A stretch of 64,000 nt of DNA from Rubrivivax gelatinosus (GTDB taxonomy: Bacteria > Pseudomonadota > Gammaproteobacteria > Burkholderiales > Burkholderiaceae_C). Below are positions 1 through 64,000 of this stretch, piece by piece. The position numbers and the translations under genes were made by a program. The stretch spans positions 181,288 through 245,287 of the forward strand of contig NZ_SLXD01000008.1 in the NCBI RefSeq assembly GCF_004340905.1. Direction: 5' to 3'. The first letter of the stretch is position 1, and each line of letters begins with the position of its first letter. Below the pieces are notes generated by a model that saw only the letters and a program-made list of their open reading frames with translations, was not told the DNA's origin and did not search any database.

Positions 1-1
1 G

Positions 2-736
2 CTGGACGCGCGTCTGCAGCGCCTGGGCCGGCCGCTGTCCTGGCTGGCGCGTGCGGCCGTGTCGGGCGTGCTGCTGATGGCGCTGTCCATCGCCGCGCTG
101 CTGGCCTGGCCCGACGCCGCGGGCTGGTGGACCTGGCCGCTGCTGGTGGCCATCGTGCTGACGGTGCAGGACCTCGTTCGCTGGCGCGACGCCTGGCGCG
201 ACACCCGGCCGACCACCGTGCCGGGGCAGACGCGCCGTGCGCTGGCGCGCTGGGCCGACGCGCGCGCCCGGCGCTGGCTGACGCCGCCGCGGCTGGCGGC
301 CTTCGTCGCGGCCGCGGGTGCCGCCGAGATGGCCGTCGACCGCTGGGCCGCACCGGCCGGCGCCGCCGCGCCCGGCGTGCCGGCGATGGCCTGGGTCGGC
401 GCACTGGCTTTGGCCTGCTGGGGCGGCGAGCGGCTGGCGCGCTGGCGCACGGCGGCGGCGGGTGCGGCGCCGCGCGGCGCCCACTGGCACGAGCTGGGCC
501 GCACGCTGATGGCGCTGGCCTGGACGGCAGCCGCCTTCACCGCGCTGGGCGTGCTCGGTGGCCGCGTGGTGGCCGGTCACCCGGTCGAGGCGCTGTGGCC
601 GGTGCTGCTGCTGGTGCCGATGGTCGGCGGCGCGTGGCTGGTCTACAGCGTCGTTCGGCTGCTGCTGCGGCTGGCGGCCGGCGCGACGGCCGAGGGCTTG
701 CGCGGGCTGTGGCGCCGCGGGGCCCGGCGGCCTTGA
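2..736 (+). CDS. integral membrane protein, 5' end outside the window
   Basis: The reading frame is open from base 2 and ends at a TGA at 734-736, so the gene begins before the window; an internal GTG at 59 is the first start-like codon but the frame is just as coding-like before it. The visible 244 residues hold about four or five hydrophobic stretches (after 'WLARAAVSGVLLMAL', around 'WPLLVAIVLTV', 'AMAWVGALALACW', 'MALAWTAAAFTALGVL', 'WPVLLLVPMVGGAWLVYS') separated by Arg-rich loops. I do not recognise a family. It is followed by 130 bases without a gene, then by the mntA-hepT pair, with which it shows no link. Confidence 0.6.
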   Translation: MDARLQRLGRPLSWLARAAVSGVLLMALSIAALLAWPDAAGWWTWPLLVAIVLTVQDLVRWRDAWRDTRPTTVPGQTRRALARWADARARRWLTPPRLAAFVAAAGAAEMAVDRWAAPAGAAAPGVPAMAWVGALALACWGGERLARWRTAAAGAAPRGAHWHELGRTLMALAWTAAAFTALGVLGGRVVAGHPVEALWPVLLLVPMVGGAWLVYSVVRLLLRLAAGATAEGLRGLWRRGARRP

Positions 737-865
737 ACGGGCGCGGACGCCGCAGCCTCCGGTCTGGCTGGGCCCCATGCTGATTCTGAAGACCGGGCAC
801 GACGCTTTCCTGCGCTGAGCGTGATCGCCGGGCGCGGCCGGCCTGCTTCATCGGACAATGCCGCC

Positions 866-1261
866 ATGAACCGCGCGACGATCGTCGAACTGCTGCAGTG
901 CCGCCTGCCCGGCTTGCTGGCGGTCTATGCCTTCGGCAGCCGCATCGACGGGACGGCGGGCCCGGCCAGCGATCTGGACCTGGCGGTGCTCGTCGCCGGT
1001 TATGCCGATCCGCTGGCCTTGTTCGAGCTGTCCGGCGAACTGGCCGACCTTGCCGGCTGCGACGTCGACCTGCTCGACCTTCGTGCCGCTTCGACCGTCA
1101 TGCAGTACCGCGTGATCACGACCGGCGAACGGTGGTGGGCGGCCGACACGCGCGCCGGCCTGTTCGAGGCCGCGGTGCTGAGCGAGAAGACGGCGCTCGA
1201 CACGGCACGGGCCGGGCTGCTGCAGGACATCCGCCGAACGGGGACCATCCATGGCCGATGA
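866..1261 (+). CDS. mntA: MntA-like nucleotidyltransferase, antitoxin of a HEPN/MNT pair
   Basis: This 131-residue protein carries the minimal nucleotidyltransferase signature GS-X10-DxD (Gly24-Ser25, Asp36, Asp38) and a third acidic position in 'VDLLDL' (Asp68). In characterised MNT-HEPN modules the MntA enzyme silences the HEPN toxin by transferring AMP groups to a toxin tyrosine. The ATG at 866 was chosen because family members start just before the first helix; an upstream in-frame ATG at 821 would add 15 residues unlike the family. Its stop overlaps the next gene by 11 bases, so the two are translationally coupled in the order antitoxin then toxin. Function is inferred from motif and pairing. 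Confidence 0.85.
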   Translation: MNRATIVELLQCRLPGLLAVYAFGSRIDGTAGPASDLDLAVLVAGYADPLALFELSGELADLAGCDVDLLDLRAASTVMQYRVITTGERWWAADTRAGLFEAAVLSEKTALDTARAGLLQDIRRTGTIHGR

Positions 1262-1679
1262 CGTGTTGCTGAACAAGGCGGCGGTGATCGAGCGCTGCGT
1301 CGCCCGCGCACGCGAGGAGTACGCCGCCAACCCGGCGGGCTTCGCCACCGACTACACGCGCCAGGACGCCGCGATCCTGAACATCCAGCGGGCCTGCGAG
1401 GCGGCCCTCGACATGGGCCAGCATCTGATCCGCCGCGAACGGCTCGGCGTGCCGCAGAGTGCGCGCGACGTCTTCGCCCTGCTGGCCCGGGCGGGCTGGA
1501 TCGACGCCGGTCTGGCCGACGCGCTCAAGCGCATGGTCGGCTTCCGCAACATCGCGGTGCACGACTATCAGGCGCTGCAACTGCCGATCACGGTCGCGAT
1601 CATCACCTCGCACCTCGACGAGTTCCTGCAATACAGCCAGGCCCTGTTGCTGCGCGACGGTGGGGGCGTGGCCGGCTGA
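1251..1679 (+). CDS. hepT: HepT-like HEPN RNase toxin
   Basis: The 142-residue, mostly helical protein contains the HEPN catalytic motif RX4HXY as Arg99, His104, Tyr106 ('RNIAVHDY'), which in this family forms the RNase site; the tyrosine is the residue adenylylated by MntA in studied pairs. Length matches HepT proteins (about 130-150 residues). It starts inside the end of mntA (ATG at 1251, mntA stop at 1259-1261), a typical layout for this type VII-like toxin-antitoxin module. Nothing is truncated and all motif residues are present, so the toxin should be active. The target RNA cannot be told from sequence. Confidence 0.85.
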   Translation: MADDVLLNKAAVIERCVARAREEYAANPAGFATDYTRQDAAILNIQRACEAALDMGQHLIRRERLGVPQSARDVFALLARAGWIDAGLADALKRMVGFRNIAVHDYQALQLPITVAIITSHLDEFLQYSQALLLRDGGGVAG

Positions 1680-1700
1680 GCGAGGCCCCCGAACCCGCGT

Positions 1701-2522
1701 TCATGCCAACGCTGCCGCCAGCGCCACCTGCCAGTCGGCCGGCACATCCAGATAAGCCAGGTGGCCGGCCCCGGGCAGCACGTGCAGCGCGGCACCCGGC
1801 AGCGCCGCATGCGCCGCCCGTGCTGCTTCGACGGCGAAACGTGCGTCGTATTCGCCATGCACCAGCCGCACGCGCCCGCCCAGCGACTCGAGCGTGCCGC
1901 GTGTGCCCTTCAGCCCGTGCCGGCGCACGGCACCCAGCCACTCGCCGGAGAAGGCCACCGCGCCGACCAGCCGGCGTGCGGCGTCCAGCGCCTCGGGGCG
2001 GTGCACGTCGAGTTCCAGCGTCTCCAGCGCCAGCCGCCGGGTCGCGGCGAGCGGGTCGGGCTCGGTGTCGAAGATCTGCTTCCACAGCGCGCGCAGCTCG
2101 GGCCGGGCCGCGGCGGGTGGGGCGGCGACCGTCACCGGGTAGGCGGTCGACGCCAGCACCAGGCGCTCGATGCGCTGCGGCTGCCGGGCCGCCAGCGCCT
2201 GCGCGACGACGCCGCCGAAGCTGAAGCCCAGCACGTCGGCCCGCGCCAAGCCCAGCGTGTCCAGCAGCGCCACGATGTCGCCGACGACGGCGTCGACCGT
2301 ATAGCCGGTGTCGTCCGTGCAGCGAAAGGACTGCCCGCAGCCGCGCAGGTCGAAGAGCAGCGGCCGGATGCCGCGGCCGCAGAGCCCGGCGACGGCCGGC
2401 AGCAGGTAGCTGTGGTCCCAGTCGGGGCCGCCGTGGATCACCAGCAGCGGCCGGCCCGGCGTGCGCGCCCGCACGACGTGCAGGCTGCCGTCGGGCGTGG
2501 GGACGTCGAAATGCTCGAACAC
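1701..2522 (-). CDS. alpha/beta hydrolase (proline iminopeptidase-like)
   Basis: A 273-residue cytoplasmic hydrolase with the full alpha/beta-fold set: oxyanion-hole 'HGGP' near residue 33, 'DLRGCGQS', nucleophile elbow 'GFSFGG', a late acidic residue in 'GEYDARF' and a catalytic His in 'GAGHLAY'. The HGGP and DLRGxGxS pattern is closest to proline iminopeptidases and related peptidase-like hydrolases, but the substrate is not settled. The GTG at 2522 is preferred over longer frames because GGAGG lies five to six bases ahead of it and because longer versions would run into the helicase gene, whose stop is only 17 bases upstream; the two are probably one transcript. Confidence 0.8.
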   Translation of the reverse strand: MFEHFDVPTPDGSLHVVRARTPGRPLLVIHGGPDWDHSYLLPAVAGLCGRGIRPLLFDLRGCGQSFRCTDDTGYTVDAVVGDIVALLDTLGLARADVLGFSFGGVVAQALAARQPQRIERLVLASTAYPVTVAAPPAAARPELRALWKQIFDTEPDPLAATRRLALETLELDVHRPEALDAARRLVGAVAFSGEWLGAVRRHGLKGTRGTLESLGGRVRLVHGEYDARFAVEAARAAHAALPGAALHVLPGAGHLAYLDVPADWQVALAAALA

Positions 2523-2539
2523 GGCTCCTCCGCTGGGGT

Positions 2540-4834
2540 TCAGTCGCCGGCGCCGCCCCGCCGCACCCGCCACCACCCCGGCAGCAAGGCCCGCACCTCG
2601 GCACGGCCGAAACGGTCGTCGACGAGGTGCAGCACGCCGCGGTCTTCAGGCGTGCGGATCACACGCCCGGCGGCCTGAACCACCTTCTGCAGCCCCGGCA
2701 CGAGGTAGGTGTAGGCCCAGCCGGCGCCGAAACGCGCTTCCAGCCGCGCCTTCATCGACTCCTGCACCGCGTCCACCGGCGGCAGGCCCAGCGTCGCGAC
2801 GAAGGCGCCGACGAGGCGCGAGCCCGGCAGGTCGATGCCTTCGCCGAAAGCGCCGCCCAGCACCGCCAGGCCGATCTGGCGCCCGCCTTCGGCGAAGGAA
2901 TCGACGAAGGCGCGGCGTTCGGCTTCGTCCATGCGGCGCTGCTGGCAGCGCAGCGGCAGCTCGGGCGCGGCGGCCTGCAGCGCGGCGGCGGTGCGTTCCA
3001 GGTAGTCGAAGCTGCTGAAGAACGCGAGGTAGTTGCCCGGCATCTCGGCGTACTGGCGCGCGATCAGCGCCGCCAGCGGCGCCAGCGAGGCTTCGCGGTC
3101 GGCATAACGCGTGGACAGCGGTGCGATGCGCACCGCCAGCTGCGCGGCGTCGAACGGCGACTCGCAGTCCAGCCAGGCCGCGCCTTCGCCCAGGCCGAGC
3201 AGGTCGCGCTGGTAGGGCGCCGGCGCCAGCGTCGCCGAGAACAGCACCGTGGTGTGCAGGGCCTCGAAACGCGGCTTGATGAACGGCGCCGGCACGACGC
3301 AACGCACGCAGGCCACGGCCTCGGGTTTGCCGCGCGCGCTGGGGCGGCGCGTCAGGTCGAACTGGCTGGTCGCCGGGTCCAGCAGCTCGGCCAGTTCGGC
3401 AAAACGCAGTGCGTCGAAGTGCAGCTGCAGCGCGTCGCCGGCCAGCGCGGTGGGCTGCTGCACCGCCAGCTCGCTGGCCGCCGAGATGTAGTTGCGCAGC
3501 GCGTCCAGCAGCTTGTCGGGCGCGGCGTCGGCGACCTCGAACGGCACGTCGCCGGCCTTGGCCAGCGCGCCCAGCGCACGCGCCACGCGTTCGACGGGAC
3601 GCTTCAGCGCGGCTGGTGCCGTGCGTTTGGCGGCGCGCACGGCGGCGGCGTCCAGCGTCGCGCTGTACATCTCGCGTGCCCGCGACACCAGGTTGTGCGC
3701 CTCGTCGACCAGCGCCACCGCGCGCCAGCCGTTCTCCTGCAGCAGCGCGTGCAGCAGCGCGCCGGAGTCGAAGACGTAGTTGAAGTCGCCGACGACGACG
3801 TCGGACCAGCGCGCCATCTCCTGCGCCAGGTAGTAGGGGCAGACGGCGTGTTCGGCGGCGACGGCGGGCAGCGCCTCGGGGTCGTGCGCCAGCGCGCCCA
3901 GCGCCGCCTGGCGCGCCGCCGGCAGGCGGTCGTAGAAGCCGCGTGCCAGCCGGCAGTCGTCGCCGTGGCAGGCGCGGCCGGGTTCGGCGCAGGCCTTGTC
4001 GCGCGCGACGAGCTGCAGCACACGCAGCGGGCGCGCGCCGCCGGCGCGCAGCGTGGCCAGCGCGTCCAGCGCCAGGCGCCGGCCGGGCGTCTTGGCGGCG
4101 AGGAAGAAGACGCGGTCCAGGCGCTGGCCGGGCAGGGCCTTCAGCGTCGGGAACAGCGTCGCCATCGTCTTGCCGATGCCGGTGGGCGCCTGCGCCAGCA
4201 GCGGCCGGCCGGCGCGCGCGGCGTTGTAGACCGCGGTCGCCAGTTCACGCTGGCCGGCGCGGAAGGCGTCGTGCGGCCAGGCCAGCGCCGCCAGCGCGGC
4301 GTCGCGTGCGGCGCGGTGCGCCAGCTCGGCCTCCGCCCAGGCGGCGAAGCGCTGGCACAGCGCCTCGAAGTGGGCCTGCAGCTCGGCGGCGGTCAGCGTC
4401 TCGTCGAAGGTGGTCTCGCTCTCGCGGTCGACGTCCCAGTAGAGCACGCGCACCGTCAAGCGCGGCAGCTCGTGCGTGGCGGCCAGCAGCGCGCCGTAGA
4501 CACGCGCCTGGGCGCGGTGCAGCGCGCGGTGGTGCTCGGGGATGCGCTCGACCGGGCCGCGGTGGGTCTTGACCTCCTCGACCAGCGCTCGCCCCAGGTC
4601 GACGCCGTCGGCGCGGCCGCGCACGCGCAGCTGCTGCCAGCGGCCTTCGAGCGCGACCTCGCTCTCGTGCCCGGGGCCGCGGCGCGCGGCGACGCGGCGG
4701 TGGCCGGCCATGCCTTCGGCGGCCGTCGGGGCTGGCGTGAAGCGCAGGTCCAGGTCGCCGGTCTTGGCCGCGAACGCACACAGCGCACGCACCGGCACGG
4801 TGTAGGCGGGGGCGGCGTCGGGGGGCTCGGTCAC
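2540..4834 (-). CDS. DinG/XPD-type Fe-S helicase with N-terminal PD-(D/E)XK-like domain
   Basis: A superfamily 2 DNA helicase of about 764 residues. Walker A 'APTGIGKT' lies near residues 216-223 and the DEAH box near 377-380. Four cysteines at about 282, 289, 294 and 332 are placed as in the XPD/DinG 4Fe-4S domain, and the C-terminal helicase motif 'QAAGRVIR' is intact. Ahead of it, residues 60-100 contain 'GRADGVD' followed by 'EEVKT', the Asp...ExK spacing of Cas4/RecB-like PD-(D/E)XK nucleases, so a nuclease-helicase fusion is likely. The start is uncertain: GTG 4834 or TTG 4879 (15 residues longer); neither has a strong ribosome site. A role in DNA repair is inferred from the family. Confidence 0.85.
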   Translation of the reverse strand: MTEPPDAAPAYTVPVRALCAFAAKTGDLDLRFTPAPTAAEGMAGHRRVAARRGPGHESEVALEGRWQQLRVRGRADGVDLGRALVEEVKTHRGPVERIPEHHRALHRAQARVYGALLAATHELPRLTVRVLYWDVDRESETTFDETLTAAELQAHFEALCQRFAAWAEAELAHRAARDAALAALAWPHDAFRAGQRELATAVYNAARAGRPLLAQAPTGIGKTMATLFPTLKALPGQRLDRVFFLAAKTPGRRLALDALATLRAGGARPLRVLQLVARDKACAEPGRACHGDDCRLARGFYDRLPAARQAALGALAHDPEALPAVAAEHAVCPYYLAQEMARWSDVVVGDFNYVFDSGALLHALLQENGWRAVALVDEAHNLVSRAREMYSATLDAAAVRAAKRTAPAALKRPVERVARALGALAKAGDVPFEVADAAPDKLLDALRNYISAASELAVQQPTALAGDALQLHFDALRFAELAELLDPATSQFDLTRRPSARGKPEAVACVRCVVPAPFIKPRFEALHTTVLFSATLAPAPYQRDLLGLGEGAAWLDCESPFDAAQLAVRIAPLSTRYADREASLAPLAALIARQYAEMPGNYLAFFSSFDYLERTAAALQAAAPELPLRCQQRRMDEAERRAFVDSFAEGGRQIGLAVLGGAFGEGIDLPGSRLVGAFVATLGLPPVDAVQESMKARLEARFGAGWAYTYLVPGLQKVVQAAGRVIRTPEDRGVLHLVDDRFGRAEVRALLPGWWRVRRGGAGD

Positions 4835-4945
4835 GGCTGTATTTTCGTCCAGTTGGTCGGGAGTCTTGCGCCGATGCAAAGCGGTCGCCGCGCGCCGTGG
4901 TTAAGGTGCCGACATCCGCCGCGCCGCCGGCGCCGAGCCCTGCCG

Positions 4946-5719
4946 ATGAGCATCGACACCGCCTCCGCCGCAACCACCGACCTGCCCGCCGGCGACGACC
5001 TGGACTTCTACCGCGCGCTGCACCGCGCCTTCGACACCACGCTGGCCGCGGGCCGCGGCAGCACCGCCGGCATCGAGCGTCTGATGGCGCAGGCGGTCGA
5101 CACCTTCGACGGCAACGTGCGCCTGCGCTGCGCCGACGAGCCGCCGGTCGCCTGCCGCAAGGCCTGCGCCACCTGCTGCCATCTGCGCGTCGTCGCGACC
5201 ATGCCCGAGCTGCTGCTGGCCGCGCACTTCCTCGCCCGCGTGGCGCCGCCGCTGGCCGACCGCGGCATCGACCTCGTCGGCGCCTTGCGTGCCGCAGAGG
5301 CGAAGACCCACCGCCGCAGCGAGGCCGAGCGTGCCGCCGAGCCGGTGCGCTGCCCCTTCCTGGCGCAAGGCGTCTGCGTGATCTACCCGGTGCGCCCGCT
5401 GGCCTGCCGCGGCCATGCCTCGACCGACGCGCGCGCCTGCGCCGAAGCCGCCGCCGGCCGCCGCGCCGAGGTTCCGGCCAGCGCCGGCCACCGCGCGGTG
5501 CGGGCGCTGGTGCAAGGCGCGCTGCAGTCCTCGCTGCGCGACGCCGGCCTGGCCTGGGGCGTCTACGAGTTCAACGAGGCGCTGGTGACGGCGCTGGACC
5601 ATCCCGGCCCGGCCGCCGCCTGGTGGGCGGGCGATGACCCGCTGGCCGGCGCGCGCTGCGACGAGCTGCCGCCGGGCGAGCAGGAACAGGTCTTCGACCG
5701 CCTGCGCCCGCCGGCCTGA
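4946..5719 (+). CDS. YkgJ-family cysteine cluster protein
   Basis: This 257-residue soluble protein has the CxxxCxxCC-type cluster 'CRKACATCC' near residue 72 and a second set 'CPFLAQGVC ... PLACRGH', the pattern of YkgJ proteins (UPF0153), which are thought to bind zinc or an iron-sulfur centre. The extra 70 residues at the N-terminus and the 80 at the C-terminus show no motif I recognise. It is divergent from the helicase gene, with about 110 bases between the two starts, and lies 112 bases ahead of a copper-storage-like gene. Its biochemical role is unknown across the family. Confidence 0.8.
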   Translation: MSIDTASAATTDLPAGDDLDFYRALHRAFDTTLAAGRGSTAGIERLMAQAVDTFDGNVRLRCADEPPVACRKACATCCHLRVVATMPELLLAAHFLARVAPPLADRGIDLVGALRAAEAKTHRRSEAERAAEPVRCPFLAQGVCVIYPVRPLACRGHASTDARACAEAAAGRRAEVPASAGHRAVRALVQGALQSSLRDAGLAWGVYEFNEALVTALDHPGPAAAWWAGDDPLAGARCDELPPGEQEQVFDRLRPPA

Positions 5720-5831
5720 TCGCGGCCGGCGTGCCCGCCACCGGCGGGGCGCGGCGTTTGCCTGGGGACGGCCCTGCGCGCCTGGCGCGTGCCCTCCACC
5801 CCAGCCCGCCGCCGCGGGCCGAAAGCCGCCC

Positions 5832-6164
5832 ATGTCCCCCGACTCCGGCCGTTATGCCCTCGACGTCTGCCTCGCCTGCATCGAGGCCTGCGAACGCTGC
5901 ACCGCCGCTGGCCTGAAGGAGCGCGAGGTCGCGCTGATGGCGCGCTGCATCGCGCTGGACCTCGACTGCGCCGCCGCCTGCCGCCTGGTGGCGGCCTACC
6001 TGATGCGCGGCAGCGACTACCTGCCCCCGGCCGCCGCGCTGTGCGCCGACGTCTGCCGCCGCTGCGCCGCCGAATGCGAGCGCCACGACCACGACCACTG
6101 CCGCCGCTGCGCCGACGCCTGCCGGCGCTGCGCCGAGGCGTGTTCGGCGATGGCCTCGGCCTGA
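5832..6164 (+). CDS. four-helix-bundle copper-storage-like protein (Csp/DUF326)
   Basis: A 110-residue protein with 16 cysteines, nearly all in CxxC or CxxxC spacing along four predicted helices, plus a His-rich turn 'ERHDHDHC'. This is the pattern of the Csp family of cytosolic and exported copper stores, in which the cysteines line the inside of a helical bundle and bind many Cu(I) ions. No Tat or Sec signal is present, so it resembles the cytosolic Csp3 type. It has its own start 112 bases after the YkgJ-like gene and ends 4 bases from the stop of the convergent macro-like gene. Copper binding is inferred from the family. Confidence 0.85.
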   Translation: MSPDSGRYALDVCLACIEACERCTAAGLKEREVALMARCIALDLDCAAACRLVAAYLMRGSDYLPPAAALCADVCRRCAAECERHDHDHCRRCADACRRCAEACSAMASA

Positions 6165-6168
6165 AGCC

Positions 6169-7179
6169 TCAGCCGACCTCGTCCGCCAGGTCCAGCAGCG
6201 CCTTCGACGGTGGCCCGTAGCTGACGAGGCGCAGGTCCAGCCCGGCCGCGGCGGGCGACGCGAAGGCGCGGCGCATCGCCGCAGTGATCCAGGCCTCGTC
6301 GTTGCCGAAGGCGCCGCCGCCCAGCTGCGTCAGCAGCACCCGCGGCGGTTTTCCGGCGGCGGCGGCCAGGCGCGCTTCCCAGAGCGTCGCTTCGTAGGCC
6401 GCTTCGAGCACCAGCGTCGCGAAACGCGCCCAGGGCGCGCCGCGGTGGCGCGAGTAGGCGACCGGCAGCGCCGAGCAGAAAGCCTGCGAAACCACCGGCC
6501 CCGGCGGCGTGGCGACGTCGGTCACCTCCACGTCGCGGTGCACGCCGATCGCCAGCCGCGTGCGCAGCGCATCCAGCCCGGCATCGTCCAGCGCCGCCAG
6601 ATGGGCGTCGATCGCGGCCAGGCCGTCGGCGCTGGGCAGCGCGTAGCCGTTGCGCATCGCCCAGAGTGCTTCGCGCGGCCGGCCGGTGGCCGCCGCCAGC
6701 GCCTCGCCCAGGCCGGCCAGGGCGTCGAGCTGGCGCGTGGCGGTCTGGCCGGGGCGGCCGTCGACCGGCACGAAGTAGTGGCGCACGAGGGTCGCCGCGC
6801 CGCAGGCCATCGCGCAGGCCGGGCCTTGCGTGCGGTCGTGTTCGTAGCGCGTCACGCCTTCGTCGGGCGTGACCTCGGGGCCGATCATCTCCAGAAGGTT
6901 GAACTGCGACGCCACCTGGAACAGCGCGCCGGCCAGCGCCGGGTCGCGGTGCAGCGCGCGCACGTCGCCCTGCACGACGCGGCAGCGGGGCGGCGGCGCC
7001 GGCGGCAAGGCCGCGGCGCGCCCGCGCAGCGTGCCCAGCGTGACGAGTTCCAGCTCGCCGACGGCCCAGCTGCGGCCGGCTTCGGGCGCGTGCAGCCGGC
7101 CGTCGCGCCAGTGCAGGCGCCGGCGCAGCTCGTCGGCGGCGGGCTCGGCAAAGCCGGTCAGGCGGCTGAACCAGTCCAT
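6169..7179 (-). CDS. macro/PARG-like domain protein coupled to a sirtuin
   Basis: A 336-residue soluble protein with no standard name that I know. Features suggest a divergent macrodomain or poly(ADP-ribose)-glycohydrolase fold: 'VVQGDV' at 68-73 (like the macrodomain GDI/V strand), 'QFNLLEM' at 92-98, a conserved block 'RYEHDRTQGPACAMACG', 'SQAFCSALPVAYS' at 231-243, and 'GGGAFGNDEAWI' near 287-298, which resembles the PARG GCGAFGGD segment. The ATG lies two bases after the TGA of the upstream sirtuin gene, so the two are co-translated. If the fold call is right, it would bind or remove ADP-ribose. The fold is inference; the conserved blocks are seen. Confidence 0.65.
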   Translation of the reverse strand: MDWFSRLTGFAEPAADELRRRLHWRDGRLHAPEAGRSWAVGELELVTLGTLRGRAAALPPAPPPRCRVVQGDVRALHRDPALAGALFQVASQFNLLEMIGPEVTPDEGVTRYEHDRTQGPACAMACGAATLVRHYFVPVDGRPGQTATRQLDALAGLGEALAAATGRPREALWAMRNGYALPSADGLAAIDAHLAALDDAGLDALRTRLAIGVHRDVEVTDVATPPGPVVSQAFCSALPVAYSRHRGAPWARFATLVLEAAYEATLWEARLAAAAGKPPRVLLTQLGGGAFGNDEAWITAAMRRAFASPAAAGLDLRLVSYGPPSKALLDLADEVG

Positions 7180-7181
7180 GC

Positions 7182-8015
7182 TCAGCCGGCGGCCAGCGCG
7201 GCGTCGATCGCCGCCAGCCCTTGGAGCGCGCCGCAGGCCAGGCCGACGTGCAGCGCGCCAGGCACCGCGGGCTCGCGCGGGTTCAGCCGCAGCAGCCGGG
7301 CGTCGTGGGCGTGCAGCAGATGCTGGCCGAAACGCCGCACCGAGGGCACCGCCGTGCCGGCGCCGATCTCGACGACGACCGGGCGGCGCACGCCTTTCAG
7401 CCACTGCATCAGCGTGCCGATCTGGGCCTCGGTGCGGGCCGCCAGCCACTGCGCGTCGCCGAACATCAGGATGTTGGGCCGCGCCAGCGCGCCGCAGCGC
7501 GGGCAGCGCGGCAGCTCGCCGCGCCAGCGGCAGGCGGCGGTGTCGACGTCGACCACCAGATCGTCGGCCGGCCACGGCGCCTCGCTGCAGGGGCGTGTGC
7601 ACTGCAGCCAGTGGATCGAGCCGTGGCATTCGGCGACACGTTCGGCGGCGATGCCGGCACGCTGGAACTGGCCGTCGACGTTGCTCGTGAAGACGAAGCC
7701 GCCGGCCGGCGCACGCGCCATCCAGCGTTCCAGGATCGCGAAGCCGGCGTGCGGCACGGTGCGCCGGTACAGATCCAGCCGGTGGCCGTAGAAGCCCCAG
7801 GCCAGCGCCGGGTCGCGCTCGAAGCGCTCGGGGCAGGCGATCTCGGTGAAGTGCAGCCCGGCGGCGCCCAGCGCCGGGTAGGCGGTCCAGAAGCCGGCGT
7901 CGCCGCGGAAGTCGGGCAGGCCCGAATCGACGCCGATGCCGGCGCCGGCGGCGACGATCACCGCGTCGGCCTGGTCGATCAGGTCGGCGGCGTGGGCGAG
8001 AGCGCTGGGATCCAT
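7182..8015 (-). CDS. SIR2-family NAD-dependent deacylase or ADP-ribosyltransferase
   Basis: A 277-residue sirtuin. It shows the NAD-binding 'GAGIGVDSGLPDFRG' (24-38), 'TSNVDGQF' (110-117, normally TQNxDGLH), the general-base His131 in 'CHGS', zinc ligands Cys139, Cys143, Cys171 and Cys174, and 'RPNILMFGD' and 'GAGT' later on. Changes from the deacetylase consensus (GAGIG rather than GAGIS, TSNVDGQF, MFGD rather than xFGE) place it outside the CobB group. Sirtuins use NAD to deacylate proteins or to transfer ADP-ribose. It is the first gene of a two-gene leftward operon and is divergent from the aminotransferase, only 36 bases away. Confidence 0.88.
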   Translation of the reverse strand: MDPSALAHAADLIDQADAVIVAAGAGIGVDSGLPDFRGDAGFWTAYPALGAAGLHFTEIACPERFERDPALAWGFYGHRLDLYRRTVPHAGFAILERWMARAPAGGFVFTSNVDGQFQRAGIAAERVAECHGSIHWLQCTRPCSEAPWPADDLVVDVDTAACRWRGELPRCPRCGALARPNILMFGDAQWLAARTEAQIGTLMQWLKGVRRPVVVEIGAGTAVPSVRRFGQHLLHAHDARLLRLNPREPAVPGALHVGLACGALQGLAAIDAALAAG

Positions 8016-8051
8016 CAAGTTCTGCGGGCGAGCGGGCGGGAGAATAGCCCG

Positions 8052-9221
8052 ATGATCTCCGAGCCCGCCGACCGCGCCCACGGCATCCTGCCGCTGTACG
8101 GCCAGCCCGAGCGTGTGCTGGCGCGCGCCCGCGGCTGCCGCCTCGTCGATGCGCAGGGGCGGCGTTACGTCGACTTCGAGTCCGGCGTCTGGGCTGCCAA
8201 CCTGGGCCATGCGCATCCGGCGGTGAACCGGGCGATCCGGCGTTCGCTGACGACGGTGATGCACCAGGGCTACGCCTTCCGCAGCGCCGAGGCCGAGATG
8301 CTGGCCGCACACCTGGCGCGGCTGCACGGCCTGCCGGGCGCGCGCAGCGTCTTCCTGTCTTCGGGCTCGGAGGCCGTCAACCTGGGGCTGCAGATCGCGA
8401 TGCAGCTCTCGGGCCGGCGGCGTTTCGTGCGCCTGGACAGCAGCTATCTGTCGGCCTTCGGCTACGGCCGCCTGGCGGCCGACAACGACCAGCGCATCGA
8501 CCTGCGCTGCGACGACCTGGCCGCCGTCGACGCCGTGCCCTGGCACGAGGCGGCGGCGCTGGTGCTGGAGGTCGGCGGTGCGTCGCTGGAGGTGGTGCGT
8601 TTCCCGCACGAGGACTTCGTCGCGCGCGCCGTCGACGCCGCACGCCGCGCCGGCGCCTTCATCGTCTGCAACGAGGTGACGACCGGCTTCGGCCGCACCG
8701 GGCGCTGGTTCGGCTACCAGCACTACGGCCTGCTGCCGCAGCTCGTGGCCTGCGGCAAGGCGCTGGGCAACGGCTACCCGGTCAGTGCGCTGACGGTCGA
8801 CGCCGAGGTGGCGGCGGCGCTGGACACGCAGCCGCTGCGTTATGCCCAGTCGCACCAGAACGACCCCGGCGGCTGCGCCGCGGCCCTGGCCGTCATCGCG
8901 GCGCTGGAAGCCGGCGACTGGGTGGCGCGCGGCGCGGCCGTCGGCGAGCACTTCGCCGCACGCCTGGCCGCGCTGCGGCAGCGCCGGCCGCAGCAGGTGC
9001 TGGCCGTGCGTGGCCGCGGGCTGATGCTGGCGCTGCAACTGGCCGACGAGGCGCTGGCGCAGCGGGTCGCGCGCCGGCTCTTCGAGCGCGGCCAGGTCGT
9101 CGGCCAGCGCGGTGCCAGCCTGCGTTTCATGCCGCCGCTGACCGTCACGAAGGCGATGGTCGACACGCTGGTGCGCGAGATCGGCCATGCGCTAGCCGCC
9201 GAACCAGGAGTCCCGAGATGA
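8052..9221 (+). CDS. class-III PLP-dependent aminotransferase family protein
   Basis: A 389-residue fold-type I enzyme with the class-III layout: phosphate-binding 'SSGSEAVN' near 103-110, 'NEVTTGFGRTGRWFG' at 207-221 and the Schiff-base Lys236 in 'CGKALGNGYP'. The Asp that normally holds the pyridine nitrogen (DEV/DEx) is replaced by Asn207, an oddity that could alter the reaction; some uncharacterised family members seem to share it. Length is slightly below 4-aminobutyrate or acetylornithine aminotransferases (400-430). Its TGA overlaps the ATG of the next gene (ATGA), so an acetyltransferase is co-translated. Amino donor and product are unknown. Confidence 0.8.
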   Translation: MISEPADRAHGILPLYGQPERVLARARGCRLVDAQGRRYVDFESGVWAANLGHAHPAVNRAIRRSLTTVMHQGYAFRSAEAEMLAAHLARLHGLPGARSVFLSSGSEAVNLGLQIAMQLSGRRRFVRLDSSYLSAFGYGRLAADNDQRIDLRCDDLAAVDAVPWHEAAALVLEVGGASLEVVRFPHEDFVARAVDAARRAGAFIVCNEVTTGFGRTGRWFGYQHYGLLPQLVACGKALGNGYPVSALTVDAEVAAALDTQPLRYAQSHQNDPGGCAAALAVIAALEAGDWVARGAAVGEHFAARLAALRQRRPQQVLAVRGRGLMLALQLADEALAQRVARRLFERGQVVGQRGASLRFMPPLTVTKAMVDTLVREIGHALAAEPGVPR

Positions 9222-9781
9222 CCGGAACGATGCCGTCCCAGCCGGTGATCGAGGCCCGCCAGCTGCGGCTGCGGCCTTTCGTCGCTGGCGACGCACCCGA
9301 GGTCCAGCGCCTGGCCGGCGACCGGCGCGTCGCCGAGACGACGCTGGCGATCCCGCACCCCTATCCCGACGGCGCCGCCGAGGCCTGGATCGCGACGCAC
9401 CCGGTCGGCTGGCTGGCCGGGCGCGAGATCAGCTACGCGATCGAACGCCGGTGCGACGCCGCGCTGGTCGGCGCGATCGCGCTGCTCAACGTCAGTGCCG
9501 CGCATGCGCACGCCGAGGTCGGCTACTGGATCGGCCACGACTACTGGGGCCAGGGCCTCGCCACCGAAGCGACGCGTGCGCTGCTCGACTTCGCCGAGAA
9601 CGAACTCGGCCTGACGCGTATCGCCGGCCGCTGCCTGGCGCGCAACCCGGCCTCGGCGCGCGTGATGCAGAAAGCCGGCCTGCGGCCCGAGGGCTGCATG
9701 GTGCGCCACCTCGAGATCGGCGGCGTCTACGAAGACGTGCTGCTGTTCGGGCGGGTTTCGCCGTCTAGGCTGGCGCCCTGA
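9218..9781 (+). CDS. GNAT acetyltransferase, RimJ/RimL type
   Basis: A 187-residue GNAT protein with 'RLRPF' at the start of the fold, 'GYWIGHDYWGQGLATEA' for the acetyl-CoA pyrophosphate loop, and the C-terminal 'NPASARVMQKAGL' helix typical of RimJ/RimL enzymes that acetylate protein N-termini or small amines. The ATG at 9218 overlaps the stop of the aminotransferase gene and has AGGAG eight bases upstream; an ATG at 9230 is possible but lacks this. The 3' end overlaps the convergent nucleosidase gene by 17 bases. Coupling to an aminotransferase suggests that an amino compound may be the acceptor, which is inference. Confidence 0.8.
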   Translation: MTGTMPSQPVIEARQLRLRPFVAGDAPEVQRLAGDRRVAETTLAIPHPYPDGAAEAWIATHPVGWLAGREISYAIERRCDAALVGAIALLNVSAAHAHAEVGYWIGHDYWGQGLATEATRALLDFAENELGLTRIAGRCLARNPASARVMQKAGLRPEGCMVRHLEIGGVYEDVLLFGRVSPSRLAP

Positions 9782-10553
9782 GCGTCCGGGGCATCTCGGC
9801 CAGCAGCCGCCTCACCACCGCCGCGCCGTAGTGCGCGCAGACCGCGGACAGGAAACGTTTGAAGTCGCCGTGCGCGGCGTCGTCGGCGCGGTCGGAGATC
9901 GCGCGGATCGCGACGAAGGGCAGGCCCCATTCGTGGCAGACCTGGGCGACGGCGGCGCCTTCCATCTCGACGGCCAGCGCGTCGGGCAAGGCGGCGCAGA
10001 GCGCGTCGCGGTCTTCGCGCGTGCGCACGAAGCGGTCGCCGCTGACGATGAGGCCGGTGTGCACCGTCGGCGCGTGCAGCGAGAACTCCTGCACCAGCGC
10101 CTCGCCGAACAGCGCCAGCGGGTCGGCCAGCGCGGCCCGTGCCGCGGCGGCGGCGCGTTCGGCCAGCCCAGCGTCGGCCGGGAAACGCGAGACGCCGGTC
10201 AGCGGCACCTCCCAGCGCGGGAAGAAGGGCGAGCCGTCCAGGTCGTGCTGCAGCAGTTCGGCCGAGACGACGACGTCGCCGACCGCGACACCGGGCGCCA
10301 GGCCGCCGGCGATGCCGGTCAGCACGACGGCGCCGACGCGGTAGTGCGAGATCAGCGCCGCGGTCGTCGCCGCCGCGGCCACCTTGCCGACACGCGACTG
10401 CACCGCGACGACCTCGTGGCCTTCGAGCGTGCCGTGCCAGAACTCGCGGCCGCCGATCGTGCGCGGCCGCGCGTCGGGCATCGCGGCCAGCAGGTCGCGC
10501 AGCTCGCGTTTCAGGGCGGCGACGAGGCCCAGCGGGGCGGGGGTGTCGGACAT
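9765..10553 (-). CDS. mtnN: 5'-methylthioadenosine/S-adenosylhomocysteine nucleosidase
   Basis: A 262-residue purine/uridine phosphorylase-fold enzyme. It carries 'GIAGGLAPGVAVGDVVV' (the nucleoside-binding GxAGG loop), 'AVEMEGAAVAQVC' (the Glu that binds the ribose) and 'AISDRAD' with the catalytic Asp. These match MtnN/Pfs, which splits MTA and SAH to adenine and thioribose products in methyl-group salvage. It is about 30 residues longer than E. coli MtnN (232), mostly at the N-terminus. It starts 90 bases from the divergent Crp/Fnr-type regulator. A nucleosidase of closely related specificity cannot be excluded. Confidence 0.82.
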   Translation of the reverse strand: MSDTPAPLGLVAALKRELRDLLAAMPDARPRTIGGREFWHGTLEGHEVVAVQSRVGKVAAAATTAALISHYRVGAVVLTGIAGGLAPGVAVGDVVVSAELLQHDLDGSPFFPRWEVPLTGVSRFPADAGLAERAAAAARAALADPLALFGEALVQEFSLHAPTVHTGLIVSGDRFVRTREDRDALCAALPDALAVEMEGAAVAQVCHEWGLPFVAIRAISDRADDAAHGDFKRFLSAVCAHYGAAVVRRLLAEMPRTLRAPA

Positions 10554-10643
10554 CGGGCTCGGGGTGGAGGCGGCGCGCCGATTGTCCCGGATGTCGCCCA
10601 CGCGCCCGGCGCCGCGCGCCGCCTCGTGTACCGTGCGTCGACG

Positions 10644-11339
10644 ATGTCCGAGCCCTCCACCGCCGCCGACTGGGCGCCGACGCTGCGCGCCGGGGCCTGG
10701 TTCGCCGCGCTGCCGGCCGACCTGGCCGACCACCTGCTGGCGCACGCGCGGGTGCTGGCGCTGCCGGCCGGCACGCGGCTCTTCGCGCGTGGCGACGCGC
10801 CCGACGGGCTGTACGCGGTGGTGCGCGGCCTCGTGCGCATCGGCGCGGTGGGCGAGGGCGCCCGCGAGTCGCTGCTGGCGATGCTGGAGCCGCCGCAGTG
10901 GTTCGGCGAGATCGCGCTGTTCGACGGCGCGCCGCGCACCCACGACGCCTGGGCCGAAAGCGACTGCACGCTGCTGCGGGTGGCCCAGGACGATCTCGCG
11001 CGGCTGCTGGCCGCGCGCCCGCAGCACTGGCAGAGCTTCGGCCGGCTGCTGACGAACAAGCTGCGGCTGACCTTCGCCGCCGTCGAGGAGCTGGCGCTGC
11101 TGCCGCCGACGCCGCGGCTGGCGCGCCGGCTGGCGGCGATGGCCGGCGGTTACGGCGCCTGGGAAGGCCGCAGCAAACGCGTGCTCGAGGTCTCGCAGGA
11201 GCAGCTCGGCCAGATGCTGGCGCTGTCACGCCAGACGGTGAACCAGGCGCTCAAGGAGCTGGAAGCGGCCGGCGCCATCCGCCGCGGCCGCGCGACGATC
11301 GAGATCGTCGACCCCGAACGCCTGCTCGCGGTGCGCTGA
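10644..11339 (+). CDS. Crp/Fnr-family transcription regulator
   Basis: A 231-residue regulator: an N-terminal cyclic-nucleotide-like beta barrel (about 20-130, with 'GLYAVVRGLVRIG' and 'WFGEIALFDGAPRTHDA'), a dimer helix, and a winged HTH at about 170-225 ('SQEQLGQMLALSRQTVNQALKELE'). No N-terminal cysteine cluster is present, so it is not an oxygen-sensing Fnr. The barrel has 'FGEIALFDG' but lacks the Arg-Ser cAMP signature (it reads 'APRTHDA'), so the ligand is unclear. It is divergent from mtnN and convergent with the thiamine-diphosphate enzyme gene, whose stop is directly adjacent (11339/11340). Targets are unknown. Confidence 0.85.
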   Translation: MSEPSTAADWAPTLRAGAWFAALPADLADHLLAHARVLALPAGTRLFARGDAPDGLYAVVRGLVRIGAVGEGARESLLAMLEPPQWFGEIALFDGAPRTHDAWAESDCTLLRVAQDDLARLLAARPQHWQSFGRLLTNKLRLTFAAVEELALLPPTPRLARRLAAMAGGYGAWEGRSKRVLEVSQEQLGQMLALSRQTVNQALKELEAAGAIRRGRATIEIVDPERLLAVR

Positions 11340-13094
11340 TCAGGCCGGCGCGACGACGCGCCGCCAGGCGGCGCGCGCCACCAGGCGCAGCTTGTTGCCG
11401 ACACTCATGCGCGCCAGGTTGGTCTTGACGATGCCGCGCGTGAAGCGCGTCTGCTTGGAGTAGTCGACGTGCACGTCGACCACCACCGGCCGGCCGGCGG
11501 CGGCCTGCTCGTGGGCGGCCTGCAGCACGCGCTCGATGTCGGCGTCGTTCTGCATGCGCAGGTAGGCGGCGCCGGCGGCCATCGCGATGCCTTCGATGCG
11601 GATCTCGGGCAGCACGGTGCAGGCCTTGCGGTTGTAGGGCAGCTGCTGGGCCTGCGAGATCTGCGACAGCTCGCCGTCGTTGAAGACGCAGACGACGACG
11701 CCCAGGCCGTGTTCGTCGGCGGTGCTGAGCTCGATGCCGGTCATCAGGAAGGCGCCGTCGCCGACGACGGCGACCACCGGCTGCTGCGGGTGCGTCAGCT
11801 GGATCGCCACCGCCGCCGGCACGCCGTAGCCCATGCAGTTGAAGTCGGTCGGCGTGACGAGGTGGCGTGCGCGCCGGCTCTGGAAAAGTTCGGCGGTCAG
11901 GAAGGTGTGGTTGCCGTCGTCGGTGACGACGAAACCGTCGTCGGGCAGCGTGGCGCGCAAGGCGTCGAAAAAACGCTGCGGGTTGACGCGGCCGCCGCCG
12001 TCGTGCGCCAGCCATTCGGCGCGGTAGGCCTGTTTGGCGGCGGCGATGCGGCTGGCCACCGAGTCCGCGCGTGCAGCACGCGTGGCGGCGCCTTGCGAGC
12101 CCAGCGCGGCGATCTTCGCCGCCAGCGCCGGCATCACCTGGCGCGCGTCGCCTTCGATCGTGATCTCGGCCGGGTAGTTGGCGCCGAAGACCTCGGGGTT
12201 GATGTCGACGTGCACCAGCTTCCAGCTCGCGCGCAGGCCGTAGCTGCCGGTGGCGATCTCGCCGAAACGGGTGCCGACGGCCAGCAGCACGTCGCAGTCG
12301 GCAAACGCCTGCTCGGCCGCCGGCACCGCCGCCGGGCCGATGCCCATGCCGGCGTGCAGCCGGTGTGTGCCGGGGAAGGCGCTCAGGCCTTGCAGCGTCG
12401 TCGCCACCGGCGCGCCCAGCGCCTCGGCGATGCGCGCCACCGCGTCGCCGGCGTCGACCGCGCCCCAGCCGACGAAGAGCCCGGGGTGTTCGGCGGCCAG
12501 CAGCGCACGCGCGGCGCGTTCGATCGTCGCGTCGTCGGGTGCTGCCGGCGGCGCATCGGGCACGAAGGGCGGCAGCTCGTCGACTTCGCCGGGCAGCATC
12601 TGCAGGTCGACCGGGATCTCGACGAAGACCGGGCCGGGCTCGCCGCGTGTCGCCGTGCGCCAGGCTTCGTACAGCGTCGGCACGACGTCGCGGTGGCGCG
12701 TGACGCGCCAGGCGCCTTTGGTCACCGGCTTCACCCATTCGAGCTGGTCGAGCTCGTGCAGCTGGTAGCGGAAACCGTGGCCCGTGTGCGTGCCGCCGGA
12801 GATCACCAGCATCGGGATGCCGTCCAGATACGCCTCGCCGATGCCGGCCATCGCCAGCGCGGTGCCGGCGGCCGGCACGATGAGCAGCGCGCCGACGTGC
12901 TCGTTGGTGCGGCTCACCGCGTCGGCCATGAAGGCGGCGTTGCCTTCGTGCGTGACGCGGATCGGCGTGACGACGGCCGAGCCCGCGAGCGCGTCGTAGG
13001 TCTCGGTGTTGTGCACGCCGGGGATGCCGAAGGTGTGGCGCACCCCCAGCTGCTCCAGCGCGTGGCGCACCAGTTCGGCGGCGGTCTTCTTCAT
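11340..13094 (-). CDS. thiamine-diphosphate-dependent enzyme, acetolactate synthase-like
   Basis: A 584-residue enzyme with the three-domain ThDP decarboxylase fold: catalytic Glu in 'THEGNAAFMADA' (about residue 50), a central Rossmann-like domain, and the C-terminal ThDP motif 'GDGAF' followed 24 residues later by 'ND'. Its size equals acetolactate synthase large subunits, but no regulatory subunit is nearby and a basic C-terminal tail of about 40 residues ('SVGNKLRLVARAAWRR') is unusual. It follows the flavoprotein gene by 15 bases on the same strand, so the two probably act in one pathway. A role in decarboxylating or ligating a 2-oxo or 2-hydroxy acid is inferred; calling it ilvB would go too far. 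Confidence 0.75.
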   Translation of the reverse strand: MKKTAAELVRHALEQLGVRHTFGIPGVHNTETYDALAGSAVVTPIRVTHEGNAAFMADAVSRTNEHVGALLIVPAAGTALAMAGIGEAYLDGIPMLVISGGTHTGHGFRYQLHELDQLEWVKPVTKGAWRVTRHRDVVPTLYEAWRTATRGEPGPVFVEIPVDLQMLPGEVDELPPFVPDAPPAAPDDATIERAARALLAAEHPGLFVGWGAVDAGDAVARIAEALGAPVATTLQGLSAFPGTHRLHAGMGIGPAAVPAAEQAFADCDVLLAVGTRFGEIATGSYGLRASWKLVHVDINPEVFGANYPAEITIEGDARQVMPALAAKIAALGSQGAATRAARADSVASRIAAAKQAYRAEWLAHDGGGRVNPQRFFDALRATLPDDGFVVTDDGNHTFLTAELFQSRRARHLVTPTDFNCMGYGVPAAVAIQLTHPQQPVVAVVGDGAFLMTGIELSTADEHGLGVVVCVFNDGELSQISQAQQLPYNRKACTVLPEIRIEGIAMAAGAAYLRMQNDADIERVLQAAHEQAAAGRPVVVDVHVDYSKQTRFTRGIVKTNLARMSVGNKLRLVARAAWRRVVAPA

Positions 13095-13109
13095 CGTGCT
13101 CTCCTGGGG

Positions 13110-14696
13110 TCAGGCGCCGAGGTGGCACACGGCGGCGTTGGCGGTCAGCAGGCAGCCGGGCAGGAAAGTGCCTTCGAGCGACTTGCGCCCGCTGGCGTTG
13201 CCGCCGCCGAAGCCCGCGGCCTCGCCGACCGCGTACAGCCCGGCGATCGGCGTGCCCTTCGTGTCCAGCACGCGGCTGGACAGATCGGTCTGCAGGCCGC
13301 CCATCGACTTGCGCGTCAGCAGCCGGCAGCGGATGGCGATCAGCGGCCCGGCCGCGGGGTCGAGGATGCGCTGGTAGCGGCAGGTGCGCACGCGGTCGCC
13401 ACGCCAGCGCCGCAGGTGTTCGATGCGGCGCAGCTGGTCGTCGTCGTGCAGCGCCGGGCCGCGTGCGATCTGGGCGTCGTAGGGCGCGATCTGGGCGTGC
13501 AGCGTCGCGGCGTCGAGGCGCTCGTCGCCCGCCAGCGCATTCATGCGCTGCGCCAGTTCGCCCAGCGTCGCACCCTGCACGACGTCCGGGCAGCGCGCGA
13601 GCAGCTCGTCGACCAGCTCGGGCTGGCCGCGCAGCAACTGGCGCGCGAAGCCGAGCACGCGGCGCTCGCGGATCTGCGGGTTGTGTTCGGCGCCCGAGGC
13701 GGCGAGCTCCTTGTCGGCGATGCGGCGGTTCAGCAGCTGCCAGGTCCAGGGCCAGGCTTCGCGGGCGACGCGTTCGACCATCGCCGCGGTGTCGTAGCCG
13801 GTGACGAAAGGCTCGGGGCCGATGCGCCGGCCGTCCGGGCCCAGCCACAGCGCCGAGCGGGTCGGGATCAGGCTCAGCCCGTGGCCGTCGAACTGCGGGT
13901 TCGGGTGGGCGACGCCGGCGGCGTAGTGCCACATGCGGTCCAGGTGCGTGAGGCGCGCGCCGTGGCGCGCCGCGGCGTCGTGCAGCCGGCCGTCGGCGTG
14001 CGGGTGCGAGCCGTTCAGCAGCTCGGCCGGCGCCGGGCCGGCCGACCACAGCGAACGCACCCGCGCCAGGTCGCCGGTCAGGCCGCCAGCGGCGACGATG
14101 ACCGCGTCGGCGGTCAGGCTGAACTCGCGGCCGGTGTTCTCGTCGACGCCGCGCACGCCGGCGACACGGCCGTCGGTGAGTTCGAAGTCATCGACGCGGT
14201 GGTACAGCCGCCAGTCCAGCCGCGCCGCGTGACGGTGGTCGCGCAAGGCGGCGAGCTGGGTCTGCACGAGCTGGCGTGCGGTGCCCCAGAGCACGTGGTA
14301 ACGCGGCAGGCTGTTGCCGGGCGTCGTCCAGCCGCGTTCGACCCACTGAACCGCCGGGATGAACCGCAGGCCACGCGCGCGCAGCGCCTCGTAGACCTCG
14401 GGCACGCAGCGCTCGACATAGTGCTCGGCCCAGCGCCGCGGCCATTCGTCCTCGGGCCCGAAATCGGCGAAGGACAGCCAGTCGGCCAGCGCCACCGCCG
14501 GGCTGTCGGGGATGCCGCTGCGGCGCTGCAGCGGCGTGCCGCACAGCGCCATGCCGCCGAAGGCGTGCAGCCCCAGCCCGCCGGGCGCGGCGGCGCGGTC
14601 GAGCAGCGTGACGGCATGGCCGGCGTCGAGCAGGCCGAGCGTGGTGGCCAGCCCGGCGGGGCCGGCGCCGACGACGAGGCAGCGGGAGGAGGACAT
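13110..14696 (-). CDS. FAD-dependent dehydrogenase, fumarate reductase/ketosteroid dehydrogenase type
   Basis: A 528-residue flavoprotein. 'VGAGPAGLATTLGLLDAGH' near the N-terminus is the FAD-binding Rossmann motif, 'VIVAAGGLTGD' the second FAD contact, and 'GEAAGFGGGNASGRKSLEG' the C-terminal FAD/substrate segment seen in succinate dehydrogenase/3-ketosteroid dehydrogenase relatives. No signal peptide is clear, so it is probably cytoplasmic. It is the first gene of a two-gene operon with the ThDP enzyme. The start ATG at 14696 begins directly before the FAD motif as expected. The 209 bases upstream to the next gene (14697-14905) show no feature I recognise. Substrate unknown. Confidence 0.78.
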   Translation of the reverse strand: MSSSRCLVVGAGPAGLATTLGLLDAGHAVTLLDRAAAPGGLGLHAFGGMALCGTPLQRRSGIPDSPAVALADWLSFADFGPEDEWPRRWAEHYVERCVPEVYEALRARGLRFIPAVQWVERGWTTPGNSLPRYHVLWGTARQLVQTQLAALRDHRHAARLDWRLYHRVDDFELTDGRVAGVRGVDENTGREFSLTADAVIVAAGGLTGDLARVRSLWSAGPAPAELLNGSHPHADGRLHDAAARHGARLTHLDRMWHYAAGVAHPNPQFDGHGLSLIPTRSALWLGPDGRRIGPEPFVTGYDTAAMVERVAREAWPWTWQLLNRRIADKELAASGAEHNPQIRERRVLGFARQLLRGQPELVDELLARCPDVVQGATLGELAQRMNALAGDERLDAATLHAQIAPYDAQIARGPALHDDDQLRRIEHLRRWRGDRVRTCRYQRILDPAAGPLIAIRCRLLTRKSMGGLQTDLSSRVLDTKGTPIAGLYAVGEAAGFGGGNASGRKSLEGTFLPGCLLTANAAVCHLGA

Positions 14697-14905
14697 CGGC
14701 CCGCAGTCTGCTGCGCGGCGGCGGCGGCGTCTGTCCAAAGGACGACACGGCGGCGGCGGGGTGGGCAGGGGTTTCCCGGGCGTGCGGATGTCTGCGCTGC
14801 CGGCGGCTGCGTCGGCGCGCAAGGCCCGTCCGGCGTCTCCTGCCTGCGGGGGAGGCCGCAGGGGCGATGGCCGCCGGCGCGCCGCGGCGCCTCAATCGGG
14901 CCACG

Positions 14906-15511
14906 ATGAGCTGCCTGATCTTCCTGGCGAAACTCTTCGCCTTCATCCTGGCCGTCGTGCTGATGCTGGCCCTGCTGATCAATGTCGTCAGCGCGATCGT
15001 CACGGTGGCCGCCTGGCTCAATGAGCGCCTCAGGAGGCCGGCGCGGCGCACACGCCGCCAGCTGATGGAAGCCAACGGCTACTACCGCGGTCTGCGTTAC
15101 GTCGACCTTCCCGAGCGCTTGCGGCGCGCGGCGTCGATATCGGGTGGGTCGTCGGGCCGCACGCGCTACACCTGGGGCGTGCCCGATGATCCGATGTACC
15201 TGGAGTGCGACGCCCAGGGCGTCATCGTCGACCACATGCCGCCGCGTGCGCCGCCGGACCTGCTGCGCCATTTCTTCGAGACCCAGCCGCTGGACGGCTG
15301 GACGCTGGAGCGCATCGAGCACGCGATCGGCCGGCCCACCGACAGCATCGACTGCGATCGTGGCCGGTGGATCTACTGGTGGCGGCTGCCGGACAAGGCG
15401 CGCATCGAGCTGTTGTGGATCGACGGCAGTTGGCGGGCCGAGCTGTTCGACGGCGTGCACCGCCATCGGCTGGCGCCCCCGGCAGGAATCGAACCTGCAT
15501 CTGAGACTTAG
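14906..15511 (+). CDS. membrane-anchored protein of unknown function overlapping tRNA-Arg
   Basis: A 201-residue reading frame with one strong N-terminal membrane helix ('LAKLFAFILAVVLMLALLINVV') and a soluble C-terminal part rich in Trp and Arg. The last dozen residues ('PPAGIEPASET') are encoded by the strand opposite the tRNA-Arg gene, and the stop lies inside it, so this end is set by the tRNA sequence and may not be selected as protein. Codon use in the body matches the neighbours. I recognise no family. The gene might be real with a tRNA-derived tail, or an older longer gene may have been cut here. Confidence 0.5.
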   Translation: MSCLIFLAKLFAFILAVVLMLALLINVVSAIVTVAAWLNERLRRPARRTRRQLMEANGYYRGLRYVDLPERLRRAASISGGSSGRTRYTWGVPDDPMYLECDAQGVIVDHMPPRAPPDLLRHFFETQPLDGWTLERIEHAIGRPTDSIDCDRGRWIYWWRLPDKARIELLWIDGSWRAELFDGVHRHRLAPPAGIEPASET

Positions 15512-15545
15512 GAGGTCCCCGTTCTATCCATTGAACTACGGCGGC
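15471..15545 (-). tRNA. tRNA-Arg, anticodon CCU
   Basis: A 75-nt cloverleaf with encoded CCA. D arm GTTC/GAAC, anticodon stem GGGAC/GTCTC with loop CTCCTAA (anticodon CCT), and T arm GCAGG-TTCGATT-CCTGC are all intact. The acceptor stem reads GCCGCCG on the 5' side and CGGGGGC on the 3' side, which leaves a G-G clash at pair 4-69; in related bacteria I would expect GCCCCCG. The 5' side overlaps the last codons and TAG stop of tamB, and the 3' half overlaps the end of the convergent membrane-anchored gene. It decodes AGG, a rare codon in this GC-rich genome. Confidence 0.9.
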
Positions 15546-18500
15546 GCGGCGGGGGCGATTCTGCCATCGTCGGCCGCCGGGTTCAGTGCCGGGGCCGCGG
15601 GCGACGAAGCGGCCGAGGCTGCCGACGGCACCAGCCCGGTGGCCTCGCCGAGGCGGCGCGTGGCCCCGATCAGCGGCCGCGTGCCGGGCAGCTGCTCGTC
15701 GTCCAGGCGCCAGATCCAGATCAGGTCCAGCGCGTTGTCCGCGCCGCTCTGGGCGCGCAGCGTGAAGCGCTGGGCGATGCGGTAGACCAGCTGCCAGGTG
15801 CCGGTCGTCGCGTTGACGCCGCGCTCGTAGCCGACGTACCAGCGCCGCGACAGCTGCTTGCCCAGCGAGATCACGGTGTCGCGCACCTCGCCGCCGGTGG
15901 TGGCGCTGGTGGTCTCGCTCTGGTGCACGCTCAACTCGTCGATGCCGAGGTTGCGCATCAGCGCATCGGTGGGCGCCTCGCCCTCGCCGGCCATCAGCGC
16001 CACGGCGGCACGCTGCAGCAGCGCGGCGTCGGCGCGGCCCAGGCCGTCGGAAGCCCGGCCCAGCACCAGCCATGACAGCCGGTCGGTGTCGGTCATCTCG
16101 GTCTCGGAGTACAGCCGCGCGCGCGGGCTCTGCGCGCTGCCGGTGATCAGCACTCCGACCTGCACGTCGATGTTCGGCCGCAGCGCCAGGATGTCCAGCC
16201 GCGGGTTGTCCATCGCCCCGGTGAACGCGAGGATGCCGCGGTCGATGTCCAGCTTCTGGCCGTAGGCGGCGTAGGTGCCGTTCTCGGTGCTGACGTTGCC
16301 GTGCACGGCGGGCCGCCCGCCCGGCGTCGTCAGCCGCAGCTGGCCGCGCAGTTCGGTGTCCAGCCCGCGGCCGCGCACGCGCAGCTTGCGGCCCAGGTCG
16401 ACGTCCAGCGTGACCTCGACGTCGCGCCGTGCGCGCGGCAGGGCATCGTCCTCCTCGGCCGCCGCGGGCTCGCCGGGGCGGCGCACGGTGACGTCGGCGT
16501 CCAGCGACGGTGCGTCGGCGCGCGTGGCGTCGAACAGGCCTTCGTCGATCTGCAGCCGGCCGTCCAGCGCGAGCTTCTGCGCATCCAGCGCCAGCGAGGC
16601 GCTGCCGCTGGCAACGAGCTGGCGGTCGATGCGCCCGAGCACGCGGAAACGCTCGGCGCGGGCCTTCAGCAGCGCCTTCGGCGTGGCGCCGAACGCGGCG
16701 CCGCCCGTCAGCTCGAGCTGGCCGTCGCCGCCCTTGAAGCGCAAGGCCTCGATGCGCGCCTCGGTGCCTTCGAGGCGGATGTCCACCGTGCCCGGGCCGA
16801 CGTTGACGCCCTGCAGCAGGTTGCGCACGCCGAGCTCGCGGCCTTCGATGGCGCCGGTGTACTCGGGCGCGCCGAAGCGGCCGCCGATCGTGGCCTTGGT
16901 GTGCAGCTGCCCCGACAGGCGCCAACCCGGCGGCACCCAGGCGGCCCAGACGCCGAGGTTGGCGACCTCCAGTTCCAGCACGCCGTCCAGCGGCGCCTCG
17001 GGCCCGGGCCAGCGGCTGGCGGCGGTGCTGCGCACGCCCAGCGCGGCGGCCATGCGGCCGATGTTGCTGCCGGCCAGCGCCTGGGTGAAGTACCACTGGC
17101 CGTCGTGCGCCGACAGGCCCAGCCGCGCGGCGCTCAGTCCCAGCGCCTGGGTGCCGTTCTCGTCGGTGATGCTGAGGTCGCCGTCATGGCGCTCGACGAC
17201 GAGCTCGGCGTCGAAACGTTCGCCGGCGCGGAGGTCCACGTGCGCGCCGGCGCGCAGGTCGCCCCCCCAGCCCATCGTCGGCTGCACGCGTTCGAGCAGC
17301 GGCGCCACGGCCACCGGGTCGACGTCCATGCGCAGCGTGAATCGGGGTGCGGCGAGCCCGCTCCACTCGGCCTGCACGGCGTCCCAGCGCAGGTCCACGG
17401 CGCGTGCGAAGCGGATGTGCCCCGGCGCGGCCTGCAGCCGTTCGAGCGTGCCGCCGCGGCCGAACTGCAGCTCGGCGCCCAGTTCGCGTGCGTCGACCCA
17501 GTCGCTGCGCCAGTCGGTGCCCGGCGGGGCGATGCTGCCGCCATCCCAGGCCCCGATGCCCAGGCGGTCGACACGCCCGGCCCAGCGGCCGCCGCCGCCT
17601 TCTGCCGCGGTCCAGGCGCCGGTGGCCTGCAGCTGGGCACGCGTGCCCGACAGGCTTCGCAGGCCGAACCAGCGTTCCAGCACCGGCGGCGGCGCCAGCG
17701 GCAGCGCGCCGGCGACGAGCAGGTGGTGCTCCTGCCAGGTGCCGTGCAGCTCGGCACGCAGCTGGCGTGCGCTCTGGCGGCCCCAGCGCAGCCCGGAGAC
17801 GTCGGCCTGCAGCTCCAGCGGCTGCTGGGCCAGGCCGCCGGTGGCCAGGCGCCAGTCGGCGCTGGCGCTGCCGACGTCGACCTCGGGCGAGGCGAACTGG
17901 CGCAGCTCCAGATGGCCCTGGGTCTGCACGTCGGGCCAGCGGCCGGTGGCCCTGAGCTCGGCCTTGGCGCTGCCGGCCTTGGGCGCCCAGCCGTCGCCGC
18001 CGGGCAGCAGGCGCGCCAGCGGCGCCAGCGGCGCCAGCGTTGCAGCGTCGAGCTGCAGCGTCCATTGGTCGTCACTGCCCGGGCCGGCGGGGCGGCCCGC
18101 GCCGCTGGCGAGCAGGCGGTTGCCGGCGGCGCTGGCTTCGACACGCACGCGGCTGTTGCCGGCACGGCCGCCCGTCTGCTCGAGCGTGAGGTCCAGCGCC
18201 ACCGGGACCCCGGCGATCGTGGTGTCGGCGATCTTCAGCGCGCCACGGCCGGCCGTGCCCTGCAGCAGCGCCGGCAGCGCCAGCGTCTGCGGCTGCGGCG
18301 GCAGCGCCAGGTCGAGCTGCCAGCCGCCGCTGATGCGGTGCGGCCCCTGGCGCCAGGCCGAGCCGGGCTCGCCCGGCCACCAGGGCACCGGGTCGAAGCC
18401 GGCGAGCGTGCCCTGGGTGAGGACTTGCCAGCCGACCTCGGCGCGGCGTGCATCCAGCGTCATCCGGGCGACGGCGGCACCCGCGCTGGCGTCCAGTTCC

Positions 18501-19879
18501 TTCAGCTCGACACGATCGGCGTCGGCGCGTCCGTCCAGGCGCAGGCGCACCGGCTGGGCCGCGCCGTCGACGCGCCCGTCCAGCGTCGCGCGCAGCGCGG
18601 CCGACCACGGTGTGCGCGGGCCGCCCCAGGCGTCGGGGGAGGGCAGGCCGCCGAGGTCCAGCGTCAGCGGCCCCGACAGCGTCATCGCCGGGGCCCGCTG
18701 GTCCAGGCGCTGCGGCGCCAGGCCCTGCAGCGTGGTCTGCAGCGACAGCGCGGGGCCGTCCCAGCGGCCGTGGGCGCTCCAGCGCCCCGCCTCGCGGCCG
18801 TCGGCGGCGAACTGCAGCGCCAGGCGGCGGATGTCGACCTGGCGCCGGGCCTTGCTCGAGCCCTGCAGGTCGGCCTCGAAACGGGCCAGCGGCAGGCGGC
18901 CGGTGTCCCAGCGGCCGGGCAGGGCGTTGTCCAGCGCGACGTCGGCCAGCATCGGGCGCTCGCCGGCCGGCGGCGCTTCGAGCCGGGCGTGGCCGCTGAG
19001 CCGGGTCTCGGGCGCGCCGGCGACGAGCGCTCCGAGGTCCAGGGCGGTGGTCTTCGCGTCGAGCTTCGCCAGCACCCAGGGGGCGAACGGCAGCAGCGTC
19101 GTCGACACGTCGGCCGAAGGCGCCGCCCGGTCCGGCCGCGGCGTGCCGCGCAGCGTGCCGGCGAGCACGATGCGGTCCAGCGTGCCGCTGGCGCGGATCG
19201 TGGCGTCGAAGGGCGTGGCCGGGTCGATCGGCCGGGCCTCGGCCTGGCCGCCGAGCGTGAAGGGGAGGTCGAAACCGAGCTGCGCGTGGCCGGCCAGGCG
19301 CACCTTGCCCCAGTCGAGCTCGGCGTCCTCGACGCGGTACAGCAGGTTCTGTTCGCCGACCCAGGCGCGCGCGCGCAGCCGGTGCAGCTGGAAGCCGTCG
19401 ACGTTCAGGGTCTCGAGCTCGGCGCGCTCGGCGCGGATCTGCAGCGGGATGCCGATGCCCGAAGGCAGGTGCGCGCCGTGGCCGCTGGGCGGCCCGGTGT
19501 CGACGATGACCTCGCGCGCCACGGCCTTCGTCGCGTCGATGCCGAACCAGGCGCGGGCATGCGGCCGCCACGACCAGCGCAGCCCCTCGCCGCGGAAGCC
19601 GGTCACCGTGACCGACTGCCGCCCCTGGTCCCAGCGCACGACGACGCGGTCGGCCTCGAACACGTCGTCGAACAGCGCCCCGCGCGTGCCTTCCGCCGTG
19701 ACGAACGGCAGCCGTGTGCCCAGCCACCGCGTCCCCGCGTCGCTGTGCAGCAGCCCCCAGACACCGCCCAGCGACCCGGCCGCCAGCACCACCGGCGCCG
19801 CGACCAGCCAAGGCCACCAGCGGCGCCGGCGCACGGGCACCGGCGCGTCCTGCAGCGTGTCCGGACCCTGCTCAGTCAT
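15536..19879 (-). CDS. tamB: TamB, translocation and assembly module inner-membrane subunit
   Basis: A 1447-residue AsmA-like protein: a short cytoplasmic Arg-rich start, one membrane anchor ('WWPWLVAAPVVLAAGSLGG', about 20-45), a very long periplasmic part of repeated amphipathic beta strands, and the conserved C-terminal DUF490 region ending near 'LDLIWIWRLD'. TamB spans the periplasm and works with TamA in outer-membrane protein insertion and lipid transport. It is longer than E. coli TamB (1259), partly through a C-terminal Ala/Pro-rich tail of about 50 residues that runs into the tRNA-Arg gene. ATG 19879 is favoured over a GTG/TTG start six codons earlier. It follows tamA, separated by a structured repeat. 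Confidence 0.9.
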   Translation of the reverse strand: MTEQGPDTLQDAPVPVRRRRWWPWLVAAPVVLAAGSLGGVWGLLHSDAGTRWLGTRLPFVTAEGTRGALFDDVFEADRVVVRWDQGRQSVTVTGFRGEGLRWSWRPHARAWFGIDATKAVAREVIVDTGPPSGHGAHLPSGIGIPLQIRAERAELETLNVDGFQLHRLRARAWVGEQNLLYRVEDAELDWGKVRLAGHAQLGFDLPFTLGGQAEARPIDPATPFDATIRASGTLDRIVLAGTLRGTPRPDRAAPSADVSTTLLPFAPWVLAKLDAKTTALDLGALVAGAPETRLSGHARLEAPPAGERPMLADVALDNALPGRWDTGRLPLARFEADLQGSSKARRQVDIRRLALQFAADGREAGRWSAHGRWDGPALSLQTTLQGLAPQRLDQRAPAMTLSGPLTLDLGGLPSPDAWGGPRTPWSAALRATLDGRVDGAAQPVRLRLDGRADADRVELKELDASAGAAVARMTLDARRAEVGWQVLTQGTLAGFDPVPWWPGEPGSAWRQGPHRISGGWQLDLALPPQPQTLALPALLQGTAGRGALKIADTTIAGVPVALDLTLEQTGGRAGNSRVRVEASAAGNRLLASGAGRPAGPGSDDQWTLQLDAATLAPLAPLARLLPGGDGWAPKAGSAKAELRATGRWPDVQTQGHLELRQFASPEVDVGSASADWRLATGGLAQQPLELQADVSGLRWGRQSARQLRAELHGTWQEHHLLVAGALPLAPPPVLERWFGLRSLSGTRAQLQATGAWTAAEGGGGRWAGRVDRLGIGAWDGGSIAPPGTDWRSDWVDARELGAELQFGRGGTLERLQAAPGHIRFARAVDLRWDAVQAEWSGLAAPRFTLRMDVDPVAVAPLLERVQPTMGWGGDLRAGAHVDLRAGERFDAELVVERHDGDLSITDENGTQALGLSAARLGLSAHDGQWYFTQALAGSNIGRMAAALGVRSTAASRWPGPEAPLDGVLELEVANLGVWAAWVPPGWRLSGQLHTKATIGGRFGAPEYTGAIEGRELGVRNLLQGVNVGPGTVDIRLEGTEARIEALRFKGGDGQLELTGGAAFGATPKALLKARAERFRVLGRIDRQLVASGSASLALDAQKLALDGRLQIDEGLFDATRADAPSLDADVTVRRPGEPAAAEEDDALPRARRDVEVTLDVDLGRKLRVRGRGLDTELRGQLRLTTPGGRPAVHGNVSTENGTYAAYGQKLDIDRGILAFTGAMDNPRLDILALRPNIDVQVGVLITGSAQSPRARLYSETEMTDTDRLSWLVLGRASDGLGRADAALLQRAAVALMAGEGEAPTDALMRNLGIDELSVHQSETTSATTGGEVRDTVISLGKQLSRRWYVGYERGVNATTGTWQLVYRIAQRFTLRAQSGADNALDLIWIWRLDDEQLPGTRPLIGATRRLGEATGLVPSAASAASSPAAPALNPAADDGRIAPAAPP

Positions 19880-19994
19880 CCCGTGAACCCGGCGCAAAGG
19901 TGGCGGTCAGCGAGCCCATGCAAACGAACAAGCGCCGCGCGATCAAGCTTCCCGCCGCGGATCGGCTTTGCCGGTCCGCTGGCGGACGGCCTTG

Positions 19995-20110
19995 CAGGCC
20001 GCGCCGGGCCAGTGGCCCGGCCCCTCGCCAGGCATGGCCCGTCCACCGGACGGTCCATGTCCGGGCGAGGCCCCCTCGGGGGGTAGCGAGCGATAGCGAG
20101 CTTGGGGGCA
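19995..20110. repeat. three-hairpin intergenic repeat, copy A (between tamA and tamB)
   Basis: Three successive inverted repeats: GCCGGGCC/GGCCCGGC (20003-20021), a 12-bp stem with a 3-nt loop (20033-20059, one A/C mismatch at stem position 6), and CCCCC/GGGGG (20071-20082), then AGCGAGC repeats to the tamA stop. A second copy lies at 30735-30827 with the same 11-nt spacing between hairpins 1 and 2. Confidence 0.75.
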
Positions 20111-21958
20111 TCAGTAAGCTATCCCAACGCTGAAATGCAGGCGCACCGAATGCGTCTCCTCGCCCCAGGCCAGGTCCACCTTCAGCGGCCCGACCGGGCT
20201 GCGCCAGCGCACGCCGACGCCGGTGCCGATGGCCGGGGTCAGGTTCGTGAAGCCGTTGGCGGCGCGCCCGGCGTCGACGAAGACGGCGCCCCAGACCGAG
20301 GGCATGGCCGCCGAGATCGGCCGCGCGAGTTCCAGGCTGGCCGTCATCAGCGAGGTGCCGCCCGACTCGGCACCGTCGACGGTCGGCGTCAGACTGCGGT
20401 AGGCGTAGCCGCGCACGGAGTCGTCGCCGCCGGCACGGAACAGCTGCGAGTCGGGCACCGCGACGGCGTCGCGTTTGACGACCTGGCCCAGTTCGACACG
20501 TGCACTGCCGTACCAGGCCTGGCCGATCGGCAGGTAGCCGGTGAAGCGCCCATACAGGCGCGAGAACGGCCCGGTCTCGCCGGCGCTGCCGTGGGCGTGG
20601 CCCACGCCGGTCTGCAGCGACACCGAGAAGCCCTCGGTCGGCAGCACGACGCTGTCGAGCTCGCGCCAGACGCCGTGGTGGTTGATCGAGTAGGCGATGG
20701 TGTTGGTGTGCAGGCGCTCGCCGGTGGTCGTGGTGCGCGCCGAGCGTTCGGCCTCGACGAAGACCAGCCGCTCCAGGCGCTGCGTGTCCTTGGTGCGGCC
20801 CAGGCGCACGCGCTGCGCGAGCACGATGTCCTCGTCGCCTTCCTCGCGGTCGACGGCGCCGCCGATCAGTTCGCGATACAGGTTCTCGCCCGGGTGGGTG
20901 CTGATCTCGCCGGTCCAGGTCTGTTTCTTCTGCGCCAGCGAGAAGGTGTTGCTGGCCGACAGCGCGTAGCCGAAGACACGCCGGTAGGCGTGTTCCAGCG
21001 ACGCGCGCGGCCCGGTGTTGGCGCTGACGCCGATGCCGAAGGTGTAGACCTGCAGCGGCGCCTCCTTCAGGTGCACCAGCACGCGGGCATGGTCGGCGCG
21101 CGAGACGTCCGGGTCCAGCGTGACGGCGGCGCTGTCGAACAGGCCCGCCTTCTGCAGCCGCTCCTGGTAGTCCAGCAGCACCGCTTCGGTCAGTGGCGCG
21201 CCGGGCGCCAGCGCCGCCAGGTGTTCGACGGTCTCGCGCTCGTGCACGACCAGGCCGTCGACGACCAGCTCGCCGAAGCGGAACAGCGGCCCGCTGTCGG
21301 CCACGAGGAACAGGCTGACGCTGTGTTCGGCGGTCTCGACCTCGGCGGCGGTGGCCTTCCAGCTCGCGCCGGCATAACCCGCGGCGCGCAGCCGCGCCAG
21401 CGCCGCGGCCTTGGCCGCCGTCCAGTCGGGGTTGCGGAAGGCCTGGCCGGCGGGCAGCGCCCAGGCCTGGCGCAGGTCGGCGAGCGCTTCGAGCGCATGT
21501 TCGTCGCCGGCCTCTGCGGCGGCGGCCAGCGGCCCTTCGACTTCGATCGAGACGCGATCGACGCGGGTTCTCGGGCCGGGCTGCAGCTCCAGCCGCACGT
21601 GGCGTTCGCCGACGTTGCCGACCGAGCGTGCCACGATCACCGTCGGGTCGAAGTAGCCCTCGGTCTCCAGCAGCTCGCGCACCTGGGCCGGCGCGCCGTC
21701 GATCAGCCGCGCCCACTCGCTGTCGTCCAGCGTGCTGCCCGGCGCCAGCGTGGCGACACGCGCGATGTCCAGGTGCTGATCGAGCAGCGCCTTCAGCGCC
21801 GGTGGTGCATCGACCTCGACGCTGGCCTGCGGCACCGCGGCGGCGGCCGAAGCCGCGACCTCGGGCACCGGGGCCGCGTCGGGCGTGCCGGGCGTGCCGT
21901 TGGCCAGCGCGGCCCCCGCGGCCAGCGCCGCGGCGAGGCCCGTCAACCAGCGCCTCAT
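20111..21958 (-). CDS. tamA: TamA, outer-membrane Omp85-family assembly protein
   Basis: A 615-residue protein with a Sec signal peptide ('MRRWLTGLAAALAAGAALANG'), about three POTRA domains in residues 60-300, and a C-terminal 16-strand Omp85 beta barrel with the 'VRGYAYRSL' lid-loop motif near residue 520 and a terminal aromatic residue (ends 'VGIAY'). TamA pairs with TamB to insert autotransporters and other barrels. ATG 21958 overlaps the stop of the VWA gene (ATGA), so it is translationally coupled to it. tamB follows after 231 bases that hold the repeat copy A. Length matches betaproteobacterial TamA (about 600). Confidence 0.9.
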   Translation of the reverse strand: MRRWLTGLAAALAAGAALANGTPGTPDAAPVPEVAASAAAAVPQASVEVDAPPALKALLDQHLDIARVATLAPGSTLDDSEWARLIDGAPAQVRELLETEGYFDPTVIVARSVGNVGERHVRLELQPGPRTRVDRVSIEVEGPLAAAAEAGDEHALEALADLRQAWALPAGQAFRNPDWTAAKAAALARLRAAGYAGASWKATAAEVETAEHSVSLFLVADSGPLFRFGELVVDGLVVHERETVEHLAALAPGAPLTEAVLLDYQERLQKAGLFDSAAVTLDPDVSRADHARVLVHLKEAPLQVYTFGIGVSANTGPRASLEHAYRRVFGYALSASNTFSLAQKKQTWTGEISTHPGENLYRELIGGAVDREEGDEDIVLAQRVRLGRTKDTQRLERLVFVEAERSARTTTTGERLHTNTIAYSINHHGVWRELDSVVLPTEGFSVSLQTGVGHAHGSAGETGPFSRLYGRFTGYLPIGQAWYGSARVELGQVVKRDAVAVPDSQLFRAGGDDSVRGYAYRSLTPTVDGAESGGTSLMTASLELARPISAAMPSVWGAVFVDAGRAANGFTNLTPAIGTGVGVRWRSPVGPLKVDLAWGEETHSVRLHFSVGIAY

Positions 21959-23127
21959 TTGCTCAGCAGCCGCATCGCGCCTTCGAGTCCGGAGAGAGTC
22001 AGCGGGAACATGCGCTGGTTCATCAGCTGCTGCACGATCGAGATGCTCTGGCGGTAGGCCCAGACGCCCTGCGGCTCCGGGTTGATCCACGCGAAGCGCG
22101 GGAAGGCCTCGGTCAGCCGGCGCAGCCATTCGGCGCCGGGCTCCTCGTTGTTGTATTCGACGCTGCCGCCGGGCTGCAGGATCTCGTACGGGCTCATCGT
22201 CGCGTCGCCGACGAAGACGAGCTTCCAGTCCTTGTTGTAGGTGCGGATCAGGTCCCACGTGGGCGTCTTCTCGGAGTAGCGGCGCCGGTTGTTCTTCCAG
22301 ACGAAGTCGTAGACGCAGTTGTGGAAGTAATAGAACTCGAGGTGCTTGAACTCGCTGTTGGCGGCGCTGAAGAGTTCCTCCACACGATGAACGTGTTCGT
22401 CCATCGTTCCGCCGACATCCATCAGCAGCAGCACCTTCACGCGGTTGTGGCGCTCCGGGACCATGCGGATGTCCAGCAGCCCGGCGTTGGCGGCGGTGCC
22501 GTGGATCGTCGCGTCCAGGTCCAGCTCCTCGGCCGCGCCTTCGCGCGCGAAGCGCCGCAGCCGGCGAAGCGCGACCTTGATCGTGCGCGTGCCGAGCTCG
22601 CGGCTGTCGTCGTAGTCCTGGAAGGCGCGCTGGTCCCAGACCTTCACCGCGCTGCGGTTTCGCCCCTTGTCCTGGCCGATGCGCACGCCCTGCGGGTTGT
22701 GCCCCCAGGCGCCGAACGGGCTGGTGCCGCCGGTGCCGATCCACTGGCTGCCACCTTCGTGGCGCTCCTTCTGCTCCTCCAGACGCTTCTTCAGCGTCTG
22801 CATCAGCTCGTCCCAGCCCATCGTCTCGATGGCCGCCTTCTGCTCGGGCGTCAGCTCCAGCTCCAGCGTCTTGCGCAGCCAGTCCAGCGGCACTTCGCGC
22901 GTGAAGTCGGTCAGCAGCTCGACGCCCTTGAAGTAGGCGCCGAAGGCACGGTCGAACTTGTCGTAGTGCGTCTCGTCCTTCACCAGCGTGGCGCGGGCGA
23001 GGAAGTAGAAGTCGTCGACCGAGGCGTCGACGACGCCGGCCTCGAGCGCTTCCAGCAGGGTGAGGAACTCCTTCACCGAGACCGGCAGCTTGGCGGCGCG
23101 CAGCGTGTAGAAGAAGTCGATCAGCAT
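21955..23127 (-). CDS. VWA (CoxE-like) domain protein, partner of a MoxR ATPase
   Basis: A 390-residue cytoplasmic protein. The N-terminal half is helical ('FFYTLRAAKLPVSVKEFLTLLEAL'), the middle has a charged helix, and the C-terminal half (about 220-390) is a von Willebrand A domain whose metal site reads 'DVGGTM' rather than the usual DxSxS. CoxE-like VWA proteins act with MoxR-type AAA ATPases as chaperone-like assembly or activation machines; such an ATPase is the first gene of this run (25855-26709). Its start is 87 bases after the S9 peptidase stop and its stop overlaps tamA. The client protein is unknown. Confidence 0.85.
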   Translation of the reverse strand: MLIDFFYTLRAAKLPVSVKEFLTLLEALEAGVVDASVDDFYFLARATLVKDETHYDKFDRAFGAYFKGVELLTDFTREVPLDWLRKTLELELTPEQKAAIETMGWDELMQTLKKRLEEQKERHEGGSQWIGTGGTSPFGAWGHNPQGVRIGQDKGRNRSAVKVWDQRAFQDYDDSRELGTRTIKVALRRLRRFAREGAAEELDLDATIHGTAANAGLLDIRMVPERHNRVKVLLLMDVGGTMDEHVHRVEELFSAANSEFKHLEFYYFHNCVYDFVWKNNRRRYSEKTPTWDLIRTYNKDWKLVFVGDATMSPYEILQPGGSVEYNNEEPGAEWLRRLTEAFPRFAWINPEPQGVWAYRQSISIVQQLMNQRMFPLTLSGLEGAMRLLSK

Positions 23128-23214
23128 CGGCTGGAGGCGGCGCCTGGGCGGCGACGGATGCCTGGATTGTCGCGCCGGCGCGCGCCGCCGGCGTGACGAA
23201 ACACCGGGCGCCTT

Positions 23215-25254
23215 TCAGCGCTTGCGGGTCTTGGCCGGGCCCGGGTCGTGGCGTTCGAGCCAGCCGAAGAACTCGCCGTACCACTGCTTCGAGTTGCGCG
23301 GCTTGAGCACCCAGTGGTTCTCGTCGGGGTACCAGAGCAGCCGGGCGTCGACGCCGCGCGCCTTGAGCGTGTTGTAGTAGGCCAGGCCCTGGGCGTCGGG
23401 CACGCGGTAGTCGAGCGCGCCATGCACCACCAGCGTCGGCGTGGCCATCGCGCCGGCGGCGGCGTGCGGGCTCTGCGCGTGCACGCGCGCCATGTCGTCC
23501 CAGTACCAGGCGCCCAGTTCCTTGGCGTGCCAGGTGTAGGCGTCGTCGGCGAACATGCCGGTCCAGTCGAAGCAGCCGGCGTGGCAGACGTAGGCGGCAT
23601 AGCGCCCGGCCGGCACGTGGCCGTTCATCCAGGCGACCATGAAGCCGCCGTAGCTGCCGCCGGAGGCGAAGACGCGGCGCTTGTCGGCCCAGGGCTTCTT
23701 CAGCAGCCAGTCGGTGGCGGCCTCGACGTCGATGGTCTCCAGCTGGCCCCAGCGGTGGGTGATGCTGTCGAGGAAGGCGGTGCCGAAACTCGACGAGCCG
23801 TGGTAGTTGACGCAGGCGACGACATAGCCCTGGGCGGCGAAGACCTGGGTGTTCCAGCGGTAGTGCCAGGCGTCGCCGAAGGCGGTGTGCGGGCCGCCGT
23901 GGATCAGGTGCAGGATCGGGTACTTCTTCTTCGCGTCGAAGCCCGGCGGGTAGACCAGCCACATCTGCACGTCGTCGGGCTCGCCGCCTTCGACGCTGGC
24001 CGCGCCCTTGATCCAGACCTCCTCGACACGCCCGGACTGCAGGCGTTCCAGCAGCGCGTCGTTGATCGTCTCGATGCGCCGCGGCGCCTCGCCCGGCAGG
24101 CAGGCCTGCAGCCGCGCCGGATGGGTGGCGCCGTCGGCCAGCGTCAGCAGCGTGCCGGCGGCCTTGTCGAAGGCCTGCACGGTGCCGCCTTCGACGACGA
24201 TCTCGGCGCGGCGGTCGGGCAGGTCGAAACGCCACAGATGCTGGCGGCCACGCTGCTCGGCGCGCAGCAGCAGCGCCTGGCCGTCGTCCTCCCAGGCCAG
24301 CGGCGCCTGCACGTCGTGGTCCCAGGCCTCGGACAGCAGCTCCCAGCGCGCCTCGTCGCGGTACCAGACGGCGACCTGGCCGGGCATCGTGTGCTTGCGG
24401 CCCTGGTGGCTGGCGATGAAGGCGATGCGCTCGCCCTCGGGGCTGTAGCGCGGGGCCGAGAGGTCCCAGTCGGCGTCCTGCACGAGCACGCTGAAGCGGC
24501 CGGTCTTCAGTTCGAGCTCGGCCAGCGCGAGGCGGTTGTCGATGCGTTTCTCGGGCGCCGGGTCGAAGGTGAAGACGACGCGTTTGCCGTCCGGCGAGAC
24601 GTCGAAGCAGTCGGCGTCGGGGTCGTGGCGGCGCAGCGCGTAGGGCGAGCCCTCGAACAGGTCGCGAACCTTGGCGGCAGCGCCGTCCCGGCCCAGCTCC
24701 AGCAGGTGCAGGTGCGGCTCGCGGTCCTGCGGCAGCTGGTGGTCCCAGTAGCGGTACTGGGCCTCGCGGGTGGCGTAGCCGGTCTCCTTGCGTTCCTTGA
24801 AGGCCTTGGCGCGTTTGGCCTGCTCCTTCGTGCCCTTGGCGTCGGGCCAGACCCAGGAGACGAAGAGCAGCCGGCGGCCGTCGGGGCACCAGCGGAAGGC
24901 CTCGACGCCGGTGGCCACCGTCGCCGCGCGGCGCGCCTCGCCGCCGTCGGGCGCGATGACGTAGAGCTGCGCCGTCTCGTCCTTCTCGCCCTGCTGCTCG
25001 CGCTTGGCGACGAAGGCGACGAGCTCGCCCTTGGGGCTCCATTGCGGCTGGCCGTCCTTGTCGCCGCAGGCGGTCAGCGCCCGCGCGGCGCCGCCCAGCG
25101 TCGAGAACAGCCACAGCGAGCTGGCGGACTTGTTGTCCTCCATCGAGTAGCGCGTGACCGCGGCGACGGCCTGCGCGCCGTCGGGCGAGAGGCTGGGCGC
25201 GCCGATGCGCTCGAGCTTCCAGAGATCGTCGACAGTGATCGGCTTGGTCTTCAT
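23215..25254 (-). CDS. S9-family serine peptidase (acylaminoacyl-peptidase/dipeptidyl type)
   Basis: A 679-residue cytoplasmic prolyl-oligopeptidase-family enzyme: an N-terminal beta-propeller (about 1-420, with 'SPDGAQ', 'SPKGE', 'SPEGERIAF' blade repeats) and a C-terminal alpha/beta hydrolase with 'HGGPHTAFGD', nucleophile 'GGSYGGF', Asp in 'GALDYRVPD' and His in 'DENHWV'. These enzymes cleave short peptides. No signal peptide is seen. ATG 25254 overlaps the stop of the GNAT gene upstream (ATGA), a sign of coupling inside the moxR-to-tamB run. The exact specificity cannot be read from sequence. Confidence 0.88.
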   Translation of the reverse strand: MKTKPITVDDLWKLERIGAPSLSPDGAQAVAAVTRYSMEDNKSASSLWLFSTLGGAARALTACGDKDGQPQWSPKGELVAFVAKREQQGEKDETAQLYVIAPDGGEARRAATVATGVEAFRWCPDGRRLLFVSWVWPDAKGTKEQAKRAKAFKERKETGYATREAQYRYWDHQLPQDREPHLHLLELGRDGAAAKVRDLFEGSPYALRRHDPDADCFDVSPDGKRVVFTFDPAPEKRIDNRLALAELELKTGRFSVLVQDADWDLSAPRYSPEGERIAFIASHQGRKHTMPGQVAVWYRDEARWELLSEAWDHDVQAPLAWEDDGQALLLRAEQRGRQHLWRFDLPDRRAEIVVEGGTVQAFDKAAGTLLTLADGATHPARLQACLPGEAPRRIETINDALLERLQSGRVEEVWIKGAASVEGGEPDDVQMWLVYPPGFDAKKKYPILHLIHGGPHTAFGDAWHYRWNTQVFAAQGYVVACVNYHGSSSFGTAFLDSITHRWGQLETIDVEAATDWLLKKPWADKRRVFASGGSYGGFMVAWMNGHVPAGRYAAYVCHAGCFDWTGMFADDAYTWHAKELGAWYWDDMARVHAQSPHAAAGAMATPTLVVHGALDYRVPDAQGLAYYNTLKARGVDARLLWYPDENHWVLKPRNSKQWYGEFFGWLERHDPGPAKTRKR

Positions 25255-25841
25255 CGGGGTTTGGCGAGCAGCCATTCGAGGTGGGTGCGGATCGTCGGCC
25301 ATTCGGCCGCCGTGATGCTGTAGACCGCGGTGTCGCGCAGCGAACCGTCGGCGCTCCGCTGGTGGGCGCGCAGGATGCCGTCGAGCTGGGCGCCCAGGCG
25401 CTCGATCGCGCGCCGGCTCTGCGTGTTCAGGCGGTGGGTGCGGAACTCGACGGCGATGCAGTCCAGGCGCTCGAAGGCGTGCGTGAGCAGCATCTTCTTG
25501 CACTCGGTGTTGAGCCCGGTGCGCTGCGCCGAGCGCGCGGTCCAGGTGCTGCCGATCTCGACGCGGCGGTTCAAGGCGTCGATGTTCATGTAGCTCGTCA
25601 TGCCGACGGCGCGGCCGGTGGCGTCGAAGACGGCGAAGGGCAGCATTCTGCCGGCGGCCTGCAGCCCCAGGCGGCGCCCGATCTCGGCGCCCATGCGCTC
25701 GGGCGCGGGCACGGCGGTGTACCAGAGCTTCCAGAGCTCGCCGTCGCGGGCGGCGTCGGCCAGGGCCGGGGCGTGTTCGGGCTGCAGCGGGACGAGCGCG
25801 GCGAGCCGGCCGCGCAGCGTGACGGGTTCGGGCCAGCTCAT
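25251..25841 (-). CDS. GNAT acetyltransferase, RimJ/RimL type
   Basis: A 196-residue GNAT protein with 'LRGRLAALVPLQPEHAPAL' at the start, 'VEIGSTWTARSAQRTGLNTECK' as the acetyl-CoA loop and 'NTQSRRAIERLGAQLDGILR' as the closing helix, matching RimJ/RimL-like enzymes. It begins 13 bases after the moxR stop and its own stop overlaps the S9 peptidase start. Its presence between a MoxR ATPase and a peptidase is odd; whether it acts on protein N-termini or a small molecule is open. Confidence 0.82.
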   Translation of the reverse strand: MSWPEPVTLRGRLAALVPLQPEHAPALADAARDGELWKLWYTAVPAPERMGAEIGRRLGLQAAGRMLPFAVFDATGRAVGMTSYMNIDALNRRVEIGSTWTARSAQRTGLNTECKKMLLTHAFERLDCIAVEFRTHRLNTQSRRAIERLGAQLDGILRAHQRSADGSLRDTAVYSITAAEWPTIRTHLEWLLAKPR

Positions 25842-25854
25842 CCGGGCGTCGGGC

Positions 25855-26709
<855 letters not shown>

Positions 26710-26742
26710 CGTGTCCGCGAGGGAATTGGAGGGGGGCGGGCC

Positions 26743-26763
26743 AGTATACGCGGCGCCTATACT
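26743..26763. promoter_or_regulatory. back-to-back TATACT -10 boxes for moxR and the cytochrome c gene
   Basis: TATACT occurs on the minus strand at 26748-26743 (towards moxR) and on the plus strand at 26758-26763 (towards the cytochrome c gene). Both match the sigma-70 -10 consensus in five of six bases; matching -35 boxes are poor, so activators may be needed. Confidence 0.45.
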
Positions 26764-26782
26764 GCGCCATCGCATCAAGAGG

Positions 26783-26798
26783 CTTGATCATGATCAAG
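26783..26798. promoter_or_regulatory. perfect 16-bp palindrome over the cytochrome c start codon (Fnr-type consensus)
   Basis: CTTGATCATGATCAAG is fully palindromic and its core matches the Fnr/Anr consensus TTGAT-N4-ATCAA. The ATG start codon sits at its centre (26790-26792). Just upstream, ATCAAG-AGG-CTTGAT (26774-26788) can form a competing hairpin that puts AGG of the ribosome site in its loop. Confidence 0.5.
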
Positions 26799-27428
26799 GC
26801 TGCGATCGTGCTGCTGGTGCTCGCCGGCATGGCGTCTGCGGTGCGGGCGCAGGACGCGTCGGCCGGCCGGTCCAAGGCCGCGATGTGCATGGGCTGCCAC
26901 AACATCCCGGGCTATCAGGCCAGCTTCCCGCTGGTGCACAAGGTGCCCAAGATCGGTGGCCAGAATGCCGACTACCTCGTCGCCGCGCTCGTGGCCTACC
27001 GCAAGGGCGAGCGCAAGCACCCGACGATGCGGGCGGCGGCGGCTTCGCTGTCGGACCGGGACATCGCCGACCTCGCGGCCTTCTATGCCGGCTCGGCACC
27101 GGCCGCGCCGGCAGCGGCCACCGCTGCGGCGGCGCCGGCGGCGGTGGCGCCGCTGCTCGAGCGCGGCGCCTGCGCCTCCTGCCACGGCGCCGACTTCAAC
27201 CGCCCGATCGCACCCGCCTATCCGAAGATCGCCGGCCAGCATGGTGACTACCTGCTCGCGGCGCTGCGCGCCTACGGCAGCACGAACCATCGTCAGATCG
27301 GGCGCAGCAATCCGATCATGAGCGCGCAGGTCCAGCCCTTCTCCGCCGCCGAACTGCGCGCCATCGCCGGCTACGTGGCGTCGCTGCCTGGCGACGTGCG
27401 GACCGTGCCCGAATCGCGCTTCCGTTGA
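26790..27428 (+). CDS. diheme cytochrome c, c4-like
   Basis: A 212-residue periplasmic protein: Sec signal ('MIKAAIVLLVLAGMASAVRAQ'), then two cytochrome c domains with heme motifs CMGCH (about 33-37) and CASCH (about 127-131), joined by an Ala/Pro-rich linker. Each domain has a later Met candidate for axial ligation ('HPTMRAAA', 'NPIMSAQV'). This is the layout of cytochrome c4, an electron carrier to terminal oxidases. The ATG at 26790 has AGAGG seven bases upstream; a TTG at 26784 would add two residues. The start codon lies inside a perfect Fnr-like palindrome. It is monocistronic as far as can be seen. Confidence 0.88.
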   Translation: MIKAAIVLLVLAGMASAVRAQDASAGRSKAAMCMGCHNIPGYQASFPLVHKVPKIGGQNADYLVAALVAYRKGERKHPTMRAAAASLSDRDIADLAAFYAGSAPAAPAAATAAAAPAAVAPLLERGACASCHGADFNRPIAPAYPKIAGQHGDYLLAALRAYGSTNHRQIGRSNPIMSAQVQPFSAAELRAIAGYVASLPGDVRTVPESRFR

Positions 27429-27544
27429 TTTGCGCGGCGCTCCCGGCCCTGATCCGGGTGATGCAGGGTGAGTTCTGACGCATCATGCGGGCGTCCGATG
27501 CCGGCCCTCCGCGGCGGCCGTCCGCACGTCCGCTCCCCGCGTCC

Positions 27545-28789
27545 ATGCTGAAGAAGATTCCGGTCACCGAGCTCCGCCTGGGAATGCACCTCCACGCCTT
27601 CGAGGGCTCGTGGATGGACCACCCCTTCTGGCGCACCCGCTTCGTCATCGAAGACCCGAAGATGCTGGCCCAGGTGCAGGGCAGCGGCGTGCGCGAGTGC
27701 TGGATCGACATCTCGCTGGGCCTGGACGTCGAGGCGCACGATGCCGGCGTGCGCCCGCGGGTGGCCCCGACCCCGGCCGCGCCCCCCGCGCCGGCCCTGG
27801 CGCCCGCCGCGGCGCCGCCGCGGCCCGCCTCCACCACGATGGCCGAGGAACTGCAGGCGGCTGCCACGGTCTGCAAACGCGGTCGCGAGGCCGTGGTCTC
27901 GATGTTCAGCGACGCCCGCCTGGGCCGCGCGATCGACGGCGAGGCCTGCATGCCGCTGGTCGAGCAGGTCACCGAATCGGTGTTCCGCAACCCGGGCGCG
28001 CTGGTCAGCCTGGCACGGCTGAAGACCCACGACGACTACACCTACATGCACTCGGTGGCGGTGTGCGCGCTGATGGTGGCGCTCGGGCGCCAGCTCGGTG
28101 CCACCGACGCCGAGTGCCGCCGCCTGGGCCTGGCCGGCCTGCTGCACGACATCGGCAAGGCGCTGATGCCTTCCGAGGTGCTGAACAAACCCGGCAAGCT
28201 CACCGACCAGGAGTTCGACGTCATGCGCTCGCACCCCGAGCGCGGCCACGGCCTGCTGCAGGAGGCGCGTGGCGCCGGCGAGGACGCGCTCGAGGTCTGC
28301 CTGCACCACCACGAACGCGTGGACGGCACCGGCTACCCGCACAGGTGCTCGGGCGAGGCGCTCACCCGGCTCGCGCGCATGGGCGCGGTCTGCGACGTCT
28401 ACGACGCCGTGACCTCCAACCGCCCGTACAAGTCGGGCTGGGATCCGGCCGAGTCGATCGCGCGCATGGCCTCGTGGAAGGGGCACTTCGACGACACCAT
28501 CCTCGCCGCCTTCGTGCGCAGTGTCGGCATCTATCCGACCGGTTCGCTGGTGCGCATGGAGTCGGGCCGCATCGGCATCGTCGTCGAGCAGAACCCGGGC
28601 AGACCGGCCGCGCCGGTGGTGAACCTGTTCTATTCGACCCGCTCGTCGATGCCGATCCCGCCGCAGCGGCTGGACCTGAACCAGGCGGCCAACGACCGCA
28701 TCGTCGGCCGCGAGCCGGCGCAGAACTGGGCCGGGCGCCCGCTCGACGAGCTGTGGCTGCCACCCGAGGTGACGCGCGCCCGCCGTTGA
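27545..28789 (+). CDS. HD-GYP domain protein with N-terminal DUF3391 (c-di-GMP phosphodiesterase family)
   Basis: A 414-residue cytoplasmic protein. It opens with the DUF3391 signature 'LKKIPVTELRLGMHLH', then an Ala/Pro linker (about 75-100), and an HD-GYP domain (about 150-350) with 'LLHDIGK' and 'HHERVDGTGYP', so the metal and substrate residues of c-di-GMP phosphodiesterases are kept. It probably lowers c-di-GMP and so affects motility or attachment, in line with the chemotaxis genes further on. ATG 27545 is chosen because DUF3391 proteins begin there; an in-frame ATG at 27485 would add 20 unrelated residues. No clear ribosome site precedes either. Confidence 0.88.
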   Translation: MLKKIPVTELRLGMHLHAFEGSWMDHPFWRTRFVIEDPKMLAQVQGSGVRECWIDISLGLDVEAHDAGVRPRVAPTPAAPPAPALAPAAAPPRPASTTMAEELQAAATVCKRGREAVVSMFSDARLGRAIDGEACMPLVEQVTESVFRNPGALVSLARLKTHDDYTYMHSVAVCALMVALGRQLGATDAECRRLGLAGLLHDIGKALMPSEVLNKPGKLTDQEFDVMRSHPERGHGLLQEARGAGEDALEVCLHHHERVDGTGYPHRCSGEALTRLARMGAVCDVYDAVTSNRPYKSGWDPAESIARMASWKGHFDDTILAAFVRSVGIYPTGSLVRMESGRIGIVVEQNPGRPAAPVVNLFYSTRSSMPIPPQRLDLNQAANDRIVGREPAQNWAGRPLDELWLPPEVTRARR

Positions 28790-28874
28790 CCCCGCGCGCC
28801 GGCGGTCACGGTGCGCCCCGCGCTGCCGCTCGCGTTACCCTTCGGGGCGACACCACCTCCACGAGGATCGCCCC

Positions 28875-29066
28875 ATGATCGAACTGACCCTGCCGACGAT
28901 GACTTGCGGCCACTGCGTGAAGACCGTCACCGAGACGGTGCAGCGCGTCGATGCCGCGGCCCGCGTGAGCATCGACCTGCCGACGCACGCCGTGCGCATC
29001 GACTCCGCCCAGCCTGCCGAGACCTTCACCGCCGCGCTGGCCGAAGAAGGTTTCGAGGCCGCCTGA
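28875..29066 (+). CDS. small heavy-metal-associated (HMA) protein, CopZ-like
   Basis: A 63-residue single HMA domain with 'MTCGHC' (residues 9-14), the metal-binding MxCxxC pattern of copper chaperones and mercury-binding domains. It would carry Cu(I) in the cytoplasm. Size equals CopZ/Atx1 proteins. A GAGGATC ribosome site sits seven to ten bases before the ATG. No copper ATPase or metal regulator lies next to it, so its client is unknown; another possible copper protein, the Csp-like one, lies 23 kb away. Confidence 0.85.
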   Translation: MIELTLPTMTCGHCVKTVTETVQRVDAAARVSIDLPTHAVRIDSAQPAETFTAALAEEGFEAA

Positions 29067-29130
29067 GCCCCTCGGGCGCGCACGGCGCGCGCCCCCTGCG
29101 ACCGCTTTGCCACCCATTCCGGGAGAGACG

Positions 29131-30705
29131 ATGAGATCGTGGATCACGTGTGCGCTGCTCGCCGCCGGCCTGGCCGCCGGCAGCGCCGGCGCCCAGACGC
29201 TGCGCTGGGCCAGCCAGGGCGACCTGCAGACCCTGGACCCGCACTCGCAGAACGAGATGCTGACCAACTCGATGAACGGCCAGGTCTACGAAGGCCTGGT
29301 CGGGCGCGACCGCCAGCTCGGCCTGGTGCCGGCGCTGGCCACCGAGTGGAAGCAGACCGGCCCGCTGACCTGGCGCTTCAAGCTGCGGCCGAACGTGAAG
29401 TTTCACGACGGCTCGCCGTTCAGCGCCGAGGACGTCGTGTTCTCGATGAACCGCGCCCGGGAGCTGACCTCGCAGATCAGCGTCTACGCCAACGCGGTGG
29501 GCACGCCGGTGGCGATCGACCCGCTGACGGTCGAGTTCCGGCTGCAGCAGGTCAACCCGATCTTCCTGCAGCACATCGCCGCGCCGCTGTGGATCATGAG
29601 CAAGTCGTGGTCCGAGAAGAACAAGGTCACCCGGCCGCTGGACTTCAAGAACAAGGAGGAGAGCTACGCCTCCTTCAACGCCAACGGCACGGGCCCGTTC
29701 ATGGTCGCGAGCCGGGCGCCGGGCATCAAGACGGTCTACAAGCGCAACCCGGCGTGGTGGGGGCGCTTCGAGGGCAACGTGCAGCAGGTGGTCTACACGC
29801 CGATCGCCAACGACGCGACACGGCTGGCGGCGCTGGTCTCCGGCGAGATCGACTTCGTGCTCGACCCGGCGCCGCGCGACGTGCCGCGGCTGCGCTCGAC
29901 CGCGGGCGTGAAGATCGTCGACGGTCCGGAGAACCGGGTGCTGTTCATCGGCATGGACCAGTCGCGCGACGAGCTGCTTTACGGCAGCGTCAAGGGCAGG
30001 AACCCGTTCAAGGACGTTCGTGTGCGCCGGGCGCTCTACCACGCAGTCGACATCGAGACGATGAAGACCAAGCTGATGAACGGCCAGAGCGTGCCCACCG
30101 GCGGCATCACGCCGTCGCCGCTGGGCGCCTACGACGACCCGGCGATCGAGACCCGGCTGCCCTTCGACCTGGCCCGCGCACGCGCGCTGCTGGCCGAGGC
30201 CGGCTACCCGCAGGGCTTCGAGGTCACGCTGGACTGCCCGAACAACCGCTACGTCAACGACGAGGAGATCTGCCTGGCGCTGGCGCAGATGTGGGCCAAG
30301 ATCGGCGTCAAGCTGCGGGTCAACGCGATGCCGCGTGCGGTCTACTTCCCCAAGCTGGAGAAGTTCGACACCAGCCTGTACATGCTCGGTTGGGGCGGGG
30401 CGATCACCGACGCCGAGGTCACGATCACGCCGGTGCTGCGCTCGCCCGGCGAGAAGGGCGTCGGCGCCTTCAACTACGGCCGGGTGAAGAACGACAGGTT
30501 CGAGGAACTCGCCAAGGCCTCCAGCTCGGAAGCCGACCCGAAGAAGCGCGAGGACCTGGTCAAGGGCGCGCTGCGCGAGTACACGCAGCAGGCGCACCTG
30601 ATCCCGCTGCACCGCCAGGTGATCCCCTGGGCCGCGCGCAGCAACGTCGAGGTCGTGCATCGCGCCGACAACTGGTTCGAGTACTCCTGGGTGACGGTCA
30701 AGTGA
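29131..30705 (+). CDS. ABC transporter substrate-binding protein, peptide/nickel (DppA-like) family
   Basis: A 524-residue periplasmic binding protein: signal peptide ('MRSWITCALLAAGLAAGSAGA') followed by the cluster-C solute-binding fold with 'LDPHSQNEMLTNSMNGQVYEGL', 'LRPNVKFHDGSPFSAEDVVFSMNRA' and 'VRRALYHAVDIETM'. These bind oligopeptides or other amines and hand them to an ABC permease. No permease or ATPase gene is adjacent, so this is an orphan that must share a transporter encoded elsewhere. A GGGAGAG ribosome site precedes ATG 29131. Downstream lies repeat copy B. Confidence 0.85.
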   Translation: MRSWITCALLAAGLAAGSAGAQTLRWASQGDLQTLDPHSQNEMLTNSMNGQVYEGLVGRDRQLGLVPALATEWKQTGPLTWRFKLRPNVKFHDGSPFSAEDVVFSMNRARELTSQISVYANAVGTPVAIDPLTVEFRLQQVNPIFLQHIAAPLWIMSKSWSEKNKVTRPLDFKNKEESYASFNANGTGPFMVASRAPGIKTVYKRNPAWWGRFEGNVQQVVYTPIANDATRLAALVSGEIDFVLDPAPRDVPRLRSTAGVKIVDGPENRVLFIGMDQSRDELLYGSVKGRNPFKDVRVRRALYHAVDIETMKTKLMNGQSVPTGGITPSPLGAYDDPAIETRLPFDLARARALLAEAGYPQGFEVTLDCPNNRYVNDEEICLALAQMWAKIGVKLRVNAMPRAVYFPKLEKFDTSLYMLGWGGAITDAEVTITPVLRSPGEKGVGAFNYGRVKNDRFEELAKASSSEADPKKREDLVKGALREYTQQAHLIPLHRQVIPWAARSNVEVVHRADNWFEYSWVTVK

Positions 30706-30734
30706 CCCACCCCCGAAGCGCCTTCGGCGCACCT

Positions 30735-30827
30735 TGCCGGCCGCGCCGGGCCAGTGGCCCGGCTCTTCGGCTGGCACGCACGGTTCACTGAACCGTTCGT
30801 GTCCCGCCTCAGCCCCCTCGAGGGGGC
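30735..30827. repeat. three-hairpin intergenic repeat, copy B (between convergent genes)
   Basis: Same layout as copy A: GCCGGGCC/GGCCCGGC (30745-30763, identical), a 12-bp stem with 3-nt loop and the same single A/C mismatch (30775-30801) but a largely different base sequence, then the perfect palindrome GCCCCCTCGAGGGGGC (30812-30827). A further small hairpin GCGCC-TTC-GGCGC precedes it at 30718-30730. It lies between the stops of two convergent genes and may act as terminator. The rest of the 30706-30915 gap holds nothing else I recognise. Confidence 0.75.
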
Positions 30828-30915
30828 GCCGCCAGTGGCCCGACAAAGCCGGTCCACGGCGGCCGCTTGGTGGGCCGAGGGTGCTGATCGAGGCGCTGGG
30901 GCCCGCGCGGCCGCC

Positions 30916-31347
30916 TCAGGTGGTCGCGCGGCGGCGCACGGCCTCGAGGTAGGCCTGGCCGTCGGGCGGCAGGCCGCTTCGCTGCGAGGTCCAGAGCATC
31001 TCGCCCAGGCAGTCCATCACCTCGTGATGCGCGGCGTGCAGCGAGTTGCGCCGCGCAGCCAGCAGTGAGACAGCCTGGCGGATGCCGGTCGGCTGGTCGA
31101 TGCTGCACTGCTCCTCGATCGACAGGTGCATCGCCAGGTGCAGGAAGGGGTTGGTGCGCCCGGCGGCGATGGCGTAGTCGGCCGCCAGGGCAGCCGCCAC
31201 GTCGGCGAGTTCGGCGTGATACTCGGGGTGCTCGGCGATCCAGCGTGTCGCGATCGCCTCCATCGGATCGACCGGAGCGCCTTCGCGGTATTTCGCATAA
31301 GCGCCGCAGAAGAAGCGCCTGACGTCGGCCTGGTTCGGTTGGAACAT
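30916..31347 (-). CDS. DUF1841 family protein
   Basis: A 143-residue soluble protein that matches the DUF1841 pattern from end to end: 'MFQPNQADVRRFFC', 'EAIATRWIAEHPEYH', 'NPFLHLAMHLSIEEQ.SIDQP.GI' and 'VMDCLGEMLWTSQR'. The family is found mainly in beta- and gammaproteobacteria and has no known function. Several conserved His and Glu residues could bind metal, but that is speculation. The start at 31347 fits the family; a longer frame upstream is not conserved. It is divergent from the rutE-like gene with 46 bases between starts. Confidence 0.85.
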   Translation of the reverse strand: MFQPNQADVRRFFCGAYAKYREGAPVDPMEAIATRWIAEHPEYHAELADVAAALAADYAIAAGRTNPFLHLAMHLSIEEQCSIDQPTGIRQAVSLLAARRNSLHAAHHEVMDCLGEMLWTSQRSGLPPDGQAYLEAVRRRATT

Positions 31348-31393
31348 CGTCGCATTGTCGCCGGGCGTCCATGTCCCGGCTTCCGATACGTCG

Positions 31394-31969
31394 ATGAACA
31401 CCACCACAGAACAACTCTTCACCGAGGCGCGTACCCAGAACGGCTACCGCCCGGAGCCCGTGGCCGACGCCACGCTCGAACAGCTCTACGACCTGCTGAA
31501 GTGGGGCCCGACCGCCGCCAACGGCTGCCCCGCGCGTTTCGTCTTCGTGCGCACGCCCGAGGCGCGTGAGCGCCTGGCCGAGATCGTCAGCCCCGGCAAC
31601 CGCCAGAAGGTGCTGCAGGCGCCGGTGACGGCCATCATCGGCATGGACCTGGCCTTCCACGACAAGCTGCCGCAGCTGTTCCCGCACGCCGACGCACGCG
31701 CCTGGTTCGCCGGCAACGACTGGCTGATCGCCGAGACCGCGCTGCGCAACTCCTCGCTGCAGGGCGCCTACCTGATCCTCGCGGCGCGTGCGCTGGGCCT
31801 GGACTGCGGGCCGATGAGCGGCTTCGACGTCGCCCGCGCCGACGCCGAGTACTGGGCCGGCACGGCGGTACGCACCAACTTCATCTGCACGCTGGGCCAC
31901 GGTGACCCGACGAAGGTCCACCCGCGGCTGCCGCGGCTCGCCTTCGACGAGGCCTGCCGCCTGGTCTGA
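31394..31969 (+). CDS. rutE: RutE-like malonic semialdehyde reductase / nitroreductase-family protein
   Basis: A 191-residue FMN-dependent nitroreductase-fold protein. It follows E. coli RutE closely: 'LFTEARTQNGY', 'KWGPTAANGCPARFVFV', 'LFPHADARAWF', 'ALRNSSLQGAYLILAARALGLDCGPMSGFD' and 'RLPRLAFDEAC'. RutE reduces malonic semialdehyde to 3-hydroxypropionate in pyrimidine breakdown. No other rut genes are nearby, so here it may serve general detoxification of aldehydes or nitro compounds. Its TGA overlaps the ATG of the TauE-like gene. Confidence 0.82.
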   Translation: MNTTTEQLFTEARTQNGYRPEPVADATLEQLYDLLKWGPTAANGCPARFVFVRTPEARERLAEIVSPGNRQKVLQAPVTAIIGMDLAFHDKLPQLFPHADARAWFAGNDWLIAETALRNSSLQGAYLILAARALGLDCGPMSGFDVARADAEYWAGTAVRTNFICTLGHGDPTKVHPRLPRLAFDEACRLV

Positions 31970-32739
31970 TGTTCGCCTCGCTGGCCGGGGGCGCGGTGAT
32001 CGCCGACCCCCGGTTCTACGCCGTGGCGATCCCGGCGGTGCTGCTCGTCGGCATCTCCAAGAGCGGGTTCGGCGCCGGTTTCGGCGCCCTGGGCGTGCCG
32101 CTGATGGCGCTGGCGGTGCCGGTGCCGCAGGCCGCGGCGATCATGCTGCCGCTGCTCGTCGTGATGGACGTGCTCGGCCTGGCGGCGCTGGTGCGCCAGT
32201 GCGACCGCACGCTGGTGCGGCTGCTGGTGCCGGCCAGCCTGGTGGGCATCGTCGTCGGCACGCTGCTCTTCGGCTGGCTGTCGGCGGCGGCGGTGTCCGG
32301 CGTCGTCGGCGCGCTGACGCTGGCCTTCCTGGCGATGCGCAAGTTCTTCCCGGCCAAGGCCGACGCGCCGCCGCCGCCGCGCTGGGTGGGGTTCGTCTAC
32401 GGCGTGGTCTCGGGCTTCACCAGCTTCGTCGCCCACGCGGGCGGGCCGCCGATGGGCTTCTACGTGCTGCCGCTGAAGCTGAAGCCGATCGTCTTCACGG
32501 CCACGCTGGCGGTGGTGTTCGCGGTCGTCAACATGGCCAAGTGGGTGCCCTACGCCTGGCTCGGGCTGATCGACATGCGCAACCTCGTGACCTCGGCGGT
32601 GCTGGTGCCTTTCGCGCCGCTGGGGGTCTGGCTGGGGTTGAGGCTGGCCGAGCGCGTCTCGCCGGTGGCGTTCTACCGCCTGTTCGAGCTGGGCATGCTG
32701 CTCACCGGCATCAAGCTGCTCTGGGACGGACTGCGTTGA
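31969..32739 (+). CDS. TauE/SafE-family sulfite/organosulfonate exporter
   Basis: A 256-residue inner-membrane protein with about eight hydrophobic helices arranged as two repeats, each opening with a Gly-rich stretch ('VGISKSGFGAGFGALGVPLMAL', 'VVSGFTSFVAHAGGPPMGFYVLPLKL'); the second is the family signature. TauE/SafE proteins export sulfite, sulfoacetate or related anions. It shares one base with the rutE-like stop (TGATG), so it is co-translated. Substrate cannot be given; coupling to a reductase hints at export of a small acid, which is inference. Confidence 0.85.
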   Translation: MFASLAGGAVIADPRFYAVAIPAVLLVGISKSGFGAGFGALGVPLMALAVPVPQAAAIMLPLLVVMDVLGLAALVRQCDRTLVRLLVPASLVGIVVGTLLFGWLSAAAVSGVVGALTLAFLAMRKFFPAKADAPPPPRWVGFVYGVVSGFTSFVAHAGGPPMGFYVLPLKLKPIVFTATLAVVFAVVNMAKWVPYAWLGLIDMRNLVTSAVLVPFAPLGVWLGLRLAERVSPVAFYRLFELGMLLTGIKLLWDGLR

Positions 32740-32805
32740 CTGGCGAGCCCGGCGCCGGGGCCGCTACCATCGCCCGCGTCTGAAGCGAGCGAAGGAGGAC
32801 TCCGG

Positions 32806-33423
32806 ATGCCGGTCATCGTCATCGCCAACCCCAAGGGCGGCGTCGGCAAGAGCACGCTGGCGACCAACGTCGCCGGCTGCCTGGCCGCGCACGGCGCCGC
32901 GGTGATGCTGGGCGACGCCGACCGGCAGCAGTCCTCGCGCCAGTGGCTGGCACTGCGCCCGGCCTCGCTGCCGGCGATCCGCGGCTGGGACCTCGAGCCC
33001 GGCGACATCGTGCGCCCGCCCAAGGGCACCACGCACGTCGTGCTCGACACGCCCGCGGGACTGCACGGCAAGCGCCTGGACGCGGTGCTGAAGATCGCCG
33101 ACCGCATGCTGATCCCGCTGCAGGCGAGCCTGTTCGACATCCAGGCCACGCACGCCTTCGTGCAGGCGCTGCGCCAGCACAAGCGCGGCGCCGGCCTGGC
33201 GGTCGGACTGGTGGCGATGCGCGTGCGCGAGCACACGCTGGCCCACGAGCAGCTGCAGCAGTACCTGCGCACGCTGCCGGTGCCGGTGCTGGCCTCGCTG
33301 CGCGACACGCAGAACTACGTGCAGCTCGCCGCGCGCGGGCTGACGCTGTGGGACGTGGCGCCCGGCCGTGTCGAACGCGACCTGGCGCAATGGGCGCCGC
33401 TGCTGGAGTGGGTCACGCGCTGA
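32806..33423 (+). CDS. orphan ParA-family ATPase
   Basis: A 205-residue P-loop ATPase with the deviant Walker A 'KGGVGKST' at 10-17, 'GDADRQQSS' (Walker A') and Walker B 'VVLDTPAG'. It is the short type without an N-terminal DNA-binding extension. No parB or parS-like element lies beside it, so it is not a chromosome or plasmid partition locus; short orphan ParA proteins often place protein clusters such as chemoreceptor arrays. GGAGG precedes the ATG by about eight bases. The following two-component genes start 109 bases later. Confidence 0.85.
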   Translation: MPVIVIANPKGGVGKSTLATNVAGCLAAHGAAVMLGDADRQQSSRQWLALRPASLPAIRGWDLEPGDIVRPPKGTTHVVLDTPAGLHGKRLDAVLKIADRMLIPLQASLFDIQATHAFVQALRQHKRGAGLAVGLVAMRVREHTLAHEQLQQYLRTLPVPVLASLRDTQNYVQLAARGLTLWDVAPGRVERDLAQWAPLLEWVTR

Positions 33424-33531
33424 CGCGGCGTCGTTTCGTCGGACGACGTTCCCCAAACAGGGGGTGAACCGGCGCGCGCGACGCGAGCCCAGAATGCCCC
33501 GGTCGCATCCGCGACGGCGTGGGGAGGGACC

Positions 33532-34278
33532 ATGAAAGTCCTGCTGGTCGACGACCATCCGCTCATCCTCTCGGCTCTGCAGGCGGTCATCCGCGGCCTC
33601 GGCGACGACGTCACCGTGCTCGGCGTGGCCAGTGCGGAGTCGGCGCGCGAGGCGCTGCGCCAGGATGCCGGCCATGACCTCGTGCTGCTCGACCTGGCGC
33701 TCGGCGACGCCGACGGCTTCGAGGTGCTGGCCGAGTTCCGCGCCGCCTATCCGGAGCTGCCGGTGGTCGTCGTCTCGGCTTCCGACCGCGCCAGCGACGT
33801 CATCCGCGCGATCGACCTCGGTGCGATGGGCTTCGTGCCCAAGCGGGCGTCGAACAAGGGGCTGTGCGAGGCGCTGCGCATGGTGATGTCGGGCGGGCTG
33901 TACGTGCCGCCCAACATGCTCGGGCTGGAGGCGCGCCCTCCGGCCGATCCCGGCGAGACCGTGCCCAGCGCGCTGCGTCTGGTGCCCGACGCGCCGCTGG
34001 GCGAGCGCGCCCGCCCCGAGCCGCACCAGGAGGCGCCGTCGATGGCGCGCGTGGGCCTCACGCCGCGCCAGGGCGAGGTGCTGGGCCTGCTGCTCAAGGG
34101 CCTGCCCAACAAGCTCATCGCGCGCGAGCTGAACCTCTCGGTGGAGACCGTCAAGGACCACGTCGCCGCGGTGCTGCGCGCGCTCGGCGTCAGCACGCGC
34201 ACGCAGGCGGTGCTCGCGGTCAGCCAGATGATGCAGCGGCAGAACGGCTGGGTGCCGAAGACGCCGCCGCGGCCGTGA
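33532..34278 (+). CDS. LuxR/NarL-type response regulator
   Basis: A 248-residue regulator: an N-terminal receiver (1-120) with Asp7-Asp8, phospho-acceptor Asp54 in 'VLLDLAL' and the conserved Lys in 'VPKRASN', an unusually long Pro/Arg-rich linker of about 40 residues, and a C-terminal LuxR HTH ('LTPRQGEVLGLLLKGLPNKLIARELNLSVETVKDHVAAVLRAL'). GGGAGGGACC precedes the ATG. Its stop overlaps the start of the kinase gene by one base, so the two form a cognate pair. Targets are unknown. Confidence 0.9.
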   Translation: MKVLLVDDHPLILSALQAVIRGLGDDVTVLGVASAESAREALRQDAGHDLVLLDLALGDADGFEVLAEFRAAYPELPVVVVSASDRASDVIRAIDLGAMGFVPKRASNKGLCEALRMVMSGGLYVPPNMLGLEARPPADPGETVPSALRLVPDAPLGERARPEPHQEAPSMARVGLTPRQGEVLGLLLKGLPNKLIARELNLSVETVKDHVAAVLRALGVSTRTQAVLAVSQMMQRQNGWVPKTPPRP

Positions 34279-35648
34279 TGGCGGCCGCCACGCTGGGCCC
34301 CCGGCCGGCCAAGCCGCGTCCGTCGACGGTCCAGGCCTCGCCCGCCGACCAGCTGCGCCTGCTGTACCAGCAGGCGCCGGCGATGCTCGTCGGCGACATC
34401 TTCGGGCTCGGCATCGTGCTGATGGCCTTCGGCGGCCTGGCCGGCCGTGGCCTGCTGCTGGCCTGGGCCGCGGCGTTCTCGGTCGTCTGGGTGCTCCGGC
34501 TGCTGCACTGCCTGCGCTGGAGCCGGCGCGGCGCGGTCGACGACCAGCGCCTGCTCGCCTGGCGACGCAGCTGGGGCCTGCTGGTGCTGGCGCACGGGTC
34601 GCTGTGGGCGGGCGCCGCCTGGCTGTTCTGGGGGCTGGGCACGCCTTCGCACGCGACGGTGCTGCTGCTCGTGCTCTACAGCTTCTGCCTGGCGTCGGTG
34701 CAGCTGCTCGCGTCGCAGCACCGGCTGTGCCTGGCCTACAACGGGCTCGTGCTCGGCGTCACGGTGCTGCGCATCGCCGGCGACAGCGGTCGCGACGGCC
34801 ACCTGCAGCTCGCCGCCGTCGTCGCCAGCCTGTTCGTCGTGACCGCGGTGATGGCACGTGCGCACGGGGGCGCGCTGCGCCAGGCCATCCGCCTGAAGAA
34901 CCGCACCGCGGAACTCGCCGAGCAGCTGCGTGTCGAGAAGGCCGAGGCCGAGGCGGCGCGCCGTGCCGCCGAGGCCGCATCGCTGGCCAAGACCCGGTTC
35001 CTCGCCGCCGCCAGCCACGACCTGCGCCAGCCGCTGCACGCGATGTCGCTGTACACCCAGGCGCTGCAGCAACGCCCGCACGAACCCGAGGTCGCGGCGC
35101 TGGTGGAAGGCATCAACGCCTCGGTCGAGGCGCTGGACGGGCTGTTCGGCGAGCTGCTGGACATCACCCGCATCGATTCCGGCGGCGTCGAGCCGCGCCC
35201 GGTGCCGCTGCCGATGCAGCCGCTGTTCGCCCGGCTGCGACTGCACTTCGAGCCGCTGGCCGCCGAGAAGCGGCTGGTGCTCCGTTTCCGCGGCGACGCC
35301 CTGGTGGCGCACGCCGACCCGGTGCTCGTCGAGCGCGTGCTGCGCAACCTGCTGAGCAACGCGATCCGCTACACCGATCGCGGCGGCGTGCTCGTCGCCT
35401 GCCGGCAGCGCGGGGGCCGGCTGCTGCTGCAGGTCTGGGACACCGGCGTCGGCATCGAGGCCGGCAACCTGCCGCGTGTGTTCGACGAGTTCTTCCAGGT
35501 GCGCGACCTCTCGCCCCCGCGGCGGCGCGGCCTCGGGCTGGGCCTGGCGATCGTGCGCCGGCTCGGCGTGCTGATGGCCGCCGATCTGGGCGTGCGCTCG
35601 CGCCCGGGGCGTGGCAGCGTGTTCTCGCTGACGCTGCCCGCGGCCTGA
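34278..35648 (+). CDS. membrane sensor histidine kinase
   Basis: A 456-residue kinase with about six membrane helices in residues 35-195, a coiled linker ('RTAELAEQLRVEKAEAEAARRAAE'), a HisKA domain with phospho-acceptor His247 in 'SHDLRQPLHAM', and a HATPase with N box 'NLLSNAIRY', 'DTGVGI' and 'GLGLGLAIV'. The membrane part has no large periplasmic loop, so the signal is probably sensed within or near the membrane. It begins inside the stop of the partner regulator (TGATG). Confidence 0.9.
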   Translation: MAAATLGPRPAKPRPSTVQASPADQLRLLYQQAPAMLVGDIFGLGIVLMAFGGLAGRGLLLAWAAAFSVVWVLRLLHCLRWSRRGAVDDQRLLAWRRSWGLLVLAHGSLWAGAAWLFWGLGTPSHATVLLLVLYSFCLASVQLLASQHRLCLAYNGLVLGVTVLRIAGDSGRDGHLQLAAVVASLFVVTAVMARAHGGALRQAIRLKNRTAELAEQLRVEKAEAEAARRAAEAASLAKTRFLAAASHDLRQPLHAMSLYTQALQQRPHEPEVAALVEGINASVEALDGLFGELLDITRIDSGGVEPRPVPLPMQPLFARLRLHFEPLAAEKRLVLRFRGDALVAHADPVLVERVLRNLLSNAIRYTDRGGVLVACRQRGGRLLLQVWDTGVGIEAGNLPRVFDEFFQVRDLSPPRRRGLGLGLAIVRRLGVLMAADLGVRSRPGRGSVFSLTLPAA

Positions 35649-35655
35649 AAGGCGT

Positions 35656-36513
35656 TCAGGCCGGCTGGTAGGCCAGGCGCACGTAGATCGGCGCGAAGGC
35701 TTCGGCCTGGGTCACCTCGACCAGGTGCTCGCGTGCCAGTTCCAGCATCGCGATGAAGGTCACGACGAGCACCGGCGAACCCCGTGTCACGTCGAACAGC
35801 TCGTGGAACTCGACGAACCGACGCCCCTGCAGCCGGCGCAGCACGACGGTCATGAACTCGCGCACCGACAGCTGCTCGCGCGAGATCGTGTGGTGCTGGT
35901 TGAGCCTGGCGCGCTTGAGGATGTCGGCCCAGGCGGCGCGCAGGTCGTCGGGGTCGACGTCGGGGAAACGGGGTGCCAGCGCCTGCTCGACGTAGACCTG
36001 GGCGCGCAGGAAGTCGCGGCCCATCACCGGCAGCGCGTCCAGGCGCGCGGCGGCGAGCTTGATCTGCTCGTACTCGATGAGCCGGCGCACGAGCTCGGCG
36101 CGCGGGTCCTCGGGTTCGCTGCCGTCGGCGCTTCGCTTGGGCGGCAGCAGCATGCGCGACTTGATCTCGATGAGCATCGCCGCCATCAGCAGGTACTCGC
36201 TGGCGAGCTCGAGGTTGCGCCGCCGCAGCTGCTCGACGTAGTCCAGGTACTGGCGCGTGACGTCGGCCAGCGGGATGTCGAGGATGTTGAAGTTCTGCTT
36301 GCGGATCAGGTAGAGCAGCAGGTCCAGCGGGCCTTCGAAGGCCTCGAGGAAGACCTCCAGCGCGTCCGGCGGGATGTACAGGTCCTGCGGCAGCCGGAAC
36401 AGCGGTTCGCCGTAAAGGCGCGCGACGGCGACCTGGTCCACGACGTCCTGCGCGGCGGGTTCGGCTGCCGCTTGCGCGGACGGCAGCGCCTCGGGCAGGG
36501 CGGGCGTGTCCAA
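35656..36513 (-). CDS. scpA: segregation and condensation protein A
   Basis: A 285-residue ScpA: 'FEGPLDLLLYLIRKQNFNILDIPLADVTRQYLDYVE' is the kleisin N-terminal signature, and the C-terminal winged helix ('FVEFHELFDVTRGSPVLVVTFIAMLELARE') closes the SMC ring. The first 50 residues are an Ala/Pro-rich extension usual in Burkholderiales. scpB is not beside it. It follows the DUF3460 gene by seven bases on the same strand, a common order in this group. It is convergent with the kinase gene. Confidence 0.9.
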   Translation of the reverse strand: MDTPALPEALPSAQAAAEPAAQDVVDQVAVARLYGEPLFRLPQDLYIPPDALEVFLEAFEGPLDLLLYLIRKQNFNILDIPLADVTRQYLDYVEQLRRRNLELASEYLLMAAMLIEIKSRMLLPPKRSADGSEPEDPRAELVRRLIEYEQIKLAAARLDALPVMGRDFLRAQVYVEQALAPRFPDVDPDDLRAAWADILKRARLNQHHTISREQLSVREFMTVVLRRLQGRRFVEFHELFDVTRGSPVLVVTFIAMLELAREHLVEVTQAEAFAPIYVRLAYQPA

Positions 36514-36520
36514 GGGCGCT

Positions 36521-36727
36521 TCAGCGTCCCTTGGGCTGGTAGACGTAGGGCTGCTGGGGCACGCTCGCCTGGCGCCAGGCCTGCAGGGCCTCGCGGTCGA
36601 TCGCCTTGTCCCACAGCAGCGCGCGCCCGGCGCGCTGTTCGTCTTCGAGCGACGGACGCTGTTCCTTCAGCTTGGCGATGAAGTCGGTGACGTCGGACGT
36701 GTAGGGCTTGCGGAAGAACGGGGGCAT
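36521..36727 (-). CDS. DUF3460 family protein
   Basis: A 68-residue basic protein starting 'PPFFRKPYTSDVTDFIAKLKEQRPSLEDEQRAGRALLWDK', the full DUF3460 pattern. Family members are short, restricted to betaproteobacteria, and usually precede scpA, as here (seven-base gap). Function is unknown. The ATG at 36727 fits family length; the frame runs further upstream but into the divergent CYTH-CHAD promoter. Confidence 0.82.
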   Translation of the reverse strand: MPPFFRKPYTSDVTDFIAKLKEQRPSLEDEQRAGRALLWDKAIDREALQAWRQASVPQQPYVYQPKGR

Positions 36728-36809
36728 AAGCGGCGCGGAAGCGACAATTCGTCGAGCATGGAGTTTACCGGCCGGGCCGCATCCGCGCCCGCCACGTCCG
36801 AGGACAGGC

Positions 36810-38273
36810 ATGAGGGAGATCGAGCTGAAGTTCCAGGTTCCGGCCGCCGCGCGCGACCGGCTGCATCGCGCCGTGGCGACGAAGACCGTGCGCGCGCTGC
36901 CGCTGGCCGCGGCCTACGTCGACACCGCCGACGACCGCCTGGCGCGCGCCGGCTTCGCGCTGCGCCTGCGCCGCGAGGGCACGCGCTGGGTGCAGACGCT
37001 CAAGGGCCGCGGTGACGGCCTGATGGACCGTCTGGAGCACGAGGTCGAGCTGCCCGATACCGACGCCGCCCCGGTGCTGGACCCGGCGCGCCACGCCGGC
37101 ACGCCCGCCGGCGACGCGCTGGCGCGGCTGCTGGCCGACGGCGCGCCGCTGGTGGAGCGCTACCGCACCGAGGTCGTGCGTCTGGCGCGCCGCGTGCGTT
37201 CGCAGGGCGCGCTGGTCGAGATCGCGCTCGACGAGGGCCGCATCGTCGCCGGCGCCAACGTCGCGTCGGTCTGCGAGATCGAGTTCGAGCTGCTCAGCGG
37301 CCCGCCGGCCGGGCTGCTGGCGCTGGCCGAACGATGGGTGGCGCGCCATGGCCTCTGGCTGGACGTGCGCACCAAGGCCGAACGGGGCCACCGCCTGGCC
37401 CTGGGCCTGGAGCGTGTGCCCGCGGTCCGTGCCGAAGCCCCCGAGTTCGCGCCCGGCACGCTCAGCACCCAGGCCTTCGGCTTGATGCTGCACGCGGCGC
37501 TGCGGCAGGTGCTTCCGAATGCCGCCGAGATCGCCTCGGGCAGCGGCGAGGCCGACACGCTGCACCAGCTGCGTGTCGGCCTGCGCCGGCTGCGCAGCGT
37601 GCTGAAGGTCTTTGCCGCCTGGTCGCCCGACGAGGCCTCGGCGAGCGCGCTCGACGAGGCGCTGGCCGCGCCTTTCGCCGCCCTCGGTGCGAGCCGCGAC
37701 GCCGAGGTTGCTGCCGCCCTGCTGGCGCCGCTGGCCGCCGCCGGCGCGCCGCCGCTGGCCTGGCCGCGGGACGACGGCGCGCCGGCGCCCGCCGACGTCG
37801 TCGCGGCACCGGACTTCACGCGGACCATGCTGCGCACGATGGCGCTGGCGCTCGTGGCCCTGCACACGCCCGGCCCGGCGCTGGGGCGCGCCGGTGCGGC
37901 GCAGCTGGCGGCCGACTGGCGGCGCGTGCGCCGCGAGGCGCGCCGTTTCGCCCGGCTCGACGCCGAGCAGCGCCACCGGCTGCGCAAGCGGCTCAAGCGG
38001 CTGCGCTACGCGACCGAGTTCCTGCTGCCGACGCTGCGGCCGCGCCGTGCGCGCGCCGCGCTGAAGGCCTTGCGCGCGGCGCTCGAGGCGCTGGGCCAGG
38101 CCAACGACCACGCGGTCGCGCGCGCGGCGCTGGCCGCACGCGCCGCGGCCGACCCGGCCGACGCCGCGGTCGCTTTCGCGCTGGGCTGGCTCGTCGGCCG
38201 CGAGGACGCGGTGCTCGCCGGGGCCGCCGCGGCGCTGGCGCCGCTGGACGAGGTCCGGCGCTTCTGGCGATGA
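36810..38273 (+). CDS. CYTH-CHAD domain protein, inorganic triphosphatase-like
   Basis: A 487-residue protein with an N-terminal CYTH domain (1-200, ExExK at 'EIELK' and paired Arg/Lys/Glu strands) and a C-terminal CHAD domain (about 215-487, with 'LHQLRVGLRRLRSVLKVF' and 'RLRKRLKRLRYATEFL'). CYTH enzymes such as YgiF hydrolyse triphosphate; CHAD helices bind polyphosphate. The catalytic residues look intact. The stop overlaps the ATG of the DUF4212 gene. GAGGACAGGC precedes the ATG. Confidence 0.88.
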   Translation: MREIELKFQVPAAARDRLHRAVATKTVRALPLAAAYVDTADDRLARAGFALRLRREGTRWVQTLKGRGDGLMDRLEHEVELPDTDAAPVLDPARHAGTPAGDALARLLADGAPLVERYRTEVVRLARRVRSQGALVEIALDEGRIVAGANVASVCEIEFELLSGPPAGLLALAERWVARHGLWLDVRTKAERGHRLALGLERVPAVRAEAPEFAPGTLSTQAFGLMLHAALRQVLPNAAEIASGSGEADTLHQLRVGLRRLRSVLKVFAAWSPDEASASALDEALAAPFAALGASRDAEVAAALLAPLAAAGAPPLAWPRDDGAPAPADVVAAPDFTRTMLRTMALALVALHTPGPALGRAGAAQLAADWRRVRREARRFARLDAEQRHRLRKRLKRLRYATEFLLPTLRPRRARAALKALRAALEALGQANDHAVARAALAARAAADPADAAVAFALGWLVGREDAVLAGAAAALAPLDEVRRFWR

Positions 38274-38545
38274 GCAGCACGCCGCGCTCGCGCCGCGCGG
38301 AGCGCCAGCGCCGCGACTGGCGCCGCAACCGGCGCCTGACCGGCTGGCTGCTGCTGGCGTGGTTCGTCGTCAGCTTCGTCGTCGCGTTTTTCGCCCGCGA
38401 GCTGGACTTCGACTTCCTCGGCGCGCCCTTCGGCTTCTGGGTCGCGGCGCAGGGCGCGCCGATCGCCTATCTGGTGATCGTCTGGATCTACGCCATCGTG
38501 ATGGACCGCCGCGACGACGAACGCGGCGCCCCGGGCGACGACTGA
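38270..38545 (+). CDS. DUF4212 protein (small subunit of a solute:sodium symporter), orphan
   Basis: A 91-residue protein with an Arg-rich N-terminus and two membrane helices ('LTGWLLLAWFVVSFVVAFFA', 'WVAAQGAPIAYLVIVWIYAIVMD'), the DUF4212 layout. These usually sit directly before the large VC_2705-type sodium:solute symporter subunit used for acetate or related acids. Here that gene is absent; the next gene is a convergent SulP transporter with adjacent stop. Coupling by ATGA to the CYTH-CHAD gene is atypical and suggests a rearrangement. Confidence 0.8.
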   Translation: MSSTPRSRRAERQRRDWRRNRRLTGWLLLAWFVVSFVVAFFARELDFDFLGAPFGFWVAAQGAPIAYLVIVWIYAIVMDRRDDERGAPGDD

Positions 38546-40237
38546 TCAGCCGGCTGGCGAGACCGGCGGCTCGGGCGCCAGCGCCGCCGCGTAAGCCTCG
38601 GCCAGCGTGGTGGTGATGTTGGCGCAGCCCAGTTCGTCCTCGAAGCCGGCGCGGCGCATCAGCGAGCACGGCTGTTCGTTGACGGCGGCCAGCACCAGGC
38701 GCACGCCGCGGCGCTCGAGCTCGCGGCGCAGCTGCGACAGCGCGTCCAGCCCCGAGGTGTCCATCGAGATCAGCCGGTGCATCTCCAGCACCAGCGCGCG
38801 CGTGCCGGGGGGCTGCGCGGCCAGGGCCTCGAGCTTGCCCACGGCGCCGAAGAACAGCGAGCCGAAGACCTCGACGACCTGCACGCCCTCGGGGGCGTCG
38901 GCCCCGGCCACCGGCTCGGCGCGGAACAGCGTGCTCATGCGGTAGATGAAGAACACGCAGGCCAGGATGAGCCCGAACTCCACGGCCACCGTCAGGTCGA
39001 AGATCACCGTCAGCGCGAAGGTGCCGACGAGGATCGTCCGGTACTGGACGCTGAACTGGCGCAGGCGCACGAATTCGCGCCACTCGCCCATGTTCCAGGC
39101 GACGAAGGCCAGGATGCCGGCCAGCGCCGCCAGCGGCACGTGCAGCGCCAGCGGCGCGGCCAGCAGCACCACGGCCAGCACCGTCAGTGCGTGCACGATG
39201 CCGGCCACCGGCGTCTGGCCGCCGGCGCGCACGTTGGTCACGGTGCGTGCGATCGTGCCGGTGGCCGGGATGCCGCCGAACAGCGGCGTGACGAAGTTCG
39301 CCACGCCCTGGGCCATCAGCTCCTGGTTCGGGTCGTGGCGCGGGATCGGCGCCATGTTGTCGGCCACGCGCGCGCACAGCAGCGACTCGATCGCGCCGAG
39401 CATCGCGATGGTCACCGTCGGGATCAGCAGCTGCTTGGCCGTGGCCCAGCTGAACTCGGGCAGTTCGAAGGACGGGAGCGACTGCGGGATGCCGCCGAAG
39501 CGGCTGCCGATGGTCTCCACCGGCAGATCCAGCAGCACCGTGGCGACGGTGGCGACGACGAGCGCGACGATCGTGCCCGGCAGGTGCGCCGACAGCCGGC
39601 GCAGCCGCGCCAGCAGCCCGCTCGGCGCCGTCGGCATCTTGTAGGACTTGGGCCAGAGCACGACGATCGCCAGGCTCGCCGCGGCCAGCGCCAGCGCCGC
39701 CGGGTTCAGCGTATGCGCGTGGCGCGCCAGCACCGCGATCTGCGAGAAGAAGTCGGCCGGCAGCTTGGGCGTCTCCAGGCCGAGGAAGTCCTTCACCTGC
39801 GACAGCCCGATCAGCACCGCGATGCCGTTGGTGAAGCCGATGACGATCGGCACCGGCACGTAACGCACCAGCGCGCCGAGCTTGAACAGCCCCATCACGA
39901 ACATCAGCACCCCGGCCAGCGAGGTCGCGATCAGCAGGTTGGCCAGGCCGTAGCGCTCGACGATGCCGTAGACGATGACGATGAAGGCGCCCGCCGGGCC
40001 GCCGATCTGCACCTGCGAGCCGCCGAGCGCGGCGATCAGGAAGCCGGCGATGATCGCCGTGAACAGGCCTTGTTCGGGCTTGACGCCCGAGGCGATCGCG
40101 AAGGCCATCGCCAGCGGCAGCGCGACGATGCCGACGGTGATGCCGGCGCCCAGGTCGGCGCCGAAGCGGCGGCGGTCGTAGTCCGTCAGCGCGTCGAGCA
40201 GGCGCGGGCGGAAGCGGTGTAGTCGGGAAGGGGACAT
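38546..40237 (-). CDS. SulP-family inorganic anion transporter with STAS domain
   Basis: A 563-residue inner-membrane transporter: about 11-14 helices in residues 25-420 with the SulP signature 'LPLAMAFAIASGVKPEQGLFTAIIAGFLIAALGGS' and 'GGIPATGTIARTVTNVRAGGQTPVAGIVHAL', then a cytoplasmic STAS domain (about 455-550, 'MDTSGLDALSQLRRELERRG'). Family members move sulfate, bicarbonate or dicarboxylates; the substrate is not clear. It is preceded by 278 bases shared with the divergent receiver gene, where I see a promoter for the latter and no other known element. Confidence 0.88.
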   Translation of the reverse strand: MSPSRLHRFRPRLLDALTDYDRRRFGADLGAGITVGIVALPLAMAFAIASGVKPEQGLFTAIIAGFLIAALGGSQVQIGGPAGAFIVIVYGIVERYGLANLLIATSLAGVLMFVMGLFKLGALVRYVPVPIVIGFTNGIAVLIGLSQVKDFLGLETPKLPADFFSQIAVLARHAHTLNPAALALAAASLAIVVLWPKSYKMPTAPSGLLARLRRLSAHLPGTIVALVVATVATVLLDLPVETIGSRFGGIPQSLPSFELPEFSWATAKQLLIPTVTIAMLGAIESLLCARVADNMAPIPRHDPNQELMAQGVANFVTPLFGGIPATGTIARTVTNVRAGGQTPVAGIVHALTVLAVVLLAAPLALHVPLAALAGILAFVAWNMGEWREFVRLRQFSVQYRTILVGTFALTVIFDLTVAVEFGLILACVFFIYRMSTLFRAEPVAGADAPEGVQVVEVFGSLFFGAVGKLEALAAQPPGTRALVLEMHRLISMDTSGLDALSQLRRELERRGVRLVLAAVNEQPCSLMRRAGFEDELGCANITTTLAEAYAAALAPEPPVSPAG

Positions 40238-40419
40238 GCGGACTCCAGGGAACGGTGAACGGGAAGGAATCCCGGTTCCGGAGGGCCGCTGTGGTGCATG
40301 CGGGCGATGAAGCGCCGGCGGCGCGACGGCCACGCGACCGGGGAGTCGGCAGGCGTGGCATCGGCAGGGTGCATGACCCACATCATGCCACCGACCCTGC
40401 ACGCCCCCAGGCATCAGGC

Positions 40420-40448
40420 TTGCCGGTTTGCCCCGGTTGAGGTGCAAT
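40420..40448 (+). promoter_or_regulatory. possible sigma-70 promoter for the receiver/binding-protein/kinase operon
   Basis: TTGCCG (40420-40425), a 17-base spacer and TGCAAT (40443-40448) match -35 and -10 boxes in four of six positions each. The start codon follows 68 bases later. Confidence 0.4.
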
Positions 40449-40515
40449 TTCCGCACTTCGCGCCGACTCGAGAACGCCGGGCACCTCGACCCGGCGCCGC
40501 GAAGAGGGGGTAAGC

Positions 40516-40902
40516 GTGGCCTGTCGAGTGATGCTGGTCGACGACAGCGAGGCCGATCTGCTGTTCACGCGGATCGTGCTCGAGCGTGCCGGTGGCGGGT
40601 TCGAGGTGCAGACCTTCGAGGAGGCGAGCGCCGCGCTCGCCTACCTGCGCTCGGACGCGCCGCGCGTGGACCTGATCCTGCTGGACATCAACATGCCGGG
40701 CATGAACGGGTTCGAGTTCCTCGACGCCTACGAGTCGCTGCCGAACGTCCGGCGCGACCGTTCGGCGGTCGTGATGCTCAGTTCCTCGGCGGATCCGGCG
40801 GACCGCGAGCGCGCGATGCGTTACGCCAGCGTGGCCGGCTACGTCACCAAGCCGCTGGATCCGGCTGCGGCGGCCGGGCTGCGCCGGCAAGCGCCGGCGT
40901 GA
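40516..40902 (+). CDS. CheY-like single-domain response regulator
   Basis: A 128-residue receiver-only protein with Asp9-Asp10, phospho-acceptor Asp57 in 'LLDINMPGMNG' and Lys112 in 'YVTKPLD', resembling the Rcp1 type that pairs with phytochrome-like kinases. No output domain is present. It starts at GTG 40516 with GAGGGGG eight bases upstream and no better ATG. The stop overlaps the next start as GTGA. It is the first gene of a tightly coupled three-gene operon ending in a histidine kinase that is its likely partner. Confidence 0.88.
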   Translation: MACRVMLVDDSEADLLFTRIVLERAGGGFEVQTFEEASAALAYLRSDAPRVDLILLDINMPGMNGFEFLDAYESLPNVRRDRSAVVMLSSSADPADRERAMRYASVAGYVTKPLDPAAAAGLRRQAPA

Positions 40903-41840
40903 GCGTGCGGGCCTGGCTCGCCGGCCTGGCGGCCGCGCTGCTGCTGCCGCTGGCCGCGGCGCAGCCGGCCGACACGCCGGTGGTCACGTCCGCGGCGCAG
41001 CAAGCCTGGCTGCGCGAACGCGGCGTGCTGCGCGTGGCCCCGGAACGCGACTACGGCCCCTTCGTCTTCGTCGCGTCCGATGGCCGCGTCGCCGGGCTGT
41101 CGGTGGAGATGCTGCAGCTCGTCCAGCGCCGCACCGGCATCGACCTGCGCTGGTTGCCGGCGCAGCCGCTGGCCGCGCAGCTCGATCTGGCACGGGCGCG
41201 CGACGCCGACCTGCTGACCTCTCTGCGCCCGAACCCGGAGCGGTCGGCGTTCCTGCTGTTCACGCGCCCCTACGTGAAGGTGCCGGCGATCCTCGTCGCC
41301 CGGGCCGACCGGGCACCGCCGACGCTGCAGTCGCTTCAGGGCCGCCCGGTCGCCGTCGGCGCCGGCTACGCCGTCGAGGCGGTGGTCCGCGCCTCGTATC
41401 CGCAGGTGCGCTGGCTGGCCGTCGCCGACGACCAGCAGGCGCTCGACGCGGTGCTCGCGCGCCGCGCCGACGCCGCCGTCGTCGATGCCGCCAGCGCTGC
41501 CTTCGTCATCCGCCGCGAGGCACTCGCGGGCCTGGCGAGCGCGGGCGAGATCGGCTTCAACTACGAACTGAGCTTCGCGGTGCGCGCCGACTGGCCCGAG
41601 CTGCGCGCCATCCTGGACGCAGGCATCGCGGCGGTGCCCGAGCCCGAGCGTGCCGCCGTGCTGCAGCGCTGGCTGGAACCGCTGGATGCCGCCGGGTTGG
41701 CCGCACGTGCGCCGCTGGCCACGCGCCTGGGCGTCCTGCTCGTCGCGTTCGCGGTGCTGGCCGGCGTCGTGCTGTACGCCCGGCACGCCCGCGTGAAGCC
41801 GGCCCTGCCGCGGCCGCGCGGCGGGCGGCCGCCGCCGTGA
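40899..41840 (+). CDS. membrane-tethered substrate-binding protein (family 3 type) of a signalling operon
   Basis: A 313-residue exported protein: signal peptide ('VRAWLAGLAAALLLPLAAAQP'), a bacterial extracellular solute-binding family 3 domain (about 35-265, 'RGVLRVAPERDYGPFVF', 'GLSVEMLQLVQRRTG'), then a C-terminal membrane helix ('LGVLLVAFAVLAGVVLYAR') with a short basic tail. The domain is like the periplasmic sensor half of BvgS/EvgS kinases, but no kinase domain is fused. Both ends overlap neighbours by GTGA (start GTG 40899; next start at 41837), so it is most likely the ligand-sensing part of the kinase that follows. Confidence 0.8.
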   Translation: MSVRAWLAGLAAALLLPLAAAQPADTPVVTSAAQQAWLRERGVLRVAPERDYGPFVFVASDGRVAGLSVEMLQLVQRRTGIDLRWLPAQPLAAQLDLARARDADLLTSLRPNPERSAFLLFTRPYVKVPAILVARADRAPPTLQSLQGRPVAVGAGYAVEAVVRASYPQVRWLAVADDQQALDAVLARRADAAVVDAASAAFVIRREALAGLASAGEIGFNYELSFAVRADWPELRAILDAGIAAVPEPERAAVLQRWLEPLDAAGLAARAPLATRLGVLLVAFAVLAGVVLYARHARVKPALPRPRGGRPPP

Positions 41841-43441
41841 CCGGCGCGTCGCGCGCGGCGGCGGCCTTGCCCGGGGCCGGATGGCGACTCGCTGCCGGGC
41901 TCGCGCTCGCCTACCTGGTCGCGGCGACGATCTCGATGCTCATCGCACGCCAGCCCGGCAGCATCGCCTCGATCTGGTTCGCCAACGCGATCGGAGTCGC
42001 CGTGCTGGCCCACCAGCCCTGGCGGCGCTGGCCCCTGCTGCTGGCCGCCCTCGCCGGCGCCACGATGGCGGCCAACCTGCTGCAGGGAGACCCGCTGCTG
42101 CTGGCGGCCAGCTTCGTGCCGCCCAACCTGCTGGAGATGGGGCTCGGCGCCTGGGCGCTCAAGCACGTGCGGCTGCCCGAACGCGGGCTGCGTTCGGCCT
42201 CGGCGCTGGCGACGCTGCTCGTGCTCGGCGGGCTGCTCCCGCAGCTGCTCAGCGCCACGCTGGGCACCCTGATCCTCGCTCCACAGGGGCTGGGCGCGCT
42301 GGGCGGCGTCTGGCTGCCCTGGTTCGAAGGCAGCGTCATCGGCTCGATGTCGGTGCTGCCGCTGGCCTTCATCGCCTGCCGCGACGGCACGGCGGCGCTG
42401 ACGGCCGGCTGGGACGACGCGCGTCTGGTGGTGCTGCTGCCGCTGGCCGTCGGCCTGACGCTGCTGTCGCTGGCGCAGCTGCCGTTCCCGTTCATCTACC
42501 TGACGCTGCCGCTGCTGCTGGGTGCCTTCCTGCTGTCGTACACCGCGCTGCTGGCGCTGACGCTGGCGGTCTCGCTGACGGTCGCGCTGGCGCTGGGCAC
42601 CGGCGTCTTCGTGCCGCCGCCGCGGATGGCGGCCTGGCAGACGGTCTATGTCTACCTGGCCTATGCCGCGGCGCTGCTGCCGCCGCAGCTGCTGGCCGCG
42701 GCGCAGGCCGACCTGCACGACGCCCGCGAACGCCTGGAAGCGCGCTCGCGCGAGCTGCGCCTTGCCAACGACGGCCTTGAGCAGTTCGTGCGCATCGCCT
42801 CGCACGACCTGCGAGAACCGCTGAACACCGTCGTGCAGTTCGGCCACCTGATCGAGCAGGACGAGGCCCAGCGCCTGAGCGAGCCCGGCCGGCGTTACCT
42901 CGGCCTGATGCTGCAGGCCACGCGGCGCATGCGCACCCTGCTCGACGACGTTCTGCAGTACGTGCGCATGCAGCGCGGCGAGCCGCCGGCGGCGCAGGCG
43001 GTGGCCCTGGGGCCGCTTCTGGACGAGGTGCTGCTGGCGCTGGCGGCCAGCATTCGCGAGCGCGGCGCCGACGTGCATGTCGCGCCGCTGCCCGCCGTGC
43101 GCGGCAACCCGGCGCTGCTGTCGCTGCTGTTCCAGAACCTGCTGTCCAACGCGCTGAAGTTCGTGCCGCCCGAGCGGGCGCCGGTGGTGCGGGTCAGCGC
43201 CCAGGTCCTGGGGGGCTCGGCCTGGATCAGCATCGTCGACAACGGCATCGGCATCGCGCCGGCCGACCACGACAAGCTGTTCCAGCCTTTCCGCCGCCTG
43301 AACCTGCGCCGGCACTACGACGGCACCGGCCTGGGCCTGGCGCTGGCGCGCCAGATCGTCGAGGCCCACGGCGGCACGATCGAGCTCGAGTCCGAGCCCG
43401 ACCGCGGCGCCTGCTTCAGCGTGCGCCTGCCGCTGGCCTGA
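41837..43441 (+). CDS. MASE1-like membrane sensor histidine kinase
   Basis: A 534-residue kinase. Residues 15-290 form about eight to ten membrane helices resembling the MASE1 sensor ('SIASIWFANAIGVAVLAH', 'LPWFEGSVIGSMSVLPL'), followed by HisKA with His323 in 'SHDLREPLNTVV' and a HATPase ('NLLSNALKFV', 'DNGIGI', 'GTGLGLALARQIVEAHGG'). The HisKA is of the phytochrome-kinase sort that partners Rcp1-like receivers, which agrees with the first gene of the operon. GTG start overlaps the upstream stop. The stop adjoins that of convergent metG. Confidence 0.85.
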   Translation: MTGASRAAAALPGAGWRLAAGLALAYLVAATISMLIARQPGSIASIWFANAIGVAVLAHQPWRRWPLLLAALAGATMAANLLQGDPLLLAASFVPPNLLEMGLGAWALKHVRLPERGLRSASALATLLVLGGLLPQLLSATLGTLILAPQGLGALGGVWLPWFEGSVIGSMSVLPLAFIACRDGTAALTAGWDDARLVVLLPLAVGLTLLSLAQLPFPFIYLTLPLLLGAFLLSYTALLALTLAVSLTVALALGTGVFVPPPRMAAWQTVYVYLAYAAALLPPQLLAAAQADLHDARERLEARSRELRLANDGLEQFVRIASHDLREPLNTVVQFGHLIEQDEAQRLSEPGRRYLGLMLQATRRMRTLLDDVLQYVRMQRGEPPAAQAVALGPLLDEVLLALAASIRERGADVHVAPLPAVRGNPALLSLLFQNLLSNALKFVPPERAPVVRVSAQVLGGSAWISIVDNGIGIAPADHDKLFQPFRRLNLRRHYDGTGLGLALARQIVEAHGGTIELESEPDRGACFSVRLPLA

Positions 43442-45499
43442 TCAGCGGATGCGCATGCCCGGCTGGGCGCCGGGCCAGGGTTCGAGCACGAAGACGCCCG
43501 GCTGGGCTTTCTCGTCGGCGTGGCTGGCGGCCAGCACCATGCCTTCGCTGACGCCGAACTTCATCTTGCGCGGCGCCAGGTTGGCGACGACCACCGTCAG
43601 CTTGCCGGCGAGCTGCTCGGGTGCGTAGGCGGCGGCGATGCCGCTGAAGACCTGGCGCGTGCGGCCTTCGCCGACGTCCAGCGTCAGCCGCAGCAGCTTG
43701 CTGCTGCCTTCGACCGCCTCGGCGGCGACGATGCGTGCGATGCGCAGGTCGACCTTGACGAAGTCGTCGATGCCGATCTCGGCGGCCAGCGGCTCGCCGC
43801 CCGGCACCGGCGCGGCCGGGGCCGGCGGCGGCTCGAACAGCGCGTCGAGCTTCTTCGGGTCGACCCGCTGCAGCAGGTGGCTGAAGGCGCCGATCGTGTG
43901 GCCGCCCAGCGCCCGCGCGGCGTCGCCCCAGGCCAGCGGCTCGATGCCCAGGAAGGCCTCGACACGCGCCGCGGTCGCCGGCAGCACCGGCTTCAGGTAC
44001 AGCGTCAGCAGGCGGAAGGCCTCGATGCAGACCGTGCAGACGTCGTGCAGCCGCGCCTCTGCGCCGTCCTGCTTGGCCAGCTCCCAGGGTTTGTTCTGGT
44101 CGACGTACTCGTTGACGCGGTCGGCCAGCAGCATCACCTCGCGCAGCGCCTTGCCGTATTCACGCGTCTCGTAGTGCTCGCGCACGACGTCGGCGTGGGC
44201 GCGCAGGCCGTCGAGCAGCGCGCGGCCCTCGACGCCGACGTCGGCCGACAGCCGGCCGCCGAAACGTTTGGCGAGGAAACCGGCGGCGCGGCTGGCGATG
44301 TTGACGTACTTGCCGACCAGGTCGCTGTTGACGCGCGCGACGAAGTCCTCGGGGTTGAAGTCCAGGTCCTCGACACGCGCGTTGAGCTTGGCGGCGATGT
44401 AGTAGCGCAGCCACTCGGCGTCCAGGCCGAGCTCGAGGTAGCGCAGCGGGCTGATGCCGGTGCCGCGGCTCTTGCTCATCTTCTCGCCGCTGACCGTCAG
44501 GTGGCCGTGCACGTAGACGCGGTCGGGCGTCTTGCGGCCGCTGAACTTCAGCATCGCCGGCCAGAACAGCGTGTGGAAGGTGACGATGTCCTTGCCGATG
44601 AAGTGCACCTGCTCCAGATCGGGCTGGGCGAGGTAGGCGTCGAAGGCCGCGCCGGCGTCGCCCGGCACGTTCTTCACGAACCAGTTCTTCAGCGAGGCCA
44701 GGTAGCCCACCGGCGCGTCCAGCCAGACGTAGAAGTACTTGCCCGGCGCGCCGGGGATCTCGATGCCGAAGTAGGGCGCGTCGCGGCTGATGTCCCAGTC
44801 GCCCAGGCTGACCTGGCCGGCCTCGTCGCGGCCGAACCACTCGCGCACCTTGTTCGCGACCTCGGGCTGCAGGCGGCCGTCCTGGGTCCAGCTCTCGAGG
44901 TACTCGACGCAGCGCGGGTCGGACAGCTTGAAGAAGAAGTGTTCGCTCGTGCGCAGCACCGGCGTCGCGCCCGACAGCGCCGAATACGGCTTCTTCAGGT
45001 CGGTGGGCGCGTAGACGGCGCCGCAGACCTCGCAGTTGTCGCCGTACTGGTCCTGGGCGCCGCACTTCGGGCACTCGCCCTTGATGAAGCGGTCGGGCAG
45101 GAACATGCCCTTGTCGGGGTCGAAGAACTGCTCGATCGTGCGCACCTCGATCAGCTCGTTGGCCTTCAGCGCGAGGTAGATCGACTGCGCCAGCTCGTGG
45201 TTCTCCGGGCCGTCGGTCGAGTGCCAGTTGTCGAACTGGATGTGGAAACCGTCGAGGTACTGCTTGCGGCCGGCGGCGATGTCGGCGACGAACTGCTGCG
45301 GCGTCTTCCCGGCCTTCTCGGCGGCGATCATGATCGGCGCGCCGTGGGCGTCGTCGGCGCAGACGAAACGCACCTCGGCGCCGCGCATGCGCTGCAGGCG
45401 CACCCAGATGTCGGCCTGGATGTACTCCATCACGTGGCCGATGTGGAACGGGCCGTTGGCGTAGGGCAGCGCGGTGGTGACGAAGAGCTTGCGGGTCAT
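43442..45499 (-). CDS. metG: methionyl-tRNA synthetase
   Basis: A 685-residue class I synthetase with 'PFHIGHV' (HIGH) near residue 18, a zinc-binding insert with two CxxC pairs ('[17 protein letters not shown]'), 'EKMSKS' (KMSKS) near 340, and a C-terminal EMAP-type tRNA-binding domain (about 585-685, '[27 protein letters not shown]'). Length equals E. coli MetG (677). It charges tRNA-Met in the cytoplasm. ATG 45499 begins right before the catalytic domain. It is divergent from mrp, as in many betaproteobacteria. Confidence 0.96.
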
Positions 45500-45666
45500 C
45501 GGGAGCGGGCGTGCCGGTGGGCGCGCGCTGGGGGCAGGCAAAACGGGAATTCTAAGGACCGGCCCCCGTCGCCGGCCCGCCGCTTGCCCGCGCCGGCCGC
45601 GCGGATGCGCCGCGGGCGCTAGACTGCCGCGCCTTTGTCCCCCCAGCCTCCCGCCTGCCCTCCGCC

Positions 45667-46764
45667 ATGGCCACCGTCACCGAAGCCGCGCTGCTCGAAG
45701 CGCTGAAGACCGTCGTCGACCCGAACACCGGCCTCGACCTGGTCTCGACGAAACAGATCCGCAACCTGCGCATCGCCGGCGGCGAGGTCGCCTTCGACGC
45801 CGAGCTCGGCTACCCGGCGAAGAGCCAGGTCGCGGCGCTCGCGGCGGCTCTGGAGGCGGCGGCGCGCAGCGTGCCGGGCGTCGAACGCGCCCAGGCCACG
45901 GTCTCGACGAAGATCGTCGCCCACGCCGTGCAGCGCGGCGTGCCGCTGCTGCCGGGCGTGAAGAACGTCATCGCGGTGGCCTCGGGCAAGGGCGGCGTCG
46001 GCAAGAGCACCACCAGCGTCAACCTGGCGCTGGCGCTGGCCGCCGAAGGCGCGTCGGTCGGCATCCTCGACGCCGACATCTACGGCCCCAGCCAGCCGAC
46101 GATGCTGGGCGTGGCCGACGGCCAGCCGGCCAGCGTCGACGGCAAGACCATGGACCCGCTGGTCGGCCACGGCATCCAGGTGATGTCCATCGGCTTCCTC
46201 GTCGACCCCGACCAGGCGATGATCTGGCGCGGCCCGATGGCCACCCAGGCGCTGGAGCAACTGCTGCGCCAGACCAACTGGAAGGACCTGGACTACCTCG
46301 TCGTCGACATGCCCCCGGGCACCGGCGACATCGCGCTGACGCTGGCGCAGCGCGTGCCGGTCACCGGCGCGGTGATCGTCACGACGCCGCAGGACATCGC
46401 GCTGCTCGACGCCAAGAAGGGCCTGACGATGTTCGAGAAGGTCGGCGTGCCGATCCTGGGCATCGTCGAGAACATGGCCGTCTACTGCTGCCCGAACTGC
46501 GGCCACACCGAACACATCTTCGGCGCCGAAGGCGGCAAGCGCATGGCGGCGCAGTACGGCGTCGACTACCTCGGCGCGCTGCCGCTGGCGATGTCGATCC
46601 GCGAGCAGGCCGACGGCGGCCGCCCGACGGTCGTCGCCGAGCCCGACGGCGAACTCGCCGGCCTGTACAGGCAGATGGCCCGCCACGTCGCGGTGCGTGT
46701 CGCGCAGAAGGCCAAGGACTTCTCGGCCAAGTTCCCGACGATCACGGTGTCCAAGAACACCTGA
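45667..46764 (+). CDS. apbC: Mrp/ApbC, iron-sulfur cluster carrier ATPase
   Basis: A 365-residue protein: N-terminal MIP18/DUF59 domain (1-85), deviant Walker A 'GKGGVGKS' at 107-114, Walker B '[10 protein letters not shown]' and the CxxC 'CCPNC' that binds the bridging 4Fe-4S cluster between two subunits. It delivers clusters to apo-enzymes. Its nearest downstream users could be the many Fe-S centres of the formate dehydrogenase in this window, though the protein is general housekeeping. It starts 168 bases from divergent metG. Confidence 0.93.
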
Positions 46765-46812
46765 TCCGTCCCGGCCCGCCCCGGCCGGTTCCCCAGGGGC
46801 GCGTCGTCCGCC

Positions 46813-46835
46813 GCCCGGCCTGTCGAAGGCCGGGC
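46813..46835. terminator. 9-bp perfect hairpin after mrp
   Basis: GCCCGGCCT-GTCGA-AGGCCGGGC forms a perfect stem with a 5-nt loop 49 bases after the mrp stop. No T run follows, so rho-independent termination is uncertain. The loop resembles a short motif dispersed in many proteobacterial genomes. Confidence 0.4.
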
Positions 46836-46879
46836 CGTCCCGCGTGCCGAGGCGCGCGCCTTGCTTTCCCCGTTCCCCG

Positions 46880-48538
46880 ATGTCGACCGACTCCCCGAAC
46901 GCCGGCCGCGGCTGGCTGGACAAGCAGCGCAGCGTCGCGCCCCCGGGCTTCAACCGCTGGCTGGTGCCGCCGGCGGCGCTGGCCATCCACCTGTGCATCG
47001 GCATGGCCTACGGCTTCTCGGTCTTCTGGCTGCCGCTGTCCAAGGCGATCGGCATCACCCAGCCGCTGGCCTGCGGGCCCGAGGTCGGCTTCTGGCAGGA
47101 GCTGTTCGTCAGCCACTGCGACTGGAAGATCAGCACGCTGGGCTGGATGTACACGCTGTTCTTCGTGCTGCTGGGCAGCTCGGCGGCGCTGTGGGGCGGC
47201 TGGCTGGAGCGTGTCGGCCCGCGCAAGGCGGGTGTCGTCAGTGCGCTGTGCTGGTGCGGCGGCATGCTGCTGTCGGCGGCCGGCGTGCACTGGCACCAGT
47301 TCTGGCTGATGCTGCTGGGCTCGGGCGTCATCGGCGGCATCGGCCTGGGGCTGGGCTACATCTCGCCGGTCAGCACGCTGATCAAGTGGTTCCCCGACCG
47401 CCGCGGCATGGCCACCGGCATGGCGATCATGGGCTTCGGCGGCGGCGCGATGATCGGCTCGCCGCTGGCCGCCGAGCTGATGAAGGCTTTCGCCACGCCC
47501 ACCGACGTCGGCGTCGCCGCGACCTTCGTCGTCATGGCCGCGGTCTACTTCGTCTTCATGATGGGCGGCGCGCTGGCCTACCGCATCCCGGCGGCCGACT
47601 GGGCGCCGGCGGGCTGGCAGCCGCCGCCCAAGGCCCAGCCGGGCACGGCGGCGATGGTCACCCACGGCCACGTGCACGCGCGCCGCGTCTGGCGCATCCC
47701 GCAGTTCTGGCTGGTGTGGATGGTGCTGTGCATGAACGTCTCGGCCGGCATCGGCGTCATCGGCATGGCCAGCCCGATGCTGCAGGAGGTGTTCGGCGGG
47801 CGTCTGGTGGGCGTCGACGCACGTTTCGGCGAACTGGACTCGGCACAGCTGGCGGCGATCGCCGGCGTGGCCGCCGGCTTCACCGCGCTGCTGTCGCTGT
47901 TCAACATCGCCGGGCGTTTCTTCTGGGCGAGTCTGTCCGACCGCATCGGCCGCAAATCGACCTACGTCGTCTTCTTCGTGCTCGGCGCGGCGCTCTACCT
48001 GAGCGTGCCCTACAGCGCCGGCGCGGGCAGCCTGCTGCTCTTCGTCGCCGCGTGCTGCGTCATCCTCAGCATGTACGGCGGCGGCTTCGCCACCGTGCCG
48101 GCCTATCTCGCCGACCTGTTCGGCACGCAGATGGTCGGTGCCATCCACGGCCGGCTGCTGACCGCCTGGGCCACCGCCGGCATCCTCGGGCCGGTGGTCG
48201 TCAACTACATGCGCGACTGGCAGCTCGCGCAGGGCCTGCCGCGCGAGCAGGTCTACAACCAGACCATGTTCATCCTCGCCGGCATGCTGCTCGTCGGCCT
48301 GGTCTGCAACCTGCTGGTGCGGCCGGTGAACCCGAAGCACTTCATGGACGAGGCCGAGCTCGCCGCCGAACGCCGTCTGGCGCACGGCCGCGCCCAGGCC
48401 GCCGAGACCGGCACGGGCACGACGAGCTTTCACCGCAGCCCCTCGCTGCTGGTGGCGCTGGCCTGGGCGGCCGTGGGCCTGCCGCTGGCCTGGGGCGTGT
48501 ACCGTACGGCGCTCAGCGTCGCGCGCTTCTTCCACTGA
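46880..48538 (+). CDS. OFA-family MFS transporter (oxalate/formate type)
   Basis: A 552-residue inner-membrane carrier with 12 hydrophobic helices. 'AYGFSVFWLPLSKAIGI' in helix 1, 'GIGLGLGYISPVSTLIKWFPDRRGMATGMAIMGFGGGAMI' between helices 4 and 5, and 'FFWASLSDRIGRKSTY' are typical of OxlT-like proteins. An insert after helix 1 ('CGPEVGFWQELFVSHCDWK') is usual in long OFA members. Standing ahead of fds genes it probably moves formate, oxalate or a similar acid; this is inferred from context. It is followed 16 bases later by the LysR gene. Confidence 0.85.
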   Translation: MSTDSPNAGRGWLDKQRSVAPPGFNRWLVPPAALAIHLCIGMAYGFSVFWLPLSKAIGITQPLACGPEVGFWQELFVSHCDWKISTLGWMYTLFFVLLGSSAALWGGWLERVGPRKAGVVSALCWCGGMLLSAAGVHWHQFWLMLLGSGVIGGIGLGLGYISPVSTLIKWFPDRRGMATGMAIMGFGGGAMIGSPLAAELMKAFATPTDVGVAATFVVMAAVYFVFMMGGALAYRIPAADWAPAGWQPPPKAQPGTAAMVTHGHVHARRVWRIPQFWLVWMVLCMNVSAGIGVIGMASPMLQEVFGGRLVGVDARFGELDSAQLAAIAGVAAGFTALLSLFNIAGRFFWASLSDRIGRKSTYVVFFVLGAALYLSVPYSAGAGSLLLFVAACCVILSMYGGGFATVPAYLADLFGTQMVGAIHGRLLTAWATAGILGPVVVNYMRDWQLAQGLPREQVYNQTMFILAGMLLVGLVCNLLVRPVNPKHFMDEAELAAERRLAHGRAQAAETGTGTTSFHRSPSLLVALAWAAVGLPLAWGVYRTALSVARFFH

Positions 48539-48554
48539 GCGCCGCCGCCGCACG

Positions 48555-49514
48555 ATGAACCTGCTGGACGCCTACCGCTACCTTGTCTCGCTCGAGCAGC
48601 ACCGCCACTTCGGCCGTGCGGCCGCGGCCTGCCACATCACGCAGCCGGCGCTGTCGAACGCGCTGCGCGCGCTGGAGCAGCACTTCGAGGTCGCGATCGT
48701 GCGCCGCAGCCGCCAGTACGAAGGCCTGACGCCCGAAGGCGAACGTGTGCTGGCCACCGCGCACCGGCTGCTGCACGAGCAGGAGCTGCTGCAGCAGGAC
48801 CTGCGGGCCGGCGCCGGCCACGCTCAGGGCCGGCTGGTGCTCGGCGCCGTGCCGACCGCGCTGCCGGTGGCGGCACGGCTGGCCGCACGCCTGGTCGAGC
48901 GCCACCCCGGCGTGCAGCCGCAGATCCGCTCGCTGGCCTCGCAGGAGATCGAGCTCGGCCTGGAGACGCTGGCCATCGACCTCGGCCTGGGTTATGTCGA
49001 ACGCGCCCCGGCGCGGCTGGAGACGGTGCCGCAGTACGTCGAGCGCTACTACCTGCTGCAGCGGGCGCCGCGCACCGGCATGGTGATGGGCTTCGGCTCG
49101 CCGATGCCCTGGGCCGAGGCGGCGACGCAGCCGCTGGCGCTGCTGTCGCCGGAGATGCACAACCGCGCGATCCTCGACGGCGTGTTCCGCGAACTCGGCC
49201 GCATGCCGCAGCCGGCGATCGAGACCAACTCGGTGCTCGCACTCCTGGTCGCGGTGCAGGCCGGCGGTGTCGCCGCGGTGCTGCCCGGCGCGCTGGTCAG
49301 CACGCTGACCGCGCACGGTGAACTCGAGGCGCGGCCGCTGGTCGCGCCCGAGGTGCTGACGCCGATCGGGCTGATGCTGGCCGTCGGCGCGCGGCGCTCC
49401 CGGGCGCTGGAAGCGGCGCTGGAACTGGCGCGCGACCTGGTCTGGCTGGAGCACGTGCGCGGCCACAGCGGCACGCTGGAAGCCGCCGCGCGGCTGCGCC
49501 GGGCGCCGGCCTGA
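48555..49514 (+). CDS. LysR-family regulator next to the formate dehydrogenase operon (FdsR-like)
   Basis: A 319-residue LysR-type regulator: winged HTH in residues 1-65 ('HRHFGRAAAACHITQPALSNALRALEQHFEVAIVRR'), then the two-lobed effector-binding domain (about 90-300). Regulators of this type flank fds operons in related bacteria and respond to formate; the assignment here rests on position and sequence style. A dyad with LysR T-N11-A form lies at 49621-49639, between this gene and fdsG. It is on the same strand as the transporter and the fds genes. Confidence 0.82.
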   Translation: MNLLDAYRYLVSLEQHRHFGRAAAACHITQPALSNALRALEQHFEVAIVRRSRQYEGLTPEGERVLATAHRLLHEQELLQQDLRAGAGHAQGRLVLGAVPTALPVAARLAARLVERHPGVQPQIRSLASQEIELGLETLAIDLGLGYVERAPARLETVPQYVERYYLLQRAPRTGMVMGFGSPMPWAEAATQPLALLSPEMHNRAILDGVFRELGRMPQPAIETNSVLALLVAVQAGGVAAVLPGALVSTLTAHGELEARPLVAPEVLTPIGLMLAVGARRSRALEAALELARDLVWLEHVRGHSGTLEAAARLRRAPA

Positions 49515-49620
49515 GCCTCGCGTCGCTTCTGCCATCTCGGGACTTTCCCTAGGGCGCGTTCCGCGCGCCGCACGCCGCTTGCCGTGTTCTCCCTCGTGAG
49601 CGGGCCTCGTGGCCGGGCTC

Positions 49621-49639
49621 CGATTCGGTGCGCGAATCG
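49621..49639. promoter_or_regulatory. LysR-type operator candidate ahead of fdsG
   Basis: CGATTCG-GTGCG-CGAATCG is a perfect 7-bp dyad with a 5-base centre. Inside it ATTC-N7-GAAT fits the LysR T-N11-A rule. It lies 55 bases before the fdsG start codon, in the 179-base gap after the LysR gene. Confidence 0.6.
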
Positions 49640-49693
49640 CGCGGTTCGTGTTTTCGATTGGACGCGCCTCGGATTTGCGCCAGATCATGGTGC

Positions 49694-50104
49694 ATGACCC
49701 AGGACATTGTTTCCTCCACGATCGCGCGCCACCAGGGCCAGGAAGGCCCGCTGCTGCCGATCCTGCACGAGCTTCAGCACACGCTGGGCTACATCCCGCG
49801 CGAGGCGCTGCCGCAGATCGCCCAGGCGCTGAACCTGTCGCGCGCCGAGGTCCACGGCGTCGTCAGCTACTACCACCACTTCCGCACCGAGAAGCCGACG
49901 GCGCCGGTGCTGCAGGTCTGCCGCGCCGAGTCCTGCCAGGCGATGGGCGCCGACCGGCTCTGGGACCACGCCCAGGCGCACGGCGGCTGCCAGGTCGAGG
50001 CGGTCTACTGCCTGGGGCTGTGCGCCTCGTCGCCGGCGGCGATGCTGGGCGAGGAGCCGCTGGGCCGGCTGACGCCCGAGAAGCTCGACGAGGTGCTGGG
50101 TTGA
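49694..50104 (+). CDS. fdsG: NAD-dependent formate dehydrogenase gamma subunit (NuoE-like)
   Basis: A 136-residue thioredoxin-like 2Fe-2S protein. The cluster ligands are Cys76, Cys81, Cys106 and Cys110 (CX4C ... CX3C, as in NuoE/FdsG). With FdsB it forms the electron path that reduces NAD. The ATG at 49694 gives the family's N-terminus; the ribosome site before it is weak. The stop overlaps the TTG start of fdsB (TTGA). It is the first gene of fdsGBAD. Confidence 0.92.
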   Translation: MTQDIVSSTIARHQGQEGPLLPILHELQHTLGYIPREALPQIAQALNLSRAEVHGVVSYYHHFRTEKPTAPVLQVCRAESCQAMGADRLWDHAQAHGGCQVEAVYCLGLCASSPAAMLGEEPLGRLTPEKLDEVLG

Positions 50105-51573
50105 ACCGCCGCCTCTACATCCCCGAGGACAGCGGCGCGCTGGCCGTCGGTGCCGACGCCGTCGCGCGCGCCGCCGAAGCCGCCGGCGCCGAGGTCTGGC
50201 GCACCAGCTCGCGCGGGCTGTTCTGGCTGGAGCCGCTGGTCGAGGTCGACAGCGCCGAAGGCCGCGTCGGCTACGGCCCCTGCACGCCGGCCGACGTCGC
50301 GGCCATCGTCGCCGGCACGCCCGAACATCCGAAAGCGCTGGGGCCGATGGACGCGCTGCCCTATCTGCAGCGCCAGCAGCGCCTGACCTTCGCACGCGCC
50401 GGGCTGACGCGGCCGCTGTCGATCGCCGACTACGAGGCCCACGGCGGCGGCGCCGGCTTGCGTGCGGCGCGTGCGATGGCGCCCGAGGCGATCATCCAGG
50501 CCATCGTCGACAGCGGCCTGCGCGGCCGCGGCGGCGCCGCCTTCCCGGCCGGCATCAAGTGGCGCACCGTGGCCCAGGCGCCCGGCGAGCTGAAGTACGT
50601 GGTCTGCAACGGCGACGAAGGCGACTCGGGCACCTACGCCGACCGCATGCTGCTCGAAGGCGACCCCTTCCTGCTGATCGAAGGCATGGCCATCGCCGCG
50701 CGCGCCGTCGGCGCCTCGCGCGGCTACGTCTACGTGCGTTCGGAGTACCCGCGTTCGGTCGAGATCTTCGGCCGCGCGATCGAGGTCGCACGCGCCGCCG
50801 GCTGGCTGGCCGGCTTCGACATGGAAGTGCGCATGGGCGCCGGCAGCTACGTCTGCGGCGAAGAGACGGCGATGCTGGAGAGCCTGGAGGGCCGGCGCGG
50901 CGTGGTGCGCGCCAAGCCGCCGCTGCCGGCGATCGCGGGTCTGTTCGGCCGGCCCACCGTCATCAACAACCTGCTGACGCTGGCCGCGGTGCCGACCATC
51001 CTCGCCGAAGGCCCGGCCTACTACCGCGACTTCGGCGTCGGCCGCTCGACCGGCACGATGCCGTTCCAGTTGGCCGGCAACCTGCGTTTCCCCGGCCTCG
51101 TCGAACGCGCCTTCGGCGTCACGCTGCGCGAGCTGCTGTTCGACTACGGCGGCGGCACCGCCAGCGGCCGGCCGGTCAAGGCGGTGCAGGTCGGCGGGCC
51201 GCTGGGCAGCTACGTGCCCGAGGAACACTGGGACGTGCCGCTGGACTACGAGGCTTATGCCGTCGTCGGCGCGGTGCTGGGCCACGGCGGCCTGGTCGTG
51301 CACGACGACACGGCCGACATGGCGCGCCTGGCGCGCTACGCGATGGCCTTCTGCGCCCAGGAGAGCTGCGGCAAGTGCACGCCCTGCCGCATCGGCTCGA
51401 CGCGCGGCGTCGAGGTCATCGACAGGCTGCTCGCCGGCGACGAGCGCCAGGAGGCGCTGCTGCGCGACCTGTGCGACACGATGAAACACGCCAGCCTGTG
51501 CGCGATGGGCAGCATGACGCCGCTGCCCGTGCTGTCGGCCCTGAACCACTACCCGCAGGATTTCCGGCGATGA
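50101..51573 (+). CDS. fdsB: NAD-dependent formate dehydrogenase beta subunit (NuoF-like, FMN/NAD site)
   Basis: A 490-residue protein: an N-terminal thioredoxin-like segment without its own cluster, the FMN/NADH domain with 'GLRGRGGAAFPAGIKW' near 140 and 'CNGDEGDSGTYADRMLLEGDP', and the 4Fe-4S set 'ESCGKCTPCRIGS' plus a later Cys ('SLCAMG'). It accepts electrons from FdsA and reduces NAD. The start is the TTG at 50101, which overlaps the fdsG stop; no in-frame ATG or GTG fits better. It is about 30 residues shorter than the Cupriavidus protein, through small gaps. Its stop overlaps fdsA (ATGA). Confidence 0.92.
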   Translation: MNRRLYIPEDSGALAVGADAVARAAEAAGAEVWRTSSRGLFWLEPLVEVDSAEGRVGYGPCTPADVAAIVAGTPEHPKALGPMDALPYLQRQQRLTFARAGLTRPLSIADYEAHGGGAGLRAARAMAPEAIIQAIVDSGLRGRGGAAFPAGIKWRTVAQAPGELKYVVCNGDEGDSGTYADRMLLEGDPFLLIEGMAIAARAVGASRGYVYVRSEYPRSVEIFGRAIEVARAAGWLAGFDMEVRMGAGSYVCGEETAMLESLEGRRGVVRAKPPLPAIAGLFGRPTVINNLLTLAAVPTILAEGPAYYRDFGVGRSTGTMPFQLAGNLRFPGLVERAFGVTLRELLFDYGGGTASGRPVKAVQVGGPLGSYVPEEHWDVPLDYEAYAVVGAVLGHGGLVVHDDTADMARLARYAMAFCAQESCGKCTPCRIGSTRGVEVIDRLLAGDERQEALLRDLCDTMKHASLCAMGSMTPLPVLSALNHYPQDFRR

Positions 51574-54434
51574 ACACGATCGAGACACCCGACCGCGGCA
51601 CCCCGGCGCGCGACAGCGCCACCACCGTCACGCTGACCATCGACGGCCGCGCCGTCAGCGTGCCCGCGGGCACTTCGGTGATGCGCGCCGCTTCGGAGGC
51701 CGGCATCGAGATCCTGCGCCTGTGCGCCACCGAAGGCCTGGAAGCCTTCGGCTCGTGCCGGTTGTGCATCTGCGAGATCGACGGCCGCCGCGGCTACCCG
51801 TCCTCGTGCACGACGCCGGCCGAGGCCGGCATGAACGTGCGCACCCAAAGCCCCAAGCTCGCCGATCTGCGCCGCGGCGTGATGGAGCTCTACATCAGCG
51901 ACCACCCGCTGGACTGCCTGACCTGCGCCGCCAACGGCGACTGCGAGCTGCAGACCCAGGCCGGTCTCGTGGGCCTGCGCCAGGTGCGCTACGGCTGGGA
52001 CGGCGCCAACCACCTGAAGGCGGCCAAGGACGAGTCCAACCCGTACTTCGCCTACGACCCGAGCAAGTGCATCGTCTGCAACCGCTGCGTGCGCGCCTGC
52101 GAGGAAGTGCAGGGCACGTTCGCGCTGACGATCTCCGGCCGCGGTTTCGCCTCGCGCGTGGCCGCCGGCATGGACGAGCCCTTCCTGGAAAGCGAATGCG
52201 TCAGCTGCGGCGCCTGCGTGCAGGCCTGCCCGACCGCGACGCTGCAGGAAAAGAGCGTCATCGAGATGGGCCTGCCCGAGCACGCGGTGGTGACGACCTG
52301 CGCCTACTGCGGGGTCGGCTGCGGCTTCAAGGCCGAGATGCAGGGCAACCGCGTCGTGCGCATGACGCCGTGGAAGGACGGCCGCGCCAACGAGGGCCAC
52401 GCCTGCGTCAAGGGCCGCTTCGCCTGGGGCTACGCGACGCACAAGGACCGCGTCACCAAGCCGATGATCCGCGCGAAGATCACCGACCCCTGGCGCGAGG
52501 TCAGCTGGGACGAAGCCATCGCCTACGCCGCCGGCGAGTTCCGCCGCCTGCAGGCCGAACACGGCCGCGGCGCGGTCGGCGGCATCACCTCGTCACGCTG
52601 CACCAACGAAGAGGCCTACCTGGTGCAGAAGCTGGTGCGCGCGGCCTTCGGCAACAACAACGTCGACACCTGCGCACGCGTGTGCCACTCGCCCACCGGC
52701 TACGGCCTCGGCCAGACCTTCGGCACCTCGGCCGGCACCCAGACCTTCAAGTCGGTCGCGCATTCGGACGTCGTGCTCGTCATCGGCGCCAACCCCAGCG
52801 ACGCGCACCCGGTCTTCGCCTCGCGGCTCAAGCGCCGGCTGCGCCAGGGCGCCAAGCTGATCGTCGTCGACCCGCGCCGCATCGACCTCGTCGCCTCGCC
52901 GCACGTCAAGGCCGAGCACCACCTGCAGCTCAAACCCGGCACCAACGTCGCGGTGCTCGACGCGCTGGCGCACGTCATCGTCACCGAGGGCCTGGTCGAC
53001 GAGGCCTTCGTCGCCGAGCGCTGCGATGCCCGCAGCTTCGGCCAGTGGCGCGATTTCGTCGCCCGGCCCGAGAACTCGCCCGAGGCGCTGGAAGCCGTCA
53101 GCGGCGTGCCGGCGGCCGCGGTGCGCAGCGCCGCGCGGCTGTACGCGACGCGCGGGCTCAACGCCGCGATCTACTACGGCCTGGGCGTCACCGAACACGC
53201 CCAGGGCTCGACCGCGGTGATGGCGATCGCCAACCTGGCGATGGCCACCGGCAACGTCGGCCGCGAAGGGGTCGGCGTCAACCCGCTGCGTGGCCAGAAC
53301 AACGTGCAGGGCTCCTGCGACATGGGCAGCTTCCCGCACGAGCTGCCGGGTTACCGCCACATCAGCGACAGCACGGTGCGCGCCGAATTCGACGCCGCCT
53401 GGGGCGTGACGCTGGACCCGGAGCCGGGGCTGCGCATCCCGAACATGTTCGACGCCGCGCTCGGCGGCAGCTTCAAGGGCCTGTACGTGCAGGGCGAGGA
53501 CATCGTGCAGTCCGACCCCAACACCCAGCACGTCGGCGCCGCGCTCGAGGCGCTGGAGTGCCTGGTGGTGCAGGACATCTTCCTCAACGAGACCGCCAAG
53601 TTCGCCCACGTCTTCCTGCCGGGCTCGAGCTTCCTCGAGAAGGACGGCACCTTCACCAATGCCGAACGCCGCATCAGCCGCGTGCGCCGCGTGATGCCGC
53701 CGCTGGCCGGTCTCGCCGACTGGGAGGTGACGGTGCGCCTGGCCAACGCGCTCGGCTACCCGATGGACTACGCCCATCCCGAGGCGGTGATGCAGGAGAT
53801 CGCGGCGCTGACGCCGAGTTTTGCCGGCGTCAGCTACGAGAAGATCGAGCGCCTGGGCAGCGTGCAGTGGCCTTGCCACGCCGGCACCGACGAAGCCGGC
53901 ACCTCGGTGATGCACGTCGGCGGCTTCGTGCGCGGCAAGGGGCGTTTCGTCATCACCGCCTACCAGCCGAGCGACGAACGCGCCAACCGGCGCTTCCCGC
54001 TGCTCTTGACCACCGGGCGCGTGCTCAGCCAGTACAACGTCGGCGCGCAGACGCGGCGCACCGCCAACACCGCCTGGCACGACGAGGACCGGCTGGAGCT
54101 GCACCCCAGCGACGCCGAGTTGCGCGGCGTCGCCGACGGCGACTGGGTCGGCATCACCAGCCGCGCCGGCGAGACCGTGCTGCGCGCGCGGGTCAGCGAG
54201 CGGGTGGCACCGGGCGTGGTCTACACGACCTTCCACTTCCCCGAGTCGGGCGCCAACGTCATCACCACCGACAGCTCCGACTGGGCCACCAACTGCCCCG
54301 AGTACAAGGTGACGGCGGTCGAGGTGACCAAGGTGACGCAGCCCAGCGAGTGGCAGCGCCGCTACCGCAGCTTCAACGAAGCGCAGCTGCGCGCGCACGC
54401 CGAGCGCGAGACCGCCGCCGCGGCGGCCAAATAA
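51570..54434 (+). CDS. fdsA: NAD-dependent formate dehydrogenase alpha subunit (molybdenum catalytic subunit)
   Basis: A 954-residue molybdoenzyme. In order: a 2Fe-2S domain ('CATEGLEAFGSCRLCICE', about 52-80), an HX3CX2CX5C cluster ('HPLDCLTCAANGDC'), two 4Fe-4S ferredoxin motifs ('CIVCNRCVRAC', 'CVSCGACVQAC'), the proximal 4Fe-4S ('CAYCGVGC'), then the bis-MGD domains with the Mo-ligand Cys in 'ARVCHSPTGYG'. A Cys rather than selenocysteine is used. It oxidises formate to CO2 in the cytoplasm and is oxygen tolerant in known relatives. Length agrees with FdsA (about 960). Confidence 0.95.
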   Translation: MNTIETPDRGTPARDSATTVTLTIDGRAVSVPAGTSVMRAASEAGIEILRLCATEGLEAFGSCRLCICEIDGRRGYPSSCTTPAEAGMNVRTQSPKLADLRRGVMELYISDHPLDCLTCAANGDCELQTQAGLVGLRQVRYGWDGANHLKAAKDESNPYFAYDPSKCIVCNRCVRACEEVQGTFALTISGRGFASRVAAGMDEPFLESECVSCGACVQACPTATLQEKSVIEMGLPEHAVVTTCAYCGVGCGFKAEMQGNRVVRMTPWKDGRANEGHACVKGRFAWGYATHKDRVTKPMIRAKITDPWREVSWDEAIAYAAGEFRRLQAEHGRGAVGGITSSRCTNEEAYLVQKLVRAAFGNNNVDTCARVCHSPTGYGLGQTFGTSAGTQTFKSVAHSDVVLVIGANPSDAHPVFASRLKRRLRQGAKLIVVDPRRIDLVASPHVKAEHHLQLKPGTNVAVLDALAHVIVTEGLVDEAFVAERCDARSFGQWRDFVARPENSPEALEAVSGVPAAAVRSAARLYATRGLNAAIYYGLGVTEHAQGSTAVMAIANLAMATGNVGREGVGVNPLRGQNNVQGSCDMGSFPHELPGYRHISDSTVRAEFDAAWGVTLDPEPGLRIPNMFDAALGGSFKGLYVQGEDIVQSDPNTQHVGAALEALECLVVQDIFLNETAKFAHVFLPGSSFLEKDGTFTNAERRISRVRRVMPPLAGLADWEVTVRLANALGYPMDYAHPEAVMQEIAALTPSFAGVSYEKIERLGSVQWPCHAGTDEAGTSVMHVGGFVRGKGRFVITAYQPSDERANRRFPLLLTTGRVLSQYNVGAQTRRTANTAWHDEDRLELHPSDAELRGVADGDWVGITSRAGETVLRARVSERVAPGVVYTTFHFPESGANVITTDSSDWATNCPEYKVTAVEVTKVTQPSEWQRRYRSFNEAQLRAHAERETAAAAAK

Positions 54435-54451
54435 GAGCAGGGGAGACGACG

Positions 54452-54673
54452 ATGAACAGCGAACAGCTCGTCCAGATGGCCAACCGCATTGCCGCGTTCT
54501 TCGCGGCGATGCCCGAGCACGCCGAGGCGGTGGACGGCGTGGCCGGCCACATCCGCAAGTTCTGGGAGCCGCGCATGCGCGAGCAGCTCGGCGCGCTGAT
54601 CGCCGGCGGCGACGCGGCGGCGCTGCACCCGCTGGTGCTCGAGGCCTGGGAGCGGCTGGCGCTGCGCGCCTGA
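54452..54673 (+). CDS. fdsD: formate dehydrogenase delta subunit
   Basis: A 73-residue helical protein of the FdsD family ('LVQMANRIAAFFAAMPEHAEAVDGVAGHIRKFWEPRMREQL'). In studied enzymes the delta subunit stabilises the complex. It follows fdsA by 17 bases with GGGGAGA as ribosome site. In many relatives fdsC, an FdhD-like sulfur carrier for cofactor maturation, stands between fdsA and fdsD; it is missing here. The stop is eight bases from the convergent membrane-protein gene. Confidence 0.9.
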   Translation: MNSEQLVQMANRIAAFFAAMPEHAEAVDGVAGHIRKFWEPRMREQLGALIAGGDAAALHPLVLEAWERLALRA

Positions 54674-54680
54674 GCCGCGC

Positions 54681-55328
54681 TCAGCGCCGCATCGCGCGGA
54701 ACTGGGCCCAGGCGACCAGCGCGATCAGCGGCAGCGACAGCTCGATCGTCTCCTCCAGCGCGCCGACCAGCAGCCCGGTCGACTCGGAGAACACGATGCC
54801 GGCCTGCTCGGCCAGCAGGTTCAGCGAGCGGTCCAGCACCTTGGTCACGACCATCGTCACGATGAAGACGACGACGCTGGTGGCCACCGGGTCGCGGCGC
54901 TGCCACAGGCGCAGCGTGCTGCGCGCGTAGCCCAGCACCAGCAGCAGCACGGCCAGCCCGACCGCGGCGACGGCGACGAAGGCGATCAGGCGCTGCTGCA
55001 GCGGCGCGTCGCCGAGGTAGTAGCTGACCTTGAGCACGCTCTTGCCGGTGAAGGCCTTGTGCCAGTCCATCTCGCGCGCGCCGAAGCCGCAGAACAGCAC
55101 CGCCAGCGCCAGCCGCGTGGCCGGTTCGATGCGCCGCGACAGCAGGAAAACGAGCGCGCAGACGAAGTAGAGCGCGGCGTTGGTGCCTTCGATCGGGCCG
55201 TTCTCGGCCTTCAGCCAGCGCAGCGTCTCGGGCGTGAGCAGCAGCCAGAAGAGGGTGGCGGCGAGGGAAGCGGCAACCGGCCACCACACGGCGAGCCAGC
55301 GGCCGCCGCGGGGCGATGCCTGGAACAT
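54681..55328 (-). CDS. integral membrane protein of unknown function
   Basis: A 215-residue protein with about five or six membrane helices ('WPVAASLAATLFWLLL', 'GTNAALYFVCALVFLLS', 'LAVLFCGFGAREMDWHKAF', 'LIAFVAVAAVGLAVLLLVLGY', 'VVVFIVTMVVTKVLDRS', 'ELSLPLIALVAWAQF'). The loop 'FGAREMDWHKAFTGKSVLK' and 'EETIELSLPLI' appear conserved-like but I do not recognise a named family. It lies downstream of the first chemoreceptor gene on the same strand, separated by 59 bases with an inverted repeat. Confidence 0.65.
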   Translation of the reverse strand: MFQASPRGGRWLAVWWPVAASLAATLFWLLLTPETLRWLKAENGPIEGTNAALYFVCALVFLLSRRIEPATRLALAVLFCGFGAREMDWHKAFTGKSVLKVSYYLGDAPLQQRLIAFVAVAAVGLAVLLLVLGYARSTLRLWQRRDPVATSVVVFIVTMVVTKVLDRSLNLLAEQAGIVFSESTGLLVGALEETIELSLPLIALVAWAQFRAMRR

Positions 55329-55334
55329 GGTTGT

Positions 55335-55381
55335 GACTTGACGGTGAAACCCCTCATTCTAGGTGTGCCGTCCGTCAAGTC
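55335..55381. repeat. 10-bp perfect inverted repeat between chemoreceptor and membrane-protein genes
   Basis: GACTTGACGG at 55335-55344 pairs with CCGTCAAGTC at 55372-55381 across 27 bases. It fills most of the short gap between the two leftward genes and could be a hairpin or a paired binding site. Confidence 0.5.
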
Positions 55382-55387
55382 CCGGCT

Positions 55388-56938
55388 TCAGGCCGCCGCC
55401 AGCCTGAAGCGCGAGGCCACCTCGACCAGCTTGCCCGCCTGCTGGCGCAGGCTGTCGGTCGCTGCTGCGTTCTCTTCGACCAGCGCCGAGTTCTCCTGCG
55501 TCGAACGGTCCAGATCGGTGACCGCGTCGTTGACCTGGCCGATGCCCTGGGTCTGCTCGGCGCTGGCGGCGCTGATCTGGGCCATCAGCCGGGCGACGTT
55601 CTGCACCTCGGCGACGACTTCGTGCATCGCGCTGCCGGCCTCGCCGACCAGGCGCACGCCGGCGTCGACGGTCTCGACGCTGGAGCCGATCAGGCTCTTG
55701 ATCTCGCGCGCGGCCTGGGCGCAGCGCTGGGCGAGGCTGCGCACCTCGCCGGCGACGACCGCGAAGCCGCGGCCCTGCTCGCCGGCCCGCGCCGCTTCCA
55801 CCGCGGCGTTGAGCGCCAGGATGTTGGTCTGGAAGGCGATGCCGTCGATGGTGCCGATGATGTCGGCGATGCGGCGCGAGCTGGTGCTCACGTCTTCCAT
55901 CGTGCGCACGGCGCGTTCGATCGCTTCGCCGCCACGGCCGGCGGTGCTGCCGGCGGTGGCCGCGGCGTCGCTGGCCTGGCGCGCGGTGGCGGCGTTCTGC
56001 GCCACGGTGCCCGCCAACTGCTCCATCGAGGCGGCGGTCTGCTGCAGGCTGCTGGCCTGGGACTCGGTGCGCCGGCTCAGGTCGGCGGTGCCGCCGGCGA
56101 TCTGGGTGGAGCCGGCGGCGATGCTCTCGCAGCCCTCGCGCACGTGGCCCACGAGCCCGGCGAGGTTGTCGTTCATGCGCTGCAGTGCTGCCAGCAGCTG
56201 GCCGGTCTCGTCGTGGCGCGTGGCCACGAGGCGGCCGCTCAGATCGCCCGAGGCCACGGTCTCGGCGAAGGCCACCGCCTCGCGCAGCGGCTTGACGACC
56301 GAGCGCGTGACGAGCACCGCCACCACGCCGCCCAGCAGCGCGCCCAGGCCGGCCAGGCCCAGCATCACCCAGCCGTCGCGTGCGGTCTGCTCGCGCACCG
56401 CCTGCGCACCGCTGGTCATCTGCTGGCGCTGGTAGTCGACCAGCGCGTCCAGCGCGCTGAAGTAGCTCTTCTGGCGCGTGGCGAGCTCGCCGCGCAGCAG
56501 GCCGCGGGCTTCGGCCGACTGGCCCGCACGGCTCAGCTCGGCGACCTTGTTCAGCGTCGCCATGTAGGGGTTGCGCGCCGCGTTCAGCGCGTCGAGCAGC
56601 TGCCGGTCCTGGCCGACGATCGTGGTGTCCAGCGAGGCCAGCGTCTCGGCGTTCTGCGTGGCCATGCCCGACAGACGGTCCAGGTCGGCGTGCGCGCCGG
56701 CGAGCTCTTCCTGCAGCAGCGAGTCCCGCAGCGCCTGGGCGCCGTTCAGCGCGTTGTGCTTGAGCAGGTTCAGCTTCTTGATGTTGAGCATGCGCTCGTC
56801 GACAACGCTGGTCAGCGCCTGGTTGGCGACGCTCAGCTCATGCCGCGCGTACAGCGCCATGCCGATGGCCAGCGCCCCGACGAGGGCGAAGCCGGCCGCC
56901 AGCCGGGTCCCGATCGACCAGTTCTCGATCACCTTCAC
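55388..56938 (-). CDS. methyl-accepting chemotaxis protein (copy 1)
   Basis: A 516-residue chemoreceptor: first membrane helix about 10-30, a four-helix-bundle periplasmic sensor (about 35-185), second helix ('[22 protein letters not shown]'), HAMP (about 210-262) and a cytoplasmic signalling domain with hairpin tip '[41 protein letters not shown]'. No C-terminal NWETF-like pentapeptide is present. GTG 56938 is chosen because GGGAGA lies seven bases ahead; GTG 56953 is an alternative. The signalling half is nearly identical to the next receptor. The ligand is unknown. Confidence 0.9.
55390..56190 (-). repeat. chemoreceptor signalling-domain repeat, copy 1
   Basis: This stretch and 57094-57890 encode almost the same HAMP-distal and signalling region. 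Between about 55681-55860 and 57391-57570 only two or so bases differ, far fewer than in the sensor halves. Confidence 0.8.
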
Positions 56939-57027
56939 TTCTTGTTCTCCCACTCGCCGTGACGCCGGCGACCCTCCTGGCTAACGGCGTGCGCCTGGAG
57001 AAACTGAGCGAAACAATGAAAACGTAA

Positions 57028-57041
57028 CTGAGGTGGATCAA
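57028..57041 (-). promoter_or_regulatory. Fnr/Anr-like site upstream of chemoreceptor 1
   Basis: On the minus strand TTGAT-CCAC-CTCAG: one perfect half-site of TTGAT-N4-ATCAA and a weak second half. It lies about 90 bases before the start at 56938, the same distance as the site before the paralogue. Confidence 0.35.
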
Positions 57042-57091
57042 AGTTCCGAGGGTAAACCCTGGCGCCTGGTCATATGTCACGACCCGCCGGT

Positions 57092-58645
57092 TCAGCCGGC
57101 CGCCAGCTTGAAGCGGCCCGCGACCTCGACCAGCCGGCTCGCCTGCTGGCGCAGGCTGTCGGTGGCCGCGGCGCTTTCCTCGACCAGCGCCGAGTTCTCC
57201 TGCGTCGTGCGGTCCAGGTCGGTGACGGCGTCGTTGACCTGGTCGATGCCCTGGTTCTGCTCGGCGCTGGCGGCGCTGATCTGGGCCATCAGCCGGGCGA
57301 CGTTCTGCACCTCGGTGACGACCTCCTGCATCGTGCTGCCGGCATCGCCGACCAGGCGCACGCCGGCGTCGACGGTCTCGACGCTGGCGCCGATCAGGCT
57401 CTTGATCTCGCGTGCGGCCTGGGCGCAGCGCTGGGCGAGGCTGCGCACCTCGCCGGCGACGACGGCGAAGCCGCGGCCCTGCTCGCCGGCCCGCGCCGCT
57501 TCCACCGCGGCGTTGAGCGCCAGGATGTTGGTCTGGAAGGCGATGCCGTCGATGGTGCCGATGATGTCGGCGATGCGGCGCGAACTGGCCGCCACCTCTT
57601 CCATCGTGCTGACCGCACGCGCCACGGCCTCGCCGCCGCGGCCGGCGGTGGCGCCGGCGACGGCCGCCGCCTGGCTGGCCTGCTGCGCGGTGGCGGCGTT
57701 CTGGGCCACGGTGCTGGCCAACTGCTCCATCGACGCGGCGGTCTGCTGCAGGCTGCTGGCCTGGGACTCGGTGCGCCGGCTCAGGTCGGCGGTGCCGCCG
57801 GCGATCTGGCTGGAACCGGCGGCGATGCTCTCGCAGCCGCTGCGCACGTGGCCCACGAGGTCGGCCAGGTTGTGGTTCATGCGCTGCAGCGCGGCCAGCA
57901 ACTGCCCCGTCTCGTCCTCGCCCGTCACCTGGACGTGCTGGCTCAGGTCGCCGGCGGCCACCGTCTCGGCCAACGCCACCGCCTGCTTCATCGGCCGGAT
58001 GATCGAGCGCCCCACGCCCCAGGCGATCGCGCCGCCCAGCAGCGCCGCCAGGCCGGCCAGCCCGAGCATCACCCAGCTCATCTGGCGGGTTTCCGCGCGC
58101 ACGGCTTCGGCGCCATCGACCATCAGCGCGCGCTGGAAGGCCACGAGCGCGTCGATGGCGTCGAAGTAGGCCTGCTGCTGCGGTGCCAGCGGGCCGACGA
58201 TCAGGTCGCGCGCTTCGTCGTCGCGGTCGGCGAGGCCGGATTCGAAGGCCTGGCGCATGGTCTGAAGATACGGGGCACGCGTGTCGTTGAGCCGCACGAG
58301 CATCTCGCGCGGCGGGCCGGTTCGGATCGTCTCGTCCAGTTCCTTCAGCAGGGCCACGTTGCTGGCCGCCAGCGCGTCGAAGCGTGCTTTCTCCGCCCGC
58401 GCGGCCTCGGCGTCGTCGATCAGCACGACGTTGCGCAGAATCTGGGCGCCCAGGTGGGCGTTGTCCTTGAGCGCCAGCAGGCGCTGGACCTTGACCATGC
58501 GGTCGCTGACCACCAGGGTCAGCTCGTCGCTGGCGCGTGTCATCTCGGCGCGGCCACCCAGGGCCATCGCGACGGCCAGCACGACGACGGCGGCGAAGCC
58601 CAGGGCCAGGCGTGTGCCGATCGATCGGGTACGGAAGAAACGCAT
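57092..58645 (-). CDS. methyl-accepting chemotaxis protein (copy 2)
   Basis: A 517-residue chemoreceptor with the same layout as its neighbour: first membrane helix ('[19 protein letters not shown]'), a four-helix-bundle sensor (about 35-185) quite different in sequence from copy 1, second helix ('[22 protein letters not shown]'), HAMP, and a signalling domain with the identical tip. No C-terminal pentapeptide. ATG 58645 is preceded by GAGGGGAT. The two receptors are a tandem duplication whose sensors have diverged. 153 bases separate this stop from the copy 1 start. Confidence 0.9.
57094..57890 (-). repeat. chemoreceptor signalling-domain repeat, copy 2
   Basis: Second copy of the near-identical signalling-domain sequence described for 55390-56190, in direct orientation about 1.7 kb apart. 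Confidence 0.8.
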
Positions 58646-58731
58646 CTCGGATCCCCTCGGGCCACGAATCGCGGCCCCAGCCCGGTTTCGGTCGCTGCAG
58701 GGTGAATTTGAAGAAAACACTGCATTCATAG

Positions 58732-58745
58732 TTATCCTGGATCAA
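58732..58745 (-). promoter_or_regulatory. Fnr/Anr-like site upstream of chemoreceptor 2
   Basis: On the minus strand TTGAT-CCAG-GATAA, a good match to TTGAT-N4-ATCAA in the first half and partial in the second. It is 87 bases before the receptor start and 62 bases before the divergent nitroreductase start. Confidence 0.4.
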
Positions 58746-58806
58746 GGAAGTCGACCACTCGGTGCGCGGCCGGTCGGATCTCACGCTTCGCGTACGCTTG
58801 GCAGCC

Positions 58807-59370
58807 ATGAACACCGTCCTCGACTCCTTGCTGAGCCGCCATTCGCTGGGCGCCAAACACCTCGTGGAGCCCGGCCCTGACGACGCCGCGCTCGATCTGA
58901 TGACCCAGGCCGCGCTGCATGCGCCCGACCATGGCGAACTCGTGCCCTACCGCTTCGTCGTCGTGCGCGGCGCCGCGCGCGCGCGCCTGGGTGCTGCCTT
59001 CGCCGAGGCGGCGCGCCGCGCCGGCAAGGACGAGGCCGGCGTCGCGATGGACGCCGAGCGCGCGGCGCGCCCGCCGGTGACGGTCGCGGTGCTGGCGCGG
59101 CTGGACCTCGGCCACCCGCAGGTCCCGGCGCACGAGCAGTGGATCGCCGTCGGCGGCGCGCTGGCCAACTTCCTCAACGCGGCGCACGCGCTGGGCTTCG
59201 GCGGCAAGATGCTGTCGGGTGCCAAGGTGCGCGACCCCGGCCTGCAGGCGGCGTTCTGCGGCCCCGGCGAGACGCTGGTGGGCTGGATCGCACTGGGCAC
59301 GCCGGCGCGCGCGCCGTCCACGCGCGCGGCCAAGGCCGAGCCGCGCCAGGTCTGGAGGGCGTGGCCGTGA
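58807..59370 (+). CDS. nitroreductase-family protein, YdjA-like
   Basis: A 187-residue FMN-dependent nitroreductase of the small YdjA/TdsD type: '[46 protein letters not shown]' gives the FMN loop, '[23 protein letters not shown]' the dimer/FMN helix, and 'VGWIALGTP' the C-terminal strand. Substrate is unknown. The ATG at 58807 follows the family. The stop overlaps the threonine aldolase GTG (GTGA), so both are co-translated. It is divergent from chemoreceptor 2. Confidence 0.85.
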
Positions 59371-60404
59371 ACGCGCCGGTCGACCTGCGTTCCGACACCG
59401 TCACCCGGCCGACGGCCGCGATGCGCGCCGCGATGGCCGCCGCCGAGGTCGGCGACGACCAGTACGGCGAGGACCCGACGACGAACGCGCTGCAGCGCCG
59501 CTGCGCCGAGCTGCTGGGCCAGGAAGCCGCGATCTGGCTGCCCTCGGGCACGATGGCCAACCAGGTGGCGCTGCGTGTGCTGACGCGCCCGGGCGACGAG
59601 GTCGTCGCGGCGCGCGAATGCCACGCCGCCTGGCACGAGGCCGGCGGCTCGGCGGCCAATGCCGGCGTGCAGATCGTCGAGGTCGGCTCGGGCGGTGTCT
59701 TCGACGTCGACGCGCTGGACGCGGCGATCAAGCCCAGCGGCCTGCCGGTGTTCCCGCCGACCACGCTGCTGCAGATCGAGAACACGCACAACCGTGCCGG
59801 CGGCGTCGTCGTGCCGCAGGCCGTCGTCGAGCGGGTCTGCGTGCGGGCCCGCGAACGCGGCCTGAAGACCTACCTCGACGGCGCCCGGCTGTGGAACGCC
59901 GCGGTCGCGAGCGGCCGGCCCGAGGCCGAACTCGCGGCGCCGTTCGACCTCGTCGGCGTCTCGTTCTCCAAGGGGCTGGGCGCGCCGGGCGGCTCGCTGC
60001 TGGCCGGGCCGCGCGCGCTGATCGCCGCCGCCGACCGCCAGCGCCGCATGCTGGGCGGCGCGATGCGCCAGAACGGCATCTTCGCCGCCGCCGCGCTGCA
60101 CGCGCTGGACCGGCACCGCGAGCGCCTGGCCGAGGACCACCACCACGCCCGTCTGCTGGGCGAGGCGCTGGCCGGCTGCCCGGGCGTCGAGCTGGACCTG
60201 GCGACGGTGCAGACGAACATCGTCGTCTTCCAGCTCGCGCCCGGCGCGCCGGACGCGGCGACGCTGGTCGCGCGGGCGCGCGAACGCGGCGTGCTGATCG
60301 TCGCCTTCGGCGCGCGCACCGTGCGTGTGGTCACGCACCTGGACGTCGCCACGGCCCAGGTGCGGCGCGCCGCGCAGGTGCTGCGCGAGCTGCTGGCCGC
60401 GTGA
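59367..60404 (+). CDS. ltaE: low-specificity L-threonine aldolase
   Basis: A 345-residue fold-type I PLP enzyme: '[32 protein letters not shown]' at the start, '[12 protein letters not shown]' for phosphate binding, Asp171 in '[10 protein letters not shown]' for the pyridine nitrogen and Lys202 in '[12 protein letters not shown]' as Schiff base. It cleaves L-threonine and allo-threonine to glycine and acetaldehyde. The length matches LtaE (about 335-345). It starts at GTG 59367 inside the nitroreductase stop; no closer ATG exists. Confidence 0.92.
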
Positions 60405-60580
60405 CGGGGCGCAACCCGAGCGCAAGCAAACGCAAGACTGCGCCGGGAGGGGCAACGCCCGATTGATCCGGCGCCGCCCTGGCCGAACATCGCGGTGCCG
60501 TCCAAGCGCCGGCCGCCGGCCCGGCTCTTGCGACGCGCGACCGTCGCCCCATCCCGGGGCACATCCAGGGAGGACTGTCC

Positions 60581-62374
60581 ATGATTCGTCTCGTGAAGCG
60601 GGCCGGCAGGCTCGCGCTCTTGGCCGCGGCTGCCGCGGTGGTCTGCGCCCAACCCGCCGTCGCCGGCGGCAGCGATCTCGCGGTGCTCGACGCCGAAGCG
60701 CTGGCTCAGCGCTCGCAGTGGACCGACCAGCTGATCGTCAAGTACCGCAAGGGCACGGCCGGCTTCGCCCGCGCCGACGCCCAGGCGCTGGCCAAGGCGA
60801 ACGAGGTGGTCGACCGCGCCGGGCTGCAGATGCGCCTGCTGCGCCGCGACGCGCGCCACGCCGCGGTGATGAAGCTCGACCAGCGTGTCACCGTCACGCG
60901 CCTGCGCGAGATCGCCCGGGCCGTGGCCGCGGCCGATTCGGACATCGAGTACGTCGAGCCCGACCGCCTGCTGCAGCCGATGGCCACGCCCAACGACACG
61001 CGTTATGTCGACCAGTGGCACTACTACGAGTCCACCGGCGGCCTGAACCTTCCCGGCGCCTGGGACACCAGCACCGGCAGCGGCGTCGTCGTCGCGGTGC
61101 TGGACACCGGCTACCGTCCGCACGCCGACCTGGCGGCCAACGTCGTCGGCGGCTACGACATGATCAAGGACACCGCGGTGTCCAACGACGGCGACGCGCG
61201 CGACAGCGACGCGAAGGACCCGGGCGACTGGACGACCGCCGGCGAGTGCTACACCGGCAGCGCGGCGTCGAGCAGCTCCTGGCACGGCACCCACGTCGCC
61301 GGCACGATCGCCGCGGTGACGAACAACGCCAGCGGCGTTGCCGGCGTGGCCTACGGCGCGAAGATCCTGCCGGTGCGCGTGCTGGGCAAGTGCGGCGGCT
61401 ACACCAGCGACATCGCCGACGCGATCACCTGGGCCAGCGGCGGCAGCGTCAGCGGTGCGCCGACCAACGCCTACCCGGCGCGTGTCGTCAGCCTGTCGCT
61501 GGGCGGCAGCGGCAGCTGCGACACGACGACCCAGACGGCGATCGACGGCGCGCGCAGCCGCGGCACGGTGGTCGTGGTCGCCGCCGGCAACAGCAACGCC
61601 AACGCCGCCAACTACTCGCCGGCCAGCTGCTCGGGCGTCATCACGGTGGCGGCCGTCAACCGCAGCGGCGGGCGCGCCTATTACTCCAACTACGGCTCGG
61701 TGGTCGACATCGCCGCGCCCGGCGGCGACATGCGCAGTGCCAGCGCCAACGGCATCCTGTCGACACTCAACAGCGGCAGCACGACGCCGGGCAGCGACAG
61801 CTACGCCTACTACCAGGGCACGTCGATGGCGACGCCGCACGTCTCCGGGGCGGTGGCGCTGATGCTGGCGCGCAACTCGGCGCTGACGCCCGACCAGGTC
61901 GAGAGCCTGCTCAAGAGCAGCGCCCGGGCCTTCCCGGCGACCTGCTCGCAGTGCGGCTCGGGCATCGTCGACGCCGCGGCCGCGGTGGTGGCGGCCGTCG
62001 GCGGCAGCACCGGCGGTGGCACGACGACGGTCGCGGAAGTGGAGAGCAACAACACGCGTTCGACCGCGCAGTCCGTGACCGCCAACCCGGCCCAGGTCAA
62101 CGGCAGCATCGCCTCGAGCAGCGACACCGACTACTACAAGGTGACGCTGGCCGCCGGCAAGACGCTGAGCGCGAAGCTGACGCCGCCGGCCTCGTACGAC
62201 TTCGACCTCTACCTCTACTCCAGCAGCGGCGCCACGCTGGCACGCAGCACGCTGGGCACCGGCCAGGTCGACACCGTCACCTACGCCAACACCGGCAGCA
62301 GCGCGCTGACGCTGTACGTGCGGGTGCTGCGCTACAGCGGCACCGGCAGCTACACGCTGGGCCTGACGCAGTGA
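60581..62374 (+). CDS. secreted subtilisin-like S8 serine protease with PPC domain
   Basis: A 597-residue exported protease: signal peptide (1-28, ends 'AQPAVA'), an inhibitor-like propeptide (about 40-130), the S8 catalytic domain with Asp176 ('VLDTGY'), His235 ('HGTHVAG') and Ser415 ('GTSMATPH'), and a C-terminal bacterial pre-peptidase domain (about 490-597, 'SDTDYYKVTLAAGKTLSAKL'). The pro and PPC parts are usually cut off after export. Cysteine pairs suggest disulfides outside the cell. GGGAGGA precedes the ATG. A strong palindrome follows the gene. Confidence 0.92.
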   Translation: MIRLVKRAGRLALLAAAAAVVCAQPAVAGGSDLAVLDAEALAQRSQWTDQLIVKYRKGTAGFARADAQALAKANEVVDRAGLQMRLLRRDARHAAVMKLDQRVTVTRLREIARAVAAADSDIEYVEPDRLLQPMATPNDTRYVDQWHYYESTGGLNLPGAWDTSTGSGVVVAVLDTGYRPHADLAANVVGGYDMIKDTAVSNDGDARDSDAKDPGDWTTAGECYTGSAASSSSWHGTHVAGTIAAVTNNASGVAGVAYGAKILPVRVLGKCGGYTSDIADAITWASGGSVSGAPTNAYPARVVSLSLGGSGSCDTTTQTAIDGARSRGTVVVVAAGNSNANAANYSPASCSGVITVAAVNRSGGRAYYSNYGSVVDIAAPGGDMRSASANGILSTLNSGSTTPGSDSYAYYQGTSMATPHVSGAVALMLARNSALTPDQVESLLKSSARAFPATCSQCGSGIVDAAAAVVAAVGGSTGGGTTTVAEVESNNTRSTAQSVTANPAQVNGSIASSSDTDYYKVTLAAGKTLSAKLTPPASYDFDLYLYSSSGATLARSTLGTGQVDTVTYANTGSSALTLYVRVLRYSGTGSYTLGLTQ

Positions 62375-62383
62375 ACGGGAGGG

Positions 62384-62409
62384 CCGGCCGCCCGGGCGGC
62401 CGGTTCTTC
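62384..62409. terminator. GC-rich palindrome and T-rich tract after the protease gene
   Basis: A perfect 20-bp palindrome (62384-62403) is followed by TTCTTC on the plus strand. It lies between convergent stops, so it may stop transcription from both sides. Confidence 0.65.
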
Positions 62410-62950
62410 AGGTGGCCGGGTGGGCCAGGTCGCGCACGATGGTCGGGCCGACGCGGCTTTCGATGCGTGCGACCAGCACCTTGAACCAGCCGGCCATCGC
62501 CAACAGTTCCATGGCGACGAACATCGGGCCGACGAGCAGGCCGATCAGGTCGTCGGCCAAGGCCGGCTTGCGGCCTTCGTAATAGTGGCCGAGGAACTGG
62601 ATGGTCCAGCCGACGGCGAAGCAGCCGGCACCGAAGCCCAGCCAGGCCAGCGTGCCGGCCTCGGCCAGCGGCTGCGCCAGCGCCAGCAGCGCGGCGATGG
62701 CGGCCGAAACGGCCACCCCGAGCATGAACTCGCCACGTGTCAGGTACCACAGCGCCGCCGGCGCGAACAGCAGCCAGGCGGGCGACAGGTCGTAGCCGGC
62801 GAGCTGGAAACCCGGCCGGCCCAGCAGCACGCCGAGCGAGAAGACGATCAGCGGCACGCCGACCACGTGCGTCGCGATGTTGCGTTCGTCCCGGTGGTAG
62901 CGGGCGTACTGGGCCAGCAGGTCGATCGCGGGGCGAAACGGGCTTGACAT
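62408..62950 (-). CDS. Mpo1-like (DUF962/YGL010w) membrane protein
   Basis: A 180-residue membrane protein with four to five helices and the DUF962 signatures 'YARYHRDERNIATHVVGVPLIVF' and 'WTIQFLGHYYEGRKPAL'. The yeast homologue Mpo1 is an Fe2+-dependent dioxygenase for alpha-oxidation of 2-hydroxy fatty acids, using the conserved His residues, all of which are present here (HRDERN, THVVG, GHYYEG). Bacterial members are untested in most cases. It is divergent from dcd by 142 bases. Confidence 0.85.
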   Translation of the reverse strand: MSSPFRPAIDLLAQYARYHRDERNIATHVVGVPLIVFSLGVLLGRPGFQLAGYDLSPAWLLFAPAALWYLTRGEFMLGVAVSAAIAALLALAQPLAEAGTLAWLGFGAGCFAVGWTIQFLGHYYEGRKPALADDLIGLLVGPMFVAMELLAMAGWFKVLVARIESRVGPTIVRDLAHPAT

Positions 62951-63092
62951 CGGGCAGCGTCTCCTTCGCGGGCCATGTTAGCCCCGGGATCGGCAAAGCT
63001 GCCATCCGGCTTGAGTTGTCCCACGTGCCGGAGGCGGCATTTCACGCACAATCGCGCCTTTTCGACGCGGCCGGGCCGTCCCGAGGACTGAA

Positions 63093-63662
63093 GTGAGCAT
63101 CAAGAGCGACAAGTGGATCCGCCGCATGGCCGAGCAGCACGGCATGATCGAGCCGTTCGAGCCCGGCCAGGTGCGGCAGTCGGCCGACGGCCAGCGCATC
63201 GTCAGCTACGGCACCAGCAGCTACGGCTACGACATCCGCTGCGCGCCCGAGTTCAAGGTCTTCACCAACGTGCACAGCACGGTCGTGGACCCGAAGAACT
63301 TCGACGAGAAGAGCTTCGTCGACATCGAGGCCGACGTCTGCATCATCCCGCCGAACAGCTTCGCGCTGGCGCGCACCGTCGAGTACTTCCGCATCCCGCG
63401 CAACGTGCTGACGATCTGCCTGGGCAAGAGCACCTACGCACGCTGCGGCATCATCGTCAACGTGACGCCGTTCGAGCCCGAGTGGGAAGGCTATGTGACG
63501 CTGGAGTTCAGCAACACGACGCCGCTGCCGGCCAAGATCTACGCCGGCGAGGGCTGCGCCCAGGTGCTGTTCTTCGAGAGCGACGAGGTCTGCGAGACCA
63601 GCTACCGCGACCGCGGCGGCAAGTACCAGGGGCAGGTCGGCGTCACGCTGCCCAAGACCTGA
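63093..63662 (+). CDS. dcd: dCTP deaminase
   Basis: A 189-residue trimeric dUTPase-fold enzyme: '[27 protein letters not shown]', '[17 protein letters not shown]', '[51 protein letters not shown]' with the catalytic Glu in 'VTLEFSN'. It deaminates dCTP to dUTP for thymidylate synthesis. It begins at GTG 63093, as in other betaproteobacterial dcd genes. In many relatives dcd lies right after mrp; here 16 kb separate them. Confidence 0.96.
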
Positions 63663-63663
63663 T

Positions 63664-63930
63664 TCAGGCCAGCGCCGGCAGCCAGTCGCAGCGCAGCCGG
63701 CCGCTGACGTGCAGGCGCTCGCGCAGCCGCACGTACAGCGAGGGCGCGAAGAACGCCGGCACGCACAGCGCGACCATCCAGGTCCAGTGCAGCATCAGCG
63801 CCGGTGCCACGCCCATCCAGCCCAGCACCCACAGCGTCAGCATCATGTCCCAGGCGTGGTATTCGAGCGGCGCCTCGCGGCGGTGCTCGACTTGCCAGCG
63901 CTTGATGCGCGACATCTGACTCACGTTCAT
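63664..63930 (-). CDS. small membrane protein of unknown function
   Basis: An 88-residue protein with a basic N-terminus ('RIKRWQVEHRREAPLEYHAWD') and two membrane helices ('MMLTLWVLGWMGVAPALML', 'WMVALCVPAFFAPSLYVRL'). I do not recognise a family. It is convergent with dcd, with stops two bases apart. GGAGCG lies six bases before the ATG at 63930; a second ATG (MSRIK) is five codons in. Upstream, from 63931 to the window end, only a weak rightward promoter-like pair is seen. Confidence 0.65.
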   Translation of the reverse strand: MNVSQMSRIKRWQVEHRREAPLEYHAWDMMLTLWVLGWMGVAPALMLHWTWMVALCVPAFFAPSLYVRLRERLHVSGRLRCDWLPALA

Positions 63931-63950
63931 GGGGCGCTCCGGCGCTGGGG

Positions 63951-63979
63951 TTGACCAAGGGTAAACCCCAGTCTACGAC
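63951..63979 (+). promoter_or_regulatory. possible rightward promoter at the window edge
   Basis: TTGACC (63951-63956), 17 bases, then TACGAC (63974-63979). The -35 box is good, the -10 poor. Any gene it serves lies beyond the window. Confidence 0.3.
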
Positions 63980-64000
63980 ATCGACCTGGGCCCGATCACC

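Follow-up and report, generated by a model that had tools for sequence, protein, structure and literature searches.

A sirtuin gene adjoining a gene for a predicted PARG-like macrodomain protein in Rubrivivax gelatinosus: a possible maker-remover pair for ADP-ribose

Adjacent genes for a sirtuin and a macrodomain protein are already known from the SirTM/Zn-Macro operons (PMC4518038 and PMC11490716, as excerpted), and a sirtuin-Macro pair has been predicted in actinobacterial phages (PMC9503650, in the sections available). SirTM is a class M sirtuin; by definition, the catalytic HG is replaced by QG in this class, and substitution of His for the catalytic Gln abolished ADP-ribosyl transfer (both from the available part of PMC4518038). 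Section 3.8 of PMC9503650 describes systems centered on an ADP-ribosylglycohydrolase (ARG) whose accessory genes encode phosphatases, regulators of the WYL or Nudix type, and occasionally Macro or NADAR; these were proposed there to undo phage ADP-ribosylation. Among the open-licence papers listed in our searches, no title or opening of an abstract described the macrodomain family considered below or the present make-up. Another Macro-like family, DUF2362 (C12ORF4), is announced in PMC6500376.

We analyzed a 64,000-nucleotide stretch of Rubrivivax gelatinosus DNA (the window). Its minus strand carries a 277-residue sirtuin coding sequence (P0002; positions 7182 to 8015; Pfam SIR2, 1.1e-19) followed by a 336-residue coding sequence for a predicted PARG-like macrodomain protein (P0001; 6169 to 7179). 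As a preliminary description of this DNA had noted, the sirtuin TGA is two bases from the ATG of the 336-residue protein (minus strand, 7180 to 7181; junction TGA-GC-ATG). The gap is likewise 2 bases in two other loci (L002 and L003) and 20 bases in L004. We infer that the two genes are cotranscribed and translationally coupled. Upstream, a divergent gene on the plus strand encodes a class III aminotransferase (8052 to 9221; Pfam Aminotran_3, 2.3e-63); its start is 36 bases from that of the sirtuin, and by tblastn it is kept in the same stretch in all four same-genus genomes. A GNAT acetyltransferase gene follows (9218 to 9781, plus strand; Pfam Acetyltransf_3, 1.6e-33). The convergent flank encodes a Csp1/DUF326-like Cys-rich protein (5832 to 6164, plus strand; Pfam DUF326, 2e-11; TIGR04401, 1.6e-9, below the cutoff of that model), and its place is taken by another gene at two loci (L115 and L116): the downstream flank varies among species while the pair is constant. 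Neither GcvH nor lipoate ligase was found among these three flanking genes, a difference from SirTM operons that bears out, for the genes scanned, the earlier remark that a GcvH-like carrier is absent. A simple scan of positions 5800 to 8400 detected no promoter- or terminator-like sites at the pair; an RNA-family scan likewise returned nothing there, the sole RNA in the window being a tRNA (15474 to 15545).

Relatives of P0001 were detected in 19 of 148 genomes (this one and its relatives; E up to 0.001), although in three of these (G005, G040, and G046) the match was weak or fragmentary, and identity to Rubrivivax benzoatilyticus JA2, the best named relative among the matches listed, reached 95%. 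P0001 is therefore not a chance open reading frame. The two genes are adjacent in four genomes of the genus, the present one counted. In four pairwise comparisons, dN/dS ranged from 0.17 to 0.41 for P0001 and from 0.32 to 0.50 for P0002; both genes are under purifying selection, which is weaker on the sirtuin. The sirtuin clade (>50% identity) occurs in 22 of the 148 genomes and both families together in eight (Fisher P = 0.0018, kinship ignored; P = 0.096 without the four linked genomes), with the two on separate contigs in G007, G032, G039, and G077.

P0001 matched no family in Pfam, NCBIfam, or PADLOC (E up to 1) or in PHROGs (E up to 0.01). Its AlphaFold2 model, built from a 48-row alignment (mean pLDDT, 94.8), matched bacterial PARG first among solved structures (3sih: Z 17.7, rmsd 3.8, 241 residues aligned; 5zdb: Z 17.3; DrPARG range, Z 15.7 to 17.3), followed by YmdB, viral, and other macrodomains at a Z of about 13. 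Matches to PARG spanned 222 to 241 residues at 12 to 16% identity. These comparisons support a predicted macrodomain fold nearest bacterial PARG, in agreement with the fold suggested earlier; PARG and then macrodomains, not some unrelated fold, head the PDB matches. A P0001 profile searched against the sequences of solved structures found no macrodomain; the fold comparison alone did. The GDV and GGGAFGND segments singled out in the preliminary description correspond to residues 71 to 73 and 287 to 294. As expected of an active site, the family's own first loop, QxASQFNxLEM...GxxxYxxDxTQGP, is kept in 48/48 aligned rows and the diphosphate-loop motif TxLGGGAFxN in 46/48. By the motif definitions in the available part of PMC10951314, the PARG motif GGGx(6-8)QEE and the MavL motif WDxx[SA]xPGN[DE] were each found in 0/48 rows and the MacroD motif in 2/48, P0001 not among them; P0001 also lacks Cx4HxC and Nx6GG[VLI]. 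When P0001 was aligned by hand to the sequence of a bacterial PARG, QEE at the helix start fell opposite QGP in P0001. Since these glutamates are replaced, hydrolysis by P0001 is not assured. E97 and D115, invariant in 48/48 rows, are candidate catalytic residues, and P0001 may be a hydrolase rather than a binder alone.

Far better matches to P0001 were obtained by Foldseek among viral models: giant-virus proteins from Yasminevirus (A0A5K0UBT0) and Bodo saltans virus (A0A2H4UVR4 and A0A2H4UUF0) aligned with TM scores of 0.84 to 0.89 on the query at 28 to 30% identity. Given these scores, the P0001 family probably extends to giant viruses. A tblastn search of 50,697 phage records with P0001 returned no match.

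The preliminary description had also held that the sirtuin departs from the standard motifs, which proved only partly true. P0002 has GAGIG in place of GAGxS and a GAG loop where GTSxxVxP would stand, within a clade that carries AGAGxGxDSGxPDFRG; the catalytic His (H131), TSNVD, DFRG, and four zinc-type Cys residues (139, 143, 171, and 174) are kept. In a 21-row alignment of the clade, HG, T[SQ]N[VI]D, ExGAG, and YxxR, which marks SIRT5-like acyl specificity, were present in 21/21 rows, and GTSxxVxP, the class M motif GVGx[NT]TP, and QG at the catalytic HG place were each present in 0/21. Because the catalytic HG is kept (H131-G132 is invariant) and the class motif is missing, P0002 is by definition not of class M, and a SirTM identity was rejected. 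In the tree, the P0002 clade split at 100/100 from the remaining sirtuin rows (here labeled CobB-like), with phage contig members nested within it. The P0002 model (pLDDT, 91.0, lowest around residues 31 to 60) was nearest Mfs1 (8rsn: Z 25.1, rmsd 3.0, 250 aligned), with SpySirTM (5a3a: Z 24.5, rmsd 3.1, 268 aligned) and SIRT5 (4f56: Z 23.6) close by; by predicted fold, P0002 is roughly equidistant from class M and the deacylases. In sequence-profile matches, deacylases scored above SirTM.

These features bear on a deacylation cycle, in which P0002 would be a class-III-like lysine deacylase, P0001 would clear the released O-acyl-ADP-ribose (a substrate of some macrodomains, according to the available part of PMC9503650), and the GNAT protein may acetylate. 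Such a cycle would account for the catalytic His, TxNxD, and zinc-type Cys residues of P0002, for YxxR in all 21 rows, for deacylases as its best sequence matches, and for a GNAT gene near the pair, which by tblastn positions adjoins the sirtuin start directly in G062 instead of being placed after the aminotransferase and which follows a same-clade sirtuin at L126. However, GNAT genes are common in general, and sirtuin matches occur in 69/148 genomes versus 19/148 for the P0001 family; most sirtuins therefore manage without P0001. We regard this cycle as unlikely.

If the pair forms a module, as first proposed, sirtuins would be expected near other members of the P0001 family. Six sirtuin queries were run against 94 nonredundant loci of the family (1.12 Mb), and a sirtuin was found in five: two of this genus (L004 and L027), L067, L063, and L024. 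In Variovorax (L067), the sirtuin gene is directly upstream of the macrodomain gene, with a 44-base overlap. In a Rhodobacteraceae metagenome-assembled genome (L063), a broken sirtuin fragment of 69 residues lies 91 bases downstream of the macrodomain gene and is 48% identical to an intact sirtuin located 3.5 kb downstream. On a Caballeronia plasmid (L024), the two genes are convergent and 1.8 kb apart. Homologues thus do occur beside sirtuins, as a minority arrangement. Phylogenetically, the sirtuins of L067 and L063 grouped with CobB-like rows and those of the window and L024 with the other clade; two kinds of sirtuin have therefore come to adjoin the P0001 family. Outside the genus, 2 sirtuins were observed over 0.955 Mb against 0.11 to 0.29 expected from a density estimated by eye (P = 0.006 to 0.034). 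Among the nonredundant genome_contigs loci listed, a sirtuin was present in the flanks at 3/73 (one of this genus), with one plasmid in addition, and 70/73 had none in flanks of up to 8 kb. From the sirtuin side, 43 of 48 P0002-clade loci had no P0001 relative in flanks that often covered only 1.5 kb; a relative was present at the other five, namely the Caballeronia plasmid and four loci belonging to this genus. The module proposed in the preliminary description, with its putative reversible ADP-ribosylation of a target, is thus supported only in part, by adjacency in four genomes and recurrence elsewhere, and not as a general arrangement. The repeated proximity favors a functional link, yet the unlinked state is the rule.

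On a Sphaerotilus plasmid, a P0002-clade sirtuin gene lies beside a MavL-family macrodomain gene (PF24754, 3.9e-121) and a DSP phosphatase gene. Homology of P0001 to this MavL-family protein was considered and dropped, as a comparison of the P0001 profile with the single Sphaerotilus sequence gave nothing significant. No MavL structure was among the 50 PDB matches listed for P0001. A PF24754 search of the 148 genomes returned no match, and its controls were equally silent, so this result is no sign of absence.

P0001 is a patchy accessory gene. Relatives are encoded on at least 546 genome stretches (589 candidates), from which 80 loci were kept, and the family was found in only 7 of 398 genomes sampled across the phylum and in 9 of 300 sampled across the order. 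Among plasmids, 336 records matched P0001, of which 259 were from Klebsiella, 58 were from Escherichia, and 288 were typed conjugative; most of the plasmid matches listed are annotated "hypothetical protein." The gene is located downstream of traI on three IncF-type stretches (Citrobacter and E. coli), and two Klebsiella plasmid stretches differ from this placement. Such a distribution is compatible with a protective role, in which P0001 would be a stand-alone eraser of ADP-ribose placed by foreign transferases (of toxins, phages, or plasmids) and the adjoining sirtuin would be incidental or accessory. Bacterial PARGs shield E. coli from an RNA-ADP-ribosylating toxin (PMC11833690, as excerpted).

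The neighbors of the family recall the ARG-centered set. We clustered neighbors at 104 loci, near-duplicates included, nine having been removed by hand beforehand; the counts are approximate because gene calling in GC-rich DNA misses genes under long false open reading frames, the sirtuin of the window included. The commonest neighbor was a DSP-type phosphatase at 24/104 loci (21/94 without near-duplicates), directly upstream on the same strand at 19 of the 24, and one such neighbor, checked in L028, matched Pfam PTP-SAK, Tc-R-P, and CDKN3. Within five genes, a WYL-type regulator cluster was found at 10/104 loci and a calcineurin-like phosphatase cluster at 6/104. A Pfam scan covered 129 of 175 immediate neighbors, hand-picked from 150 with the addition of a gene of L096 knowingly included as of interest, and gave PTP-SAK in 18, WYL in 4, and NUDIX, DUF1810, and Metallophos in 2 each. 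That L096 gene encodes an ARG and is 2 bp upstream of a P0001 relative. In a control sample of 129 of 228 more distant neighbors (four or five genes off), chosen randomly subject to a length filter, phosphatase models, the DSP families included, were outside the 25 commonest (smallest count in the top 25, 2). The principal rival explanation is such a stand-alone eraser, the sirtuin being incidental; it is likened to the ARG-centered systems in the available sections of PMC9503650. However, none of those neighbors adjoins P0001 here, and the sirtuin does, in four genomes. We consider this explanation rather doubtful, though deserving of weight.

The same phosphatase neighbor touches on RNA-end repair, which was put forward for a phage sirtuin clade in section 3.7.3 of PMC9503650. 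Here, P0002 would take off 2'-phosphates in a KptA-like manner, and P0001 together with a phosphatase, such as the PTP-SAK-matching DSP neighbor of its relatives, would process ADP-ribose phosphates. Searches of phages with P0002 gave two weak matches; in viral_contigs, P0002 as a single query had no match, and its alignment as query recovered 20 loci. Assignment of P0002 to the phage RNA-repair sirtuins was rejected: its match to PHROG 2162 was equaled by a CobB-like row, and the sirtuin of phage rV5, a named example (of the second type) in that section, is separated from P0002 by a 100/99 split and falls with the CobB-like rows, on a very long branch that makes its placement unsure. RNA ligase, KptA, and 2H families were all outside the 25 commonest listed of 106 families beside P0001 relatives. 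RNA-end repair therefore seems highly improbable.

The reading we prefer, held tentatively and at somewhat less than even confidence, is that P0002 and P0001 are the NAD-dependent maker and the hydrolase of one ADP-ribose adduct. The two genes would form a small operon; the sirtuin would use NAD+ to produce an ADP-ribose adduct, either attached to a macromolecule or in the form of O-acyl-ADP-ribose. P0001, representing a PARG-like macrodomain class that is apparently undescribed, would bind that adduct and cleave it. P0001 would thus act on the product of its own sirtuin, and any target or physiology of the pair is presumptive; a macromolecular target might be toxin-antitoxin-like or regulatory. 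Consistent with a maker and remover are the PARG/macrodomain fold at high model confidence, the conservation of the first loop (48/48) and the diphosphate-loop motif (46/48), the adjacency in four genomes with both genes under purifying selection, the proximity to two sirtuin clades elsewhere (Variovorax, the Rhodobacteraceae genome, and the Caballeronia plasmid), the pairing of a P0002-clade sirtuin with a MavL-family macrodomain in Sphaerotilus, and the co-occurrence of the families in 8/148 genomes. Arguing against it are the unlinked loci on both sides (70/73 and 43/48), the weaker constraint on the sirtuin, the replacement of the PARG QEE by QGP in the hand alignment, and the presence in P0002 of the His that abolished transfer in SirTM (available part of PMC4518038). 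Because P0002 retains the deacylase His, it could just as well supply the macrodomain with O-acyl-ADP-ribose. This His and YxxR speak for deacylation chemistry, and the macrodomain partner and the fold speak for ADP-ribosyl transfer.

A bolder proposal, which we put forward as speculative and judge rather unlikely, is that the P0001 family is a further catalytic macrodomain class, marked by QxASQFNxLEM...GxxxYxxDxTQGP and QxxCxAxP, found in bacteria, conjugative plasmids, and giant viruses, and having its own linkage specificity, and that, paired with the P0002 clade, it constitutes a second sirtuin/macrodomain on-off switch of independent evolutionary origin. If the family is catalytic, it would be a new eraser class in ADP-ribose biology, missed by the profile libraries searched here and present on 336 plasmid records, mostly of Klebsiella and E. 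coli. The Rubrivivax pair, if the reading is true, would offer a simple two-gene setting where the substrate's maker is perhaps known, and therefore a route to finding that substrate.

The closest described systems resemble this locus in part. Like SirTM/Zn-Macro, it has adjacent sirtuin and macrodomain genes, and the P0002 model is closest to Mfs1 and SpySirTM, by a small margin over SIRT5; in contrast, class M has QG where P0002 has HG, and the P0002 clade is without GVGx[NT]TP. The linkage to a macrodomain gene that is a feature of SirTM is found for P0002 in four genomes and is mostly lacking at P0002-clade loci outside the genus. Zn-Macro is of MacroD type with Cx4HxC, whereas P0001 is nearest PARG and has no Cx4HxC. 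Bacterial PARG (TIGR02452/DUF2263; TcPARG and DrPARG) is the best structural match to the P0001 model and shares a GAFGND-type diphosphate loop, as seen in the bacterial PARG of L159, but its GGGx(6-8)QEE occurs in no P0001 row, and P0001 has no Pfam or NCBIfam profile match. The arginine-specific MavL/DUF4804 proteins (PMC10951314, as excerpted) likewise combine a PARG-related fold with a noncanonical catalytic loop, but their catalytic motif is absent from all 48 rows. The giant-virus proteins differ in being longer than P0001, and one is annotated as RING-finger containing. With the ARG-centered systems of PMC9503650, in the sections available, P0001 relatives share a DSP phosphatase, WYL, a calcineurin-like phosphatase, and once ARG itself; however, the central enzyme here is a macrodomain protein and not ARG, no ARG gene, phosphatase, or WYL/Nudix gene was among the flanking genes scanned in the window, and those systems were sought by the absence of a coupled transferase or sirtuin, whereas in the window a sirtuin is the partner. 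Together, these comparisons place the locus among known arrangements with distinct components: sirtuin-macrodomain pairs are known, and the Rubrivivax pair uses other members of both families.

The most frequent partner of the 336-residue family, the relatives of the PARG-like macrodomain protein P0001, is a DSP-type phosphatase (in L005, L028, L043, L052, L085, and L092, among other loci). The phosphatase gene usually lies directly upstream of the macrodomain gene and is sometimes convergent with it. Together, the two constitute a macro-phosphatase module, for which we know of no existing name. A search of the plasmid collection returned 336 records carrying the family, mostly from Klebsiella and E. 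coli, and plasmid typing assigned most of the carriers to the conjugative type. Among the plasmid stretches concerned (L025, L026, L181, L182, and L183), reading of three IncF-type stretches from Citrobacter and E. coli placed the macrodomain gene downstream of traI.

In a Rhodobacteraceae metagenome-assembled genome (L063:2344-10545), an island comprises a WYL-type regulator, a DSP phosphatase, the macrodomain gene, a broken sirtuin fragment, a metallophosphatase-type gene, and an intact sirtuin. On a Sphaerotilus sulfidivorans plasmid (L147:595-6470), one row holds WYL, AAA ATPase, sirtuin, MavL-family macrodomain, and DSP phosphatase genes; here a MavL relative from outside Legionella shares a row with a sirtuin.

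Comparison of the predicted P0001 structure with BFVD detected structural relatives encoded by the giant viruses Yasminevirus and Bodo saltans virus, and a more distant one in Klosneuvirus; one giant-virus relative is annotated as RING-finger containing. In four phage contigs (L173, L175, L176, and L177), sirtuins of the clade of P0002, the window's sirtuin, adjoin glutaredoxin-like genes and, in three of the four, also ribonucleotide reductase-like genes, judging gene names by eye.

Elsewhere in the window, adjacent nucleotidyltransferase (Polbeta) and HepT-like genes (866-1676) likely form an MntA/HepT toxin-antitoxin pair.
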